A DNA stretch of 64,000 nt from Meiothermus rufus DSM 22234 (GTDB lineage Bacteria > Deinococcota > Deinococci > Deinococcales > Thermaceae). The notes beneath the pieces are model-generated. The model saw nothing but the letters and a program-made list of their open reading frames with translations, did not search any database and was not told where the DNA came from. Location: positions 1 to 64,000 of the forward strand of contig NZ_AUHY01000009.1 of NCBI RefSeq assembly GCF_000423425.1, given 5' to 3'. This document shows, in pieces, positions 1 through 64,000 of the stretch (its first letter is position 1; every line of letters begins with the position of its first letter). The translations under genes were made by a program, and so were the position numbers.

Positions 1-163
1 CCGTGTCGGGCGGCTGTCTTTGCAGCAGGCGGGTAAAGGCATCATGGGCGGGAGGGCTCTTCTCCTTTGGACTACAGCGAGCGGCCTCGGTACAGGTGAA
101 GACCCGCTGAGCGGCGATGAGAAAGTGGATGTAGTCCAGGTCATCGCACTTCGGTGGGTTCAT
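1..163 (-). mobile_element. IS transposase, N-terminal fragment cut by window edge
   Basis: The minus strand from an ATG at 161-163 reads in frame to the window edge. It encodes about 54 residues beginning MNPPKCDDLDYIHFLIAAQR and continuing with TEAAR and AHDAFTRLL. This is the start I associate with IS4/IS701-like DDE transposases common in Thermaceae (recognition from memory). A purine-rich AAAGGGGG lies 8 nt before the ATG and supports this start over the in-frame ATG at 169. The catalytic DDE residues are beyond the window, so intactness cannot be judged. One end of the element should lie between about 164 and 300, but I could not identify a terminal inverted repeat. Confidence 0.7.
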
Positions 164-404
164 GGGCATCACCCCCTTTGGAGAAGCTTGGCTAAGCACT
201 CTCCTCCTAGCACACAGAAGAATGTCCAGTCAACTGCAACTGCGTAACTCCTAAGCATGAGACCAAGCTGAGGGTCTAGCGGAAAGACGCCCTAGCAAGT
301 CCCGAAGCCTTTCGGCCAGAGCCACGAGACCGCGCTTTAGGCCTGGCGGTAGGCCGCTTTGAACACCAATAGACTTCTGGTCAAGCTTTTTGCTAGGGTA
401 AGGT
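164..404. other. Intergenic stretch containing the presumed IS end
   Basis: These 241 bases separate the transposase start from the methyltransferase gene. They should contain the outer end of the insertion element and any target-site duplication, but no convincing inverted repeat or coding sequence is visible. The last bases carry GCTAGGGTAAGGT directly before the GTG start at 405, which can serve as ribosome binding site and possibly as a -10 box. Confidence 0.4.
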
Positions 405-1628
405 GTGACGCGGTTGCAGATTGAACGGCTGGTCACTGGTGGACTAGGGCTGGCCCGCACCCCCTCGGGCACTGCCCTGGTCCGGGGAGGTCTACCGGGA
501 GAGGTGGTGGAGGCGGCGCTTCGGGCACGGAAGAACCACCTCGAGGGCCAGGTGGTTCGGGTGCTCAAACCCCACCCCGCCCGTTACCCTGGGCCCCTTC
601 CCCCTTCGGCTGACCTGCCCCTGGCCTACGAGGCCCAGCTACCCCTCAAACAGGGTTTCGTGCAGGAAGCGCTCGAACGCATCGCCAAGTTGGATGCCCC
701 TCTGCTTCCCATCCAGCCCTCGCCCAGGCCCCTGGGCTATCGCACGGCAGCCCAGTATGCCCTGCACCCCCTGGGCGGCCTAGCCTACCGCCAACCTCAG
801 TCCCACACCTTGGTTCGGCTAACCCAAGACCCGCTGATAGCCGAACCCCTTCAGGTCGCATTTGCGCTGCTCTCGAGCTGGCCTCTAGCCAGTCTGGAAG
901 AGGTCGTCCTGCGGGGATCGCTATACGAAGGCAGGGTTCAGGTCGGGCTTATTGGAGGGGAAGCTCGCCATTTCAAAAAAACCGCTCAGGCCCTGGTACA
1001 AGAGGGGATCGCTGGGGTGGTCTGGGCCGAGCCCAGCCCCAAAGGCCGCTTCCGCGCGGGTATCCGGCAATTGGCCGGTGAGCCAAGCCTGCTCGAGGAC
1101 TTCGCCGGGGTGCTCTCTACCATCAACGTTCAAAGCTTCGCCCAGGTCAACCCCCGGGCCGCCGGGCTTTTGTACCAGGAAGCCGCCCGCTGGGCAGGCC
1201 GTGGGCACAAAGCGGTGGAGCTCTATGCCGGTAGTGGCACCCTGAGCTTGCACCTGGCCTCTTCCTTCCGGGAAATCGTGGCCATCGAGATCAGCCGCGA
1301 GGCCGTGCAGCGGGGAAGGGCCGACCAAAACCGCCTGGGCATCGCTCACCTGGTCTTCCAACAGGGCGATGCTCGAGCTCTCTCCCAACACCTCCCCGCC
1401 GACCTGGTAGCAGTAGACCCCCCACGGGCTGGCCTGGCCCCCGAGGTGCTACACAGCCTGATACAAAGCCAACCTGAACGCATCCTCTACATCGCCTGCG
1501 ACCCGGCCACCTGGGCCCGCGACGTGGGCCGGCTATGCCGGGCTGGCTACCGTTTGCAGCAGGTGCGCCCCTACGACTTTTATCCCTTTACCCACCACGT
1601 GGAAATTCTGAGCCTGCTGGTCCGGTGA
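405..1628 (+). CDS. RNA (uracil-5-)-methyltransferase, TrmA/RlmD family, without Fe-S ligands
   Basis: This 407-residue SAM-dependent methyltransferase probably makes m5U in rRNA or tRNA. The first 55 or so residues form a TRAM RNA-binding domain. The SAM-binding glycine motif is [14 protein letters not shown], motif IV is VDPPRAGL, the nucleophilic Cys is in [13 protein letters not shown], and the general-base Glu is in HHVEILSLL. In RlmD/RumA enzymes four Cys between TRAM and catalytic domains bind a 4Fe-4S cluster. Here the equivalent stretch ([20 protein letters not shown]) has no Cys. The start is GTG preceded by AGGGTAAGG. The target nucleotide cannot be assigned from sequence. hisF follows closely downstream on the same strand. 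Confidence 0.88.
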
Positions 1629-1677
1629 AGCCAAAGGACTCTTGCGCATTGCCCTCTTATCCAACAGAATCAGCTCT

Positions 1678-2451
1678 GTGTTGGCCAAGCGGATCATCCC
1701 CTGCCTCGACGTCCACAACGGGCGGGTGGTTAAGGGCGTCAACTTTGTAAACCTGCGCGACGCCGGCGACCCAGTAGCCTCGGCCCAGGCCTACAACCAA
1801 GCTGGGGCCGACGAGCTGGTTTTCCTGGACATCAGTGCCACCCACGAAAAGCGCAGCATCCTGCTGGAGATGGCCACCCAGGTCGCCGAACAGGTCTTCA
1901 TCCCCTTTACCGTGGGCGGGGGGGTGCGCAGCCTCGAGGACGCTCGAGCCCTGCTGCGGGCCGGCGCCGATAAGGTTTCGATCAACTCGGCTGCCGTCCG
2001 GCGGCCCGAACTCATCCAAGAGCTGGCCGACCACTTCGGCAGCCAGGCGGTGGTGCTGGCCATCGACGCCCGCAAGGCGGGTTCTTCCTGGGAGGTGTAT
2101 GTGGCCGGCGGGCGGGTGCCCACCGGCCTGGACGCCCTGCGCTGGGCCGAGCAGGGCACAGCCTTAGGAGCAGGGGAAATCCTGCTTACCAGCATGGATA
2201 CCGACGGTACCAAGGCCGGCTTTGACCTAGAGCTGTGCCGGGCGGTCTCGGCAGTGGTAGGCGTTCCGGTCATCGCCTCCGGGGGAGCAGGCCGGGTAGA
2301 AGACTTCGCCGCCGTATTGCAAGATGGCATCGCTGACGCGGCCCTGGCCGCCAGCGTCTTTCACTTCGGTGAGATTCGCATCCCCGAACTCAAAGCCTAC
2401 CTAGCCGCCCAGGGCCTCCCCATGCGCCTCGAGGCCCCCTACTCCATTTGA
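1678..2451 (+). CDS. hisF: Imidazole glycerol phosphate synthase subunit HisF
   Basis: HisF is the cyclase subunit of IGP synthase. It uses ammonia from HisH to convert PRFAR to imidazole glycerol phosphate and AICAR in histidine biosynthesis. The (beta/alpha)8 barrel shows [15 protein letters not shown] with the catalytic Asp, the second catalytic Asp in LAIDARK, and phosphate-binding loops VGGGVRS and ASGGAG. The length (about 257 residues) fits the family. I chose GTG at 1678 because the protein then begins [11 protein letters not shown], like other HisF proteins. An in-frame TTG at 1642 has AAAGGA three bases upstream and cannot be excluded. The stop codon overlaps the -35 box of the asd leader promoter. 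Confidence 0.93.
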
Positions 2452-2476
2452 CTTTCCAGGCCGGGGCGTTTATTGT
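2448..2476 (+). promoter_or_regulatory. Promoter of the asd leader
   Basis: TTGACT (2448-2453), a 17-bp spacer and TATTGT (2471-2476) make a good sigma-A type promoter. The -35 box overlaps the hisF stop codon. Transcription would start at about 2483-2485, at or within two bases of the leader-peptide ATG at 2485, so the leader mRNA would be leaderless. Confidence 0.7.
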
Positions 2477-2484
2477 TTTCTCAG

Positions 2485-2514
2485 ATGGTTTGGTATACCA
2501 CTACCACTGCTTAG
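2485..2514 (+). CDS. Putative asd leader peptide MVWYTTTTA (threonine attenuator)
   Basis: ATG GTT TGG TAT ACC ACT ACC ACT GCT TAG encodes a nine-residue peptide with four consecutive Thr codons, about 70 bases upstream of asd. There is no Shine-Dalgarno sequence, but the predicted transcription start is at or just before the ATG, consistent with leaderless translation. Aspartate semialdehyde dehydrogenase feeds the threonine branch, so a Thr-codon run placed before two hairpins and a U-run is what ribosome-mediated attenuation by threonine requires. The peptide is inferred from sequence only. Confidence 0.6.
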   Translation: MVWYTTTTA

Positions 2515-2539
2515 GCGGCGGCTCCCCAGAGCTGCCGCC
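2514..2539 (+). promoter_or_regulatory. Attenuator stem-loop upstream of asd
   Basis: The arms 2514-2524 (GGCGGCGGCTC) and 2529-2539 (GAGCTGCCGCC) form an 11-bp stem with one G-U pair and a CCCA loop. The left arm starts inside the leader-peptide stop codon, so a ribosome finishing the peptide would cover it. Eight bases of that arm (2518-2525, GCGGCTCC) are also exactly complementary to 2572-2579, which includes the asd Shine-Dalgarno sequence. The left arm could therefore switch between this hairpin and masking translation initiation. Confidence 0.55.
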
Positions 2540-2543
2540 CCCA

Positions 2544-2566
2544 CCTGCCCCCAAGGCGGGTTTTTT
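2544..2566 (+). terminator. Rho-independent terminator just before asd (attenuator)
   Basis: CCTGCC (2544-2549) pairs with GGCGGG (2555-2560) around a five-base loop, followed at once by TTTTTT (2561-2566). The asd start codon is only 15 bases further on, with AGGAG at 2571-2575. Because the terminator lies inside the transcript made from the promoter at 2448, it is more likely a regulated attenuator than only the end of the hisF transcript. Confidence 0.65.
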
Positions 2567-2581
2567 CTTTAGGAGCCGCAG

Positions 2582-3583
2582 ATGAAAGTTGCCATCGTAG
2601 GAGCTACCGGAGCGGTCGGACAAGAGCTTTTGAGCGTGCTGGAAAGGCGCAACTTCCCTCTTACCGAACTACGGCTTTATGCCTCAGCCCGCTCGGCAGA
2701 CAAGCGGGTGCGCTTTCGTGGGCAGGAGCTACGGGTGGAGGCCCTACCCAAAACCCCCCTGCCCGCCGACATCGTGCTGGCTAGTGCGGGCGGCAGCCTA
2801 TCCAAGCAATACGCCCCTATCTGGGCACAGCAATCGGTAGTGATCGATAACTCCTCAGCCTTCCGCTATGAGCCGGATGTCCCTTTGATCGTACCGGAGA
2901 TTAATCCCCATGCCCTGCGGGGGCACAAAAACCTCATTGCCAACCCCAACTGCACCACCGCCATCCTGTTAATGGCCCTGTACCCGCTACACAAAGCCTT
3001 CCGCGCCCGACGGGTTATCGTCAGCACCTACCAAAGCGCCTCGGGGGCTGGGGCCAGCGGCATGGAGGAACTACTCCAGGGCACCCGGCAGTTTCTGGCC
3101 GGTCACCCGGTCGAGCACAAAACCTTTGCTCACCCCCTGGCTTTCAACGTCATCCCTCATATCGACGCCTTTCAGGACAACGGTTACACCAAAGAGGAGA
3201 TGAAGGTGCTTTGGGAAAGCCGGAAAATTATGGAAGAGCCCCAGCTCCAGCTCTCCTGCACCGCCGTTCGGGTGCCCACCCTGCGGGTGCACGCCGAGGC
3301 GGTAACGGTGGAGTTTGAGCACCCGGTAAGCCCAGAGGCCGCGCGGGAGGTTCTGGCCACTGCCCCTGGGGTGGAGTTGGTCGACGACCCAGGGCAAAAG
3401 CGTTATCCCATGCCCCTTAGCGCGACCGGTAAGTTCAACGTGGAGGTTGGGCGCCTCCGCCAAAGCCTGGTTTTCGACAACGGCCTAGACTTCTTCGTGG
3501 CGGGCGACCAGCTGCTCAAAGGCGCCGCTTTGAACGCGGTGCAAATCGCTGAGTTGTTGGTTCGGGAAACTGCTCGGCGGTAG
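2582..3583 (+). CDS. asd: Aspartate-semialdehyde dehydrogenase
   Basis: Asd reduces aspartyl phosphate to aspartate semialdehyde with NADPH, at the branch point leading to lysine/diaminopimelate, methionine, threonine and isoleucine. The 333-residue protein begins with the NADP-binding loop [11 protein letters not shown]. It has the nucleophilic Cys in NPNCTTA, the conserved SASGAG-type segment [14 protein letters not shown], and a C-terminal [20 protein letters not shown] helix typical of the family. The ATG is preceded by AGGAG. Expression is predicted to be controlled by the threonine-type attenuator at 2448-2566. The length is normal. Confidence 0.95.
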
Positions 3584-3616
3584 GCCATGGCCTATACTCA
3601 GCGTGGAGGTATAGCT

Positions 3617-4066
3617 ATGCGCAAATGGCTCATTCTGTTGGTCATGCTCTTCACCCCAGCCCTAGCCCAAAGCCTGCAGGTAACCGCGGGCAGCCCCTTC
3701 GGGGTAAACGCTGGCGTGCGCCTGACCCTGGTGCCCTTCCTGGTGGATGGGCGGGTTTACGGCGGGGCCAATTTCCTCACCGGGGGGCCGGCCTCGTTTG
3801 GGGGTGGGGCTGAGGTGCTGCTTTCGATCCCTCTTACCGACCTATACGCCGGGGCAGGCTTGTTTTACGCCAGTGGCCCCACGGTGTCCCTACTGAGCCA
3901 GGGCTCGAGCAGCGGTGCTTTAGGGGCTCGAGGGGTGCTGGGCACCTACCTCAACGTGGGGCTGCCGCTCATCGGCATCTTTGTCGAGGTTCACCCCATG
4001 CTCTTCTTCACCAACCCCAGCGCTTTCGGCCTGGGCGGAGCCATCGGGGTCAACATCGGCTTTTAG
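3617..4066 (+). CDS. Small secreted or outer-membrane protein of unknown function
   Basis: I do not recognise a family. The 149-residue product has a clear Sec signal peptide (MRKWLILLVMLFTPALAQ, cleavage after ALA). The mature part is rich in Gly, Ala and Val with alternating hydrophobic residues, which would suit a small beta-barrel or beta-rich envelope protein. The start at 3617 has an ideal GGAGGT six bases upstream; an in-frame ATG at 3587 lacks this and would spoil the signal peptide. A 14-bp perfect palindrome (TAGGCCATGGCCTA, 3581-3594) containing the asd stop lies just upstream. A possible -10 box TATACT is at 3593-3598. Confidence 0.75.
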   Translation: MRKWLILLVMLFTPALAQSLQVTAGSPFGVNAGVRLTLVPFLVDGRVYGGANFLTGGPASFGGGAEVLLSIPLTDLYAGAGLFYASGPTVSLLSQGSSSGALGARGVLGTYLNVGLPLIGIFVEVHPMLFFTNPSAFGLGGAIGVNIGF

Positions 4067-4159
4067 CTGAGCTATGGCCATACTGCCGGAAAAGCCCGTA
4101 CAATAGCTTCCAAAAGCCAAAAGCGGGTACCAGCGGCCCGCCCCCAACGAGGTTTTCTC

Positions 4160-5830
4160 ATGCGCAGCGACATCATCAAAAAAGGCCCCCAGCAAGCCCC
4201 TGCCCGGGCCATGCTCCGGGCGGTGGGCATCAATGATGAGGATTTCAAGGTACCCTGGGTAGGCATCGTCAACACCTGGACCGAGGCCATGCCCTGCAAC
4301 CTTCACCTGCGCGACCTGGCCGCCGACCTGAAGATTGGGGCCAAAGAGGCAGGTCTGCATGCCTTCGAGTTCGGCGCACCGGCCATCTCCGACGGCATCA
4401 GCATGGGCACCGTGGGCATGCGGGCCTCGCTCATCTCTCGCGAGGTCATTGCTGACAGCATCGAGCTGATTGCCCAAGGCTACCTCTACGACGGTATGGT
4501 GGCGCTGGTGGCCTGCGACAAGACCAACCCCGGGGGGGTGATGGGGGTCATCCGGGCTAACGTGCCTAGCGTGGTGCTCTACGGTGGTTCCATCGCCCCT
4601 GGGTATTTGAACGGCAAGGCCCTGACCGTGGTCTCGGTCTTCGAAGCGGTAGGCCAGTACGCTGCCGGGCAGATTAGCAAGAAGGACCTCGAGGCCGTCG
4701 AGCGGGCCGCCATTCCTGGGCCGGGGGCCTGCGGAGGGCAGTACACCGCCAACACCATGGCCATGGTGCTGGAAGTGCTGGGAGTCTCTCCCGTAGGCTA
4801 CAACGCTATTCCGGCCATTGCCCCAGAGAAGAAGGCCGCTGGGCGACGGGCCATGCAAATCCTGGCTGAAGCCATCCAGGCCGGACGCACCCCCAAGAGC
4901 TTCCTTACCAAGAAATCCTTTACCAACGCTATTGCCGCGGTGGCCGCTACAGGTGGCTCTACCAACGCGGTGCTACACCTGCTGGCCATCGCCAAAGAGG
5001 CCGGTATCAAGCTCAGCCTCGAGGAGTTCGACAAAATCAGCCGCAAGACCCCGGTCATCGCCGACATGCGCCCCTGGGGCAAGTACACTGCCTGGGAACT
5101 CTACGAGGCCGGGGGCATCCCCCTGATCATCCGCCGGCTCATCGAGGGCGGCATCCTGGATGGCGACCAGATGACCATTAGCGGCAAAACCCTCTGGGAG
5201 GAGACCCGCCAGGCCAAGGAAACCAAAGGCCAGAAGGTAGTGACCCGGGTGGACAAACCCTTCAAACCGGAGGGGGGCCTGCGGGTGCTCAAGGGTTCCT
5301 TAGCCCCGGATGGAGCGGTGCTCAAACTGGCCGGTACCGAGACCAAGGTACACCGGGGGCCAGCCCGGGTTTTCGATGGGGAACAAAGCGCCATGAAGGC
5401 CGTGCTCAAGAAGCAGATCAAGCCTGGCGACGTGGTGGTTATCCGCTATGAGGGCCCCAAGGGCGCTCCCGGCATGCCGGAGATGCTCTCGGTTACCTCG
5501 GCCATCGTGGGCGAGGGACTGGGGCCTTATGTCGCCCTGGTCACCGACGGTCGTTTTAGCGGGGGTACCAAGGGCCTGATGATTGGGCACGTCGCCCCCG
5601 AGGCCCAGGTGGGGGGCCCCATTGCCCTGGTCGAGGAAGGCGACATCATCTCCATTGACTGCGACCGGGGGGTGCTCGACCTCGAGGTTTCGGAAAAAGA
5701 GCTGGCCCGCCGGGCCAAAGCCTGGAAGGCTCCCAAACCCCACTACAAAAGCGGCCTGTTCGCCCGGTATGCCGCCTTAGTCAGCAGCGCGCGGGAGGGA
5801 GCTGTGCTAGAAAAGCCCGATAGCAAGTAG
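4160..5830 (+). CDS. ilvD: Dihydroxy-acid dehydratase
   Basis: IlvD dehydrates 2,3-dihydroxy-3-methylbutanoate and -pentanoate to the keto-acid precursors of valine/leucine and isoleucine. The 556-residue protein has the Fe-S ligands and metal-site residues in [13 protein letters not shown] and [14 protein letters not shown], followed by the C-terminal beta-barrel domain with [18 protein letters not shown]. The length is normal. The ATG at 4160 has a modest GAGG eight bases upstream. A lone TACAAT at 4099-4104 could be a -10 box, but there is no convincing -35. The gene converges on the Usp gene with a 20-bp gap and no obvious terminator. Confidence 0.96.
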
Positions 5831-5850
5831 ACCGCCTCGAGGGCGAAGAA

Positions 5851-6294
5851 CTACCCTGTACCGCTGCGCACCACCAGCACCGGGGTAGGGCAGTTGTGCA
5901 ACACCTTGTCGGTGACGCTGCCCATCATCACCCGCTCAACCCCTTTGCGCCCGTGGGTGGCCATCACCACCAGGTCGTGCGCTTTAGCCGCCTCGAGGAT
6001 GGCCGGCACCGGATGCGCCTCCACCAAAAGCGCCCGGGCCTGTACCCCTTTGGCGCGGGCCTCCGCGGAAAGTTGGTGGAGCAACGCTTGGGCTTTGGCC
6101 TTGAGATCGCGCATCTGCTTCTCGTAATGCTCGGGCGGCTGGGTGGCGTAGCTTCGGTAGGCCTCATAAGGATTCTCCAAGGCGTAAAGGATGGTGACCT
6201 CCCCTCCGAGGTTCCGCGCCAGGTACAAGCCACGCTCGAGGGCCGCCCTACCCAGCTCGCTTCCGTCTGTAGGAACGAGAATTTTCTTGAACAT
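5851..6294 (-). CDS. Universal stress protein, UspA family
   Basis: This 147-residue single-domain Usp starts MFKKILVPTDGSELG. It carries the ATP-binding signature G-x2-G-x9-G-S in HGRKGVERVMMGSVTDKVL and ends in the typical PVLVVRSG strand. ATP-binding Usp proteins act in the cytoplasm as stress and nucleotide sensors; the specific role here is unknown. The ATG at 6294 has a perfect AGGAGGT upstream. A longer reading from 6318 adds eight residues and lacks this signal. Transcription converges with ilvD. Confidence 0.92.
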   Translation of the reverse strand: MFKKILVPTDGSELGRAALERGLYLARNLGGEVTILYALENPYEAYRSYATQPPEHYEKQMRDLKAKAQALLHQLSAEARAKGVQARALLVEAHPVPAILEAAKAHDLVVMATHGRKGVERVMMGSVTDKVLHNCPTPVLVVRSGTG

Positions 6295-6469
6295 AAGACC
6301 TCCTGCGGGCTTCACCACTCGAGGCTTACCCTAATCTCCTACCCCAGGGTCTTGTGTCCCTATGACCCAGCGCCAGGCAGGCCTTCTGGATTCAGTTTTC
6401 GTCTCCTGAGCAACCAACCCAACCAAGGGGCTCTAGGCTGCAACAGTAGCTGCGATGATTACTCCGGCA

Positions 6470-6856
6470 CTAGCGCTTTTTTAGGCTGCGCAGCCGCTCG
6501 GCAGCCTCGGCAGCGCTGATCTGGCCCTGCTCTAAAGCCGACAGGATGGCTTCCTTTTCCTCAGGGGAAGGCTCTTCCTGGTACTCGTATCCCAGCACCC
6601 GGAGCAAGGCCTCGAAGCGAGCCCGCACTGTGGGGTACGACAAGCCCAGCACACGCTCTACTTCCTTGAGGTTACCCCGCACTTTGATGTACAAACGCAA
6701 AAACTCTAGGTGCTCAGGGGGCAAGAGGGCGAACTCGTTGGGCTGAAACTCGCCCCTTATTTCAGTGCGGCAGTGCGTACAAACCAAGCTATGCACATTT
6801 AGCCGCCCGCCGCAGCCCTGCACCGGGCATAGGGTGGGCATAGGTAAGGTTCTCAT
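6470..6856 (-). CDS. DUF2089 protein: zinc ribbon plus HTH plus SHOCT-like tail
   Basis: The 128-residue protein has an N-terminal CPVQGCGG...CTHC zinc-ribbon-like segment. A helix-turn-helix-like region follows (LKEVERVLGLSYPTVRARFE), and then a C-terminal module EEKEAILSALEQGQISAAEA. That last module resembles the N-termini of the proteins encoded at 7208-7618 and 7628-8311. DUF2089 is a conserved family without a settled function; the HTH suggests it could regulate its own operon. GGAG lies six bases before the ATG at 6856. It is the last gene of a five-gene minus-strand operon that starts at 8519. Confidence 0.8.
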   Translation of the reverse strand: MRTLPMPTLCPVQGCGGRLNVHSLVCTHCRTEIRGEFQPNEFALLPPEHLEFLRLYIKVRGNLKEVERVLGLSYPTVRARFEALLRVLGYEYQEEPSPEEKEAILSALEQGQISAAEAAERLRSLKKR

Positions 6857-6875
6857 ACACGGCTCCAGATCTCGT

Positions 6876-7199
6876 TTACCAAAGGCCAAAACGCAGGTGT
6901 AGCGGGCCGGAGGCGGCGGCTTTAGGGCTCATCTCCAGCTCCAGCAGGACAAAAGGTGGCATCTTGCGCAAGACCCAGGTCCGGCCACGCAGGCCCCCCA
7001 GGGCCTTTAGGGTAGTCGCGTTGTCCGGGTTGTCCCGCCAGAGCCAACCCAAGGCCCAGAGAAAGACCTCGAGCAAGACCAACGGGGCAAACAAAAAGAT
7101 GGGCAGGGGGAAGCTGCCTACCCGCACCCATAGATAGACGAAGCGCGGCCGTACCAGGTAGAACCAGCCTAGGGGGGCGTGGGACACGTGGGTTATCAT
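6876..7199 (-). CDS. Hypothetical membrane protein
   Basis: I do not recognise this 107-residue protein. It has one strongly hydrophobic stretch (PLPIFLFAPLVLLEVFLWAL, about residues 31-50), an aromatic and basic N-terminus, and a charged C-terminal half with LRGRTWVLRKMPPFVLLELE. GAGAGG lies four bases upstream of the ATG at 7199. It sits 19 bases before the DUF2089 gene and 8 bases after the SHOCT-like gene, so it is certainly cotranscribed with them. The position suggests a membrane partner for the SHOCT-like proteins. Confidence 0.65.
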   Translation of the reverse strand: MITHVSHAPLGWFYLVRPRFVYLWVRVGSFPLPIFLFAPLVLLEVFLWALGWLWRDNPDNATTLKALGGLRGRTWVLRKMPPFVLLELEMSPKAAASGPLHLRFGLW

Positions 7200-7207
7200 A
7201 AACCCTC

Positions 7208-7618
7208 TCAGACCACCTCGATGACCACCCTCATAGGGCCGGACATTTTGGTTTCGCCTTCACTGACCTTGTTCAAATCGGAGATTTCTACGTCCACTAA
7301 GCGACCTTCGGGCAACTCCCCCTTGAGCATGTCCAGAATGCCAGCCAGGTCAATGCCCTGGGTGCTTAGCTGGCGCTGGGCTTCCGGCGGGATGAAGCTG
7401 GCGGCAAACTTAGCCAAGGCCGCGGGCACGTTGACTTTTACCTTAACGTCCTCACCATCGAGCATAATACGAATCATCTTGGCAATGCCCTTGGGCGGCA
7501 GCGGGCGGCTAGGTGCAGCAGGCTGGCCCGAGTCCAAAGCTTCCAAAAGGCGCAGGGCCTCCTCTACCGAGATTTTGCCCTCTTTGACCATGTCCATGAT
7601 GCGTTTTTTGTCTTCCAT
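7208..7618 (-). CDS. SHOCT-like domain protein
   Basis: This 136-residue protein opens with a short helical module, EDKKRIMDMVKEGKISVEEA, the same type as the N-terminus of the YvlB/LiaX family. Residues 45-136 contain alternating strands (IRIMLDGEDVKVKVNVPAAL, RLVDVEISDL, MRVVIEVV) that probably form a small beta-rich domain. No enzyme motif is visible. In Firmicutes such proteins belong to envelope-stress operons; function here is inferred by analogy. The start has a G-rich AAGGGGGGG upstream. It lies 9 bases downstream of the related gene at 7628-8311. Confidence 0.75.
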   Translation of the reverse strand: MEDKKRIMDMVKEGKISVEEALRLLEALDSGQPAAPSRPLPPKGIAKMIRIMLDGEDVKVKVNVPAALAKFAASFIPPEAQRQLSTQGIDLAGILDMLKGELPEGRLVDVEISDLNKVSEGETKMSGPMRVVIEVV

Positions 7619-7627
7619 AGCCCCCCC

Positions 7628-8311
7628 TTATGCTCGGTTTATTAGCTCCAAATTGCCTAAGCGAACCGAGGCCTCGAGGGAGGCCTGGCCCTGCCCTATC
7701 TGGCGGTTTGGGCACTCCAGATTGCCCAGGCTTACGCTGGGCCTGAGCGTCACACTGCTGCCAGGAAGAAAAGCCAGCTCGGCGTTGCCCATGGAAACCC
7801 AGAGGCGGTGCTGGCCCTCGCGCAACAGCAACGAGCCTTCGATGTTGCCCGCGCTAACCTCGAGATCCAGCCCCTCTACTGCCTTCAGGGCCACATAGCC
7901 GGCCGCCACCCGCCCCTTGAAAAAGCGGAGGCCTTCTACCTCGAGTTCGGCAGCCTTGCTATCCACCTCCAGCCCCCAGCCTGGGGGAAGGCGCAGCACA
8001 AGGGAGACCCCTTTGCCCAACCACCCGCCCAAAACCCCGTTGGCGTGAGGAATCACCTGCACATCATCCCCCACCGGCTGTACCTCGGCCTGACCCTCCA
8101 CCTGGGGTTGCGAAAGGCTAGGGTCGAGCCGGGCCTCGAGGCGGCCCGCCGTGAGCCTAACCCGTGCCCAATGCAGGCCCGGGGGCTCTTCCACTGGAGG
8201 AGAGCCAGGGTTTTTGTCGTTTTCCTCGAGGGCCGAGAGCAGCAATTCCGCTTCCTGCGGGGTGATCTTGCCGGCTTGCAAAAGAGCCAGGATACGCTCT
8301 TGTTCAGACAT
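7628..8311 (-). CDS. SHOCT-like plus DUF4097-type beta-helix protein (YvlB/LiaX-like)
   Basis: The 227-residue product has the N-terminal module MSEQERILALLQAGKITPQE (residues 1-20, helix-turn-helix-like hairpin). A Pro-rich linker follows. Residues from about 50 onwards form a repetitive beta-rich domain with recurring GNIEGSLLL, MGNAELAFL, LGNLECPN and LGNLELINRA units, as in DUF4097/toast-rack adhesin-like domains. Relatives such as YvlB and LiaX take part in cell-envelope stress sensing. GGGAGGTG precedes the ATG at 8311. It is the second gene of the operon and shares its N-terminal module with the next protein and with the DUF2089 tail. Confidence 0.8.
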   Translation of the reverse strand: MSEQERILALLQAGKITPQEAELLLSALEENDKNPGSPPVEEPPGLHWARVRLTAGRLEARLDPSLSQPQVEGQAEVQPVGDDVQVIPHANGVLGGWLGKGVSLVLRLPPGWGLEVDSKAAELEVEGLRFFKGRVAAGYVALKAVEGLDLEVSAGNIEGSLLLREGQHRLWVSMGNAELAFLPGSSVTLRPSVSLGNLECPNRQIGQGQASLEASVRLGNLELINRA

Positions 8312-8324
8312 AACACCTCCCAGA

Positions 8325-8519
8325 CTAAAAATCGCGCAGCGGACGAGGCGCAGGGGGTGTGGGCTCGAGGGCCTCGGCCCAGCCCCGCAGCAATCCCGCA
8401 AGTTGCCGGCGAAGCGGGCGTTTGGGCAACAAGCCTTGCCCTCTGGCCTCCTGTTGGTAAAGGGCCACCTTTTCCCGGGCCAGCCTTTCCATCTCCAGCG
8501 CGTTGAACAGCGTGAACAT
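8325..8519 (-). CDS. Hypothetical 64-aa protein, first gene of the SHOCT/DUF2089 operon
   Basis: The predicted 64-residue protein starts MFTLFNALEMERLAREKVAL, continues with a basic, Leu-rich helical stretch (RPLRRQLAGLLRGWAEALE) and ends in a Pro-rich tail. No family is recognised. The ATG at 8519 has AGGAGGTG a few bases upstream, making it a strong start. A longer reading from 8588 would cross the promoter. The gap to the next gene is 13 bases. It is the promoter-proximal gene of the operon; amphipathic basic helices like this often bind membranes or partner proteins, but that is a guess. Confidence 0.7.
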   Translation of the reverse strand: MFTLFNALEMERLAREKVALYQQEARGQGLLPKRPLRRQLAGLLRGWAEALEPTPPAPRPLRDF

Positions 8520-8537
8520 CTTCCACCTCCTGCAAAT

Positions 8538-8567
8538 AATGTAACATATGGTTTTACATTTTGTCAA
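8538..8567 (-). promoter_or_regulatory. Promoter and candidate operator of the SHOCT/DUF2089 operon
   Basis: On the minus strand a perfect TTGACA (8562-8567) is followed after 18 bp by TACATT (8538-8543), giving a start about 12 bases further. An inverted repeat ATGTAA-N9-TTACAT (8539-8544 and 8554-8559) covers the -10 box and most of the spacer, where a repressor would block polymerase. The region also serves the divergent thioesterase gene at 8631. Confidence 0.65.
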
Positions 8568-8630
8568 ATACTGATTTCTATTTTTCAACCACTCGGTATC
8601 TCCCTAGGGCTCATCGTAAAATCCGAGGGT

Positions 8631-9035
8631 ATGCGTTTTCCCCTGCGTGTCCCCATTGAAGTACGCTTTAGCGACCTGGATACCCTAAAACACGTTAACA
8701 ATGCGGTTTATCTCACCTATGACGAGGTGGCTCGAGGCCACTACCTCCGGCGGGTAGGCGCAGCCATTGACGGGGGCAACTTCGTAATGGCCCGGGCCGA
8801 GGTGGACTACATCCGGCCTATCCTGTTTGGGCAGGCCGTCGAGGTGGCCTTACGGGTAGAGCGGGTGGGCCACTCGAGCTTTCGCACCCACAGCGAAATC
8901 TGGGCCGATGGCCAGCTCTCCGCCCGCATCAAGGTGGTGGTGGTCTGGCTGGAAGAGGGCCGGCCCGCTCGAGTCCCCGACTGGCTACGCCAGGCCATCC
9001 AAGCCTTTGAGCTCGAGCCGGTCGAGGGGTTGTAA
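8631..9035 (+). CDS. Acyl-CoA thioesterase, hotdog fold (4HBT type)
   Basis: This 134-residue single-hotdog protein is of the YbgC/FadM kind. The sequence RFSDLDTLKHVNNAVYLTYD matches the family's active-site motif with catalytic Asp and the HVNN turn, followed by the central helix and a sheet ending in KVVVVWLEEG. It should hydrolyse short- or medium-chain acyl-CoA; the true substrate is unknown. The ATG at 8631 follows GAGGGT closely. A TAAAAT at 8617-8622 could place transcription start almost at the ATG. Much longer in-frame readings extend into the neighbouring operon and are not credible. Confidence 0.85.
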   Translation: MRFPLRVPIEVRFSDLDTLKHVNNAVYLTYDEVARGHYLRRVGAAIDGGNFVMARAEVDYIRPILFGQAVEVALRVERVGHSSFRTHSEIWADGQLSARIKVVVVWLEEGRPARVPDWLRQAIQAFELEPVEGL

Positions 9036-9094
9036 AAAAGCCGCTTTTGGCCCCTACCCTATCTGCCTCTCATCTAGCGGGTTAGATTGAAGCC

Positions 9095-10117
9095 ATGCGC
9101 GCTCTATTGGCTCTACTGGTAGGGCTGGCGTTGGCCTGGGCTCAGGAAGCCCCTCCCGGTAGCTACGCGGTGGCCCGGATTGTGGCCATAGGTGAGCAAA
9201 GCGCCAAGGTACAGGTGGGCCCCCACCTGGTTGAAGCTGAGCTACCTACAGAGTCGCGCGCCTTCCGGGTGGGCCAGCAGGTGGTGGTCTACCAGGCCGA
9301 TGGCAAGACCTACATCGCTGAACCCTACCGCATCCCCTACCTGTGGGGGCTGCTAGGGCTTTTCGTGCTGGTCACCGTAGCCTTAGGGCGGGGCAAGGGC
9401 CTGCGCGGCCTGGTGGGCACTGCGGCCAGCCTGGCGGTGTTGGCTTTTTTTGTGGTGCCGCAGATTGCCGCAGGAAACAACCCCCTGCTCATCACCTTTT
9501 TGGGTGCGTTCGGCATTCTGGCCTTGTCGATTTACTTTGTACACGGTATCAATCGTAAGACCACCGCGGCCCTAATGGGCACCACCATCGCCGCTTTGGT
9601 GGCCCTGGTGCTGGCTGCACTGCTCACCGAGGGCCTGCAGTTTACTGGCCTGACCTCGGAAGAGGCCTTTCTAGCCCGTTTTCAACTGGGTGGGCAGCTT
9701 GACCTAGTCTCACTGTACCTAGCCGGGGTGGTGGTGGGCGCGCTAGGTGCACTCAACGACGTAACCGTCACCCAGGCAGCAGTGGTACAAGCCCTGGTAC
9801 AGGCCAACCCCCGCTACGGCTTGCGGGAGCTCTACGACCGAGGAATGGCGGTGGGTTTCGACCACATTGGCAGCCTGGTCAATACCCTGATCCTGGCCTA
9901 TGCCGCCGGTACCTTGCCTTTGCTGCTTTTGATCAGCCAAAGCGATGTGTCCCTAGTGCTGCTTATCAACAACGAAACCTTCGCCGCCGAGATCGTAACC
10001 ATGCTGGTTGGCTCGCTGGCCTTGGTGCTGGCCGTACCCCTCACCACCCTTATCGCTGCCTGGTTGTTCCGCGGAAGGTCGCTGGACTATATAGACCGGC
10101 GCTGGCCGAAAAGCTAG
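9095..10117 (+). CDS. YibE/F family membrane protein
   Basis: The 340-residue protein has a signal-like N-terminus (MRALLALLVGLALAWAQEA), an extracytoplasmic OB-like segment to about residue 80 (VARIVAIGEQSAKVQVG), then about seven hydrophobic segments. The family hallmark GALGALNDVTVTQAA and FDHIGSLVNTLILAYAAGTL are present. YibE/F proteins are conserved and widespread, with proposed transport roles but no firm function. No Shine-Dalgarno is visible; TAGATT (9083-9088) lies exactly six bases before the ATG, the spacing expected for a leaderless mRNA. Confidence 0.85.
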   Translation: MRALLALLVGLALAWAQEAPPGSYAVARIVAIGEQSAKVQVGPHLVEAELPTESRAFRVGQQVVVYQADGKTYIAEPYRIPYLWGLLGLFVLVTVALGRGKGLRGLVGTAASLAVLAFFVVPQIAAGNNPLLITFLGAFGILALSIYFVHGINRKTTAALMGTTIAALVALVLAALLTEGLQFTGLTSEEAFLARFQLGGQLDLVSLYLAGVVVGALGALNDVTVTQAAVVQALVQANPRYGLRELYDRGMAVGFDHIGSLVNTLILAYAAGTLPLLLLISQSDVSLVLLINNETFAAEIVTMLVGSLALVLAVPLTTLIAAWLFRGRSLDYIDRRWPKS

Positions 10118-10126
10118 CCAAGACAG

Positions 10127-10157
10127 AAAAAACGTAGGGGCCCCTTCGCACCCCTAC
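10127..10157 (-). terminator. Terminator of the nuo operon
   Basis: Reading leftward after the nuoN stop, GTAGGGG (10151-10157) and CCCCTAC (10134-10140) pair around a 10-base loop. One G and then six T on the minus strand follow (A at 10127-10132 on the given strand). This is a typical intrinsic terminator, 17 bases past nuoN. Confidence 0.75.
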
Positions 10158-10173
10158 TCCAAAGCCTTTAACT

Positions 10174-12432
10174 CTAGCGCACCTGAAGGGTGATGACGAC
10201 CAGCGGCGGCTCGGCCTCGGGCCTGCCTGTTTCCCGCACTTCGTAGGTGATCTCGCCGGGGCCAGGGTCGGAAAGGTAGCTCCAACCACAAGCTGGGTTG
10301 AGGGCTACCTCCTTACGACCCACCACCCCTTCCCCACGCTTGACCAACACCGTGTAGCTGGGGGCTGAGCCCAGCCCACCAAAGCGGAAGGGTCGAGAGA
10401 CGGTTCCTCCATCTTGCAGGTTGGTAAGGGTAAAGGCCTGGGTACAAGCCCCCGCCGCCTCGGGTTGGGGCACCACCAGACTCAGGCGAGCCCCAGCCAA
10501 AGCCCCCTCGGCCCGCACCTCGTAGACCCGGGTTCCTGCCTCTGGGGGCGGCACATTCAGACTCCAGCGGCCATTGGCATCGGCCACTACCCGCCCCAGG
10601 CTAGCCCCGTCCTCGAGCACCTCCAAAACCTGGTTGGGCTGGGCCACCCCTGCTAGAGCAAAGCCGCTAGCGGCCACGGTACTCCCCTCTGGCAAACCCA
10701 CAAAGACCGGCTCCGTAGGCCAGACCAGGCTTATCCGTATGCTGGCCCCGGTAGCCTGCCCCGCCCGGCGGACCTGGTAGGTGTGGGGGCCGGCCTGCAA
10801 GGCGGTCTCCAACTTAGACGCCGCCGGGTCGAAGCGCCAGGTGCCCTCCGGCCCCACCGTCACCACCCCCAGGGGCGTATCGTTATCGAGGAGCTCGAGA
10901 ATCTCCCCAGGCCGGCCCGTCCCCTCTAGGGTGTAGCGGCCTATCTCCACCGTGGCCCCGTCCGCCGGGGCACGGATGGTCAGGCTAGCCAGGGGGGTCA
11001 AGCCGGTACTAAAGGCCCGCAGGCCCAGCCCAGGCCAGAACGAGAGCAAGGCCAAGAGGAGCATAGCCCCCCACAACAAAGCCTGTGCGGGTGCTGCGGT
11101 ACGGCTGGCTGGAGCCATCAGGGCCTGGGTGAGGCCCAGAGGAGCGGAGGCCAGGGGAACCCCAGGAGCCTCCGAGGCCCCAAAGCGGGCCACCGCTGCC
11201 TCAGCCTCGCGATCCTCGGCCTCCTGCTGGGGGGTGGGCTGGCTAAACACCAGGAAAAAGGTCTTGAGGTAGTAGTAAGCCCCGATGGCCGAAGTCACCA
11301 AAGCCAGCACCACCAGCCCGTAGAACCCTCCTCGAGCCGCCTCCTGGAAAACCAAATACTTGGCCCAGAAGCCGGCCAAAGGCGGCAGGCCCAGTACCGA
11401 GAGAATACCCAGGCCCATCGCGCCACCCAGCAAAGGCTTGCGGTACCACAACCCGCGCAGCCGTTCCAGGGGCACCTCCTGGTTAGAGAGCATAGAGAGC
11501 ACGGCAAAAATCAGACCGGTAGCTAGGGCATAGGTCAGTAGGTAAAAGGGGATGGTGGCCTGGCCCGTAGGCCCCAGCAGCCCTAGGCCGATATACCCCG
11601 CGTTGGCGATGGAAGAGTAAGCAAAAAGCCGCTTGGCCTCGGTCTGGGCTAAAGCGCCCAGGTTCCCAAACACGGTGGTCAGGGCTACCAGCATCGCCAG
11701 CGCCACACCCCAGGCCTCGAGGCCTTCGGGAGTAAAGATGCGCAGCATGGCGGCGAAGGCCGCGGCCTTGACCGCGGTGGCCATGAACAGCGTTACTACG
11801 GTGGGGCTACCCTGGTAGACATCCGGCGACCACCACTGGAACGGCACCATAGCCGTCTTGAAAGCAAAAGCCACCAATATGAGGAGCAAAGCCAGAATAT
11901 ACAGCGGCCCCGAACCCACCGCCCCGGCGTTGAAACTACCGGTAGCGCCAAAGTACAAGGCTATGCCGTACAAGAAGGTAGCCGCCCCCAAGGCCCCCAG
12001 CAAAAAGTACTTTAGGCCAGCCTCGAAGCCCTTTTCGTCGCGCTGCCAGGCGGCCATCACGTACAAGGGCAGGGAGAAGACCTCGAGGGCAATGAGCAGC
12101 ACCACCAGGTTGGGGCTGCTGGCCATCAGATGCATTCCGGTGACCGCATAGAGCACCAATAGAGGAAACTCAAACTTCTTGGCCGGGCCTAAAAGCAAAG
12201 CCCAAAGCCCGCCCAGGATGGCCACCAGACTCAGGCCCCGAGCCAGGGTGTCGAAACGGTAAAGCCCGCCAAAGGCCTCGTAGGTCTCTCCCCAGCCCAC
12301 CACACAGAACAAGCCCGCCAGCCCTAGGCCCAAAGCACTCAGCCAGCGGTTGGTCTCGCGGGGGATGACAAAGGCCAGCAGGGAAAGCAGGGTGGCCAAC
12401 CCCGCCAGCGTGTATAGAGTTAGCAGGCTCAC
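10174..12432 (-). CDS. nuoN: NADH-quinone oxidoreductase subunit N with C-terminal Ig-like repeats
   Basis: NuoN (Nqo14) is one of the three antiporter-like proton-pumping subunits in the membrane arm of complex I. Residues 1 to about 475 are the 14-helix core, with FKTAMVPFQWWSPDVYQGSP and KYFLLGALGA. The protein is 752 residues, whereas Thermus Nqo14 is about 430. An Ala/Pro-rich insert at about 400-450 precedes the last helix. After the last helix (about 451-470) come three repeats of about 85 residues (484-570, 573-655, 662-750) with Ig-like patterns such as LTIRAPADGATVEIGRYTLE, PEGTWRFDP and ANGRWSLNVP. The third contains two Cys. The reading frame is uninterrupted. The GTG start overlaps the nuoM stop (GTGA). 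Confidence 0.93.
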   Translation of the reverse strand: MSLLTLYTLAGLATLLSLLAFVIPRETNRWLSALGLGLAGLFCVVGWGETYEAFGGLYRFDTLARGLSLVAILGGLWALLLGPAKKFEFPLLVLYAVTGMHLMASSPNLVVLLIALEVFSLPLYVMAAWQRDEKGFEAGLKYFLLGALGAATFLYGIALYFGATGSFNAGAVGSGPLYILALLLILVAFAFKTAMVPFQWWSPDVYQGSPTVVTLFMATAVKAAAFAAMLRIFTPEGLEAWGVALAMLVALTTVFGNLGALAQTEAKRLFAYSSIANAGYIGLGLLGPTGQATIPFYLLTYALATGLIFAVLSMLSNQEVPLERLRGLWYRKPLLGGAMGLGILSVLGLPPLAGFWAKYLVFQEAARGGFYGLVVLALVTSAIGAYYYLKTFFLVFSQPTPQQEAEDREAEAAVARFGASEAPGVPLASAPLGLTQALMAPASRTAAPAQALLWGAMLLLALLSFWPGLGLRAFSTGLTPLASLTIRAPADGATVEIGRYTLEGTGRPGEILELLDNDTPLGVVTVGPEGTWRFDPAASKLETALQAGPHTYQVRRAGQATGASIRISLVWPTEPVFVGLPEGSTVAASGFALAGVAQPNQVLEVLEDGASLGRVVADANGRWSLNVPPPEAGTRVYEVRAEGALAGARLSLVVPQPEAAGACTQAFTLTNLQDGGTVSRPFRFGGLGSAPSYTVLVKRGEGVVGRKEVALNPACGWSYLSDPGPGEITYEVRETGRPEAEPPLVVITLQVR

Positions 12433-13850
12433 GAGGCACCTCCTACCAAGGCCGCCAGCGCCCTACCCAGGGGCTCTAAGTAGGTGGTGAACAGCTTGGG
12501 ATAAAGGCCCATCAATAGCAACACCCCCACCGTTAGCACGGCAAAGCCCCACTCCCGCCCCGCGAGGTCGGGAACCACCTGGGCCTGGGGCTTCTCTTGA
12601 AAGAGTTTTTGGAAGGCCGATAGCGCATAGGCCGCCGCAGCAATTACCGAAAGGAAGGCCAAGAAGGTAAGCCAGGGAGCCACCTGATAGGCCCCCAAAA
12701 GCACCAAGAGCTCACCAGGGAAGCCAGAGAGGCCCGGCAGACCAATCATGGCCATAAGGATGAACATACCCAGCACATACAGGGCCGGAGCATGCCGGGC
12801 CAGCCCCCGTACTGGAGCCACCTCGAGGCTACTCGTGCGCTGGTAGACCCGGCCTACCAGCAAAAACATGGCCGACCCGTAGACCATCGAAGCTCCCAGC
12901 AAGTACAAAGCCCCCACTGTTCCCTCGGCAGTACCGCTAAAAAGCCCCAGGGCCCCCACCCCCATGTGGGAAACCCCAGCGTAGGCCAGAAGGGTTTTCC
13001 AATCCGGCGCACTGAAGGCCAGCCAGGCCGCATAGAGGGCACCAAAAGCCGCCAGGAAGAGCAACAATCCTTGGAACTCGCGAAAACCCTCCGGTACCAA
13101 AGGCAGCGCCCACTTAAAGAAGGCAAAAATCCCCACCTTGTAGAGGGTGCCCATGGCATCGGCCAAGCCCGAGGGGTGGTTCTGCTGGTGGAAGCTGGGC
13201 AGCCAAGCATGTAGGGGGAAGAGGGGGGTTTTGACCGCAAAGGCGATCAGGAAGCCCAAAAAAGCCAGCGCAGCCGCACTGCCCCCCAGCGGATGGGCCG
13301 CCAGGTCAGCGTAGAGGAAGCTTGGCGCTCCCCCCAGGTAGCGCACCGCAAAGATGGCCGCCAGCATGGGCAGCGAGCCTACCAGGGTGAACAGGGCAAA
13401 AATGTAGATGGCCCGCAGCCGCTCCGGCCCGCCGTAAAACCACAGCATGAGCAAAGCAGGAATTAAGGTAGCCTCGAAGAAGGCGTAGAAAAGGAGCAGA
13501 TCCTGGGCGGCGAAGATACCCAAAAGCCCGGTCTGCATCAAGAAGGCCAGCGCCAAAAAGCGGACGGGTACCTCGGCTACCCACACCCCCAGCAGCACCA
13601 CCAGGTTTACCGCCAGCCACAGCAGCAGTCCAGCCCCATCCAATCCCAGCGCGTAGTAAACCCCTACCTCGGGCAAAAAGGGCGTCTGGCTGGTGTAGGC
13701 CAGGCCTTGGCCGCCATAGCCAGCAAACAAGAACAAGGAAACCAGCAGGCTTAGCCCCGCCGCCACCAAGGCAAAGGCCCGGCCCAGGCTAGGCCACAAC
13801 AGGAGCAATAGACCTGCCAGGAGGGGCCACCACAACCCTAGATGAATCAT
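12429..13850 (-). CDS. nuoM: NADH-quinone oxidoreductase subunit M
   Basis: NuoM (Nqo13) is an antiporter-like proton-pumping subunit of complex I. The product has 473 residues and about 14 hydrophobic helices. It shows [20 protein letters not shown] (with the conserved Lys and the helix-7 break), [20 protein letters not shown] with the conserved Glu, and [17 protein letters not shown]. The ATG at 13848-13850 overlaps the nuoL stop as ATGA. A G-rich ribosome binding site (GGGGGTG) lies just upstream. An alternative start at 13865 would lie inside nuoL. The downstream nuoN also overlaps by 4 bases, indicating tight translational coupling. Confidence 0.95.
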
Positions 13851-15679
13851 CGCAACACCCCCCACAGCAAGAGGAGAACCAAGGCCAGCAAAAAGCCCAG
13901 GAGGTAGAGCCGCAGGGCCCCGGCCTCGAGCCGGGCCAAGAGCCCACCTAGCCCACCCATCAGACTGCCCAAGCCGGCAAACCCTCCTAGCAAGCCCCGG
14001 TCAGCGCTAAACAGCAGCTCGGCCAGGGCTTTGAGGGGGTTCACCAACAGAGTGTTATAGAGCATATCCACGTAGAAACCATTCAGCGCAGCTTGCTGGA
14101 AACGGGCATACCACTGGGGCAAAGGTTGCTGGAAGAAGCGGAAGCCCCAGAGCAAAACCCCAATCGCCACCAACGCTGAGACGATAATCAGGGTCCACTC
14201 GGTCCAGACCGGCAGCTTTTCGTGGGGAAACTCGCCAATGGCCTTGCTGAGGAAGGGCTCGAGGAAGTTCTTGTAGTCGATCACATACGGCAAGCCGATA
14301 AACCCTACCCCTAAAGCACCGCCCATCAGGATGTGATTAGGCCAGAGCATGACCGGAGGGCTTTCGTGAGGGTGGGCCTTACCCCGATACTCCCCCAGGA
14401 AGACCAGGACATACCAGCGGATGGAGTACAGCGCTGCCAACGCCGAGGCCAGCAACATTAGGGCCCACAGCCAAGGCCCATACTCAAAGGTGTAGGCCAG
14501 AATGGCGTCTTTGGACCAAAAACCAGCCAGAGGGGGCAGTCCACCCGAGGCCAGCGCCGCCACCAGGCCATGCCGGTGGGTGATAGGCAGGTGCTTGCGC
14601 ATCCCACCCATCTGCCGCACGTCCTGCTCCCCACCCAGCGCATGGATGACCGAGCCCGAGGTCATGAACATCAGGGCCTTGAAGAAGGCATGGGTAACGA
14701 TGTGAAAGATAGCTACCCAGTAGGCCCCCACCCCCACCGCCACGAACATAAAACCTAGTTGGGAAAGGGTGGTGTAGGCCACTATGCGCTTGATATCCCA
14801 CTGGCCCAGGGAGCACAAAGCCCCATAAAAGGCCGTCAGAAGGCCCAGAGCCACGATCGACCCGGCAAGAAAAGCATCGCCATGAAGGATAAAGGCATGC
14901 CGTACCAACAAATAGACCCCCGCCGTCACCATGGTGGCCGCGTGAATCAAGGCCGAGACCGGGGTGGGACCGGCCATAGCATCCGGCAACCAGACCATCA
15001 GGGGTACCTGGGCACTCTTACCGATAGCACCTATCAGCAAAAAGAAGCCAGCCAGGCTCAGGGTAGTAAAGCTATACCCCCCAGCTTCGACCTTCTCCAC
15101 CAGCTCGGAGATGGAGAGGGTACCGAACATGCTCCAAAGCAAGCCCATGGCCAGCAAAAAGCCCAGATCGCCAATGCGGTTGACAATAAAAGCCTTGCGG
15201 GCCGAGTCGGCGTTGACCCGCTCGGTGTACCAGAAGCCAATCAGCAGGTAGGAGGCCAAGCCCACCCCCTCCCAGCCGATGAAGACCACCGGCAGGCTAT
15301 CGCCCAGCACCAGCACCAGCATGGCCGCGATAAATAGGTTGAAATAACTGAAAAAGCGGCTATAGCCAGCGTCGCCGTGCATGTAGCCAATGGCCCAGAG
15401 GTGGATCAGAAAGCCCACTCCGCTGACCACCATCAGCATCACACCGGAAAGGTTGTCCAGGCGCAGGCTGAAAGGAATCCCCGGCAGCCACTCCGCTAAA
15501 GTCCACTTAGCCCCACCCTGAAGTAAGAGCCAAAAACCCAGCAGGAAGCTGCCCAGCACCAAGAAAGAGGCCAGCCAGCCTGCCGCAGGCTCGCCGATAC
15601 GTCGGCCCCAAAGGCCCAGCAGGACAAAACCTAGCAAGGGCAGGGCCACGATTAGGGGAAGCAGTACGGTCTCTTGCAT
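13847..15679 (-). CDS. nuoL: NADH-quinone oxidoreductase subunit L
   Basis: NuoL (Nqo12) is the distal proton-pumping subunit, carrying the long lateral helix that clamps the other antiporter-like subunits. The 610-residue protein contains [55 protein letters not shown] and the [20 protein letters not shown] segment. These are the conserved charged residues of the family. The length matches the Thermus subunit. The ATG at 15679 immediately follows the nuoK stop (15680). No irregularity was seen. Confidence 0.96.
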
Positions 15680-15970
15680 CTACCACCTCAGTTGGCGCAG
15701 CTCGTCGATGTTGGTGGTCTCGCGGCGGCGGAAAATCGCCACAATCAGCCCCAGGCCCACCGCCACCTCGGCGGCAGCCATAGCGATGATAAAGAGCACC
15801 ACCACCTGGGCATCCAGACTGCCGGTGAGGCGGGCCAGGCTCACCAGGGCTAAAGCCGCCGCGTTGAGCATAAGTTCGATAGAAAGAAAGACCAGGATGG
15901 CCGTACGCCGGGTAAGCACCCCATAAGCCCCAAGGGAGAAGAGCAGAGCCGAAGCAAGCAGCCAGATCAC
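15680..15970 (-). CDS. nuoK: NADH-quinone oxidoreductase subunit K
   Basis: NuoK (Nqo11) is a 96-residue, three-helix membrane subunit related to MnhC. It contributes a conserved Glu pair to the proton path: Glu in LSIELMLNAAALALV (helix 2) and in AMAAAEVAVGLGLIVAIF (helix 3). Both are present. The ATG at 15970 overlaps the nuoJ stop as ATGA. The length is normal for the family. Confidence 0.95.
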   Translation of the reverse strand: MIWLLASALLFSLGAYGVLTRRTAILVFLSIELMLNAAALALVSLARLTGSLDAQVVVLFIIAMAAAEVAVGLGLIVAIFRRRETTNIDELRQLRW

Positions 15971-16533
15971 GGCCCCACCTCCACTTTTTCCTCCTTCTGG
16001 GAGGGGTGGGCAGGGTGAGTGGTGGCCGCAAGGATGCGTTCAGGCTCCACCAACACTACCGCAGCCACTGTGGCCACCAGTAGCAGAAAGCCCACCGCCA
16101 AAAGGGCGAACAGCCACTTTTCTGGATCGTAAAGCAAGGGCCCTAGGGCCTGGGGCAGCCCCCCGCCCAACGCGGGTGGGTTGGCAGCAGGCTGGTAGCG
16201 TATCAACCCATACACCAACACTCCGGCCAACCCCAACGCCCCTAGGGCAGCAGCCCAGGGCAGGCGGGGCAGCAGGTCGAGGCCTACATTGGCGTTAGCC
16301 GCCGAGAGCAGCATAATGACAAACAAAAACAGCACCACGATGGCCCCAGCGTAGACGATGATTTGAATCATGGCCACGAAGCGAGCCTCGAGGGCCACGT
16401 ACACCCCGGCCACCAGCAAAAAGTTGGCGATGAGGGCTAGCGCCGCGTGCACCGCGTTTTGCAAGCGCACCACGGCCAGGCCGCTCAGCACCAACAAGAA
16501 GAGGACCACCATCTCCCAAAATCCAACACTCAT
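15967..16533 (-). CDS. nuoJ: NADH-quinone oxidoreductase subunit J
   Basis: NuoJ (Nqo10) is a membrane subunit whose third helix contains a pi-bulge near the quinone and E-channel region. The 188-residue product has five hydrophobic helices and the conserved segment FVAMIQIIVYAGAIVVLFLF. The C-terminal tail is charged and His/Glu-rich (HPAHPSQKEEKVEVGP). I chose the ATG at 16533, which has GGAGGAACCG directly upstream; the longer frame to 16617 runs into nuoI and has no start signal. There is a 37-base gap to nuoI. Confidence 0.94.
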   Translation of the reverse strand: MSVGFWEMVVLFLLVLSGLAVVRLQNAVHAALALIANFLLVAGVYVALEARFVAMIQIIVYAGAIVVLFLFVIMLLSAANANVGLDLLPRLPWAAALGALGLAGVLVYGLIRYQPAANPPALGGGLPQALGPLLYDPEKWLFALLAVGFLLLVATVAAVVLVEPERILAATTHPAHPSQKEEKVEVGP

Positions 16534-16570
16534 CGGTTCCTCCAAGGGGCAAAGCCACCGCCCAGAGATT

Positions 16571-17110
16571 CTACTTGGCCTTGGGGGGTCGGACACCCTC
16601 GAGTTCCGGGCGCACATAGGGCACGGTGTAGCCCCGCTTGACTGGCTTTCCCGTATAAGCGGCCTCGCGGCGCTGCGGCTTGGTACCCTCTACCTCGACC
16701 AGCATGTCCTCCTTGCCGTAGACGAAATCGGCATAACGGTAATCGGCCATCTCAAAGTCGTAGCCCATCACCACCGCCCCAGTGGGGCAGGCCTCCTCGC
16801 ACAGGCCACAGAAGATACAGCGCAGCATGTTGATCTCGTAGACCTTGGCATAACGTTCCCCAGCGCTCACCGGATTACTGGGGTCGTTTTCAGCCGCTTC
16901 CACGTAGATGGCGTAGGCCGGGCAGGCTGCTGCACATAGCGAACAGCCAATGCATTTTTCCAGACCGTTGGGGTGCCGGGTCAGCACGTGCCGTCCGTGG
17001 AAGCGCGGCTTAAGCGGAACCGGCGCATCGGGGTAGGGAATGGTTACGGGCTTGGAAAACAGCGCCTTGAGGGTGATACCCATGCTTTGGGCTAGGGCTG
17101 CAATGCTCAT
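16571..17110 (-). CDS. nuoI: NADH-quinone oxidoreductase subunit I
   Basis: NuoI (Nqo9) carries the two 4Fe-4S clusters N6a and N6b that pass electrons from the peripheral arm to N2. The 179-residue protein has both motifs intact: [18 protein letters not shown] and [19 protein letters not shown]. The N-terminal amphipathic helix ([18 protein letters not shown]) anchors it to the membrane arm. The ATG at 17110 overlaps the nuoH stop by 4 bases. Length is as in Thermus. Confidence 0.96.
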
Positions 17111-18318
17111 GGATAACTCCTTTCCACCGGTTTAGGACGGGCCGTCTGGAAGGCGTAGAGCAGAAAAGCCACTAGGCTCAACAAGGAAAGCCAACCCAAC
17201 CAGACCACTGGCAGCTTGAGGGCCACCACCCATGCCGAGAGCAAAAACCAGGCCAAAGCCAGCGGGAAAAGCCGGCCCCAGCTAAAGACCATGAGCTGGT
17301 CGTAGCGCAGGCGGAACAAAGTACCCCGCACCCAGATGAAGAAGAAGAGGAAGAAGGCAATTTTGACGAACATCCACAAGTACGGCAGGGCAAAAAGTGG
17401 GCCTAGAAGGGGTAGCTGCTCTAAGAAACCCGGCATGCGCCAGCCTCCTAGGAAAAGGGTGGGAATCAAGGCTGAGGCGGTGATCAAGTGGATGTACTCC
17501 GCCATTTGGAAAAGGGCCCACTTGATGGAGCTGTACTCGGTGTTGTACCCCCCTACCAGCTCCTGCTCGGCCTCGGGCAAGTCGAAGGGGGTACGGGCGG
17601 CCTCGGCCATGCTGGTCAGGAGGAAGATGGCAAAGGCCGGCAACATATAGAGCACCAGCCAGCCGTTTTGGTGCTGCCAGTCCACGATGTCCTGTAGGTT
17701 GAGCGAGCCTACCAAAAGCACCGGGGCCAGCAGGCTGATGCCCAGGGCCAGCTCGTAGGAGATCATCGAGGCCGAAGAGCGCAGCGAGCCCAATAGGGAG
17801 TACTTGGAGTTGGAAGCCCAGCCAGCCAAAAAGATACCGTAGATGGCCAGCTCCGAAACAGCAAAGATGTAGAGGATGCCCACATCCAGGTTGATGACCC
17901 AGGGGTCGTAGCCGAAGAAGGCCCCTTTGGGCCCAAAGGGGATCAGACCGAAGCTCATGACCGCGAAGGTCACCGAGATCATGGGGGCCAGCACAAAGAC
18001 CACCTTGTCGGCCCGGCTGACGATCAGGTCTTCCTTGAAGACCGATTTGATGGCATCCGCTAGCGGCTGCAAGAGCCCACCCGGCCCCACCCGGTTGGGG
18101 CCCTGGCGAATCTGGATACGGGCCAGGAGGCGGCGCTCAATCAGGGTCATGTAGGCAAAAGCCGTGAGCAGACCAAAGATCACCAGGAAAGCCTTGAGGC
18201 CCACCATCCACAAAGGGTCGGTAGGCTGGGCGGCAGCCGAAGGGGTCTCGACCGCCAGGGCCGGGCCGAAGAGGGCCAGGGTTCCGGCAGCAGCGGCGGT
18301 AAGGTTCAAACGCTTCAT
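17107..18318 (-). CDS. nuoH: NADH-quinone oxidoreductase subunit H with N-terminal signal peptide
   Basis: NuoH (Nqo8) forms the quinone cavity and the entry of the E-channel. The core contains [20 protein letters not shown], the [20 protein letters not shown] quinone-site loop and about eight helices. At 403 residues it is nearly 40 longer than Thermus Nqo8. The surplus is an N-terminal [20 protein letters not shown] signal-peptide-like segment with a likely cleavage after ALA (residue 22), then a Pro/Ala linker before the first core helix ([15 protein letters not shown]). The start is well supported: ATGA overlap with nuoG and GGGAGGTGAGGC upstream. A cleaved signal peptide would leave the N-terminus on the outer side, as in complex I structures. 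Confidence 0.94.
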
Positions 18319-20687
18319 GCCTCACCTCCCACTAGAATCCGGGCCTCTATGCGCCGGCCCGCCCAGGCCCCCAAGGCCGGCAGGTAGAGCACCCCATCGG
18401 GCAGGCCGGGCACTACCCGGACAGTAAAGCGCTCCACCCCAGCGGGGGTCTCCAGTTCCACCTGGTAGCCATCGGCCAGCCCCTGGGCCTTAGCGGTCTG
18501 AGGGCTGAGCTCGAGCCACAGCGGTACCGCCTGGGCCGCTGCACCCACCCGCTGCTCCCGGCGCCACATGGTTGGGCGCAGGTAGAGGTTCCCCGTACCC
18601 GCAGAACCCGCTGGCCCAAGGTTGCCCTTGGGCAGCCAGCGCTCCAGCGGAGGGGGGAGCTTGAGCTTTTCCTGTAGCCGACGGGTAGCCTGGCGCACCA
18701 GACGCACCGAGGGCTCCAGGCCGAAAGCCTCAGCCAGCAGGGCCAATGCCGCCACCGCCCCATCGGCCTGGTCGTTTTGGATCGCGGCGGGCTCGAGGGG
18801 CAGCACCCGGCCTTCCAGGTTCAGGGTGTGGCCCCGCTTCTCGTAAGGGGTCTGGCCCGGCAGCAGCACATCGGCGTAACGTTCGGCTAAGGGGTGGTGG
18901 TGGGTCAGGTGCAGGATGCGGAAGGAGGCCGCTTTGAGCTGAGCCTCGCTAGGCAAGAAGGTGTAGTAGACCACCTCAGGACCACTCTCACTCCAGGCCG
19001 CCCCACCTTTGCCAGGGTAAAGCCCCAAGGCCTCGAGGCCTCGGGCATTGGCCGCCGGGGTCATGCACATCACCCTGGCCCCCAGACGCTCGGCGAGCTG
19101 GCGGGCCTTCTGCGCTGCCTCCGGCTGGTTGAGCACCCCGGCCCCCAGCACCAGCACCGTTTTCGGGCTTTCCTCCAACCGCTGGCGCACCCAGGCCAAC
19201 CCCGTCCCAAGGCCAGCCGGGGCCTCGGCCTCACCCAGCAAGGCCCGCAGCAAAGCGGCTTCCTGTCCCGGAGCGTGTACCGCACTAACCTTGGCCCATT
19301 TGGCAGTGTTGGAGGGATAGGGGCTAAACAAGGCCAACTTGTGGGTCAGGCGGGGCATCCGCTCCTTGATGTTGAGGTCGGCAAAAGGGGTGCCGTGGCG
19401 CAGGGGGGCTGCTGGCTTGAGGCCCCGGCTGAACTCGGAAAGGCGCAGGTGCAAAGTGGGTGCTTCCTCGGCAGGGTCGCCCAGCACCAAGGCAAATTCA
19501 GCCTCCAGCAACTCCTCGAAGGTGGCCGGGGTAAAGGCCAGGCTGGGGTAAAGGGTGCGGCCCTGGAAGTCGCGGTGGGGCGTACCTAAGGCGTTGGCCA
19601 GCTCCACCGCGGCCAGCCCTTCCTCGAGGGTGCTGCTGCCCGCCAGGTAGAGACCCACCGCTGCCTTCTGGCGGCTTGCCACCCCTTGGCGGATGGCCGC
19701 CAGGGCCTCCTCCCAGGTGGCCTCCACCAACCGCCCCTCGCGGCGCACCCAGGGGGTGCGCACCCGGTTGTGGTTGACCCATTCATGGCCGAAGCGGGCC
19801 GCATCGGAAATCCAGACCTGGTTTACCTCTCGCCGCTCGGCAGCCCGGATGCGCTCGAGCCGGCCACTGCGGGTATCTACATGGATGGCCGCCCCGCAGG
19901 CATCGTCCATAGAGGTGGTCTCGGTGGAATCGTACTCCCAGTTGCGCGCCCGGAAACGCGCGGTGCGGTCGAGCAGGGCCCCTACTGGGCAGATGTCCAC
20001 GATGTTACCGCTGAAGTTGGAGGGTAGACCCTCCTCCTCGCTGTTGATGAAGGTGTGCACCCCCCGCTCGATAAAGTCCAGCACCTCGTCGCCGGGAATC
20101 TCCTCGAAGTAGCGCACGCAACGCTTGCAGTGGATACAGCGCTCCCGATCAAGCACGATAAAGGGCGAGAGGGGGTGGTGCTTGTCCACGTGGCGTCGGG
20201 TCAGCGCAAAGCGGGTGTACAGGGGCAGCTCGAGGGGGTCAGGCTGGTAGAACTTGTCCACCAGGCCGTACTCGTAGCTGCGGTCTTGCAGCTCACAGGC
20301 CCCGCCTTTGTCACAGGTCGGGCAGTCCAGCGGGTGGTTGGCCAGGGTCAGCTCCACCATACCCGACTGGGCGTGGCGCACCTCGTCGCTCAGGGTGTCG
20401 ATAACCATCCCATCCGTGACGGCGGTAATGCAGGCTGCCTGCAGCTTGGGCATCCAGAAAATCTTGGGTTGACCGTTCTCCAAAATGAACTGGCCATCCG
20501 GCCCCTTGCGTGGGCTACCGGTACGCACTAGGCACATCCGACAGGCCCCAATGGGCGATAGGTGCTTCTCGGCACAAAAAAGCGGCACATCGTAGCCAGC
20601 ATGGAAGATGGCATCCATTACCGAGGTGCCCGTCGGAACCTCTACGGTTCTGTCGTTAACCGTGACTTTTACCATGCCTTGCATCAC
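18315..20687 (-). CDS. nuoG: NADH-quinone oxidoreductase subunit G, cluster N7 ligands lost
   Basis: NuoG (Nqo3) is the large peripheral-arm Fe-S subunit, 790 residues. The 2Fe-2S cluster N1b ligands ([18 protein letters not shown]), the N5 region ([15 protein letters not shown]) and the N4 ligands (CIHCKRC and DICPVGALL) are present. The C-terminal molybdopterin-oxidoreductase-like domain is complete. In E. coli and Thermus an extra cluster N7 is held by C-x2-C-x3-C-x27-C. Here that region reads [11 protein letters not shown] (about residues 258-267) and VWISDAARF (291-299), so only one of the four Cys remains. The start is GTG at 20687 (GTGA overlap with nuoF) or the following ATG at 20684. 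Confidence 0.95.
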
Positions 20688-22000
20688 CCCCAGCGGCTTC
20701 CCATCCGCTCAACGGGCCGCCCGCTCTCTACTGCCGCCACGAACTGCGGGCGGAAGTGCTTGAGGCTACCCCGCACCGGCCAGCAGGCCGCATCGGCCAG
20801 GGCGCAGAAGCTACGGCCCTCGATCTGGTCGAGCAGGCTCTCCAAAAGCTCCACATCCCCCTTCTGGCCCTGCCCGGTGCCGATCTTCTGGAACAAGCCC
20901 ACCATCCAGCCCGAGACCCCCTCGCGGCAGGGGGTGCACTTACCGCAAGACTCGTGGGCATAAAAGCGGGTAATGTTCCACATAGCATCCACCATGCTCA
21001 TGCTGGCCGGGATACCGATCACCCCACCCGTACCCAAAAGCGAGCCTTTGGCACTCAAAGACTCGTAGTCCATGGGGGTGTCTAAGGTCTCGTCGTTCCA
21101 GGGTAGCGGCGGGCAGGATGAGCCCCCTGGGATGATGGCCTGGATGGGCTCGGTAGGCCCCCCGGCCCAGTCGTACAAGAGCTCGCGGAAGGTGGTGCCC
21201 ATGGGCAGCTCGTAGACCCCGGGGCGACGGAAAGGCCCACTAACCTGATAGAGCTTGTGCCCTTTAGAGCGCTCGGTGCCCATACTGGCAAACCAATCGG
21301 CCCCTCTGGCCACGATATGTACCACTGAACACAAGGTCTCCACATTGTTGATGGTGGTCGGCATACCCCACAGCCCAGCCTGGGCGGGGAAGGGGGGTTT
21401 CATGCGAGGGTTGGCCCGCAGGCCCTCGAGGCTGTTCATCAGGGCGGTCTCCTCCCCGCAGATGTAGGCCCCAGCCCCCCGGTGTACATATAGGTCGAAG
21501 CTGAAACCGGTTCCCAGGATGTTCTGCCCTAAATACCCACGGGCATAGGCCTCGCGGATGGCGCCCATCAACCGGTCGTAGGCCCGGCGGTACTCCCCGC
21601 GGATGTAAATGTAGCCCTTGCTGGCCTGGATGCCTACCCCCGCGATCATCATCCCCTCGATGAGCTGGTGGGGGTCGTCCTCCATCAAATAGCGGTCTTT
21701 GAAGCTGCCCGGCTCCGACTCGTCGGCGTTGCAGACAATGTAGTGCTGCTTGCCGGTGTTTTTGGGCATAAAGCTCCATTTGAGCCCGGTGGGGAAGCCC
21801 GCCCCGCCCCGGCCCCGCAGCCCCGACTTCTTGACCTCCTCGATGACCCAGTCCTGGCCCTGCTCGATGGTCTTACGAATGGCTTGGTACCCTCCATGGG
21901 CCAGGTAGTAGTCCAGGGTCCAGGAGCCAGGCTGGCCCACATGCTTGTACAGGGTCTTCTCGAAGCGGGGGTCCTTGCCGCTGACAATAGGCCCGTTCAT
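20684..22000 (-). CDS. nuoF: NADH-quinone oxidoreductase subunit F
   Basis: NuoF (Nqo1) binds NADH and FMN and holds cluster N3. The 438-residue protein has the NADH-binding [16 protein letters not shown], the FMN-site [17 protein letters not shown] and the N3 ligands [12 protein letters not shown] with a later Cys in [16 protein letters not shown] chose ATG 22000, preceded by GGGGAGGTAGGGGC and overlapping the nuoE stop by 4 bases. The open frame to 22126 is just run-on through nuoE. Confidence 0.96.
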
Positions 22001-22560
22001 GCCCCTACCTCCTCCCCACGGACGTGCACCTCGTGGCCCACCCGGCCCGGCAGCTCGATCTCCTCCAGGCGCTTGCCCTCCCGCAAGCCCTTTAGCAAAG
22101 CATGCAAGCGGGCCTTGGTCACGCACTCCACGTAAGGCTCGTCGTTAACCTGGATGACCGGAGCGGTGTGACAGCTTCCCAGACACTCCACCTTCTGGAT
22201 GCTGAAAAGGCCGTCCGGGGTAACCTCGCCCCGCAGAATGCCCAGGGTTTCCACCAGCTCGTCCCACAGCTCGTCGGCCCCGCCAATGGCGCAGCTCAGG
22301 GTGGCGCAGACCTGCAGGTGGTACTTCCCCGTGGGCAGGGCCTGATAATAGCTGTAAAAGCTCATCACCCCGGCCACTTCGGTGGCGGTAAGACCCAGAA
22401 TCCGGCCTATTTCCTCTTGTCGTTCGGGGCTGATCCAGCCCTCTTCCTGCTGCACCCGGCGCAGCATAGGCATCAAGGCTGCCCGCCGGCCTTGGGGGGT
22501 GTCGGGGTACTGGGCGAACACCTCCTGCAGCCATTCCTGTTTGTCGTCAAAAAATCCCAT
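21997..22560 (-). CDS. nuoE: NADH-quinone oxidoreductase subunit E
   Basis: NuoE (Nqo2) is a thioredoxin-like subunit with the off-path 2Fe-2S cluster N1a. All four ligands are visible: two in [11 protein letters not shown] and two in [14 protein letters not shown]. The 187-residue length is normal. The ATG at 22560 has GGAGGAGT directly upstream, whereas the TTG at 22572 would place the Shine-Dalgarno inside the coding region. There are 15 bases between the nuoD stop and this start. Confidence 0.95.
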
Positions 22561-22575
22561 ACTCCTCCACAAAGC

Positions 22576-23823
22576 TCATCGGTCCACATCCCCCATCACC
22601 GGGTCGAGCGAAGCGATGACCACCACCATATCGGCCATCTGCACACCTTTACAGGCATAGGGCAGGCTCTGCAAGTTCACAAAGCTGGGGGCCCGCACCT
22701 TAACCCGGTAAGGCATGGAGCCTCCATCGGAGACGATGTAGTAGCCCAGCTCCCCTCGAGCGCTCTCGGTGGGTACGTACACCTCGCCCAAGGCCGGGTG
22801 GAAGCCCTCGGTCACCAGTTTGAAGTGGTAGATAACCGCCTCCATCGAGGTTTCCAGCAGGTGGCGCGGGGGCAGGGAAATCTGGGGGTTGGGGTCGCGG
22901 ATGGGCCCGGGCCCCAAGGCCTCGAGGCGCTCCACCGCCTGGCGGATGATCTTGACCGACTCGCGCATCTCTAGGATGCGGATAATCATGCGGTCGAAGA
23001 CATCCCCCCCGTGCAAAACTGGCACGTCGAAGTCGTAGGTCTCGTAGCCGGCATAGGGATAGGCCTTGCGCACATCATAGGCCACCCCCGAGGCCCGTAG
23101 GCTACCCCCGGTGAGGGAGAGGTTGATGGCCACCTCGGGAGGAATCACCGCCACGCCACGGGCCCGCTCGTAGAAGATGGGGCTCTCACGGAACAGCCCC
23201 TCGTACTCGTCGATGCGGGCTGGCATCTGGGCGATGAACTTTTTGACCTCACCCAAGAACTCCGGTGGCAGGTCTTCCTTAAGCCCTCCGATGCGGATGT
23301 AGTTGTGGTGGAAGCGCTGGCCCGAGACCCACTCAAACAGATCCAACACCGCCTCGCGCTCGCGGAAGGCGTAGAAGAAAGGGGTAAGTGCGCCAAAATC
23401 CAAAAGCCCGGTACCCAAAAAGACTAGGTGGGAAGCGATGCGGGAAAGCTCGTTGAGCATGACCCGAATAGCCTGGGCCCGCGGCGGCACCTCGGCTCCC
23501 ACCAGCTTCTCCACGCTCAGGGCATAGGCCAGATCGTGGGCGAAGCTGTGTAGATAATCCATGCGGGGGGTGTAGGTGATGCACTGGGTGTAGGTGCGGT
23601 ACTCCATGTTTTTCTCAAAGCCGGTATGGAGATACCCAATGTGGGGGGTGAGGCGCAAAATCTGCTCACCGGAAAGATCCACCACCACCCGCAGCACCCC
23701 GTGGGTGGAGGGGTGCTGGGGCCCTACGTTGAGGGTCATCACCTCGGACTTCAACTCCGGGGCCTCGGCGATCTCGTAGGCCTCGACCGAAGGGCTGTGC
23801 AGACTGCGGGGGTCGCGTACCAT
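22576..23823 (-). CDS. nuoD: NADH-quinone oxidoreductase subunit D
   Basis: NuoD (Nqo4) is the 49-kDa-type subunit lining the quinone site next to N2. The 415-residue protein has the quinone-site loop [19 protein letters not shown] with the essential His, [15 protein letters not shown], and the C-terminal [14 protein letters not shown]. The ATG at 23823 overlaps the nuoC stop and has GGAGG seven bases before it. The length agrees with Thermus (about 409). Confidence 0.96.
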
Positions 23824-24446
23824 CAACTGCCTCCTTTGACCACCTTCTGCACCTCGGCGGCCATATCCTGGTAGCCCTTGCGGGTACCGCCCCGCCAGCC
23901 GGTCATCCCAGGTTTATTCCCCGCCAGACCAGCCCGAAAGGCCTCGGGGTCAATGAAGCGGCCTTCCTTGAACAGGGTGGGGGTCTCCCCCAGAGGAAAA
24001 TCTTTGCGCAGAGGGTAGCCCTCGAGGTCTTCTGGGGTAAGGATTTTACGCAGGTCGGGATGCCCCTCAAAGCGAATGCCAAACATGTCGTAGACCTCTC
24101 GCTCGAGGTAGTCGGCTCCGCGCCACAGATCGGTCAGGCTGGGCAGCACCGGCTGGGCTTCCGGCACATATACCCGGATGAACACCCGGCTGCCATCGCC
24201 CTCCTGGTACCCCGGCAGCGAGACCAGCTCATAGACCACGCAGAAGCGCTCCGGCTTGGGGCTGGGGTAGGTAAGGTAGTCGATGCCCACCACGTCGGCC
24301 AGGTAGTTCCAGCCCTGGGCCTTGAGTTCTGCCATCAGGGGTTTGAAGGCCTCCTTGGGCACCACCACCCAGGTATTACCGTGGGCCTCCTCGAGGCCCC
24401 AGCCTTGGGCCAATGCTTGCTCTTTGAGTTGCTCCAGTCTTCGCAT
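23823..24446 (-). CDS. nuoC: NADH-quinone oxidoreductase subunit C
   Basis: NuoC (Nqo5) is the 30-kDa-type subunit that scaffolds NuoD. The product has 207 residues and contains the signature [20 protein letters not shown] followed by [13 protein letters not shown]. No cofactor ligands are expected. ATG 24446 has GAGG five bases upstream; a GTG two codons earlier is possible. The gene starts 11 bases after the nuoB stop. Confidence 0.95.
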
Positions 24447-24457
24447 GGGCACCTCGC

Positions 24458-24997
<540 letters not shown>

Positions 24998-25009
24998 ACC
25001 TCTCCTTCC

Positions 25010-25369
25010 CTAGTGCCACTTCAGAACACCTTTGTACCACTCGTACAAAAAGCCCACCAAAAGGAGCAGCGTAAAAGCCACAAGCCCTACGAAGCCCACC
25101 ACCCCCAAGGCCCCCGCACTAACCGCATAAGGCCACAAAAAGGCCACCTCTACATCGAAGATGATGAAGAGCATGGCCACCGCGTAGAAATGTACCGGAA
25201 AGCGCTTGACCTCCCCTGCCGGGTCGTTGCCCGACTCATAGGGCATCAGCTTAAAGCGCCCTCCCTTCTTGGGGCCTAGCAAGGCCCCCACCCCCACGGC
25301 CAGCACCGCAATGCCTACCGCCACCGCCAGGTAAACCAAGAGAGCCAGATACTCCGTTATGGGTGACAT
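25010..25369 (-). CDS. nuoA: NADH-quinone oxidoreductase subunit A
   Basis: NuoA (Nqo7) is a three-helix membrane subunit at the E-channel entrance. The 119-residue protein has the conserved loop [20 protein letters not shown] and the second-helix acidic cluster [15 protein letters not shown]. It is the first gene of the operon, with AGGAGGCAC directly before ATG 25369. A candidate promoter is about 90 bases upstream. Confidence 0.95.
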
Positions 25370-25454
25370 GTGCCTCCTGTTCGGCGAGCCAGCTTGTGCC
25401 AGTCTTCACGAGAACGCCCAGACCCGGCACCTTGCCCGCACTTCTGCCGCCAAC

Positions 25455-25482
25455 ATCTTACACTTCCCGCTGGCCCACGCAA
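25455..25482 (-). promoter_or_regulatory. Candidate nuo operon promoter
   Basis: On the minus strand TTGCGT (25477-25482), 16 bp, TAAGAT (25455-25460) gives a plausible sigma-A promoter with transcription starting near 25448 and an untranslated leader of about 80 bases. The -35 box is weak, so other starts are possible. The remaining sequence to 25622 contains an imperfect hairpin (GGGCAGG...CCTGCCC at about 25547-25577) that may end the upstream gene's transcript, although no T-run follows. Confidence 0.4.
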
Positions 25483-25622
25483 CTGCCGTTCTGTGTTCAT
25501 GTTAGTTTGGAATGGGTTTCAACATTGTAAAAGCCCATACGGTGTAGGGCAGGCCAAGGATTGTTCCGACCTGCCCCTGAGTAGACATTCTAGTTAGCTT
25601 TGGATAAGCTTTCCGTGAAGGC

Positions 25623-26765
25623 TTATCCGTAACGCTTATCCAGCAGAGGAGGCCCCTCCAGAGTGGCCACCGCCTCGATGGCGTCGAAGCGAAGCCCGGT
25701 GCTCTGCTGCAAAGCCGGGCCCAACTGAGGGGGCACCGCCTCGGCTTTGATACGCAGGGTGAGCTTGTCGGTTCCCCCTTCCTTGGTCTCCACCACCACC
25801 TGGGCTCCACCGCGAGGGTCGAGGCCAAAGGCCATCAGCAGCGGGGCCAGCTCGGTAGGATAGAGCTTGACCCCCTTGACCTTGACCATCAGATCGGTAC
25901 GGCCAATCACCCCCCGGGGCAAGCAGACCCGCCCTTCCCGGCGGGAAACCACCGCCAGATCGCCGGTGCGGAAGCGAACCATGGGCATCAGGGTACGGGA
26001 AAGCGAGGTTACCACCAGCTCACCTTTTTCCCCCTCGGGCGTCGGTTCTAAGGTCTCGGGATCAAGCACTTCCAGGATGGCCATCTCCGGTATCTCCCAC
26101 AGGCCGTTTTTCTCTAAGCTTTCCCCCGCCACCACCCCCAGCTCGGAGGTGCCATAGGCGTCTACGGCTACCCCCCCGAGGGCCTGCTCGAGCCTCTCCC
26201 GGTAGCCTGGCACCGAGGTAAAGGGCTCGCCCCCGGCCAAGAGGAGCTGGAACCGCCCCCCTGCCTGGGCAATCTTGAGGGCAAAACTGGGGTTGCAAAC
26301 CAGCACCTCAAAACCATACTGCTGTTGCAGTTGGGCGATGCGCTCCGCCTCGCCAGGGCCATGGGGCAGCACCATGGCCCCCGCCCGCTGCAAGGCTTCG
26401 TGGAAAAGCCAGCCACCAGCAAAAACGTGGTAGCCAAAGGCCACCAATACCCTCTTGCCCGCCACGCCTAGACGGCGCATCTGGCCCGCCAGGGCCTCAG
26501 CCTGGTAGGCCACGTCCTCGGGCGAGAGGTACTCGGGCATCCAGCCAATGGCCGGGCTAGGGGTCAGGTGCATCAGGGCAGCCCCGGCGGGCGGCTGGGG
26601 GTGGGCCTGAAGGTAAGCCAGCCACTCCTGGCGGGTAGTCAGGGGTAGGCAGGAAAGGGTCTCAAGGCTGATCTCACGCGGATCAATCGCGCTGAGTTTT
26701 TGTGCATACACCGGGTGCTTTTGTGCAGCCGCAATCACCTCACGCAAGCGTTGGCTTCGATCCAT
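25623..26765 (-). CDS. Phenylacetate-CoA ligase-like adenylate-forming enzyme
   Basis: This 380-residue member of the PaaK branch of the ANL superfamily should activate a carboxylic acid with ATP and pass it to CoA. The aryl/acyl-adenylate motifs are recognisable: LLAGGEPFTS, DAYGTSELGVVAGES, VRFRTGDLAVV and GRTDLMVKVKGVKLYP. The protein is shorter than typical PaaK (about 430), mostly in the N-terminal region, and the usual Gly/Thr-rich P-loop is not obvious. No phenylacetate genes are nearby, so the substrate is open. ATG 26765 has AAAGGAG upstream. Confidence 0.8.
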   Translation of the reverse strand: MDRSQRLREVIAAAQKHPVYAQKLSAIDPREISLETLSCLPLTTRQEWLAYLQAHPQPPAGAALMHLTPSPAIGWMPEYLSPEDVAYQAEALAGQMRRLGVAGKRVLVAFGYHVFAGGWLFHEALQRAGAMVLPHGPGEAERIAQLQQQYGFEVLVCNPSFALKIAQAGGRFQLLLAGGEPFTSVPGYRERLEQALGGVAVDAYGTSELGVVAGESLEKNGLWEIPEMAILEVLDPETLEPTPEGEKGELVVTSLSRTLMPMVRFRTGDLAVVSRREGRVCLPRGVIGRTDLMVKVKGVKLYPTELAPLLMAFGLDPRGGAQVVVETKEGGTDKLTLRIKAEAVPPQLGPALQQSTGLRFDAIEAVATLEGPPLLDKRYG

Positions 26766-26797
26766 ACCGGGGCTCCTTTCAAAACATTACCGCCCCG

Positions 26798-26803
26798 ATT
26801 ATA
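26798..26803 (-). promoter_or_regulatory. -10 box upstream of the PaaK-like gene
   Basis: A perfect TATAAT on the minus strand, about 33 bases before the ATG at 26765. No good -35 box is found 16-18 bp upstream, so activity may depend on an activator or an extended -10 context. Confidence 0.45.
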
Positions 26804-26843
26804 CGCTCCAGCGCTATATCCCAGGTTCGGAGGTGCAAACCAC

Positions 26844-27143
26844 TTAGTCGAAAAGGTCGAAAAGCCGGCTCAGTTTGCTCTTCTTTTTGCCGTAGCGCTT
26901 ATAGTGCTCATCGTCGTCGGTATCGTAGGGGTTGCGCGGGGGAAGAGGTGGCTGTGCACGGCGGTAGCGCTCGAGTTCGGCCTCGTACTCTTGCTCATAC
27001 TGCCGCACCTGGCCCAGCAATTTTTCCAGCTCCCCCCCATCTAGCCAAACCCCCCGGCACTTGGGGCAGATGTCTATGAGCACGCCGCTACGCTGAACTT
27101 CATTCATCCCGGTCTGACAGTTAGGGCAAATCAACAAGGGCAT
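26844..27143 (-). CDS. Zinc-ribbon (zf-TFIIB type) protein
   Basis: The 99-residue protein has an N-terminal zinc ribbon, CPNCQTGMNEVQRSGVLIDI then CPKCRGVWLDGGELEKLL, which matches the zf-TFIIB/YjdM-like family of conserved small proteins. A coiled-coil-like acidic helix follows (VRQYEQEYEAELERYRRAQ), then a Pro-rich linker and a very basic, Phe-ending tail (KRYGKKKSKLSRLFDLFD). Function is unknown. ATG 27143 has GGGGAGGAG upstream; the longer frame to 27200 has no signal. Confidence 0.82.
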   Translation of the reverse strand: MPLLICPNCQTGMNEVQRSGVLIDICPKCRGVWLDGGELEKLLGQVRQYEQEYEAELERYRRAQPPLPPRNPYDTDDDEHYKRYGKKKSKLSRLFDLFD

Positions 27144-27217
27144 AACTCCTCCCCTTTTAGGCTCGCAAAAAGCAGGCCACGAAAAACAGGGCCAGTGCAC
27201 CTTTCCCTACCCCAAAG

Positions 27218-27925
27218 CTAGCGCTTGAGCAGCTCCAGGGCCACCCACAACCCCAAACGACGCTCGGTACTCTCCAGGTCGCCCAGCATACCCTTGAGTT
27301 GCTCTAAGCGATAGTAGACGCTTTGCCGGCGCACCCCCAAGCGGCGGGCCGTCTGGGCGATGTTGAACTGGGAGGCCAGAAGGGCCTCGAGGGTCGAGAG
27401 CAGGGTCGAGCGTGGGCGGCTAGGCAGGGTTAGCAGGGGGCCAAGCTGGCTCTGGACAAAGCTTTGGTCGCGCCCGGTCTCGATCAAAGCCTCCAGCAAG
27501 GGATGCAATAGGGGCACCTCCCCACCCAGCCCAGGCCGCAGGATGCGCTCGTGGGCCGCACGGGTAAGCTCGGCAAAGCGAACCTCGGCGCGAAAGACCA
27601 GAAGGGGAAACTGCAGCATACGGGCCGTTTGCAGCATCTCAGGGGGCACTTCCCTGAGCCACTGCACCAGCTCGAGAACCAGCCCACCCACCCCGGCCTC
27701 GACCAGCGAGCGCACATAGGCCACCTGGGCCTCGGGGGTAGCCCGGGCAAGCTCGAGGCCGGTGGAAAGCAAAAGCTCGCCCCCTGAGAGCAGCCGGGCC
27801 ACGTCCAGCACCTCAGCTACGTGCACCCAGGTGATGGGGGCCTCGAGCCGGGCTTCTCCCGACAATAGCTCTGCTCCGGCAAAAGCGGGTAGCTCCAGGA
27901 TTTGCCGTAGGGTGGGCAGGCTCAT
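27218..27925 (-). CDS. PucR/CdaR-type transcriptional regulator
   Basis: The 235-residue protein has an N-terminal PucR-like domain (LPTLRQILELPAFAGAELLS...ITWVHVAEVLD). Its C-terminal helix-turn-helix is of the PucR/CdaR type (FNIAQTARRLGVRRQSVYYR, then LEQLKGMLGD). PucR proteins activate purine or related nitrogen-catabolic genes in response to intermediates. Here it is the last gene of the pyrimidine-degradation locus, 140 bases after the amidase gene, so it is the obvious candidate regulator. I chose ATG 27925, which gives the usual N-terminus, but it lacks a clear Shine-Dalgarno. A GTG five codons upstream is possible. Confidence 0.82.
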   Translation of the reverse strand: MSLPTLRQILELPAFAGAELLSGEARLEAPITWVHVAEVLDVARLLSGGELLLSTGLELARATPEAQVAYVRSLVEAGVGGLVLELVQWLREVPPEMLQTARMLQFPLLVFRAEVRFAELTRAAHERILRPGLGGEVPLLHPLLEALIETGRDQSFVQSQLGPLLTLPSRPRSTLLSTLEALLASQFNIAQTARRLGVRRQSVYYRLEQLKGMLGDLESTERRLGLWVALELLKR

Positions 27926-28065
27926 GGCTGAACAAGACACCAGGCTATCGCGAAGGAACACATTTTTAGTTGGAGCAAAAGATGTAGGCCTATCCAGGGC
28001 ATTGCCTTCAATCCGCAGGCTCAACCGCTTTAGCCCTTCGCCTCAAGGCCCCGGCAACGCAACCA

Positions 28066-29307
28066 TTAGCCCTGTTCCAGTATCCAGCGCATGGTCTTGT
28101 CGGCCAGCCGATCCAGGGCCTGCACCGCCAGCTCGAGGTGCTCCTCCTTGGTGTCCTCGATTTTGTTGTGGCTGATGCCGTGTAGGCTCTGCACAAACAG
28201 CATCACCGTGGGGATGCCCGCCCGGGCCACCTCGGCGGCGTCGTGCAGCGGCCCCGAGGGCAGGCGGTAGGAAACCCCCGCCACCTCGCGGATGGCCTCG
28301 TCGCACAGCTCGATGAGGGTGGGATGGAAGGGAATCGGCTCGATATTCCAGATACGGCTCCACTCCACGGTGCAGCCCTCCTCGCGGGCGAAGCGCTCGC
28401 TGGCCTCGCGGGCCTCGGCCAGCATCTGGGCCAGAATGCCGGGGTCGAGGTCGCGCTGATCCAAGGTGCACTCGCAGCGGCCCACCACCGCGGTCACGAT
28501 GCCGGGAAAAGTTTTTACGCTACCCATGGTGCAAACTGCATCGGGGTGCTTCATGGCAATAGGGCGAATCTCCAGCGCCAGCTTGGCCGCTGCCGCCAGG
28601 GCATCCCGCCTGCGGTTCATGGGGGTCGAACCGGAGTGGGCCTCCTGGCCATAGAAGGTGATCTGGTGGCGTTCAACCCCCTTGGTGCCCAGCACTACCC
28701 CCAGGGGTAGGCCCTTATCTAAGAGCACCGGGCCTTGCTCGATGTGGAGCTCGAGGTAGGCCGCAGCGTTCTTCTGCTCGGCTTGGGCCTCGGGAAAGCG
28801 GTCTATCTCCACCCCGCAGCGCCTCAGGGCATCCTCCAGGCGGATGCCGTCCTTGTCGGTGCGGCCCCGGTCGGCCTCGATGGTGTGCGTGCCGGCAAAG
28901 GCCGAGGAACCCAGTAGGCTGCGACCAAAACGGGCCCCCTCCTCGTCGGCCCAGTCCACCAGGCGCACGGTAACCGGGGGGTTGCCCCGGTACTCCTGGG
29001 CGATGCGGCGCAGCACCTCGAGGCCAGCCAGCACATTCAAGCAGCCATCCAACCACCCCCCATTAGGCACGGAGTCCAGATGACCGCCGATCAAAAGGGC
29101 CTTCTCGCGCTGTCCCGGCAGGGTCACCCAGTTGTTGCCTGCCGCGTCGTAGTGCTGCTCGACAGGTAAGCCCTTCAGCTTAGCGTTGAACCATTCGCGC
29201 GCTTTGAGCCAGGTATCGGTCCAGGCAACCCGCTGGGCCCCGTTTTCATCGCTGGTGAGTTCCCGTAGTTCCTTGAGTTCGGCAATGGTGCGTCTGGGCT
29301 CGAGCAT
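28066..29307 (-). CDS. M20 family N-carbamoyl amidohydrolase (probable beta-ureidopropionase)
   Basis: The 413-residue metal-dependent enzyme belongs to the HyuC/allantoate amidohydrolase group of peptidase family M20. Dinuclear-metal ligands are visible in GGHLDSVPNGGWLDGCLNV (His, Asp), DWADEEGARFG (Glu), YLELHIEQGP (His) and SLHGISHNK (His). Next to dihydropyrimidinase and PreAT it most likely cleaves N-carbamoyl-beta-alanine to beta-alanine, ammonia and CO2; allantoate or carbamoyl amino acids are alternatives. AAAAGGAG lies just upstream of ATG 29307. A hairpin terminator (29324-29353) lies only 16 bases before the start, so it depends on readthrough. Confidence 0.9.
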   Translation of the reverse strand: MLEPRRTIAELKELRELTSDENGAQRVAWTDTWLKAREWFNAKLKGLPVEQHYDAAGNNWVTLPGQREKALLIGGHLDSVPNGGWLDGCLNVLAGLEVLRRIAQEYRGNPPVTVRLVDWADEEGARFGRSLLGSSAFAGTHTIEADRGRTDKDGIRLEDALRRCGVEIDRFPEAQAEQKNAAAYLELHIEQGPVLLDKGLPLGVVLGTKGVERHQITFYGQEAHSGSTPMNRRRDALAAAAKLALEIRPIAMKHPDAVCTMGSVKTFPGIVTAVVGRCECTLDQRDLDPGILAQMLAEAREASERFAREEGCTVEWSRIWNIEPIPFHPTLIELCDEAIREVAGVSYRLPSGPLHDAAEVARAGIPTVMLFVQSLHGISHNKIEDTKEEHLELAVQALDRLADKTMRWILEQG

Positions 29308-29323
29308 ACCCTTCTCCTTTTGG

Positions 29324-29353
29324 AAAAAATGGGGGCGACCCAGGCCGCCCCCA
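29324..29353 (-). terminator. Intra-operon terminator between transporter SBP and amidase genes
   Basis: On the minus strand TGGGGGCG (29346-29353) and CGCCCCCA (29330-29337) form a perfect 8-bp stem with an 8-base loop, followed by six T (29324-29329). It lies 87 bases after the SBP stop and 16 bases before the amidase start, so some or all transcription should stop after the binding-protein gene. Confidence 0.75.
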
Positions 29354-29440
29354 AAGCTTCAAGCTGAGCAATTCCTGCCAACAGCCATCCCTAGGGAGCG
29401 CTTATCGGGGCTTCCCACGGCGCAGACATCTAGCGCTCGC

Positions 29441-30526
29441 CTAGCGGTAATCTCCGGCCCGTTTCCCGGTGGCCATCTCCCAGGGGCCATAGTCCACCGT
29501 GGCAGCTGGCGGGTCGCGGGTCAGAATGCCCTGCTCCCGCAACAGCCGCACCGAAGCCTGGTAGTCGGCAGGCACCAAGAAGCCAGCCCAGCCCTTGGCC
29601 GTAGCCCCGGCGTTGTATAGCTTGGCAATCTCGGCCATCTGCCAGGTCTGGTGCCCCTTGGCATCCGCGCGGGTACCAGAACCTTTGCAGGTGTTGCCAC
29701 AGAAGGGCAGCACATACTTCTCTACCGTCTCGGCCTGGTTGGCCACTGCCCAGTTCCAACCTTGAAGGGTGGCCCGGATGAGCCGTGCGGCTACCTGGCG
29801 CCCGGTGAGGCCCGAGCCTTTGAAGTTGCGGTCGTTGAGCACCCGCTCGGTGGTGAAGATGAGGTCCTCGAGCAGGTTAATGCCCTGATCGGGCAGCTTA
29901 AACACATCGACTTTGCTCTCGTCGTAGCCCAGGCCGGCGATTTGGTTGACCTCGTTGTAAATCATGGCCGAGACCAGCTGTACCTTGTCTGGGAAAACCA
30001 AAGCTGGGTCGAAAGGATAGGTGACCGCGGTCACATCGGGGTTAGTGGCCCTGGGATCGAGCGAGCTGGTCAGGCCACACTTGCGGAACAGGGCCACCGC
30101 CGGGTACTCGTTGCCCGAGGGCCAGACCCCCACGCTTTTACCCTTGAGGTCGCGGCACAAATCCCGGATACCGGTGGACTTCAGGGCCACTAGGGTAAAG
30201 CCCGAGCGCTGGAAAATCTGGGCGATGTGCACCACTGGAATGCCCCGCTCGCGGGCGGTGAGCAGATCGGCAATCCAGGTAGTACCAAAGTCGGCAGCAC
30301 CGGACTGCACCACCTGAATAGGCGACTGGTCGCCAGCAGGCAGCAGCGTGACATCCAAACCCTGGGCGCGATAGAAGCCCCGCTCCTTGGCTACGAAGAA
30401 CCCGGCGAACTGCGCCTGGGGAAACCACTTGAGCTGCAGGTTCACCTTCACTAGGTTCTGCTGCGCACTGGCCAGCGATACCAGCGCAAAAACCACCAGT
30501 GCCGCGAAGACCGACCACTTCTTCAT
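29441..30526 (-). CDS. ABC transporter substrate-binding protein, NMT1/THI5-like
   Basis: The 361-residue protein has a Sec signal peptide (MKKWSVFAALVVFALVSLAS, cleavage near ASA-Q). The NMT1/THI5 fold follows with KVNLQLKWFPQAQFAGFFVA, GDQSPIQVVQSGAADFGT and GKSVGVWPSGNEYPAVALFR. Relatives bind pyrimidines such as HMP, riboflavin or taurine-like ligands. The context suggests uracil/thymine or a related pyrimidine; this is an inference. Several Cys occur in the C-terminal half (FCGNTCKG). ATG 30526 has AAAAGGAGG upstream. It has its own promoter-like sequence and a terminator directly after it, so it can be made in excess over the permeases. Confidence 0.88.
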   Translation of the reverse strand: MKKWSVFAALVVFALVSLASAQQNLVKVNLQLKWFPQAQFAGFFVAKERGFYRAQGLDVTLLPAGDQSPIQVVQSGAADFGTTWIADLLTARERGIPVVHIAQIFQRSGFTLVALKSTGIRDLCRDLKGKSVGVWPSGNEYPAVALFRKCGLTSSLDPRATNPDVTAVTYPFDPALVFPDKVQLVSAMIYNEVNQIAGLGYDESKVDVFKLPDQGINLLEDLIFTTERVLNDRNFKGSGLTGRQVAARLIRATLQGWNWAVANQAETVEKYVLPFCGNTCKGSGTRADAKGHQTWQMAEIAKLYNAGATAKGWAGFLVPADYQASVRLLREQGILTRDPPAATVDYGPWEMATGKRAGDYR

Positions 30527-30561
30527 TTCTGCCTCCTTTTTGCCAGACTGCTTCAAAAGCT

Positions 30562-30592
30562 AGCCTAACCCAGCCCACGCACCTTCTGTCAA
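30562..30592 (-). promoter_or_regulatory. Internal promoter before the SBP gene
   Basis: A perfect TTGACA (30587-30592, minus strand) is followed after 18-19 bp by TTAGGC/TAGGCT (30562-30568). The start would lie about 25-30 bases before the ATG. A short inverted repeat AAGCC-AA-GGCTT (30591-30602) abuts the -35 box. Confidence 0.45.
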
Positions 30593-30632
30593 GCCAAGGC
30601 TTCCACCCCCTTTAGCAAGCCAAGACCTATTC

Positions 30633-31598
30633 CTAACGGTAGGAAACATGCCATCCAGTTAGCCTCCGCTCTATCCATGCCACCAGGTTGTACCAGGCAA
30701 TGCCCACCAGCGAGGCCACAATAATGGCCGACCACACGATGTCGAAGCCGAAGCGGCCTGCCTCGATCTGAATGCGAAACCCCAGGCCCTGCCCATTGGC
30801 CCCAAAAAATTCGCCCACGATAGCCCCAATCATGGCCAGGGTGGTGCCCAGCTTGAGGGCGTTGAAGATAAAAGGGAGCGCGTTGGGCAGCCTTAGCCAG
30901 CGATACTGCTGCAGTTCCCCTGCGGCATAGGAGCGCATCAGATCGAGGGAGAGTGGGCTGACCTCGGTCAGTCCGCGGAAGGTGTTGACCACCATCGGGA
31001 AGAACACTGTGATGGCCACAATGGCGGCCTTGGAAGGCCAGTCGATACCCATCATCTTGACCAACACCGGGGCCAAGGCCACGATGGGGATGCTGCTAAA
31101 AATGGTGGCATAGGGCAACAGCCCCCGCTCCAGAAACACATATCGGCTCACCAGCAAAGCGGTTATCACCCCCAGACTACAGCCGATCAGATACCCGATC
31201 AGCGCTTCGAGCACCACCGTCTGGAAAGCATCGCGCAACAAGACATCCCGCACCGCCAGCAGGGTCGAAAGCACCCGGCTGGGGGTGGGAATGAGGCCTG
31301 GGGGTACCTGGTAGGCCCGCAGCCAGGCCTCCGCCAGGATCAGGATCAGCAAAAGGGTCAGGGCTGCCGGGGTGAAGCCGACAAGGGGATTGGGGGTGTG
31401 GGCAAACTGCTGGGCCACCCGGCCAAGGCCCAACAAAGCCAGAAGCCCCCCCAAGACGAGGAGCAGTTTATGCCCCTGGGAGGCTGGCTCGAGCTGATGC
31501 CACCAAGCCGCGATGAACCAAAGCAGCAAGGCAAACCCCACCAGCAGCAAGGCCCAACCCCAAAGAGCCGAGGGCCGCGCCAGACGGGGTGGAAGCAT
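30633..31598 (-). CDS. ABC transporter permease (BPD type)
   Basis: The 321-residue inner-membrane protein belongs to the SsuC/ThiX-type family. The first ~90 residues contain extra hydrophobic helices (WGWALLLVGFALLLWFIAAW). The conserved permease core begins near IPTPSRVLSTLLAV and includes the EAA-like cytoplasmic loop (SLDLMRSYAAGELQQYRWLR, LPNALPFIFNALKLG) that contacts the ATPase. The ATG at 31598 overlaps the stop of the other permease gene (ATGA) and has GGAGGGGG upstream. The two permeases presumably form a heterodimer. Confidence 0.9.
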   Translation of the reverse strand: MLPPRLARPSALWGWALLLVGFALLLWFIAAWWHQLEPASQGHKLLLVLGGLLALLGLGRVAQQFAHTPNPLVGFTPAALTLLLILILAEAWLRAYQVPPGLIPTPSRVLSTLLAVRDVLLRDAFQTVVLEALIGYLIGCSLGVITALLVSRYVFLERGLLPYATIFSSIPIVALAPVLVKMMGIDWPSKAAIVAITVFFPMVVNTFRGLTEVSPLSLDLMRSYAAGELQQYRWLRLPNALPFIFNALKLGTTLAMIGAIVGEFFGANGQGLGFRIQIEAGRFGFDIVWSAIIVASLVGIAWYNLVAWIERRLTGWHVSYR

Positions 31599-32482
31599 CA
31601 CCGCCCCCCTCCTTCCCGCTGCGGCACCCGGCGCCATGGGGTAGCCAGATGCTCGACCCAGTTCACCAAGGCCACCAACAGGATGCCCAGTGCGGCTGAG
31701 GAGAGCATGATGACCCACATGGCCACCACATCCGAGGCCCTCGAGTTTTCCGCCAGCATCTTGCCAATACCCTGGAAGCTGATGGTGGAAATCTCGGCCA
31801 CTATCGCTCCTATCAGCGCCGCCGTCATGGCCACCTTGAAAGCGGTAAACAAATAGGGCACCGAGGCCGGGAAGCGCAGCTTGAGGTAGGTCTGCCAGCT
31901 ACTGGCATTGTAGGTTTTCATCAGGTCCAGGCTGAGGGGGTCGGGGCTTTTGAGCCCCTTAGCCACCCCTATGGTGATGGGGAAAAAAGCAATGTAAGCC
32001 GCAATGATGGCCTTGGGCAACCAGCCTTGCACCCCATACTGGCCCAACACCACCACCAGCATGGGGGCAATGGCGATGATGGGCACGGTCTGCGAGGCTA
32101 CAATCCAGGGCAGAAGCGAGCGCTCGAAGGCCCGGGAAGCCACCATCCCAATGGCAAAAAAGAACCCCAGCATGGCTGCTAAAAGCAGGCCCACCAGGGT
32201 CTCGAGAGCCGTCACCGCCGCGTTGAGGGGAATGGCGCTCTGAGAGTTGAGAGGAAACATCAGGTTGCCAAAGCCCTGCCAGAGCTGCTGTGGCGAGGGC
32301 AGCACGGGGCTACGCAGCTGGGTAGCACACTCCAGGGCTGTTTTGCAGGGGAGGACTGCCCCGGTGTCCAAGGCCCGCTGGGCTGCCGGAATGTTGGCCA
32401 GGTACATCAGGGGCCAGTACAACACCAACACCACCAAGGCCACCACCAGCATGGGCACCAGATTGGGCGATAGGCGCAACAT
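31598..32482 (-). CDS. ABC transporter permease (BPD type)
   Basis: The second permease, 294 residues, has about six transmembrane helices. A periplasmic segment between helices 1 and 2 holds two Cys (LPCKTALECATQL). The EAA-type loop is KSPDPLSLDLMKTYNASSWQ followed by TYLKLRFPASVPYLF. It pairs with the downstream permease. Start ATG 32482 has AAGGGG five bases upstream; GTG 32485 is one codon earlier. It begins 9 bases after the ATPase stop. Confidence 0.9.
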   Translation of the reverse strand: MLRLSPNLVPMLVVALVVLVLYWPLMYLANIPAAQRALDTGAVLPCKTALECATQLRSPVLPSPQQLWQGFGNLMFPLNSQSAIPLNAAVTALETLVGLLLAAMLGFFFAIGMVASRAFERSLLPWIVASQTVPIIAIAPMLVVVLGQYGVQGWLPKAIIAAYIAFFPITIGVAKGLKSPDPLSLDLMKTYNASSWQTYLKLRFPASVPYLFTAFKVAMTAALIGAIVAEISTISFQGIGKMLAENSRASDVVAMWVIMLSSAALGILLVALVNWVEHLATPWRRVPQREGGGR

Positions 32483-32491
32483 CACATCCCC

Positions 32492-33316
32492 TTACTCGCT
32501 TACCTCGAAACCGTGCCCCTTGCGCAAGGCCTCGCGCACCAGGGTGGCGATCTCGAAGAAGCGGGTGGTCTCGCGGGTCTCGAAGTTGCGCGGCTGCGGC
32601 AGGTCCACCGGGATCACGGTCTCGATCTTGCCGGGGCGCGGGGTCATGACCACGATGCGCGTGGAGAGGAACACCGCCTCGGGGATGGAGTGGGTGACGA
32701 AGATGATGGTCTTGCCGGTCTCGCGCCACAGCCGCAAGAGCTCGAGGTTGAGGTTCTCCCGCGTGATCTCGTCGAGCGCGCCGAAGGGCTCGTCCATGAA
32801 CAGGAGCTGCGGGTCGAAGGCCAGCGCGCGGGCGATGCTCACCCGCTGCTGCATCCCGCCCGAGAGCTGCCAGGGGTAGTGGCGGGCGAACTTCCCCAGC
32901 CCCACCAGCGCCAGCATGCGCTCGGCGCGGGGTTTGTGCTCGGCCTTGGGCACGCCCATCACCTCCAGCGGCAGCATCACGTTCTGCAGCACGGTGCGCC
33001 ACTCCATCAGGGTAGGGGCCTGGAAGACGTAGCCGTAGGCCCGGCTCTTGCGCGCCTCCTCCGGGGTCTTTCCCCCGATTCGAATGCTGCCCGCACTGGG
33101 CTGGATCAGATCGGCCAACAGGCGCAACAGGGTGGTTTTGCCGCAGCCCGAAGGCCCAATCAGGCTGATGAACTCGCCCTGGGCAATCTCGAGGTTGGCT
33201 TCCTTCAAGGCCACCGTACCGTTGGGGAAAACCATCGAAACGTCACGCACCGAAACCAGCGTAGCGCCGGGTGGTGCTGGAACTTGGGGATGAGGGGTAT
33301 GCGGTTGCTTCATCAT
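32492..33316 (-). CDS. ABC transporter ATP-binding protein (SsuB/TauB/ThiZ-like)
   Basis: The 274-residue ATPase energises the two permeases. It has Walker A GPSGCGKTT, Q-loop YVFQAPTLMEW, signature QLSGGMQQRVSIARAL, Walker B LLFMDEPFGALD and the switch His in VTHSIPEA. Start ATG 33316 (or the adjacent ATG 33313) has AGGAACGC upstream. The part from about 32510 to 33060 has visibly higher GC at third positions, with runs of GCG and CGC codons, than both its own N-terminal third and the neighbouring genes. That suggests a mosaic gene. Confidence 0.92.
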   Translation of the reverse strand: MMKQPHTPHPQVPAPPGATLVSVRDVSMVFPNGTVALKEANLEIAQGEFISLIGPSGCGKTTLLRLLADLIQPSAGSIRIGGKTPEEARKSRAYGYVFQAPTLMEWRTVLQNVMLPLEVMGVPKAEHKPRAERMLALVGLGKFARHYPWQLSGGMQQRVSIARALAFDPQLLFMDEPFGALDEITRENLNLELLRLWRETGKTIIFVTHSIPEAVFLSTRIVVMTPRPGKIETVIPVDLPQPRNFETRETTRFFEIATLVREALRKGHGFEVSE

Positions 33317-33326
33317 GCGTTCCTGC

Positions 33327-33971
33327 CTAGCTGTGCTTGCTGCCGGTAAGGGCCGTGGTAAACCCCAGGCCCATGTAGACACCCCCGGTAATCCAGCGCC
33401 CCCGGGCGGCCAGATGGGGGATATGGGCCTTCTGCCGTAGCCAGTGCCCCAGCGAACTGGACAACAAGGCATAGGTACTATCGCTGAGTAGGGCCAGGGA
33501 GATGAACACCAGCCCTAAAAACAAAAACTGAAGCCACGCCGCCCCACGCGCCGGGTCTACAAACTGGGGCAAGAAGGCCAAAAAGAATAGCGCTGTTTTG
33601 GGGTTGAGGGCGTTGACCACAAAGCCTTGCCAGAAGATTTGCGGCAGAGACTGGCGCCTGAGGAGGCTGGGCTCGAGGGGTTCGCGGGCCAACCAGGTGC
33701 GTAGGCCTATGTACACCAGATAGGCCGCCCCAGCAAACTTGACCAGGTTGAAAAGCAAAGCGCTGGAAAAAAGGAGGGCTGAAAGACCCAGGGTAGCCAT
33801 CAAAACGTGTACCATCCCCCCACACTGGATTCCCGCCACGCTGGCCAAGCCCGCTGCCCGCCCTTGCGAGAGGCTCCGGGTAACGATGTAAACCACTGCT
33901 GGCCCTGGAATTACCAGCAGGGCCAGGCTGGCCAGGACGAACAGTAGAAGTTGCTCCGACGGTATCAGCAT
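33327..33971 (-). CDS. LysE/RhtB family exporter
   Basis: This 214-residue, six-helix exporter has the family's N-terminal pattern LVIPGPAVVYIVTRSLSQGR and the central NPKTALFFLAFLPQFV. LysE/RhtB proteins export amino acids or related compounds. In this operon it might export an end product such as beta-alanine, but specificity cannot be read from sequence. The gap to the ATPase gene is only 10 bases. AAGGGA lies upstream of ATG 33971. The 107 bases between this gene and dihydropyrimidinase contain an isolated TACAAT (34029-34034, minus). Confidence 0.85.
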   Translation of the reverse strand: MLIPSEQLLLFVLASLALLVIPGPAVVYIVTRSLSQGRAAGLASVAGIQCGGMVHVLMATLGLSALLFSSALLFNLVKFAGAAYLVYIGLRTWLAREPLEPSLLRRQSLPQIFWQGFVVNALNPKTALFFLAFLPQFVDPARGAAWLQFLFLGLVFISLALLSDSTYALLSSSLGHWLRQKAHIPHLAARGRWITGGVYMGLGFTTALTGSKHS

Positions 33972-34078
33972 CCAAATCCCTTCCCGCTACCCTTTACCGA
34001 AGTGTGCAGCTCTGTAGGAACACCCGTCATTGTACCCGGCCCGGTCGGTCTCGCTGCAGCCACTCCCCAACCCCTGCT

Positions 34079-35458
34079 TCAGAAGTACACTGGCTCCCGC
34101 CGCAGGAAGCGGCCCCACCCTTTCTGGCCCACAAACTGGCCATCCCTGACCGCCAACCGGCCCCGCACCGTCACGTGGACGGGTCGGCCGTCGATCTCAA
34201 AGCCTTCAAAGCCGTTGTAATCGTTGTTCACACTTTGGGTGGCCACCGAAATCCGGCCCCGGTAGGTGGGGTCGTAGACCACCAGGTCGGCGTCGCTGCC
34301 CACCGCGATGGTGCCCTTCCGGGGAAACAGGCCAAAGAGCTTGGCCGCTTTGGTGCTGGCCGCGTCCACAAAGCGGTGGATGTCCAAGGAACCCCGGCTC
34401 ACCCCATAGGTGTAGAGCAGGTTGACCCGGTCCTCGATGGCGGGAATACCGTTGGGAATAGCGGTAAAGGCATCCCTGCCCAGCAGTTTCTGCTCGGTAT
34501 CAAAGGGGCAGTGGTCAGTGCCCACGGTATCGATGAAGCCCTGGGCCAGGGCATCCCACAGCGCTTTCTGGTTGCGCTTGTCGCGCAAAGGCGGCGACAT
34601 GATGTACTTCATGGCCTCCACCCCGCCCCGCTCGGCATAGGTTTTGTCCAGCAGGAAGTGGGGGATCACCGATTCGATGTAGATGGGCACCCCTCGAGCC
34701 TTGGCCCGCAGGGCCGCTTCCAGGGCCGGCTGGCAGGAAAGGTGTACCACATAGCCGGTGGCCCCGGTGTTTTCCAGAAAGGTGGCGAAGCGGTTGGTGC
34801 CCTCAGCCTCCACCGACTCGGGCCGGCTGGGTTCGTGCCACTCGGGGCCGGTCTTGCCCTCGCGCAAAAGCTTCTGCTGCAACTGCCCGACCAACTCGGC
34901 GTTCTCGCAGTGGGCAGTGACGATTACCCCCAGCTCCTTGGCCAAGCACATGGTCTGGTACATCTCGCCGTCTTCCACGCCGAAGAAGTTCTTGTACGAC
35001 AGGAAAATCTTGAAGCTGTTGATGCCGTCGGCCACAATCTCGCGAAGCTGGGCCTCGGTCTTGGGGTCGTACTTGGTGACCGACATGTGGAAGGTGTAGT
35101 CGCAGTAGCTGTGGCCCTCGGCCTTACCCTTCCAGAGGTGGTAGCCCTCGAGGGCATCGTCGGCCCGGCTGGGGCAACACATCTCGATATAGGTGGTGGT
35201 GCCCCCCATCAAAGCCGCCTTGGAGCCAGTCTCGTGGGTATCTTTGGCAAAGGTGGCCATGAAGGGCAGGTAGATGTGCACGTGGGGGTCGATGAAGCCA
35301 GGAAAAACATACTTGCCCGTAGCGTCGATGACCTCTGTTCCCGGCGGGGCCTCCAGGTTCTGGCCGATGCGGGTAATGGTCTCGCCCTCGGCGTAGATAT
35401 CGGCTTTATAGCGGCTATCTGCAGTGACGATTTCACCGTTTTTGATCAGCAGTCCCAT
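34079..35458 (-). CDS. Dihydropyrimidinase (hydantoinase)
   Basis: The 459-residue (approximately) amidohydrolase opens dihydrouracil or dihydrothymine to the N-carbamoyl-beta-amino acid. All metal-site residues are seen: HVH in IDPHVHIYLP, the Lys to be carboxylated in NSFKIFLSYKN, His in VTAHCENAEL, His in YVVHLSCQPA and Asp in VGTDHCPFD. The C-terminal beta-strands (SDADLVVYDPTYRGRISV) complete the fold. ATG 35458 has GGAGGAGTGC upstream. A longer frame runs into the Uma2 gene and is rejected. It lies between PreA and the transporter genes of the pathway. Confidence 0.94.
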   Translation of the reverse strand: MGLLIKNGEIVTADSRYKADIYAEGETITRIGQNLEAPPGTEVIDATGKYVFPGFIDPHVHIYLPFMATFAKDTHETGSKAALMGGTTTYIEMCCPSRADDALEGYHLWKGKAEGHSYCDYTFHMSVTKYDPKTEAQLREIVADGINSFKIFLSYKNFFGVEDGEMYQTMCLAKELGVIVTAHCENAELVGQLQQKLLREGKTGPEWHEPSRPESVEAEGTNRFATFLENTGATGYVVHLSCQPALEAALRAKARGVPIYIESVIPHFLLDKTYAERGGVEAMKYIMSPPLRDKRNQKALWDALAQGFIDTVGTDHCPFDTEQKLLGRDAFTAIPNGIPAIEDRVNLLYTYGVSRGSLDIHRFVDAASTKAAKLFGLFPRKGTIAVGSDADLVVYDPTYRGRISVATQSVNNDYNGFEGFEIDGRPVHVTVRGRLAVRDGQFVGQKGWGRFLRREPVYF

Positions 35459-35505
35459 GCACTCCTCCGTTTGTCGCTTCCCTACAGCCAAGCCTTGGCC
35501 CTCCT

Positions 35506-36078
35506 TCAGGTAAACACCCCGCGGTAAATCTGGGTCAACGAGATGCTCCCACCCAAGCAGGCTAGGCTTATAAGGCCATCCCCAGCCAGGTCCTGCTCCT
35601 GCCAATGCCCTTCTTCATCGCGCCAGCAGTGCCGAACCAGCAGCGTATCCTGATCCACGATGAGGTAGGTCCTAAGCGAGGGTAAGCGGATGTACTCGAG
35701 CTTCTTTTCCCTCAGATCCACAACAGCCGTGGAAGGCGAAAGCACCTCCACCAATAGGCAAGGCTCGGTCTCGTAATACTCGTCAGGCAGTTCCTTGCCA
35801 CACACCACCATCACGTCAGGGTAGTAGATGGCCTTTTCCGTATCGCTGGCCCTAGACTGGCCTATGAAAAGCTTCATATTCGCCTGGTAAACCCGGCAAC
35901 CCGGCGAGGCCAACGATAGAAAATGGGCAGCGATGTTTAAGGCAATTCGGTTGTGCCGGCTGCTGCTGCCCGCCATAGCGTAGACCTGGCCACACACATA
36001 CTCACGGCGCACCGGAGAAGACCGCTCGCTTTGGAGGTACTCCGCAACCGTAACGAACCTGGGCAATGGCTTCAGCAT
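35506..36078 (-). CDS. Uma2 family (DUF820) PD-(D/E)XK nuclease-like protein
   Basis: The 190-residue protein matches Uma2/DUF820 proteins: an N-terminal PRFVTVAEYLQSERSS...RREYVCGQVYAMAGSSSRHN, and the nuclease core YYPDVMVVCGKE followed by CLLVEVLSPST. These genes occur as dispersed multi-copy families in thermophiles and cyanobacteria; function is unproved. It sits inside the pyrimidine operon between preA and dihydropyrimidinase, with which it has no evident functional link. TAGACT at 36085-36090 (minus) lies exactly six bases before the ATG, suggesting its own leaderless transcript. Confidence 0.88.
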   Translation of the reverse strand: MLKPLPRFVTVAEYLQSERSSPVRREYVCGQVYAMAGSSSRHNRIALNIAAHFLSLASPGCRVYQANMKLFIGQSRASDTEKAIYYPDVMVVCGKELPDEYYETEPCLLVEVLSPSTAVVDLREKKLEYIRLPSLRTYLIVDQDTLLVRHCWRDEEGHWQEQDLAGDGLISLACLGGSISLTQIYRGVFT

Positions 36079-36146
36079 AGACCTAGTCTAGCGCTCCCAA
36101 AGCGACTTCCCGGCCAGACAGACACCGCCTAGTAGGGCAAGCCCGT

Positions 36147-37532
36147 CTAGTGAATCTCAATCCCCACTTCCTCCCGGTAGCGCTGCATGGCCTCCCAATC
36201 GGTACCCACCTCGGGACGGGCCTTGGTGAGCTGATCCCAGGTAATGCTTTCGCGGCCCGAGGGCACCTCCACCATCTGAATACAGCCCTCCACCGGGCAG
36301 ACGTTGTGGCACAGCCGGCAGCCCACGCAGTCCTCCTCGCGCACCACAGGCTGCGGACGGTTGGTCACCGCTTGATGCTTGCCATTGCTGCGCAGGTCGT
36401 AGGCGTAGGGCTGTACCCGGTTACCATCCGCGTCCACCAGGTCGATGCACTGGTGGGCGGTATCGTTGCAGGCCACGTAGCACAAGTTGCACTGGATGCA
36501 CTTCTCCGGGTCGATGCGGGCCACCGCGCGGAAGGAGAGGTCGAAATCTTTGAAATCGGAGATGCGTGGCAGGCTTTTGCCCACCACCTCGGCCACGGTC
36601 TTGAAGCCCTTGGCATCCATCCAGGCATTGAGGCCATCGACCAGATCCTCGATGATGCGAAAACCGTAGTGCATCACCGCGGTGCAAACCTGGAGGCTCG
36701 AGGCGCCCAAAAGCAAAAACTCAGCCGCATCCTTCCAGGTGGAGATGCCGCCCATACCGGAGATGGGCACCCCCGAGCGCCGCACCACCTCGTCCACCCC
36801 TAGCGAGGAAAGCAGGTTGAGGGCGATGGGCTTAACGGCAGGCCCAGCATACCCCCCGTGTCCTCCTTTACCCCCGATGCTGGGCACGATTTCAAAGGTA
36901 TCCAGGTCGACCCCAATGATGGAGTTGATGGTGTTGATCAGGCTAAGGCCGTTAGCCCCAGCAGCAATTGCTGCCCGCGCTGGCGGCACCACCGAGGCCA
37001 CGTTGGGGGTGAGCTTGACGATGACCGGGATTTTGGCCACATCCATCACCCAGCCGGTGATCTGCTGGCAGTACTCGGGCACCTGGCCCACCGCGCTGCC
37101 CATCCCCCGCTCGCTCATCCCGTGGGGGCAGCCGTAGTTGAGCTCAATGCCATCGGCCCCGGTATCCTCGATTCTCAGGATGATGTCCCGCCAGGCCTGG
37201 GGGGTAGACTCCACCATGGCCGAGACGATCACCGCCCGGTCGGGCCAGTGCCGCTTCACATCGCGGATTTCCCGCAGGTTGACCTCGAGGGGCCGGTCGG
37301 AGATGAGCTCCACATTGTTGATGGCCAGCATCTTCTGGCCGCCGTAGTGCCAGGCCCCGTAGCGGTTGGAAACGTTGAGCACCGGCGCCCCAATGGTCTT
37401 CCAGACCGCCCCTCCCCAGCCGGCCTCAAAAGCCCGGTGCACCTGTGCCCCGGAGTTGGTGGGCGGGGCCGAGGCCAGCCAGAAGGGGTTAGGGGACTTA
37501 ATGCCAGCGAAGTTGATCCGAAGATCTGCCAT
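36147..37532 (-). CDS. preA: NAD-dependent dihydropyrimidine dehydrogenase subunit PreA
   Basis: PreA reduces uracil or thymine to the 5,6-dihydro form together with PreT. The 461-residue protein has an FMN barrel like DHOD (residues 1 to about 330) with the active-site loop GIELNYGCPHGMSERGMG containing the catalytic Cys. Two C-terminal 4Fe-4S ferredoxin motifs follow: CIQCNLCYVACNDTAHQC and CVGCRLCHNVCPVEGC. This is the domain order of the C-terminal half of eukaryotic DPD. ATG 37532 has AAAGGAG upstream; 45 bases separate it from preT. Confidence 0.95.
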   Translation of the reverse strand: MADLRINFAGIKSPNPFWLASAPPTNSGAQVHRAFEAGWGGAVWKTIGAPVLNVSNRYGAWHYGGQKMLAINNVELISDRPLEVNLREIRDVKRHWPDRAVIVSAMVESTPQAWRDIILRIEDTGADGIELNYGCPHGMSERGMGSAVGQVPEYCQQITGWVMDVAKIPVIVKLTPNVASVVPPARAAIAAGANGLSLINTINSIIGVDLDTFEIVPSIGGKGGHGGYAGPAVKPIALNLLSSLGVDEVVRRSGVPISGMGGISTWKDAAEFLLLGASSLQVCTAVMHYGFRIIEDLVDGLNAWMDAKGFKTVAEVVGKSLPRISDFKDFDLSFRAVARIDPEKCIQCNLCYVACNDTAHQCIDLVDADGNRVQPYAYDLRSNGKHQAVTNRPQPVVREEDCVGCRLCHNVCPVEGCIQMVEVPSGRESITWDQLTKARPEVGTDWEAMQRYREEVGIEIH

Positions 37533-37577
37533 ATGGACACTCCTTTCGCCCTGGGTCTTAGGCCGAGGATCACCTGC

Positions 37578-38906
37578 CTAGTCGGCCGCCGCACCCACAC
37601 TGGAGGTGAGCCTGCGGTGAATGGCGAAAGCCGCCATCTTGCCGTCCTGCACAGCCATCACCGTGGAGGCCGCACCTTTGGCCCGCACGCAGTCGCCCCC
37701 GGCATAGACCTTGGGCAGGCTGGTCTCGAAATCGTCGTTGACCTTGATGTAGCCTTTCTCGGTCTGCAAGCCCAGCACCTGGGCTAGGGTGGGCTTTTCC
37801 TGGCCGATGGCCTTGACCACCTGGTCGCAGGGCAGCACAAACTCCGACCCTGCCACCGGCCTGGGGGCCGGGCGGCCCGAGGCGTCGGGCTCGCCTAGCG
37901 CCATGCGCACACAGCGCAGGCCCACCACCTGCCCTCCCTCGCTGAGCACCTCCACCGGCTGGGTCAGGAAGCGGAACTCCACCCCTTCGTTCTTGACAAA
38001 GCTGTACTCGTGGGGGTAGGCGGTCATCTCCTTTTCGCTGCGCCGATAGACCACGGTGACCCGCTCGGCCCCCATCCGCTTGGCAATGGTGGCGCAATCC
38101 ATCGCAGTATTGCCCGCGCCAATCACCGCCACTTGCCTCCCTACCCAGAGCCGATACGGGTTCAGCTTGGCGGCTTCGATGAACTCGAGGCCATCCACTA
38201 CCTGCTCCTCCCCGGGAATCCCCAGCGCGGGTACTGCCCCCAGGCCGATGCTCAAAAAGACCGCATCGAACTGTACCCGCACCTCCTCCCAGGAAAGGTT
38301 GCGGCCCAGCTCCATCTGGGTTTTGATCGTCACCCCCAGCCGCCGCACCATCTCCACCTCGGCCAAGGCCACCCCCACCGGCTCCCGCAGCCCGATGATG
38401 CCGTAGGTAGAAAGCCCCCCGGCCAGTTCACGCTTTTCAAAAACGGTCACGCTGTGGCCCAGCTTGGCCAGCTCACCCGCACAGGTCAGGCCGGCTGGCC
38501 CCGCCCCAATGACCGCAACCTTCCTTCCCGTGGGGGAGCCGGGCTTGAAAACATCCATCCCCCGTTCGTAGACGTAATCCGTGGCGTAGCGCTGCAGGCG
38601 CCCGATGGCGATGGGCCGGTGTTCGGCACCCAACACACAGGCCCCCTCGCATAGCTCCTCCACTGGGCAGACCCGAGCACAGGTGGCGCCCATCAGGTTA
38701 GCCTCGAGGATGGTACGGGCTGAACCTACCAGGTTACCGCTAGCGATCTTCTTGATGAACTTGGGGATATCGATGTGGGTAGGACAGGCGTGGGTACAGG
38801 GGGCATCGTAGCAGTACAGACAGCGGTGGGCCTCTACCAACGCCTCATGGTCGGTGAGAGGGGGTAGGTACTCGGCAAGAACTTCCTCTGGCTTGATAAT
38901 CTGCAC
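37578..38906 (-). CDS. preT: NAD-dependent dihydropyrimidine dehydrogenase subunit PreT
   Basis: PreT is the FAD and Fe-S partner that feeds electrons from NADH to PreA. The 442-residue protein has the N-terminal cluster motif RCLYCYDAPCTHACP and CARVCPVEELCEGAC. The FAD-binding VAVIGAGPAGLTCAGELAKL and the NAD-binding VAVIGAGNTAMDCATIAKRM follow. These are typical of GltD-like flavoproteins. The start is GTG at 38906 with AAAGGAGG upstream. It is the first gene of the pyrimidine-degradation locus, behind a strong promoter with palindromes and a long-stemmed leader hairpin. Confidence 0.95.
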   Translation of the reverse strand: MQIIKPEEVLAEYLPPLTDHEALVEAHRCLYCYDAPCTHACPTHIDIPKFIKKIASGNLVGSARTILEANLMGATCARVCPVEELCEGACVLGAEHRPIAIGRLQRYATDYVYERGMDVFKPGSPTGRKVAVIGAGPAGLTCAGELAKLGHSVTVFEKRELAGGLSTYGIIGLREPVGVALAEVEMVRRLGVTIKTQMELGRNLSWEEVRVQFDAVFLSIGLGAVPALGIPGEEQVVDGLEFIEAAKLNPYRLWVGRQVAVIGAGNTAMDCATIAKRMGAERVTVVYRRSEKEMTAYPHEYSFVKNEGVEFRFLTQPVEVLSEGGQVVGLRCVRMALGEPDASGRPAPRPVAGSEFVLPCDQVVKAIGQEKPTLAQVLGLQTEKGYIKVNDDFETSLPKVYAGGDCVRAKGAASTVMAVQDGKMAAFAIHRRLTSSVGAAAD

Positions 38907-38941
38907 GCTTCCTCCTTTCGGGCAGGGGGCATAAAAGCGAA

Positions 38942-38979
38942 GAACCCTCTTGGTGATGTTGAAATCACTAAGAGGGTTC
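38942..38979 (-). promoter_or_regulatory. Leader stem-loop upstream of preT
   Basis: A 16-bp inverted repeat (GAACCCTCTTGGTGAT at 38942-38957 with ATCACTAAGAGGGTTC at 38964-38979, one G-U pair) and a 6-base loop lie in the untranslated leader between the promoter and preT. On the minus strand it is followed by TTCGCTTTTA, too poor in U for a confident terminator. It could be an attenuator, an RNA-protein site or an mRNA-stability element. Confidence 0.55.
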
Positions 38980-39027
38980 GCGCTCTCGCTGGAGCCGATT
39001 TAACCCTAAAACGGGCTTTCTGCTTGC

Positions 39028-39057
39028 AATATACAGGGCTAGTTTGCCCCTTGTCAA
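39028..39057 (-). promoter_or_regulatory. Strong promoter of the preT operon with operator-like palindromes
   Basis: On the minus strand TTGACA (39052-39057), 18 bp, TATATT (39028-39033): near-consensus. The -35 box is the centre of a perfect 13-base palindrome CCCTTGTCAAGGG (39048-39060). A second inverted repeat GCCGC-N5-GCGGC (39067-39081) lies just upstream. Transcription would start near 39021, about 115 bases before preT. Such sites would suit control by the PucR-type regulator encoded at 27218-27925. Confidence 0.65.
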
Positions 39058-39160
39058 GGGCACATCGCCGCTTAAGGCGGCCTGGGGCTATACAGTGCTT
39101 TGTAATAAGTTGCAGACTTGTTTTTCTGCTAAAAAAGAAAATTGCGGGGCATTTTCCGTC

Positions 39161-39189
39161 TTGACTCAAAATGGTTTATGCTATATACG
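39161..39189 (+). promoter_or_regulatory. Promoter of the 40-aa leaderless gene
   Basis: TTGACT (39161-39166), 17 bp, TATACG (39184-39189; TATATA overlaps at 39182-39187). The ATG at 39196 is six bases after the -10 box, so transcription should start at the start codon. Confidence 0.6.
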
Positions 39190-39195
39190 TATTAC

Positions 39196-39318
39196 ATGGC
39201 ACTCAAAAAAACTAAAGCTTACAAGAAAGCCATCCTAGAGTTCCTAGTGGACGTCGTCACCGGTGCCGCGGCGGCCATTGTGCTGGTGGCCCTCACCCTG
39301 CTGATTCCCGGAGCCTAA
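39196..39318 (+). CDS. Short (40-aa) single-span membrane peptide, leaderless
   Basis: This short frame encodes MALKKTKAYKKAILEFLVDV followed by VTGAAAAIVLVALTLLIPGA. It has a strongly basic N-terminus, then one hydrophobic helix of about 18-20 residues ending in Pro-Gly-Ala. No homologue is recognised. It lacks a Shine-Dalgarno but is preceded at leaderless spacing by a TTGACT-17-TATACG promoter, and codon use is ordinary for the neighbourhood. These points make it a likely real gene. It is divergent from the preT operon, sharing an intergenic region of about 290 bases. Confidence 0.6.
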   Translation: MALKKTKAYKKAILEFLVDVVTGAAAAIVLVALTLLIPGA

Positions 39319-39651
39319 AATTTCCCCACGTAAAGGCCCCAATATCTATGTGCAAAGAGTTGGAAGGAGTACAAGCACAGTACCTTATTACTTCCCGAAC
39401 CTAGAGTAGACGAGTACCTGCGGGCCTCATTGGTGCTGGGCAACGTCCACCGGGTCGAACGAATCCCAAGCCTGCCGCCACCTTGAAGTGAGCATGGCCA
39501 AAGCCCCTTGAGCATGCTAGGCTCAAGTAGCCTAAGTGTAAGATTTGACCCTATCCCAGCAGCCATAACCTATAGAATCAGAATTGCCTATCGCTCCCAG
39601 CCGGGCGCGTGAGCGATCTGCCTTAGGCGGAACATAGGAGATGCAGACCAT
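39319..39651. other. Gene-free stretch before lon
   Basis: These 333 bases hold no convincing gene. Two short open stretches in different + frames look like eroded coding sequence: one ends ...PNIYVQRVGRS...YYFPNLE near 39408, the other ends ...VDEYLRASLVLGNVHRVER near 39485. Near lon, TTGACC (39545-39550) and TATAGA (39571-39576) are 20 bp apart, too far for a standard promoter. A perfect inverted repeat ATCGCTC-N14-GAGCGAT (39590-39596, 39611-39617) lies 35 bases before the lon ATG and could be an operator. Confidence 0.4.
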
Positions 39652-42033
<2,382 letters not shown>

Positions 42034-42038
42034 ACGCG

Positions 42039-42818
42039 CTAAAGCTGCGCTACCAGGGCCTCGAGGTAGGCGAAAAACTGTGGCCCGTAATGGGCTAGCT
42101 CATCCCCTCCGGTAACCACCAGCGGATAGGCCCAGCCCCGCTCCTCTAGCAGGCGCTGGGCCTTTTCTTTGGCTCTAGCGCGGTGGGGCTTGGGCTCATA
42201 AATGACAATCTGGGGCTTCCGGCGCACCACCTCGGCCAAGTCGGGGGAAAAGTAGCTCTGTGGCTGGTCAGCGAAGATGTTTTGTAGGCCCAGGTGGCGC
42301 AACGCCTCGCCCACATAGCTGCCCCGGCCTACGGTGATAGGCCCGCCCAGGTCGAACTCGAGGTAGACCCTGCGGGGTGGCAAGACCTGGTGCAACGCAG
42401 CATAGCGCTGGGCCAGCCGGGCAGCTAGGTGGGTAGCCGTCTCAGCCACATCCAGCAAAGCCCCCAGAAGCACCAGGTTTTCCAAAATGCCATAGGGGCT
42501 TTGGGGTAGGGGCAGGGGGAAAAAGGCCAGCCCCCGGCAGCGCAGCTCCTCCAAGAGGCCCCGCTGTACCCCTGTGGTTACCAAAACCAAATCGGGCCTA
42601 AGCGCTTCCAAAAGCGGCCAGCGTACCCGGGTATAGCTCGAGACCACCGGCAAGCGCAGCGCTCCTGCGGGCCGGTAGCAGAACGCACTACGCCCCACCA
42701 GCCGCTCGCCTAAACCCAGGGCAAAGAGGCTCTCGGTGGCGTTGGGAGCCAGCGAGACGATGCGCCTAGCGGCCAGGGGCAGCTCGAGGGGGCCCAACCA
42801 GTCGTGCACCAACCTCAC
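42039..42818 (-). CDS. BtuF-like helical-backbone metal/cobalamin receptor protein without signal peptide
   Basis: The 259-residue protein matches periplasmic binding proteins of the BtuF/FepB class: RRIVSLAPNATESLFALGLG, LEALRPDLVLVTTGVQ and VYLEFDLGGPITVGRGSYVG. The start MRLVHDWLGPLELPL has no signal peptide or lipobox, and no permease or ATPase gene is adjacent. It may act in the cytoplasm or belong to the group of unlinked cobalamin-binding homologues. Its ATG overlaps the coaE stop, so it is cotranscribed with coaE. Confidence 0.82.
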   Translation of the reverse strand: MRLVHDWLGPLELPLAARRIVSLAPNATESLFALGLGERLVGRSAFCYRPAGALRLPVVSSYTRVRWPLLEALRPDLVLVTTGVQRGLLEELRCRGLAFFPLPLPQSPYGILENLVLLGALLDVAETATHLAARLAQRYAALHQVLPPRRVYLEFDLGGPITVGRGSYVGEALRHLGLQNIFADQPQSYFSPDLAEVVRRKPQIVIYEPKPHRARAKEKAQRLLEERGWAYPLVVTGGDELAHYGPQFFAYLEALVAQL

Positions 42819-43393
42819 CGTTGCACCTCCCGGTACCAGTGCGCCACCCGGGCCTTTAAGGTGGCGAGGTCGGCATCGTTCCAGATGACCCAGGTAGCCC
42901 GGCGAATCTTCTCTTCCTGGGGGAGCTGGCTTTGATCGCGTGCGGCAAACTCGGCCTCGCTTAGCCCGCTGCGGGCCATCGCCCGCTGCTGGCGTAGCGC
43001 ACGGGGTGCCGCCACCACCAACACCCCGTCCAACGTGGCCTCGCGCCCGGTCTCGAACAAGAGGGGTATCTCCAACACCAGCAAAGGGCAGCCCTCCTGC
43101 TCGGCTTTCTCACTTTCCTCCTGCATCCTGCGGCGCACATAGGGGTGCAAAAGGGCCTCGAGGCGCCTTCGGGCCTCCTTATCGGCAAACACCCGCCGGG
43201 CCAATGCCGTGCGGTCGAGCTGGCCCTCCCGACAGGCCTCGGGGAAGGCCTGGCAGATCTGAGCCTTGAGCACCTCGGCCCCTTCGCGGGCATACTGGTC
43301 GGCATCGAGCACCCGAACCCCCAATTGGCGCAGATACTGCGCCACCGTGCTCTTGCCGCTGCCAATGTTGCCCGTAAGACCAATCCGTCGCAT
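42815..43393 (-). CDS. coaE: Dephospho-CoA kinase
   Basis: CoaE phosphorylates dephospho-CoA, the last step of CoA synthesis. The 192-residue protein starts MRRIGLTGNIGSGKSTVAQ with the P-loop, has DADQYARE (substrate Asp), and the LID region around SGLSEAEFAARDQSQLPQEE. A TATGCT on the minus strand lies eight bases before the ATG, so the transcript may be nearly leaderless. It is followed by the BtuF-like gene with a 4-base overlap. Confidence 0.95.
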   Translation of the reverse strand: MRRIGLTGNIGSGKSTVAQYLRQLGVRVLDADQYAREGAEVLKAQICQAFPEACREGQLDRTALARRVFADKEARRRLEALLHPYVRRRMQEESEKAEQEGCPLLVLEIPLLFETGREATLDGVLVVAAPRALRQQRAMARSGLSEAEFAARDQSQLPQEEKIRRATWVIWNDADLATLKARVAHWYREVQR

Positions 43394-43402
43394 TCGGCCA
43401 TA

Positions 43403-43435
43403 GCATACCCCGCTTCATGTAACGCCGGGGTGTGC
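43403..43435. promoter_or_regulatory. Inverted repeat in the coaE / CAP-lipoprotein divergent promoter region
   Basis: GCATACCCCG (43403-43412) and CGGGGTGTGC (43426-43435) are complementary over 10 bases with one G-U/T-G pair and a 13-base spacer. The repeat fills the middle of the 72-base region between two divergent genes and overlaps the presumed coaE -10 box, so it may be an operator. Confidence 0.35.
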
Positions 43436-43465
43436 CTTCTGCGCAGCCCTGGGTAGACTCTAAGT

Positions 43466-43942
43466 ATGCCCCGGTTTTTGCTGATCGGCCTGGCCCCGCT
43501 GGCAGCTTGCTCGAGCCCAACCAGGGTGGAGTACAACCCCCCTGAGCGCAATGAGGCCGTAGCTGCCGTCAATACCGCTCGAGGGCAGCGCCAAACCTGT
43601 AACGGAACCCCTCACGACCCGGTCAGCCCCTTGCACTGGAACGGCCTACTGGGCGAGGTGGCCCGCCAGCGGGCCGAGCACATCCAACAAACCGGCGAGT
43701 TCAGCCACGACGAGGGCGCTACCCCAAACGCCTTCGCTGTGCGGGCCCAGAACAATGGCTATCGCTACCGGGAAATCCGGGAAAACCTGGCCCAGGGCTA
43801 CCCTACTGTTCAAGCCGCGGTTCAGGCCTGGCTGGCAAGCACCAGCGGCCACTGCGAGACCCTGATGGCCGCCCACCTGCAGGATATGGGCATGGTTCAG
43901 CGAGGGGCGTACTGGGTGCTGGTCGTCGCCCAGCCCTACTAG
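43466..43942 (+). CDS. CAP/SCP-domain lipoprotein
   Basis: The 158-residue product has a lipoprotein signal (MPRFLLIGLAPLAACSS, lipobox LAAC). A CAP (SCP/PR-1, YkwD-like) domain follows: NEAVAAVNTARGQ, ARQRAEHIQQTGEFSHD and the IRENLAQGYPTVQAAVQAWL signature, ending HLQDMGMVQRGAYWVLVVAQ. Two further Cys (QTCNG and GHCETL) could form a disulfide. The function of bacterial CAP proteins is mostly unknown. TAGACT (43454-43459) lies six bases before the ATG, the leaderless arrangement. Confidence 0.88.
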   Translation: MPRFLLIGLAPLAACSSPTRVEYNPPERNEAVAAVNTARGQRQTCNGTPHDPVSPLHWNGLLGEVARQRAEHIQQTGEFSHDEGATPNAFAVRAQNNGYRYREIRENLAQGYPTVQAAVQAWLASTSGHCETLMAAHLQDMGMVQRGAYWVLVVAQPY

Positions 43943-46314
43943 CGTCTGCGACGGCGCTTTTTCTTCGGTGCAGCCTCGCTTTCAGCGTTTTCCGGGCTCC
44001 AGGAGCCAAAGTAAATCCTTTGCAGCCGCACCTTGACCGGCTTGCTAAAGCCCTTCCGTTCCTCGGGGGGGCCCACCACCCGCTTCGTGCGGGCTCGAGG
44101 GTGGCCCGAAGGTGCTTTGGGCTCGGTGGCCACCACCTTGCGGGCGCGCTGGGGCTGCCCGGCATTTTTTTTAGCCTTCGGCTTTGGCGATGAGGTTTCT
44201 TGGTTGGGTTTTTCCTTGTAAAAGCGCTCTGTGGGCGCAAAGTCGATCTGGCGGGCCGAGGGATTGGCCCCTTCAATCTCGATTTCCATTGGGTCTCCTA
44301 TGCGAATCCGTCGTTTGCTGCGCAGGCCCTCGAGGGCCAGCAGGTCTTCATGATAGTGGTAATGGTCATCCCTTAGGGCCCCTAGGCGGATCATCCCCTC
44401 CACCCCATTGGGCAGGCTCACAAACACCCCAAATCCGGTCACACCCGAGACCGTGCCCTGGTAGACCTCTCCCTTGTGCGCCTGGGCCCATAGACACTGG
44501 TAGTACTTGGAAAGTTCCCGCTCGGCGTTCTCGGCAGCCCGCTCCCGCTCCGAGGTGTGCTCAGCAATTTTAGGAAAACGCCGGGCCCACTCTTCCTTTA
44601 GGGCCTGGGTAACCCGGCGGCGAAGCAGCCGGCGCAGCACCCGGTGCACCACCAGGTCGGGGTAGCGGCGGATGGGGCTGGTGAAGTGCAGGTAGTGCTC
44701 GGCAGCCAAGCCAAAATGCCCCAGGTTTTCTGCGGCATAGCGGGCCAGGCGCAAAGAGCGCAGAAGCAGGGTGGAAACCACCGGGGCCTCGGGCCGGCTC
44801 TCGGCCTGCTTGAGAATGCTCTGGAGGGCTTTGGGGGTTGGTTCGCCTCCCGGCAGGCGGTAGCCCAGTTTCTCCAAAGCCCGTACTAGCTTGCTGTAGG
44901 CCTCCTGGCTAGGGTCTTCGTGCACGCGGAACAAAGCGGGAATCTGGCGCTCGGAAAGGTGCTTGGCCACAGTACGGTTGGCCAGCAGCATCAGCTCTTC
45001 GATCAGGCTACGGGCGCGGGGCTCGCGCTGGGGAATAAGGTGCAGGTTGCCGCCTGCGTCTACCTCTACCTTGACCTCGGTGAAGTTGAAGTCGAGCGCC
45101 CCCTGGGCCAAGCGCCGCTCTTTGAGGGTCTGGGTTAACTCGAGCAGTAAGGCTAGGTCGCGCTGAAGCTCCGGGCTCCAGCCCTCCTGGGCCTGGCCGG
45201 TCTGGGCAAAAACCTCCACCTCGGGGTAGGTCAGGCGGGCCACGCTGCGGATAACCCCTTCGGCAAAGCGGTAGCCCTTAACCCGGCCCGCAGGGGTTAG
45301 CTCTACCAGCACCGAGAGCACCAGCCGATCCTCTCCCGGTTTGAGCGAGCAGATGCCGTTGGAGAGTTGCTCGGGCAGCATGGGCAACACCCGGCCTGGC
45401 AAATAGACGCTGGTTCCTCGAGCGTAGGCCTCGTGGTCGAGGGGGCTGAACTCAGGCACATAGTGCGAAACATCGGCGATGTGGATACCCACCCGGTAGT
45501 GGCCGTTGGGCAGGGTTTCGATGTGAATAGCATCGTCGAAGTCCTTGGCGTCGGGCCCGTCAATGGTAAAGACCCTGAGCCCGCGAAAATCCTCCCGCCG
45601 CTGGATTTCCTCCGGGTCTAAGTGGGCCACCTGGGCGGCTTGGGCCAGTGCCTCGGGGGAAAATACGCTGGGTAGCTCGTACTTAGCGATGACCGCCTCG
45701 GTCTCCACCTCTGGGCTTTCCCCCTGGCCCAGGTAAGCCACCACCTCGCCATAGGGTTCCGCCCCCTTACCGCTGGGAAAAACCGGGCGCACCACCAGCC
45801 GGGCTCCCCCCTCGAGGCCCTCGAGACTCTCCGGCTTGAGCTTCAACGGGGGCAGCCGCTCGTCATCGGGCTTGAGCCAGGCAAAACCTCGCTTGAAGTA
45901 GAGCCGACCCACTACCCGCGAATGGCCCCGCTCCAGCACCTCGGTCACCACCCCCCACCGACGGCCGTCGCGGCCCGGCGGGCGAAGCTCGGCCCGCACC
46001 CGGTCACCGTGCCAGGCCCCGCCCAGATACCCTTTGGGGATATACAAATCGGGCAGATCCGGGTTAGCTGGAACCACAAAACCAAAGCCCGCAGGGTGGC
46101 TTTGCAAACGACCCTCTACCCCTTTTTGGGCCTGGGCCTCAGGCAGACCATAGAGCTTACGCCGTAGCCGCGAAACCTTTCCTTCGGCCACCAAAAGGTC
46201 TAGGGCCTCCTCAACCTGCGCCTTGTCTAAACGCAAAATCCGCACCAGCTCACGCAGGCTAAACGGCTTTTGGGGATGCTGCTTGAAGTGTTGGTAAATC
46301 TGCTGCTCAATCAT
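43939..46314 (-). CDS. rnr: Ribonuclease R
   Basis: RNase R is a processive 3'-5' exoribonuclease that degrades structured RNA. The 791-residue protein has an N-terminal winged helix (SLRELVRILRLDKAQVEEAL) and cold-shock domains. The RNB catalytic domain has FTIDGPDAKDFDDAIHIE (Mg-binding Asp residues), then come an S1 domain (GEVYQGTVSGVTGFGVFVSL) and a long basic C-terminal tail of about 100 residues ending KKKRRRRR. The stop overlaps the end of the CAP gene by 4 bases. No Shine-Dalgarno is visible before ATG 46314. Confidence 0.95.
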   Translation of the reverse strand: MIEQQIYQHFKQHPQKPFSLRELVRILRLDKAQVEEALDLLVAEGKVSRLRRKLYGLPEAQAQKGVEGRLQSHPAGFGFVVPANPDLPDLYIPKGYLGGAWHGDRVRAELRPPGRDGRRWGVVTEVLERGHSRVVGRLYFKRGFAWLKPDDERLPPLKLKPESLEGLEGGARLVVRPVFPSGKGAEPYGEVVAYLGQGESPEVETEAVIAKYELPSVFSPEALAQAAQVAHLDPEEIQRREDFRGLRVFTIDGPDAKDFDDAIHIETLPNGHYRVGIHIADVSHYVPEFSPLDHEAYARGTSVYLPGRVLPMLPEQLSNGICSLKPGEDRLVLSVLVELTPAGRVKGYRFAEGVIRSVARLTYPEVEVFAQTGQAQEGWSPELQRDLALLLELTQTLKERRLAQGALDFNFTEVKVEVDAGGNLHLIPQREPRARSLIEELMLLANRTVAKHLSERQIPALFRVHEDPSQEAYSKLVRALEKLGYRLPGGEPTPKALQSILKQAESRPEAPVVSTLLLRSLRLARYAAENLGHFGLAAEHYLHFTSPIRRYPDLVVHRVLRRLLRRRVTQALKEEWARRFPKIAEHTSERERAAENAERELSKYYQCLWAQAHKGEVYQGTVSGVTGFGVFVSLPNGVEGMIRLGALRDDHYHYHEDLLALEGLRSKRRIRIGDPMEIEIEGANPSARQIDFAPTERFYKEKPNQETSSPKPKAKKNAGQPQRARKVVATEPKAPSGHPRARTKRVVGPPEERKGFSKPVKVRLQRIYFGSWSPENAESEAAPKKKRRRRR

Positions 46315-46461
46315 ATATAGCCCACGGGAAACCGGCTTGGCCTACCCCGCTGCCCCTCCGCTGGGATGCCCACCCCGGCAGCATCCTCAAGGAGACCCCT
46401 GCTCGCCTGAAGGTTCGGCGTAAAAGGATCTCCATGGTTTACCCACAGCATGGCCTATTAG

Positions 46462-47697
46462 CTACAACACGCCTTCGAAGGCCAACTGGGTGGCTTTAAG
46501 AGCCTCGCTTAGGGCCTCCAAAGCCTGGTCGATGTGGCTTTTTTCTACGATTAGGGGAGGCTCCAGGCGCACCACCTTGGGGTTGTTGAGACCAAAAGCG
46601 GTCAGTACCCCCCGGCTGGCCAGCTCGGCCACCACCACCGCCCCAATATCGGCGTCGCTAAACTCGAGGCCCACCATCAGCCCCCGGCCCCGCACCTCCT
46701 GGATGAACTCAGGGTAGGCCCGCTGAACCTGGGCCAGCCCGGCCAGCAGGTATTGGCCCTGCTCGAGGGCCCGCTGGGGCAGGTTTTCCTCCTCGATCAC
46801 CTGCAAAGCGACCAACGCGGCGGCTGCCGCTAGGGGGTTACCGCCAAAAGTGCTGGAGTGGATGAGGGGCTCGCTTTTGTAGATGCTGAGGATTTCCGGG
46901 CGGCACAAGGTAGCCGAGATAGGCATCACTCCACCCCCTAAGGCCTTGGCGCTGACCAAAATGTCGGGCTCCACCCCTTCCCAATCCACCGCCCAAAACC
47001 GGCCGGTGCGGCCCAGACCGGTCTGCACCTCATCGGCAATCAGGAGTACCCCTTTTTCCTGGGTGATCCGCCGCACCTCGCGCAGATACCCCTCGGGCGG
47101 CACCCGGATGCCCCCCTCTCCCTGGATGGGCTCCACGATCACCGCAGCGGTATCGGGGCCAATGGCCTCTTCAATGGCCTTGGCATCGCCAAAGGGCACC
47201 ACCGTTACCCCTGGCAGCAACGGGCGGGCGGGTTGCTGGTAGGGCTCGCGCGGGGTAACCGAGAGGGCCCCCAGGGTCTTGCCATGGTAGCCCCCTTCAG
47301 TGGTGATGAAGCCCGGCTTGCCGGTGTAGAAGCGGGCAAACTTGAGCGCGGCCTCCACTCCCTCGGCTCCGGAATTGCCAAAGTAAACCATGGAAAGCCC
47401 CCTGGGGGCCAGCTCCGCTAGCCGGGCAGCCAGCCGGGTGGTAGGCTCCGAGATCAGCACCCGCACCGACATGGGCATCCGCTCGAGCTGGGCCTTAACC
47501 GCAGCCACCACCCTGGGGTGCCGATGGCCCAGCGAGAGGGTACCGTATAGACCCAAAAAGTCTAGGTAGCGCTTCCCTTCCGTGTCCCAGACGTATACGC
47601 CTTCCGCGTGGGACTCTACCTTGTCCAGCCCGGTAAAGCGCAAAAGACCAGCCAAGCCAGGGTTAATATGCCGCTCGTACAGCTCGAAAAGGGTCAT
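46462..47697 (-). CDS. Class III PLP aminotransferase (ornithine/putrescine aminotransferase-like)
   Basis: The 411-residue fold-I aminotransferase has YFGNSGAEGVEAALKFAR, the PLP-site IADEVQTGLGRTG (Asp) and the Lys in ILVSAKALGGGVMPIS, then the STFGGNPLAAAAALVAL signature. Sequence alone does not separate acetylornithine, ornithine, putrescine or beta-alanine aminotransferases. The N-terminus MTLFELYERHINPGLAGLLR is like putrescine-type enzymes. ATG 47697 has a weak upstream purine tract. The long frame beyond it overlaps the thioesterase gene and is rejected. Confidence 0.88.
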   Translation of the reverse strand: MTLFELYERHINPGLAGLLRFTGLDKVESHAEGVYVWDTEGKRYLDFLGLYGTLSLGHRHPRVVAAVKAQLERMPMSVRVLISEPTTRLAARLAELAPRGLSMVYFGNSGAEGVEAALKFARFYTGKPGFITTEGGYHGKTLGALSVTPREPYQQPARPLLPGVTVVPFGDAKAIEEAIGPDTAAVIVEPIQGEGGIRVPPEGYLREVRRITQEKGVLLIADEVQTGLGRTGRFWAVDWEGVEPDILVSAKALGGGVMPISATLCRPEILSIYKSEPLIHSSTFGGNPLAAAAALVALQVIEEENLPQRALEQGQYLLAGLAQVQRAYPEFIQEVRGRGLMVGLEFSDADIGAVVVAELASRGVLTAFGLNNPKVVRLEPPLIVEKSHIDQALEALSEALKATQLAFEGVL

Positions 47698-47710
47698 GGT
47701 CGGCCCCAGT

Positions 47711-48133
47711 TTACCACGGCCCCGCCCCCGCATCTGGGCGCACCTGGGCTGCCAGGCGCGCCTGTATGGCTTCGGGAATGCGCATGGCCCGGCCCTGGGG
47801 GCTTTGGCAGAGGTGACGGGTAAAGCCTTCGGCCAGCAGCGTACCCCCCCGCCAGACCCGATACGCATAGCGCAAAGTGCGGGAGGTGGCCTCGGTTAGG
47901 CAAACCTCCACCTCAACGGTATCGCCAAAGCGGGCCGGCTGCCGGTAGGTTAGACCTAGGGCCACTACGGCGAAGGCCAGACCCTGGGCCTCGATCTGGG
48001 TGTAGGGCAGGCCCAGCCGGTTGAGCCACTCCACCCGGGCCGCCTCGAGCCAGACCACGTAGCTGCTGTGGTGCACCACCCCCATGGCGTCGGTCTCGGC
48101 GTAGCGCACCGTGATGGGCAGACGAACGATCAC
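47711..48133 (-). CDS. Acyl-CoA thioesterase (YbgC-like hotdog)
   Basis: The 140-residue hotdog protein has VRYAETDAMGVVHHSSYVVW, the YbgC-type active-site motif with catalytic Asp. The core helix WLNRLGLPYTQIEAQGLAFA and strands ending RLAAQVRP follow. I chose GTG 48133 because the protein then begins VIVRLPITVRYAETD and AGGTGGGGG lies upstream. A TTG at 48169 inside glmM is less likely. It lies 10 bases after glmM and 13 bases before the aminotransferase gene, so the three genes form an operon. Confidence 0.87.
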   Translation of the reverse strand: MIVRLPITVRYAETDAMGVVHHSSYVVWLEAARVEWLNRLGLPYTQIEAQGLAFAVVALGLTYRQPARFGDTVEVEVCLTEATSRTLRYAYRVWRGGTLLAEGFTRHLCQSPQGRAMRIPEAIQARLAAQVRPDAGAGPW

Positions 48134-48143
48134 CGGCCCCCAC

Positions 48144-49454
48144 CTAAGACAGCGAATCCAGACGCTCAACCGTGGCCACCAGGGTCGAGGAGACCGCTTC
48201 GATCAGCTCGGCAGGCCCCTCCACCATCACCCGTACCAAGGGCTCGGTGCCCGAAGGCCGCACGTTGACCCGGCCCTGGCCTTGCAAAACCCGCTCGGCC
48301 TCCTGAACTGCTTGGTGCAGCTCGGGGTGTTGCATCAGCCGGTGTTTATCCTGTACCCGTACATTCTTGAGAAGCTGGGGATACATCGGCAAGGCCTCGT
48401 ACCACTCGGCCAAATCGCGCCCCGATTGGCGCATCGCCGCAAGGGTCAGAAGGGCGGTCAACAGGCCATCCCCGGTGGGCGCATGCTCGAGGAAGATCAC
48501 GTGGCCGCTCTGCTCCCCGCCCAAGGTCAGGCTACTGGCCTTGAGCTTCTCGTAGACGTAGCGGTCGCCCACCGCACTACGGTAGAAGTGGATTCCCGCC
48601 TCGCGCAGCTTGACCTCGAGGCCCATGTTGCTCATCAGGGTACCCACCACACCGGGCTCCCGCCGCACCAGGGCATTGAGGTAAAGGATGTGGTCGCCGT
48701 GAAACTCCCGTCCGTAGCGATCGACCAGGATGACCCGGTCGCCATCCCCGTCAAAGGCAGCCCCCAGATCGAAACCCATCTCCACCACCTGTTGGCGCAA
48801 AAACTCGGGGTGGGTGGAGCCGCAACCTTGGTTAATGTTGCGCCCGTCGGGGGTGTTGAACATCACGAAGACCTCGGCCCCCAAGCGCTGGAACAGCCGG
48901 TGAGCCAGGCGGTAGGTGGCCCCGTTGGCGGTATCGAGCACAATCTTAAGGCCCTCGAGGTTGCTTCCTTTGGAAGCGAGGAAGTCGAGGTACATGCGCT
49001 CGGCCTCGCGGAAGTCGGAAACCGTACCGATACCATCGGTCTTGAACTCGCGGGAAAGCAGGCTTTCGATCTCGGCTTCGGCCTCGTCGGGAAGTTTTTC
49101 CCCCGTGGCGCTAAAGAACTTGATGCCGTTGTCCTGATAGGGGTTGTGGCTGGCCGAGATCATCACCCCGGCGGTAGCCCCCAACGTCCGGGTCAGGTAG
49201 GCCACCCCTGGGGTGGGCAGCACCCCCAGGTGCTCCACCCGCACCCCCTGCGACATCAGGCCCGCAGCCAAAGCGGCCTCGAGCAGGTCGCTGGACTGGC
49301 GGGTATCCTTGCCTAAAAGCACAACGGGGCGCCTGGCCTGGCTGCGAAAGTAGGCCCCCGCAGCCTGACCGAGCCTGAGAACGAATTCTGGCGTCAGGGG
49401 CGGTTCGCCAGCCACGCCCCGCACGCCATCGGTGCCGAAGTATTTCCGCTCCAT
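48144..49454 (-). CDS. glmM: Phosphoglucosamine mutase
   Basis: GlmM interconverts glucosamine-6-phosphate and glucosamine-1-phosphate for peptidoglycan synthesis. The 436-residue protein starts MERKYFGTDGVRGVAGE. It has the phosphoserine loop GVMISASHNPYQDNGIKFF, the metal-binding DGDGDR in GAAFDGDGDRVILVD, and the sugar-binding GEQSGH. The C-terminal phosphate loop VRPSGTEPLVRVMVEG is also present. The Shine-Dalgarno is weak; TATAAA lies nine bases before ATG 49454, so the leader is very short. It is divergent from the gene at 49533. Confidence 0.95.
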   Translation of the reverse strand: MERKYFGTDGVRGVAGEPPLTPEFVLRLGQAAGAYFRSQARRPVVLLGKDTRQSSDLLEAALAAGLMSQGVRVEHLGVLPTPGVAYLTRTLGATAGVMISASHNPYQDNGIKFFSATGEKLPDEAEAEIESLLSREFKTDGIGTVSDFREAERMYLDFLASKGSNLEGLKIVLDTANGATYRLAHRLFQRLGAEVFVMFNTPDGRNINQGCGSTHPEFLRQQVVEMGFDLGAAFDGDGDRVILVDRYGREFHGDHILYLNALVRREPGVVGTLMSNMGLEVKLREAGIHFYRSAVGDRYVYEKLKASSLTLGGEQSGHVIFLEHAPTGDGLLTALLTLAAMRQSGRDLAEWYEALPMYPQLLKNVRVQDKHRLMQHPELHQAVQEAERVLQGQGRVNVRPSGTEPLVRVMVEGPAELIEAVSSTLVATVERLDSLS

Positions 49455-49532
49455 CTCGCACAGTTTATACCGATACCCCAATGTGTCGGGCCAGCTTGCG
49501 CCCAAAACATCGCCTTGCCAGGGTAGATAAGG

Positions 49533-50003
49533 ATGAAATACGCCCTATCCCTTCCCCTCTTCCTTGGCCTGGCCCTGGCCCAGCCGGGCACCTCGCCCTT
49601 CGTGGACGTGCCCCCCTGCCACTGGGCCCGGCCCGCCTTAGAGGCCATTGCCCGACCCGGCCCCCAAGCCCGCCCCCAGCCCTCCCTCCTGCTGGCGGAA
49701 AACGCGCTGTTGCAGGTTTTCGAGGGCTTGCGCTGCAACGACCCCGCCTGGAGTATGCGCTTCTTGCTGAACCCTGCCCCTGGCTTTGGGCAAAGCCAGA
49801 GTGGCCTGCGCGGCTTCGAGCTGCGGGTGTTGCAAAGCACCCTGGTGGGCAGCCAGGCCACCCTTCGCTTCAGCCTTACCGCCGTGGTCGAGGGGGCCAC
49901 CCTGAGGCGCAACAGCACCGCCCGGCTGGTTTTTGGGCCGGAGGGGTGGAAAGTAGACTACGCCAGCCTGGCCGCCCTCGAGCTGCCCCTTTTTCCCCGC
50001 TAG
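49533..50003 (+). CDS. Secreted protein with a single SLH-like motif, function unknown
   Basis: The 156-residue product has a signal peptide (MKYALSLPLFLGLALAQ, cleavage after ALA). It is followed by FVDVPPCHWARPALEAIA, the start of an S-layer-homology-type repeat, but only one partial repeat is present. The rest (LRGFELRVLQSTLVGSQATL...RRNSTARLVFGPEGWKVDYA) is beta-rich. Two Cys (PPCHW and LRCND) could pair. TAGATAAGG directly precedes the ATG. It is probably attached to or near the cell envelope. Confidence 0.7.
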   Translation: MKYALSLPLFLGLALAQPGTSPFVDVPPCHWARPALEAIARPGPQARPQPSLLLAENALLQVFEGLRCNDPAWSMRFLLNPAPGFGQSQSGLRGFELRVLQSTLVGSQATLRFSLTAVVEGATLRRNSTARLVFGPEGWKVDYASLAALELPLFPR

Positions 50004-50006
50004 CCT

Positions 50007-51323
50007 TCAGGCCGGGGTCAGCCCCAGCGTCTCAGCCCACCATTCTGCAAAGCGCCATAGCCCACGCTGGAACAGGCGGGCGCGCCGCTCAGCCTTTCTG
50101 CCCCTACCCGCCTCGGCAGGCACCAAGCCCCAGTTGGCGTTCATAGGCTGGAAGTTTTCCGGGTTAGCGCTGGCCAAATAGCGCACCAACCCCCCCAGCA
50201 TGCTCTCCTCGGGGGGCACCACCGGGGGCTTACCCTGAAGCAAACGGGCCGCGTTGAGCCCCGCCAGCAACCCGGTCGCAGCCGACTCAAGGTAACCCTC
50301 TACCCCGCAGAGCACCCCGCAGACCAGAAGCCGGGGGTGTTCGCGGAAACGCAGGCTAGGCGCAATAAGGCGCGGCGCGCACAGATAGGTGTTGCGGTGC
50401 ATCACCCCGTAGCGCACGATCTCGGCCCGCTCGAGGCCTGGGATGCTCTGCACTACCAGCTTCTGGTCGCCCCACTTAAGCCCGGTCTGGAAGCCCACCA
50501 GGCTCCACATCTGGCCCCGCCGATCCTCGGCCCGTAGCTGTACTACCGCGTAGGGTTCCCGGCCGGTGCGGGGATCGGGCAGGCCCACCGGCTTCATCGG
50601 GCCAAAGCGGGGGGTGTCATAGCCGCGGCGGGCTAGCTCCTCGATGGGCATGCAGCCTTCGAAAAACTCCAGCTTCTCCCAGTCGTGTGGGGTGTGCCGG
50701 CGGGCCTGGGACAAAACCTCGTAGAAGCGCCGGTACTCCTCCTCGTTCAAAGGGCAGTTCAGGTAGTCCGCGCTCTGGCCGTAGCGCCCGGCCCGGTAGG
50801 CCACCTCGAGGTTGATGCTCTCCCCCAGCACCACCGGGGCCGCCGCATCGTAGAAGCCCAGCCACTCCTGGCCCAGCAAGCCCTGCAGGTGCTGGGCTAA
50901 GGCCTCGGAGGTGAGGGGGCCTGTGGCCAATACCACCACCCCCTCCGAAGGCAGTTCAGTTAACTCTTGCCGCACCACCTCCACCTGCGGATGGCTGCTT
51001 AGCCCCTGGGTAATTTCCTGGGAAAAAGCCTCCCGCTCTACCGCCAACGCCCCACCCGCCGGCACCCGGTGTCGGTCGGCAGCCCTGAGCACCAGCGAGC
51101 CCGCGGCGCGTAGCTCGGCCTGCAATAGCCCTTTGGCGTTGGTCTCCCCTTCCCCGCCCAAGCTGTTCGAGCAAACCAACTCAGCAAACGCTCCGGTGCG
51201 ATGGGCCGGGGTCAGGCGCTGGGGGCGCATCTCGTACAGGCGCACCCGCACACCCAGCCGGGCCGCAGTGTAGGCTGCCTCCGAACCGGCAAGCCCAGCC
51301 CCGATAACGTGTACCGTATCCAT
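50007..51323 (-). CDS. trmFO: tRNA m5U54 methyltransferase TrmFO (folate/FAD-dependent)
   Basis: TrmFO makes m5U54 in the T-loop of tRNA using methylenetetrahydrofolate and FADH2. The 438-residue protein begins with the FAD loop VHVIGAGLAGSEAAYTAARL, followed by YEMRPQRLTPAHRTGAFAEL and VCSNSLGG (with the conserved Cys). The MNANWGLVP segment near the C-terminus is also typical. Because tRNA m5U54 is covered here, the TrmA-like enzyme at 405-1628 more likely acts on rRNA. The gene converges on the secreted-protein gene with a 3-base gap. Confidence 0.95.
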   Translation of the reverse strand: MDTVHVIGAGLAGSEAAYTAARLGVRVRLYEMRPQRLTPAHRTGAFAELVCSNSLGGEGETNAKGLLQAELRAAGSLVLRAADRHRVPAGGALAVEREAFSQEITQGLSSHPQVEVVRQELTELPSEGVVVLATGPLTSEALAQHLQGLLGQEWLGFYDAAAPVVLGESINLEVAYRAGRYGQSADYLNCPLNEEEYRRFYEVLSQARRHTPHDWEKLEFFEGCMPIEELARRGYDTPRFGPMKPVGLPDPRTGREPYAVVQLRAEDRRGQMWSLVGFQTGLKWGDQKLVVQSIPGLERAEIVRYGVMHRNTYLCAPRLIAPSLRFREHPRLLVCGVLCGVEGYLESAATGLLAGLNAARLLQGKPPVVPPEESMLGGLVRYLASANPENFQPMNANWGLVPAEAGRGRKAERRARLFQRGLWRFAEWWAETLGLTPA

Positions 51324-51382
51324 GACTTCCCAGTGTATCGCACCCCTGGTGTGCCCTTTAGGGCCTGGCGTAAGATACGCCT

Positions 51383-51796
51383 ATGGACAGAAGAATACGG
51401 GTGCTCATTGCCAAGCCGGGGCTGGACGGGCACGACCGGGGGGCCAAGGTGGTGGCCCGGGCCCTGCGCGATGCGGGTATGGAGGTCATCTACACCGGCC
51501 TGCGCCAGACCCCCGAGATGATCGTCTCAGCAGCCCTGCAAGAAGACGTAGACGCCATCGGCCTCTCGATCCTCTCCGGAGCCCACATGCACTACTTCAG
51601 CGAGGTTCGGCGCCTGCTCGACGAAGCGGGCGCGGGCGACATCCTGCTCTTCGGTGGGGGTATCATCCCCGACGAAGACGTACCCCACCTCAAGGCCCTG
51701 GGGGTAGCCGAGGTTTTCGGCCCGGGAACCAGCACCCAGGACATCGTGGACTTTCTCCACAAGGCGGCCCCCGCACGCTGGGCTGCCCAGGGCTAA
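51383..51796 (+). CDS. Stand-alone cobalamin-binding subunit of methylmalonyl-CoA mutase
   Basis: The 137-residue protein is the B12-binding domain alone: [20 protein letters not shown] carries the DxHxxG motif whose His ligates cobalt, with GLSILSGAH and [12 protein letters not shown] completing the Rossmann-like fold. The catalytic (beta/alpha)8 subunit is not in the window, so it must be elsewhere; a split mutase is usual in archaea and some thermophiles. TAAGAT (51371-51376) lies six bases before the ATG, indicating a leaderless transcript. The AhpD-like gene follows after 9 bases. Confidence 0.92.
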
Positions 51797-51805
51797 GGAG
51801 GCCCC

Positions 51806-52423
51806 ATGCCCAAGAAAGGCCCCCTTTCTAAGGTCAAATCTCCCACCCCGCCCACGGCCTGGGTGCGGGTGCCGGAGGAGTCGGAAGTGCGCGAGGACGT
51901 GAAGGCTCTGTTCGACAAATTCCGGGAGAAAACCGGGTTTGTCCCCAACGTAGCCCGCAACTTCGCCCTTATGCCCGAGCACTTCCTGCGCTGGTTCCGC
52001 TACTACGACTACCTGATGCGCAACGAGGAACCGGGCCTCTTGAGCCGCAAGGAGCGGGAGATGATTGCGGTGGTGGTCTCGGCGGCCAACCATTGCGAGT
52101 ACTGCCTGGCCTCGCACTCGGCCTACCTACGCGAGATTACCGGCGATCCGGTGTTGCCCGATGTGCTGGCGGCCAACTTCCGCCGGGCCCACCTAAGCCC
52201 CCGGGAAGAGGCCCTGCTGGAGTTCGCCTACCAGATCACCACCGACTCCGCCTCGATGAGCGCTGCCGACATTGAAATGCTGCGGGCCATCGGGCTTTCC
52301 GACGAGGCCATCTTCGAAGCTGCCCAGGTGGCCGCTATGTTCAACTTCACCAACCGCATTGCCAACGCGTTAGGCTGGGTGCCCAACGAAATCTACTACC
52401 ACCTCCACCGCCACAAGGAGTAG
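51806..52423 (+). CDS. AhpD-like (carboxymuconolactone decarboxylase fold) peroxidase-related protein
   Basis: The 205-residue all-helical protein contains MIAVVVSAANHCEYCLASHS, the CxxC...H redox motif of the AhpD-like family. It resembles proteins annotated as peroxidase-related enzymes (EREMIAVV, EALLEFAYQITTDSASM, FNFTNRIANALGW). It probably reduces peroxides or handles thiols, but the partner is unknown. AAGGAGG precedes the ATG. It is in an operon with the B12-binding subunit and the following 58-aa membrane protein. Confidence 0.88.
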   Translation: MPKKGPLSKVKSPTPPTAWVRVPEESEVREDVKALFDKFREKTGFVPNVARNFALMPEHFLRWFRYYDYLMRNEEPGLLSRKEREMIAVVVSAANHCEYCLASHSAYLREITGDPVLPDVLAANFRRAHLSPREEALLEFAYQITTDSASMSAADIEMLRAIGLSDEAIFEAAQVAAMFNFTNRIANALGWVPNEIYYHLHRHKE

Positions 52424-52426
52424 CGC

Positions 52427-52603
52427 ATGGAAGGCCTGAAAAGCTTTGCCCTGTGGGGGCTTATTGCCCTGTTGGTCGGCGGCCTACTCTATCTAGCCCA
52501 GCTACAAGGCTGGCTTCCCGCCACCCTGCCCTACTGGGCCTTGGGCATGGTGGCGGTGCTGGCCTTAGGTTTTGCCAACCTACTGGCTCGAGGCCCCCGG
52601 TAG
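52427..52603 (+). CDS. Hypothetical 58-aa membrane protein
   Basis: This short frame begins three bases after the preceding stop, with GGAG six bases before its ATG. It encodes MEGLKSFALWGLIALLVGGL, a loop (LYLAQLQGWLPATLP), and YWALGMVAVLALGFANLLAR with a short Arg-rich end: two transmembrane helices in a hairpin. No family is recognised. Tight coupling to the AhpD-like gene and ordinary codon use support it as a real gene. Its stop is 2 bases from the convergent lpd stop. Confidence 0.7.
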   Translation: MEGLKSFALWGLIALLVGGLLYLAQLQGWLPATLPYWALGMVAVLALGFANLLARGPR

Positions 52604-52605
52604 GG

Positions 52606-53988
52606 CTAAATGTGGATGGGCCTGTCCCAGGCGGCCAGGGCCGCCTCCTTGAGCACCTCGGCCAGGGTGGGGTGGGCGTGGGAGGCCCGGGCTAGGTCCT
52701 CGGCCGAGGCGTGGAAGGCTATGGCCACCGCGGCCTCGGCGATCAGGTCACCCGCCCGGGGCCCGATGATGTGTACCCCTAGAATACGGTCGGTCTCGGC
52801 ATGGGCCAGGATTTTGGCGAAGCCCTCGGTCTCATTCATGGCTCGAGCCCGTCCGTTGGCCGAGAAGGGAAAACTCCCTTTCTTGTAGGGGATGCCCAGG
52901 CTTTTGAGCTCCTCTTCGGTCTTACCCACCGAGGCGATCTCGGGGTGGGTATAGACCACGCTGGGAATAGCATTGTAGTCCACGTGGCCGTAGCCGCTAA
53001 CCATGTACTCCACCGCGGCGTAGCCCTCCTCCTCGGCCTTATGGGCCAGCATGGGCCCGGCGATCACATCCCCGATGGCGTAGATGCTGGGCACCGCGGT
53101 CTGGTAGTGGGCGTTCACCGGAATCCGGCCCCGCTCGTCGGTTTGTAGACCCACATTTTCCAGGCCCAGCCCGTCGGTGTTGGGCACCCGGCCCGTCGCC
53201 AGCAGCACCCGCTCGGCCACCAAAGGCTCTCCGCCCTCGTACTCCACAATGCCCCGGCCCTCCTTGGCGTAGGCCGCGGTCACCCGTACCCCAGTGCGAA
53301 TATCCAGGCCCTGCTTGCGGAAGACCTTCTCGGCGGCTTTGGCAATTTCCCCGTCCATGCCGCCCAAAATGGTAGGTAGGTACTCCAGCACCGTCACCTT
53401 AGAGCCCAGCCGGCTCCAAACCGAGCCTAGCTCGAGGCCAATCACCCCCCCGCCGATGACCACCAGCGACTCCGGCACCTTGGGATAGGCAATGGCCTGG
53501 TCGGAAGTACCCACGATCTCGTAGTCCAGCACTACCCCTTTGAGCGGGGCCACTTTGGAGCCAGTGGCAATCAGGATACGCTCGGCCTCGAGCTCCTGGG
53601 TGCCTTCGGGCCCCTCCACCACCACCCGCGTGGGCCCTACGATGCGGCCATGCCCCAAGTAGCGCTTGACCTTGTTCTTCTTGAACAAAAACTCGATGCC
53701 GCTGGTGTTGGCCTTGACTACCTTATCCTTGTGGGCCATCAGGGCAGCCAGGTCTAGCTCGGCCTGGCCGATCTTCAAGCCGATCAGATGGTTTGCCCGG
53801 GCCGCCTGAATTTTCTCGCTGGCCTCGAGCAAGGCCTTGGAGGGAATGCAACCCACCCGCAAGCAGGTGCCCCCCAAGGCCGGTTCCTTCTCGATACAGG
53901 CCACGTCCAGCCCTAGCTGGGCCGCCCGGATGGCCGCCACATACCCCCCTGGCCCCGCACCGATAACCACCAGTTGGTGTTTGTTCAT
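52606..53988 (-). CDS. lpdA: Dihydrolipoyl dehydrogenase (E3)
   Basis: E3 reoxidises dihydrolipoamide with NAD in 2-oxo acid dehydrogenase complexes. The 460-residue flavoprotein has LVVIGAGPGGYVAAIRAAQL (FAD) and the redox-active disulfide in GGTCLRVGCIPSKALL. It also has the NAD-binding LVVIGGGVIGLELGSVW and the C-terminal His-Glu pair in SHAHPTLAEV. The start lies 3 bases after sucB, so this is the E3 of the 2-oxoglutarate dehydrogenase operon. Confidence 0.96.
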   Translation of the reverse strand: MNKHQLVVIGAGPGGYVAAIRAAQLGLDVACIEKEPALGGTCLRVGCIPSKALLEASEKIQAARANHLIGLKIGQAELDLAALMAHKDKVVKANTSGIEFLFKKNKVKRYLGHGRIVGPTRVVVEGPEGTQELEAERILIATGSKVAPLKGVVLDYEIVGTSDQAIAYPKVPESLVVIGGGVIGLELGSVWSRLGSKVTVLEYLPTILGGMDGEIAKAAEKVFRKQGLDIRTGVRVTAAYAKEGRGIVEYEGGEPLVAERVLLATGRVPNTDGLGLENVGLQTDERGRIPVNAHYQTAVPSIYAIGDVIAGPMLAHKAEEEGYAAVEYMVSGYGHVDYNAIPSVVYTHPEIASVGKTEEELKSLGIPYKKGSFPFSANGRARAMNETEGFAKILAHAETDRILGVHIIGPRAGDLIAEAAVAIAFHASAEDLARASHAHPTLAEVLKEAALAAWDRPIHI

Positions 53989-53991
53989 AGC

Positions 53992-55179
53992 TTAGACCTC
54001 GAGCACCAAGCGCACCGGGTTTTCCACCAGCTCCTTCACCCGCTTGAGGAAGGTGACCGCCTCCCGACCGTCCACGATGCGGTGGTCGTAGGAGAGGGCC
54101 AGGTTCATCATGGGCCGGATGACCACCTGCCCGCTTTTAGCCACGGGGCGTTCCTGAATGGCGTGCATCCCCAGGATGCCCACCTGGGGTGGGTTGAGGA
54201 TGGGCGTGGAGTTCAAGGAGCCATAGATGCCGCCGTTGGTGATGGTGAAGGTGCCCCCCATCAGCTCCTCGGGCTTGATCTTCTTTTCCCGCACCCGGGC
54301 CCCAAAATCGGCGATGATGGCCTCGATCTGGGCCATAGAAAGCTGGTCGGTGTTGCGGATCACCGGCACCACCAGCCCCTCTCCCCCACCTACGGCGATA
54401 CCGATGTCGTAATAGCGGTGGTAAACGATATCCGTGCCGCGAATCTCCGCGTTGAGCTGGGGAATCTCCTGCAAAGCCTGGGTCACCGCCTTAACGAAAA
54501 AGCTCATAAAGCCCAGTTTGACCCCGTATTTCTTCTGGAAGGCCTCGCCGTACTCCTTGCGTAGTTCCATCACCGCACCCATATCCACCTCGTTGAAGGT
54601 GGTGAGCATGGCGGTATTCTGCTTGGCCGAAAGCAGGCGCTCGGCGATACGCCGCCGCAAAGGGGTCATGGGCACCACGTCGTCGCGCCGTTCTCCCCGG
54701 GCCAGCGCTGCCGGAGGCTGGGATTGGGGCTGGGGGGCAGGTGCAGGGGCCGCAATGGCCCGTTGCACGTCCTCCTTAAGCACCCGCCCACCAGGGCCAC
54801 TACCCACCAGCTGGGTGGGCTCGAGGCCGGCCTGGGCCGCCAGGCGCTGGGCCGCGGGCATGACCTTGCTTTCCAGAGGGGGTGTAGTCCCCTGGCTAAC
54901 TGCGGGCGGGGGCACCGGGGCGGCTTGGGGTGCGGCGCTTTCCGCTACCCCCTCTTCGAGCAGGGCCACCACCTCACCCACCTTGGCCGTTCCTGTGGAA
55001 ATGAGAATTTTGCTCAGGCGGCCCGAAACCGGGGAGGGTAGCTCGAGGGTGGCCTTATCGGTAACCAGCTCCACCAAAGGCTCATCCAGCCGCACCACGT
55101 CGCCTTCTTTCTTGAGCCACTGCCCGATCTCCACCTCGGTAATGGACTCACCAACCGCGGGAATTTTGAGTTCCAACAT
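53992..55179 (-). CDS. sucB: 2-oxoglutarate dehydrogenase E2, dihydrolipoyl succinyltransferase
   Basis: The 395-residue E2 has a lipoyl domain with the lipoylated Lys in [11 protein letters not shown] (residues about 30-50) and a peripheral-subunit-binding domain ([20 protein letters not shown]). After Ala/Pro/Gln-rich linkers comes a catalytic domain with [16 protein letters not shown]. The motif [20 protein letters not shown] is characteristic of succinyltransferases rather than acetyltransferases. GGAG lies seven bases before ATG 55179. A 135-base gap separates it from sucA; nothing regulatory is evident there. Confidence 0.94.
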
Positions 55180-55314
55180 CTTCGCTCTCCTTCGCCTTAC
55201 GAGCACCGCTGCCCCACTTGGGCGCTTTGCTTCAAGTTCCCAATCTAGCCAGAACCCCTCTTACCTTTTACGCCGAATTCACCACCATCGAAACGAAAGC
55301 GCAGTAGGGTAGCA

Positions 55315-58023
55315 TCACAAGCCAAGGGCTTCTTCCACCAAGGCCCGCTGCTCCTTGTCATGTACCTTTTTGGCCCCCACCGCCGGGCTGCTGGACTCAG
55401 GGCGGGCCACCACCCCCAAAGCGCGGCCAAACATGCGGTCGCAGAAGCGGGCCCGGATAAACCACCAGGCCCCCATGTTGGCCGGCTCCTCCTGCACCCA
55501 GAGTACCTCGGCCTGAGGCGGGTAGGGGGCCAGGGCCGCCTCGAGCTGGGCCAGAGGGAAGGGGTAGAGCTGCTCTAGGCGGATAATAGCCACATCGTTC
55601 TTGCCAGCAGCGCGGCGGGCGGCCTCGAGGTCGTAGTAGACCTTCCCCGAGCACAGCAGAATGCGCCGAACCTTGTCGCTGGGAACATCGGGCAGCACCC
55701 GCTGGAAGCAGCCCTGGCTGAGTTCCTCCAGCCGCGAGACCGCCTCGGGGTTGCGCAATAGACTCTTAGGGGTCATCACGATCAACGGCTTGCGCCAGGG
55801 GCGCACCACCTGCCGACGCAGCAGGTGGAAGTACTGCGCCGGGGTGGTGGGGTAGGCCACCTGCATGTTGTCGTTGGAACAAAGCTGTAAAAAGCGCTCG
55901 AGGCGGGCACTGCTGTGCTCTGGCCCACCCCCTTCCATCCCGTGGGGCAAGAGGAGCACAATCCCCGATAGGCGGCTCCACTTGGCCTCCGCCGAGGCGA
56001 TGAACTGGTCGATGATCACCTGGGCGGTGTTCACAAAATCGCCGTACTGGGCCTCCCAAGCCACTAAGGCATCGGGCATATCCAGGCTATAACCGTACTC
56101 AAAGCCCAGCACCCCAGCCTCGGAAAGGGCCGAGTTGTACAGCTCCACCGGGGCCTGCCCCTCGGCTAGGTAGTTGGCGGGGATATAGCGCTGGCCGGTT
56201 CGGTAGTCGGTGAAGGCCCCATGGCGCTGGGAAAAAGTTCCCCGCACCACATCCTGGCCGGAGATGCGCACCCGGTGCCCCTCCACCGCCAAGGAGGCAA
56301 AGGCCAACAGCTCGGCAGCGGCCCAGTCCAGCGGGCGCTTGCCCTGGCCCATCTCCCGTCGGGCTTCTATGAGCCGGGCTAACTTGGGGTGCAGGTGAAA
56401 GTCTTCGGGCAGGTGGGTTAGCCTTTCCATCAGGGCCGAGAGCTTTTCCACGGGCACACCGGTCTCAAGGTCTGGCACCCCCTCCTCAGGCCCACCCAGA
56501 TAGCCCTTCCAAAGGCCTCCGCCCGCTGGCGGGCGGGTAGGGGTGGGTTCGCGCCGCGCCCCGGTAAACGCCGCTTCCAGAAGCTCCTGGTACTGCCTAG
56601 CCAGGGCCTCCTCCTCTTCCTTGGTGCGCAACCCCTCCCCTACCAGCTTTTCCCCATAACCCAGGTACAGAGGTTTTTTGGCGGCAATACGCCGGTACAT
56701 CTCCGGCTGGGTAAAGCTGGGCTCATCGGTCTCGTTGTGGCCCCGCTTGCGGTAGCCGATTAGGTCTATGAAGACATCGCGCTTGAAGGTTTTGCGGAAC
56801 TCTAAGGCCAGCTCTACCACCCCCACCAAGGCCTCCGGGTCCTCGGCGTTGACGTGGAAGATGGGCGATTCCAGCATCTTGGCAATCTCGGTGGCATAGC
56901 GCCCGGCGGTATACTCGTGCGGCTCGGTGGTAAAGCCCACCTGGTTGTTCAGGATGATGTGCAAAGCACCTCCCACCGTATACGCGGGAATCCCCGAGAT
57001 GTTTAGGGTCTCCTGCACGATGCCCTCGCCGATAAAGGCTGCGTCCCCGTGTACTAGCAGCAGCATGCCCTTCTCCCGCTTGCGGTCGCCAAAGCGATCC
57101 TGCTTGGCCCGGGTACGGCCCATGGCTACTGGAGCCACAAACTCCAGGTGGGAGGGGTTGAAGTTGAGCGACAGGTGAACGTTGCCATAGGGGGTGGTGA
57201 TGTCGTTGGAGTAACCCAGGTGGTACTTAACGTCGCCGTGGTAGCCCTCGGGAAAGTGCTCCTCGAACTCCAGGAAGATGTCCCGCAGGGGCTTCCGAAC
57301 CACATTGGCCAGCACGTTCAAGCGGCCCCGGTGGGCCATCCCCATGACGATCTCCACCACGCCCTGCTTGGCGGCATTCTCGATGGCCAGGTCGAGCAGG
57401 GGGATCAGCAACTCGGTTCCCTCGAGGCTGAAGGTCTTGGCCCCTAGGTATTTCTTCTGCAAAAACTCCTCGAACAGCGTGGCCTGCATCAGCCGTTCGT
57501 GGATTTTCTTCTTCTGATCCGGGCTAGGGCGGGCAAAGCCAGCCGTCAGCCGGGCCTCGATCCAGTTGCGCACCGCCGGGTCGTCGAGGTGGCCATACTC
57601 GATGCCCACGGTACCCCCATAGCGGGCTTTGTACTGCTCGAGGACTGCCCGCAGGGTGGGTGCGCCCAACTCTATGGGCACGGGCCGATCCAGGTCGGCT
57701 TCGCTCAGGCCGAAAAAGCCGGGGTCGAGTTCGGGCGGGGTCTGACGCTCGCGCCCCAGCGGGTCGATCTGGGCCACCAGGTGGCCGCGTTCACGGTAGG
57801 TACGCAAAAAGCGCACCGCTCGCAAAAAGAACGAGGCCATCTCGGATATGGAGGCCTCGCTCAAGCGTTCTCGCTCCGCTGCGCCATTGCCCTCGGCGGG
57901 TTCAGCCCGCATGGCCTGGAAGTAGTGGGCCCACTCCGCCGGCACCGAGGCTGGGTTCTTCTCATACTCTTGGTAGAGCGCTTCTAGGAAGGCCAGGTTT
58001 GAACTGTCGAGTGTGTGCTCCAT
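55315..58023 (-). CDS. sucA: 2-oxoglutarate dehydrogenase E1
   Basis: The E1 decarboxylates 2-oxoglutarate with thiamine diphosphate in the TCA cycle. The 902-residue protein starts with the E2-binding helix (SNLAFLEALYQEYEKNPASV), has GMAHRGRLNVLANVVRK and HGDAAFIGEGIVQETLN (ThDP/Mg region) and PHGMEGGGPEHSSARLERFL. The C-terminal part ends HDKEQRALVEEALGL. ATG 58023 is preceded in frame by GTG 58029; neither has a Shine-Dalgarno. TAGACT on the minus strand lies eight bases before the GTG, so the mRNA may be leaderless from that GTG. Confidence 0.95.
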   Translation of the reverse strand: MEHTLDSSNLAFLEALYQEYEKNPASVPAEWAHYFQAMRAEPAEGNGAAERERLSEASISEMASFFLRAVRFLRTYRERGHLVAQIDPLGRERQTPPELDPGFFGLSEADLDRPVPIELGAPTLRAVLEQYKARYGGTVGIEYGHLDDPAVRNWIEARLTAGFARPSPDQKKKIHERLMQATLFEEFLQKKYLGAKTFSLEGTELLIPLLDLAIENAAKQGVVEIVMGMAHRGRLNVLANVVRKPLRDIFLEFEEHFPEGYHGDVKYHLGYSNDITTPYGNVHLSLNFNPSHLEFVAPVAMGRTRAKQDRFGDRKREKGMLLLVHGDAAFIGEGIVQETLNISGIPAYTVGGALHIILNNQVGFTTEPHEYTAGRYATEIAKMLESPIFHVNAEDPEALVGVVELALEFRKTFKRDVFIDLIGYRKRGHNETDEPSFTQPEMYRRIAAKKPLYLGYGEKLVGEGLRTKEEEEALARQYQELLEAAFTGARREPTPTRPPAGGGLWKGYLGGPEEGVPDLETGVPVEKLSALMERLTHLPEDFHLHPKLARLIEARREMGQGKRPLDWAAAELLAFASLAVEGHRVRISGQDVVRGTFSQRHGAFTDYRTGQRYIPANYLAEGQAPVELYNSALSEAGVLGFEYGYSLDMPDALVAWEAQYGDFVNTAQVIIDQFIASAEAKWSRLSGIVLLLPHGMEGGGPEHSSARLERFLQLCSNDNMQVAYPTTPAQYFHLLRRQVVRPWRKPLIVMTPKSLLRNPEAVSRLEELSQGCFQRVLPDVPSDKVRRILLCSGKVYYDLEAARRAAGKNDVAIIRLEQLYPFPLAQLEAALAPYPPQAEVLWVQEEPANMGAWWFIRARFCDRMFGRALGVVARPESSSPAVGAKKVHDKEQRALVEEALGL

Positions 58024-58083
58024 ACTCACGGTTTCTTAGTCTACAAGGTTCCGTGAGAGCAAGAGGTGTGCAAAGGCCGCCGT

Positions 58084-58103
58084 CCCGCCCCCGGCGGGTT
58101 TTT
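58084..58103 (+). terminator. Plus-strand terminator with no plus-strand gene upstream
   Basis: CCCGCC (58084-58089), CCC loop, GGCGGG (58093-58098), then TTTTT (58099-58103) form an intrinsic terminator for rightward transcription. Both flanking genes (sucA and the pterin dehydratase) run leftward. A rightward TTGAAC-16-CATACT at 57999-58026 could start a transcript of about 70 bases ending here, divergent from and overlapping the sucA start region. Confidence 0.55.
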
Positions 58104-58120
58104 GATGCCCATCGGCTCGC

Positions 58121-58405
58121 CTATGCCAGGGCATCCACCCGGGCCGCCGCCTCGAGGTCTAGCCGGGTCACCCCACCTGCCGAATGGGTTACGTAGGCCA
58201 CCCTCACCTTACCCCAGCGAATTTCCAGGCTATCTGGATGATGATCGGCCCGCTCGGCATCGAGCGCCACCTTAACCGCAAACGCCACGCACTCAGGATA
58301 GCTGGCAAAGGTGAAGGTCTTCTCCAGCCTTCCTTCGAGCAACGCCCACCCCGGTAGGCCCTGCAAACTTTCCCTGACGGTCGCTTCGTCCAACCGGCTT
58401 GTCAT
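58121..58405 (-). CDS. Pterin-4-alpha-carbinolamine dehydratase (PCD/DCoH)
   Basis: The 94-residue protein has the PCD fold and its catalytic His pair in [20 protein letters not shown], with [20 protein letters not shown] before it and [15 protein letters not shown] at the end. It dehydrates 4a-hydroxytetrahydropterin, but in bacteria without an aromatic hydroxylase it may serve pterin or molybdopterin metabolism instead. AAGGAGG precedes the ATG at 58405. It is divergent from rplM. Confidence 0.93.
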
Positions 58406-58434
58406 AGGCCCTCCTTACATCTAAGGATTCTGAT

Positions 58435-58465
58435 TTGCACGGCAGAAAAAAAAGTGTGCTATACT
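58435..58465 (+). promoter_or_regulatory. rplM-rpsI promoter
   Basis: TTGCAC (58435-58440), a 19-bp A-rich spacer and TATACT (58460-58465). The start would be near 58472, giving a leader of about 100 bases. The A-tract in the spacer (58446-58453) may bend the DNA. The spacer is slightly long, but the -10 box is strong. Confidence 0.55.
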
Positions 58466-58481
58466 CCGCGATGGCGCTTTT

Positions 58482-58510
58482 TTTGGGCCGGTGTCCCCGA
58501 GCCGCCCAAA
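58482..58510 (+). promoter_or_regulatory. Leader stem-loop of the rplM-rpsI mRNA
   Basis: TTTGGGC (58482-58488) pairs with GCCCAAA (58504-58510) around a 15-base loop in the untranslated leader. Ribosomal-protein operons are often autoregulated through leader structures, and L13 leaders exist in other bacteria; whether this one binds L13 is unknown. Confidence 0.4.
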
Positions 58511-58570
58511 CAAAAGCAATTCACCTTATGCATCAGCGTTGGTAGGCGCTGCTGCGCAATGGAGAGAGCT

Positions 58571-58999
58571 GTGTTCAAGACCTTTGTTCCTGAACCCAAG
58601 GAACCCGGCTGGGTTCTGATCGACGCTGCAGGCCAGCCCCTAGGCCGGGTCGCTTCCCGCATCGCCGCCGTGCTGCGCGGCAAGCACAAGCCTGAGTTCA
58701 CCCCCAACATGGCCATGGGCGACTGCGTGGTGGTCATCAACGCCGACAAGGTGGTTTTGAAGGGCTCCAAACCCCGCACCAAGGTCTATACCCACTACTC
58801 GGGCTACCCCGGCGGGCTGAAGCGCACTCCAGCCGCGGTGATGCTAGCTGAAAAACCGGTCAAGGTAGTGGAACACGCGGTCAAGGGCATGCTGCCCAAA
58901 GGCCCCCTGGGGCGCACCATGTTCCGCCGCCTCAAGGTTTACGCTGGCCCCAATCACCCCCACGCGGCCCAGAAACCGGTTAAGATGGAGGTCAAATAA
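58571..58999 (+). CDS. rplM: 50S ribosomal protein L13
   Basis: L13 is an early-assembly protein of the large subunit. The 142-residue protein shows [48 protein letters not shown] and [19 protein letters not shown], all diagnostic. I chose GTG 58571 because the homologues start M-x-KTFVP and GGAG lies seven bases upstream; an in-frame ATG four codons earlier (58559) has a worse signal. The stop TAA overlaps the rpsI ATG. Confidence 0.96.
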
Positions 59000-59385
59000 T
59001 GGAGCAGTACTACGGTACGGGCCGGCGCAAAACCAGCGTGGCTCGAGTTTTCTTGCGCCCTGGCAGCGGTAAGATCGAGGTTAATGGCCAGCCTTTCACC
59101 GATTACTTCGGTGGCCTGTTCAAGGCGGTTTCGGCTCTGGAGCCCCTACGCCAGGTAGATGCCAGCAACCGTTTCGACGCCTACATCACGGTCAAAGGGG
59201 GGGGCAAGGCTGGCCAGGTCGACGCCATCAAGCTGGGCCTGGCTCGAGCCCTGGTCAACTACAACCCCGACCTGCGGGCCAGGCTCAAGCCCACGGGCCT
59301 GCTGACCCGCGACGCTCGCGAGGTCGAACGCAAAAAATACGGCAAGCACAAAGCCCGTAAGGCTCCCCAGTACAGCAAGCGCTAG
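58999..59385 (+). CDS. rpsI: 30S ribosomal protein S9
   Basis: S9 reaches into the P site with its C-terminal tail. The 128-residue protein begins [20 protein letters not shown] and ends in the invariant KAPQYSKR tail that contacts P-site tRNA, preceded by KKYGKHKARK. It overlaps rplM (TAATG), the usual arrangement for this pair. Confidence 0.97.
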   Translation: MEQYYGTGRRKTSVARVFLRPGSGKIEVNGQPFTDYFGGLFKAVSALEPLRQVDASNRFDAYITVKGGGKAGQVDAIKLGLARALVNYNPDLRARLKPTGLLTRDAREVERKKYGKHKARKAPQYSKR

Positions 59386-59400
59386 CCACCTTCCCTCCTG

Positions 59401-59425
59401 CCCCCGCCCAAAGGCGGGGGTTTTT
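59401..59425 (+). terminator. Terminator of rplM-rpsI
   Basis: CCCCCGCC (59401-59408), CAAA loop, GGCGGGGG (59413-59420), then TTTTT: a perfect 8-bp intrinsic terminator 15 bases after the rpsI stop. The following 150 bases to 59576 hold no gene or clear signal. Confidence 0.92.
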
Positions 59426-59576
59426 GCTTTAAAACAGGCCAGAACGCAGCGTATGCTTTTTCACAGCGAAGCCTTCATTGGCGGCTCTACCCCAATTTCG
59501 CCTAGGGTGTAGAGACCCGCCACTGGCTTTGCGCGGAGCAGAATCGCTCGAGCCACAAAACCTTGGGTTTAGCTGC

Positions 59577-60749
59577 CTAATCGTGCAAGAAATCCAGCAC
59601 GCTGCGCACCAGAAGCTCCACGCCCAAGGGTAAGGCCCGCTCGTCGTCAATCCAGAAGCCGGGGTGGTGGTGGGGCCGGTTTCGGCTGGGGTCGGGGTCG
59701 CCCGCGCCGAGCCAGAAGTAAACCCCAGGACAGCGGTTCAGGAACTCCGCCATATCGTCGCCCCCCATCACCGGGGGCACCTCCAACACGCCCTCCTCGC
59801 CTACCACCTGCCGCGCTACCTGGCGGAAACGCTCCACCATGACCGCGTCGTTCACTACCGCCGGTGAGCCCGGCAGCCAGACCACCTCGGCGCTACCGCC
59901 CATGGCCAAAGCGATGCCCCGGCTGAGTTCCTCGATGCGACGGATGAGTTTCTCCCGCAAGGCAGCGTCAAAGGTGCGCAGGGTACCCTTGAGTTCGGCG
60001 GTCTCGGGGATGATGTTGTGGGCCCCCTCCCCCGCTCGAAGCGTGGCGATGGTGATCACCGCAGTCTGGATAGGGTCGGTCTCCCGGCTGACCAGGCTTT
60101 GCAGGGCCACAATTATCTGCGAAGCCATGAGCACGGTGTCTACCCCTTCGTGGGGCATGGCCGCGTGGGCCCCTTTACCTTGAAGGTGAATGGTAAAGGC
60201 ATCGGCAGCAGCCATCGAGGGGCCGGGCCTCACCCCCACCTTTCCCGCTGGCATCAGACTGTACAGGTGCAGCCCTACCACCCGGTCCACCCCCTCAAGC
60301 ACACCCGCTTCCACCATGGGCCTGGCCCCAGCGACAATCTCTTCGGCAGGTTGAAAGGCAAAGCGCACCTCCCCCTCGAGCCGGTCTTTGAATCCCGCCA
60401 GTACCGCTGCCACATGGGCGGCAATGGCCGCATGCCCGTCGTGGCCACAGGCGTGCATGACCCCTGGGGTCTGGGAGGCGTAGGCCACCCCAGAGGCTTC
60501 CTGAATGGGCAGGGCATCGATGTCGGCTCGCACCAGCACGGTTTTGCCTGGCCTAGCCCCTTTCAACCGGGCCACCACCCCGGTCTGGGCTATCCCCCGG
60601 GTGACCTCGAGGCCCAGGCTTTCCAGGAACGCCGCCAGCTTGGCGCTGGTGCGCACCTCCTGGAAGGCCAGTTCGGGGTGGCGGTGAAAATCGCGACGCA
60701 TCTCAATCAGGCTAGGGGTCAGTGCGGCGACGGCCTGGGTGATCTCCAT
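59577..60749 (-). CDS. M20 family amidohydrolase (hippurate/IAA-amino-acid hydrolase type)
   Basis: The 390-residue dimetal peptidase-like enzyme resembles hippurate hydrolases and N-acyl-amino-acid amidohydrolases. MRRDFHRHPELAFQE, the metal-binding HACGHDGHAAIAAHVA, FQPAEEIVAGARPMVEAG (with the catalytic Glu) and the C-terminal HHHPGFWIDDERAL are all visible. It probably cleaves N-acylated amino acids in the cytoplasm; the substrate is unknown. ATG 60749 sits at the end of a divergent region shared with the acyl-CoA ligase gene. Confidence 0.9.
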   Translation of the reverse strand: MEITQAVAALTPSLIEMRRDFHRHPELAFQEVRTSAKLAAFLESLGLEVTRGIAQTGVVARLKGARPGKTVLVRADIDALPIQEASGVAYASQTPGVMHACGHDGHAAIAAHVAAVLAGFKDRLEGEVRFAFQPAEEIVAGARPMVEAGVLEGVDRVVGLHLYSLMPAGKVGVRPGPSMAAADAFTIHLQGKGAHAAMPHEGVDTVLMASQIIVALQSLVSRETDPIQTAVITIATLRAGEGAHNIIPETAELKGTLRTFDAALREKLIRRIEELSRGIALAMGGSAEVVWLPGSPAVVNDAVMVERFRQVARQVVGEEGVLEVPPVMGGDDMAEFLNRCPGVYFWLGAGDPDPSRNRPHHHPGFWIDDERALPLGVELLVRSVLDFLHD

Positions 60750-60826
60750 GCCCCCTAGTCAAACATCCACCGACCCAGGCGTCAACCCACAGTATCTGCG
60801 CCTCGGCTGGGGAGTATGCTACAATC

Positions 60827-60854
60827 TTGAACTCGGTATAGATTTTGTTAGACT
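60827..60854 (+). promoter_or_regulatory. Candidate promoter of the acyl-CoA ligase gene
   Basis: TTGAAC (60827-60832), 16 bp, TAGACT (60849-60854), with a start near 60861 and about 33 bases of leader. A second -10-like TACAAT (60820-60825) lies just upstream, so two overlapping starts are possible. Confidence 0.5.
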
Positions 60855-60893
60855 TGGGTCAAGACACACCTAGGCTAAGCAAAGGAGCCCAAC

Positions 60894-62579
60894 ATGACCC
60901 GACCCTGGCTAAAACACTACGACAAAGGCGTCCCGACAGAAATCGAGTACCCCGAGGTGCCGCTTTGGAAACTTTTGGAAAACACGGCCAGGAAATACCC
61001 CGACCACGTGGCCCTGGAGTTTATGGGCCGAACCATTGGGTACCGCCAGCTGTGGGAGTCGGTACAGAAATTCGCCGGGGCTCTGCAAGCCCAGGGCCTA
61101 GCCCCGGGCGACCGGGTGGCCATCATGCTGCCCAACTGCCCGCAATTCGTTATCGCCTTCTACGGAACCCTGGCTGCGGGCGGGGTCTGTGTAAATGTGA
61201 ACCCGCTGTACACGCCGCGCGAGCTTAGGCACCAGCTCTCCGACGCTGGCGCCGAGACTTTGATCATCCTGGATTTACTCTGGCCCCGCTACGCTGAGAT
61301 TGAGGCGGATGTGCCGGTCAAGCGGGTTTTCACCACCGGCATCCAGGACTACCTCCCCTTCCCCAAGAACCTGCTCTTCCCCCTCAAGGCCCGCCGGGAG
61401 AAGCGCTGGGTCAATCTGCCCCAACACCCCAAGCGGCTGGATTTCAAAAAAGCCCTGCAAAGCGCCGCTCCCATCGAGCAACCCTACAATGCCCAGCCCG
61501 ATGAGCTGGCCCTGCTCCAGTACACCGGGGGAACTACCGGGGTAGCCAAGGGAGCCATGCTCTCGCACCGCAACCTGGTGGCCAATACTTACCAAAGCCT
61601 GGCCTGGGGGGGTGAGGAAGTGAAAAACCTCGAGGGCAAAGGGGTGATGCTGGGGGCCATTCCCTTTTTCCATGTCTACGGCATGACCGTGGCCATGAAC
61701 TATGGCATCGCCGCCGGCTACAAGATTGTGCTGTTGCCACGCCCCGAGGTCAAACCCTGCATCGAGGCCATCGAGAAGCACGGGGTGACCCACTTCCCGG
61801 GGGTGCCCACGCTCTATGTAGGCTTCAACAACTTCCCCAACATCGAAAAGCGCAAGGTGGGCACGGTAAAAGTCTGCATCTCTGGCTCAGCCGCGCTGCC
61901 GGTGGAGGTCACCAAGAAGTTTGAGCAGCTCACCGGCGGCAAACTAGTGGAGGGCTACGGCCTGACCGAGGCGGCCCCCTGCACCCACTGCAACCCCCTC
62001 ACCGGCCAGCGCAAAATCGGCAGCATCGGGATACCCATGCCGGGGGTGGATGCCAAAGTGGTGGACGAAAACCTGCAAGAGCTGCCTCCCGGCCAGGTGG
62101 GGGAGCTGGCGGTGCGGGGCCCCAACGTGATGCTGGGCTACTGGCAGCGGCCCGAGGAGACCAGCAAAGCCATCAAAATCGACTGGTTGCTCACCGGCGA
62201 TATGGCTCGCATGGACGAAGACGGCTACTTCTACATCGTGGATCGCAAGAAAGACATGATCATCGCGGGTGGGTACAACATCTATCCCCGCGAGGTGGAA
62301 GAGGTGCTGTACGCTCACCCCAAGGTGGCCGAGGCCGCCGTGGTAGGGGTGCCCGACGAGTACCGGGGCGAGACGGTGGCGGCCTTCATCGTGCCCAAAC
62401 CCGGCCAGGAGCTGAGCGAGGAGGAACTGGATCAACACTGCCGCGCCAACCTGGCAGCCTATAAGGTACCCCGCATCTACGTCTTCCGCAGTGAGCTGCC
62501 CAAAACCGCTGTGGGCAAGGTTCTGCGGCGGGAACTACGCGAGGCTTTACTAAAGGAGCGCAACAAGGTGGGAAGCTAA
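60894..62579 (+). CDS. fadD: Long-chain fatty-acid-CoA ligase
   Basis: The 561-residue ANL-superfamily enzyme activates fatty acids to acyl-CoA. It has the P-loop LQYTGGTTGVAKGAMLSH, the motif VEGYGLTEAAPCTH, the FACS motif around WLLTGDMARMDEDGYFYIVD with DRKKDMIIAGGYNIYPREVE, and the catalytic Lys in LPKTAVGKVLRRELREAL. The length is typical of bacterial FadD. GGAG is ten bases before the ATG. The gene converges on the cysteine desulfurase gene with a 13-base gap. Confidence 0.93.
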   Translation: MTRPWLKHYDKGVPTEIEYPEVPLWKLLENTARKYPDHVALEFMGRTIGYRQLWESVQKFAGALQAQGLAPGDRVAIMLPNCPQFVIAFYGTLAAGGVCVNVNPLYTPRELRHQLSDAGAETLIILDLLWPRYAEIEADVPVKRVFTTGIQDYLPFPKNLLFPLKARREKRWVNLPQHPKRLDFKKALQSAAPIEQPYNAQPDELALLQYTGGTTGVAKGAMLSHRNLVANTYQSLAWGGEEVKNLEGKGVMLGAIPFFHVYGMTVAMNYGIAAGYKIVLLPRPEVKPCIEAIEKHGVTHFPGVPTLYVGFNNFPNIEKRKVGTVKVCISGSAALPVEVTKKFEQLTGGKLVEGYGLTEAAPCTHCNPLTGQRKIGSIGIPMPGVDAKVVDENLQELPPGQVGELAVRGPNVMLGYWQRPEETSKAIKIDWLLTGDMARMDEDGYFYIVDRKKDMIIAGGYNIYPREVEEVLYAHPKVAEAAVVGVPDEYRGETVAAFIVPKPGQELSEEELDQHCRANLAAYKVPRIYVFRSELPKTAVGKVLRRELREALLKERNKVGS

Positions 62580-62592
62580 TACCGGGGTGGCA

Positions 62593-63726
62593 TCAGGCCA
62601 AAAAGGCATCCACCCTCGAGCGCCGCACGGCTTCAGCAAAGGCTTGGGCGGCCTCCTCTACCTCGGCCTCGGTGGTGAAACGCCCCAAGCTAAAGCGCAC
62701 CGAGGCCCGGGCTTCGGCCCGGCTGCGCCCCAGGGCCAGAAGCACATGGGAGGGCTCGAGGCTCCCGCTGGCACAGGCTGAGCCAGCCGAGGCCGCCACC
62801 CCCAACAGGTCCAGATTGAGCAGAAGCGCCTCGCCATCGGCGCCCTGCACCGTCACATTGACGTGCTTGGGGCTACGCAGGGTGGGATGGCCGTTGAGCA
62901 CAACCCCTGGTAAGGCCAGCAGGCGCGACTCCAAAAGGCTGCGCAAGCGAAGCAGGCGGTTCGATTCCTCCGGCATGAGAGCCACCGCTTTCTCGGCAGC
63001 CAGGCCCATCCCATAGACCGCGGGCAGATTTTCCGTACCGCCGCGGTAGCCCTGCTCCTGCTTGCCTGGCAGCAAAGGGAAAAGCTCCAGGCCCTTGCGC
63101 ACGTAAAGCGCCCCCACCCCTTTGGGGCCGTAAAACTTGTGGGCGGCAATGGAAACTAGGTCAGCGCCCAGCTCCTCCACCCGGCAGGGCACGGTACCAA
63201 AAGCCTGCACCGCATCGGTGTGCAGCACCACCCCCCGCACATGGCACAGCTCGGCTACCGCCTGGATGGGGTAGAGCGTACCAATTTCGTTGTTGACCGT
63301 CATGAGCGAGACCAGGATAGTCTCGGGACGTAGCGCCTCGGCCACCTGCTCGGGGTAGATCAGGCCATGCGCATCAGGCTTTAGCAAGGTGATGGTGAAG
63401 CCCAGCCGCTCGAGGTTTTTCAAAGCGTTGAGAACCGCGGTGTGCTCGAGGGCGCTGCTTATAATGTGCCCTCGCCCTAAAGCCAGGGCCACCCCTAAAA
63501 TGGCCAAAGCATCCGACTCCGTTCCCCCCGAGGTCAGGATTAGCTCGCGGGGCCGGCAGCCCAAAGCCCAAGCTACCCGCTCCCGACCCTCTTCCAACAG
63601 ATGGCGGGCCTGACGCCCGTAGGCGTGCACCGAGCTGGGGTTGCCAAACACCTCCCATACCCCCTCCATCCCCTGGCGCACCTCTGGGTCGAGGGGGGTA
63701 GTAGCGGCGTAGTCGAGGTAGATCAT
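62593..63726 (-). CDS. Cysteine desulfurase (NifS/IscS class)
   Basis: The 377-residue PLP enzyme takes sulfur from cysteine for Fe-S cluster and thio-cofactor synthesis. It starts MIYLDYAATTPLDPEV, has SSALEHTAVLNALKNLE, the PLP Lys in SIAAHKFYGPKGVGALYV, and the catalytic Cys loop ASAGSACASGSLEPSHVLLA. It is a class I enzyme. The ATG overlaps the stop of the Rrf2 regulator gene (ATGA), the classic iscR-iscS arrangement. Confidence 0.94.
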   Translation of the reverse strand: MIYLDYAATTPLDPEVRQGMEGVWEVFGNPSSVHAYGRQARHLLEEGRERVAWALGCRPRELILTSGGTESDALAILGVALALGRGHIISSALEHTAVLNALKNLERLGFTITLLKPDAHGLIYPEQVAEALRPETILVSLMTVNNEIGTLYPIQAVAELCHVRGVVLHTDAVQAFGTVPCRVEELGADLVSIAAHKFYGPKGVGALYVRKGLELFPLLPGKQEQGYRGGTENLPAVYGMGLAAEKAVALMPEESNRLLRLRSLLESRLLALPGVVLNGHPTLRSPKHVNVTVQGADGEALLLNLDLLGVAASAGSACASGSLEPSHVLLALGRSRAEARASVRFSLGRFTTEAEVEEAAQAFAEAVRRSRVDAFLA

Positions 63727-64000
63727 TGGGGCGCAAAGCGGGCTGGGGTGGGCTCGAGCTGCACCAGCCGGCGGGCCTCAATCTGGCGGCGCTCTTCGAT
63801 CAGGTCCTGCAGGGTGGTCTGGCGCAGCACCCCCCGCATGGCCTCGTCTACCCGCTTCCACAGGTTTTCGGTGGAACAGTGACCGGTCTGCCAGCAAGAA
63901 GCCGGGTCGTCGAGGCAGAGTACCGGGGCTAAGCTACCCTCCAAAGCCTCTACCACCTCCAGCGCGGTGATCTGGTGGGCAGGCCGGCCAATGCGGTACC
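63723..64000 (-). CDS. Rrf2/IscR-type regulator, 5' end beyond window
   Basis: About 92 C-terminal residues are present. The reading frame runs to the window edge as YRIGRPAHQITALEVVEALE, the typical wing and dimer helix of Rrf2 proteins. It is followed by three Cys in CLDDPASCWQTGHC, arranged like the 2Fe-2S ligands of IscR (C-x6-C-x5-C here). The helix-turn-helix lies outside the window. Position directly before the cysteine desulfurase gene suggests Fe-S-responsive control of that gene. A GTG at 63956 is internal and not the true start. Confidence 0.9.
   Translation of the reverse strand, partial: YRIGRPAHQITALEVVEALEGSLAPVLCLDDPASCWQTGHCSTENLWKRVDEAMRGVLRQTTLQDLIEERRQIEARRLVQLEPTPARFAPQ

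Follow-up and report, generated by a model that had tools for sequence, protein, structure and literature searches.

The 64,000-nucleotide stretch of Meiothermus rufus DSM 22234 that we analyzed (hereafter, the window) contains a nuo operon in which nuoN is the final gene, downstream of nuoL and nuoM, as judged from the layout of open reading frames (ORFs) and from neighbors recognized by their sequence. A first-pass annotation had proposed that nuoN runs, with neither a stop nor a frameshift, into a C-terminal extension of three Ig-like repeats. The gene is indeed one continuous frame, and its features are listed in Table 1 together with those of related loci. Upstream of nuoA lies an AMP-binding-type (LuxE/PaaK-like) gene (positions 25623-26765), and the sister genus g2 likewise has a gene of this type ahead of its nuo operon. 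At positions 34004-35605, two open frames of >500 codons each overlap on opposite strands, probably reflecting a G+C-rich shadow frame.

Table 1. Coordinates of the nuoN features in the window and of related loci in other genomes
Feature	Position	Strand	Evidence and remarks
nuoN ORF	window 10174-12432	-	752 aa, GTG start, no internal stop
NuoM-like gene	12429..13865	-	ORF, recognized from sequence; 4-base overlap with nuoN start
NuoN core, aa 1-476, 14 transmembrane helices	11005..12432	-	Pfam, 4he8_N alignment, residues and charge pattern
Ala/Pro-rich helix 13-14 loop, aa 397-448, predicted cytoplasmic	11089..11244	-	Alignment with 30 relatives
Helix 14, aa 449-476	11005..11088	-	Alignment with last helix of Thermus NuoN
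Ig1, aa 484-570	10723..10983	-	Profile i-E 6e-21, AlphaFold2 beta-sandwich; missing in G032
Ig2, aa 576-655	10468..10707	-	Big_6 E 1.5e-8, profile i-E 2e-17, AlphaFold2
Ig3, aa 661-752, Cys663/Cys715	10177..10452	-	Profile i-E 3e-33, best conserved of the three
Shortened nuoN tails, cut within Ig1	L066 6351-6497; L067 6315-6443		M. taiwanensis; MAG KatS3mg071
Standalone single-helix Ig proteins	L075 3958-4875; L071 4880-6010; L166		
Two-gene unit, membrane coiled-coil and single-helix Ig	L075 3958-7008; L071 4880-6318; L143; L146		

The assignment of the protein to NuoN was borne out by several observations. Pfam Proton_antipo_M matched residues 106-383 (E 4.5e-56), and residues 5-403 aligned with Thermus thermophilus Nqo14 (PDB 4he8_N; E 6e-115). 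The charged residues of helices 5, 7, 8, and 12, whose role has been described (PMC10212512), are present as E117, K192, K222, and K358, and their equivalents are invariant in our NuoN alignment (A3). Unlike canonical NuoN, the window protein continues for ~276 residues past helix 14. As the annotation had stated, known NuoN/Nqo14 proteins stop shortly after this helix; T. thermophilus Nqo14 comprises 427 residues. In the alignment, LLGL..PG..LRAFSAG of helix 14 pairs with LLGLFPG..LPALAAG at the Thermus C terminus. Since the Thermus proteins end with the counterpart of helix 14, the extra sequence begins right after the canonical C terminus. Ending far beyond helix 14 is a variant feature and no ground for excluding the protein from NuoN/Nqo14.

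The unusual Ala/Pro-rich insert noted in the annotation at about residues 400-450 is also real. It corresponds to the loop between helices 13 and 14, which is ~45 residues longer than in Thermus. Across the aligned relatives, Meiothermus has a long, conserved version of this loop, the two sister genera a shorter one, and Thermus one of only a few residues. The enlarged loop includes the conserved stretches EAEDREAEAA and FGSSEAPG.

To delimit the repeats, we used profiles that contained no Meiothermus NuoN sequence, the Ig3 profile being built solely from standalone homologs. These profiles matched residues 484-568 (Ig1), 581-652 (Ig2), and 662-752 (Ig3), with the i-E values given in Table 1. 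The blocks, of ~86, ~80, and ~92 residues, agree with the three similar blocks of about 85 residues described in the annotation, and the span claimed for them, 10174-10983, covers Ig1 through Ig3 plus the stop codon. As the Ig1/2 profile extends into Ig3 (residues 708-740, E 2e-3), the three blocks are related. In Pfam, Big_6 matched Ig2 only (residues 581-641; 35.2 bits versus a gathering score of 27.6), and Ig3 had no match. Ig3 has a signature of its own, consisting of a CGWSYxSDPGPG stretch and two cysteines, Cys663 and Cys715, which are present as annotated and invariant across the Ig3 family alignment. When the tail alone was compared with PDB sequences, there was no match at E values up to 10.

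Structure prediction, which the annotation had suggested as a check, yielded the anticipated fold. Using an alignment that included seven relatives, AlphaFold2 modeled residues 471-752 as three successive beta-sandwiches (pLDDT 88.3, pTM 0.80), matching the seven-strand sandwich expected of bacterial Ig-like domains, and an Ig-like fold of the tail is thus predicted with good confidence. Foldseek matched the model to tandem Ig-fold arrays in the PDB (E down to 1.5e-10). TM-scores across the whole array were ~0.2, presumably due to inter-domain angles in flexible strings, and the matches support a tandem Ig-like architecture rather than any particular relative. A full-length AlphaFold2 model was discarded as a guide to domain orientation; its membrane core had a pLDDT of ~30 and its alignment was shallow.

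The annotation had placed the repeats in the periplasm. The 14-helix fold of NuoN has been published (PMC10212512, PMC3046159), and 14 helices put both ends of the protein on one side of the membrane. With helix boundaries taken approximately from the full-length model, the loops of the core contain 3 lysines and arginines on the side of both termini versus 14 on the other side. From this charge pattern and the known fold, we infer that the C terminus and the tail are periplasmic, in line with that placement.

A survey of NuoN lengths in relatives revealed that the extension is conserved. All three Ig domains are present in 14 of 18 sampled Meiothermus genomes. Among the remaining genomes, one is without Ig1 and keeps two domains (G032), two are truncated, at about residue 529 in M. 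taiwanensis (G043; locus L066) and about residue 510 in KatS3mg071 (G039; locus L067), and one has a nuoN broken at a contig end (G041). A single Ig domain is found on NuoN in all four genomes of the sister genera g2 and g3, whereas g4 and g5, which we presume to be Thermus and a close relative, have an Ig-less NuoN in all of their 28 genomes. Outside Meiothermus, g2, and g3, no Ig domains of this type were found on NuoN proteins of the class. In a tree of the core, the extended forms make up one clade with 100/100 support and Thermus outside, which shows a single origin of tail-bearing NuoN. Other long NuoN frames (581-619 residues in f4 g13, and up to ~1000 residues elsewhere) were considered and rejected as carriers of C-terminal tails, as in the twelve checked the extra length is N-terminal to the core. 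For coverage beyond the class, one scan of genome contigs returned only Thermaceae and one planctomycete.

Ig3 is the most constrained domain. Within Meiothermus, mean identity is 79% for Ig3 versus 62% for Ig1. In close pairs, dN/dS is ~0.12-0.15 for Ig1, 0.09-0.13 for Ig2, ~0.04 for Ig3 (closest pair), and 0.05-0.07 for the core; in more distant pairs, it reaches 0.39 (Ig1) and 0.27 (Ig3). Every value lies well below 1. These substitution ratios show that the tail is under purifying selection and, being low, that it is translated. An artefact of assembly or reading frame might be suspected in a draft genome split into 121 contigs, yet the same architecture recurs in 13 further Meiothermus genomes, including the complete or near-complete G031, G037, G038, and G040. 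Conservation across species together with low dN/dS rules out chance or misassembly, leaving this explanation a negligible probability. A stop at this position in relatives, which the annotation had named as a sign of assembly error, was seen in only two lineages, each through its own deletion.

We compared these two lineages with an M. ruber-like locus (L077). In M. taiwanensis, homology ends at about codon 526 and picks up again 3′ of the gene; in KatS3mg071, ~0.7 kb is absent, from about codon 510 to just upstream of the stop. If the draft assemblies are correct, Ig2 and Ig3 would have been lost by different deletions, and the tail would be dispensable in at least these two lineages. Such losses, together with the loss of Ig1 in one genome and a domain number that varies from zero to three, raise the question of whether the tail does much at all. 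Periplasmic C-terminal ends tolerate fusions, and the tail could be a nearly neutral domain capture, kept mainly to avoid misfolding. We consider this distinctly improbable, given the retention of the tail in most Meiothermus genomes and the identity, invariant cysteine pair, and low dN/dS of Ig3. A tree built from individual Ig domains over 81 columns is compatible with either origin of Ig2, from a standalone gene or by duplication within nuoN.

Relatives of the tail also exist as standalone proteins, in which two or three Ig domains homologous to those of NuoN come after a single membrane helix. Eight Meiothermus genomes encode, besides NuoN, a 305- to 316-residue protein that has three Ig domains behind one helix and shares 39-47% identity with the NuoN tail (60-67% in Ig3). 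In the window genome, Ig domains of this group were found on NuoN only. Ig3 with its cysteine pair also occurs in L071/L072 and in the Meiothermus standalone copies; in the 111 genomes searched from the class, only Meiothermus, g2, and a single f3 genome had it, and the lone Ig domain of g2 and g3 NuoN was matched weakly. A 413-residue frame in L074 (G006) joins a membrane segment to a C-terminal Ig3-type domain (CNWGYLS); in the class sample, no other Ig3 came from outside Thermaceae. The N-terminal part of this frame may be DUF937/YidB-like.

Some standalone proteins end in a peptidoglycan-binding LysM domain. The g2 protein of L071 has the order helix-Ig-Ig-Ig3-LysM (LysM E 7e-13), and LysM forms, read from sequence, occur also in f4 (L080, L164-L166); the Meiothermus standalone proteins are without LysM. 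The LysM-bearing relatives lend indirect support to the annotation's suggestion that the NuoN repeats might bind peptidoglycan. Window NuoN resembles these putative tethers in having a membrane anchor followed by Ig domains and differs in its end, as no LysM (Pfam, E up to 1) or other known wall-binding domain was found.

Several standalone genes are paired with a second gene. In L075, the gene directly upstream of the Ig gene encodes a membrane coiled-coil protein that has helix-hairpin-helix domains, and the other Meiothermus copies whose flanks were read appear to share this arrangement. Similar pairs are present in f3 (L143, L146) and in g2 (L071), where a gene for a 103-residue coiled-coil protein comes first. 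The g2 pair is upstream of nuoA, separated from it by a gene of the AMP-binding type that also precedes the window nuo operon. The two-gene unit looks like an envelope module. Since Ig arrays often mediate protein contacts, these operons in Meiothermus, g2, and f3 raise the possibility that the NuoN tail serves to dock another respiratory or envelope protein, such as the coiled-coil protein, and forms a supercomplex. This seems quite unlikely: the full coiled-coil partner was found only in genomes that also encode the standalone Ig protein, and in the window genome only its helix-hairpin-helix part is matched, weakly and by a frame that is different and longer.

A second proton pump carries a homologous domain. 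In one f3 genome (G007; L073, 2657-5269), an 870-residue H+-pyrophosphatase (H_PPase E 9e-257) has a C-terminal Ig domain that matches the same Ig profile at E 1.1e-31, the sequence itself being a row of that profile. The pyrophosphatase frames of three relatives have 707-715 residues and are without Ig. As it was seen in one genome only, we treat the fusion as a lead rather than a result.

Together, these observations suggest a tentative model. The ancestor shared by Meiothermus and its two sister genera would have gained an Ig-like domain after helix 14 of its NuoN, and the tail would have expanded to three domains in Meiothermus. There, the three domains would form a rod that emerges into the periplasm and may serve as a spacer or tether from complex I to the envelope, with Ig3 as the contact domain. 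A string of Ig domains on the periplasmic side of a membrane protein, with close relatives ending in LysM, is best read in this way, and a distal Ig3 that is the most constrained domain is as expected if Ig3 makes contact; both roles are inferred by analogy. In favor are the presence of the tail in most Meiothermus genomes, purifying selection, the conservation of Ig3, a confidently predicted fold, the LysM-bearing homologs, and a g2 LysM-Ig gene that adjoins the nuo operon. Against it are the lack of LysM from NuoN and the Meiothermus standalone relatives and the only moderate conservation of Ig1. The losses of Ig2 and Ig3 in M. taiwanensis and KatS3mg071, and the tail-less Thermus proteins, mean that a tether cannot be essential. 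Overall, a genuine, translated extension of complex I that acts as a periplasmic spacer or tether is the explanation we find best, with a little less than an even chance of being correct.

The same position on NuoN, a subunit midway along the membrane arm, would also suit Ig domains packed on the periplasmic face as a built-in stabilizer or assembly scaffold that links NuoN to its neighbors, much like supernumerary subunits. That the tail is covalently attached, is under purifying selection, and belongs to a thermophile fits this idea, which we nonetheless regard as unlikely, because homologous modules occur as free single-helix proteins and are therefore not specific to complex I, because Thermus grows hotter without a tail, and because the tail has been lost naturally twice.

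Returning to the tether, few membrane proteins are as conserved as the antiporter-like subunits of complex I, whose 14-subunit bacterial form is usually regarded as a bare minimal machine. If true, a conserved periplasmic arm in a core subunit would be a way of anchoring or organizing a respiratory enzyme in the envelope for which we found no precedent in the literature searched. A broader proposal, which we put forward as speculative and rather doubtful, is that Meiothermus complex I is mechanically fixed to the envelope through its covalent Ig rod, and that Ig rods from inner-membrane wall tethers moved more than once in the phylum onto proton pumps (complex I and H+-pyrophosphatase), where they would determine how the pumps are positioned or how mobile they are. 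The tether question is open to test in cultured thermophiles, with tail-less M. taiwanensis as a natural control.

We found no published description of a NuoN-Ig fusion in the literature searched, and the architecture is a variant NuoN rather than a new kind of system. Its core is the same 14-helix antiporter-like subunit as T. thermophilus Nqo14 (PDB 4he8 chain N, 4hea), which differs in ending at helix 14, in having no Ig domain, and in its short helix 13-14 loop. The tail is like Big_6 (PF17936) in the score of Ig2, above the gathering threshold, and in its predicted beta-sandwiches, and unlike it in that Ig3 is unmatched in Pfam. The standalone Ig proteins share a membrane helix followed by homologous Ig domains, but have one helix instead of a 14-helix pump, a LysM end in g2 and f4, and, in several genomes, a coiled-coil operon of their own. 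The pyrophosphatase fusion is likewise a proton pump with C-terminal Ig, although the pump is a different one and the fusion is restricted to one genome. In the same phylum, Deinococcus radiodurans has a large periplasm, a thick peptidoglycan, and dedicated envelope connectors such as SlpA (PMC9388160), as well as an HPI S-layer built of Ig domains (PMC10120038); HPI (8cka) was among the Foldseek matches of the NuoN tail. Unlike NuoN, SlpA and HPI are outer membrane or surface proteins outside the respiratory enzymes, and we compare them without implying a sequence relation. With such connectors and an Ig-built S-layer in a relative, contact between the NuoN tail and the envelope is plausible.
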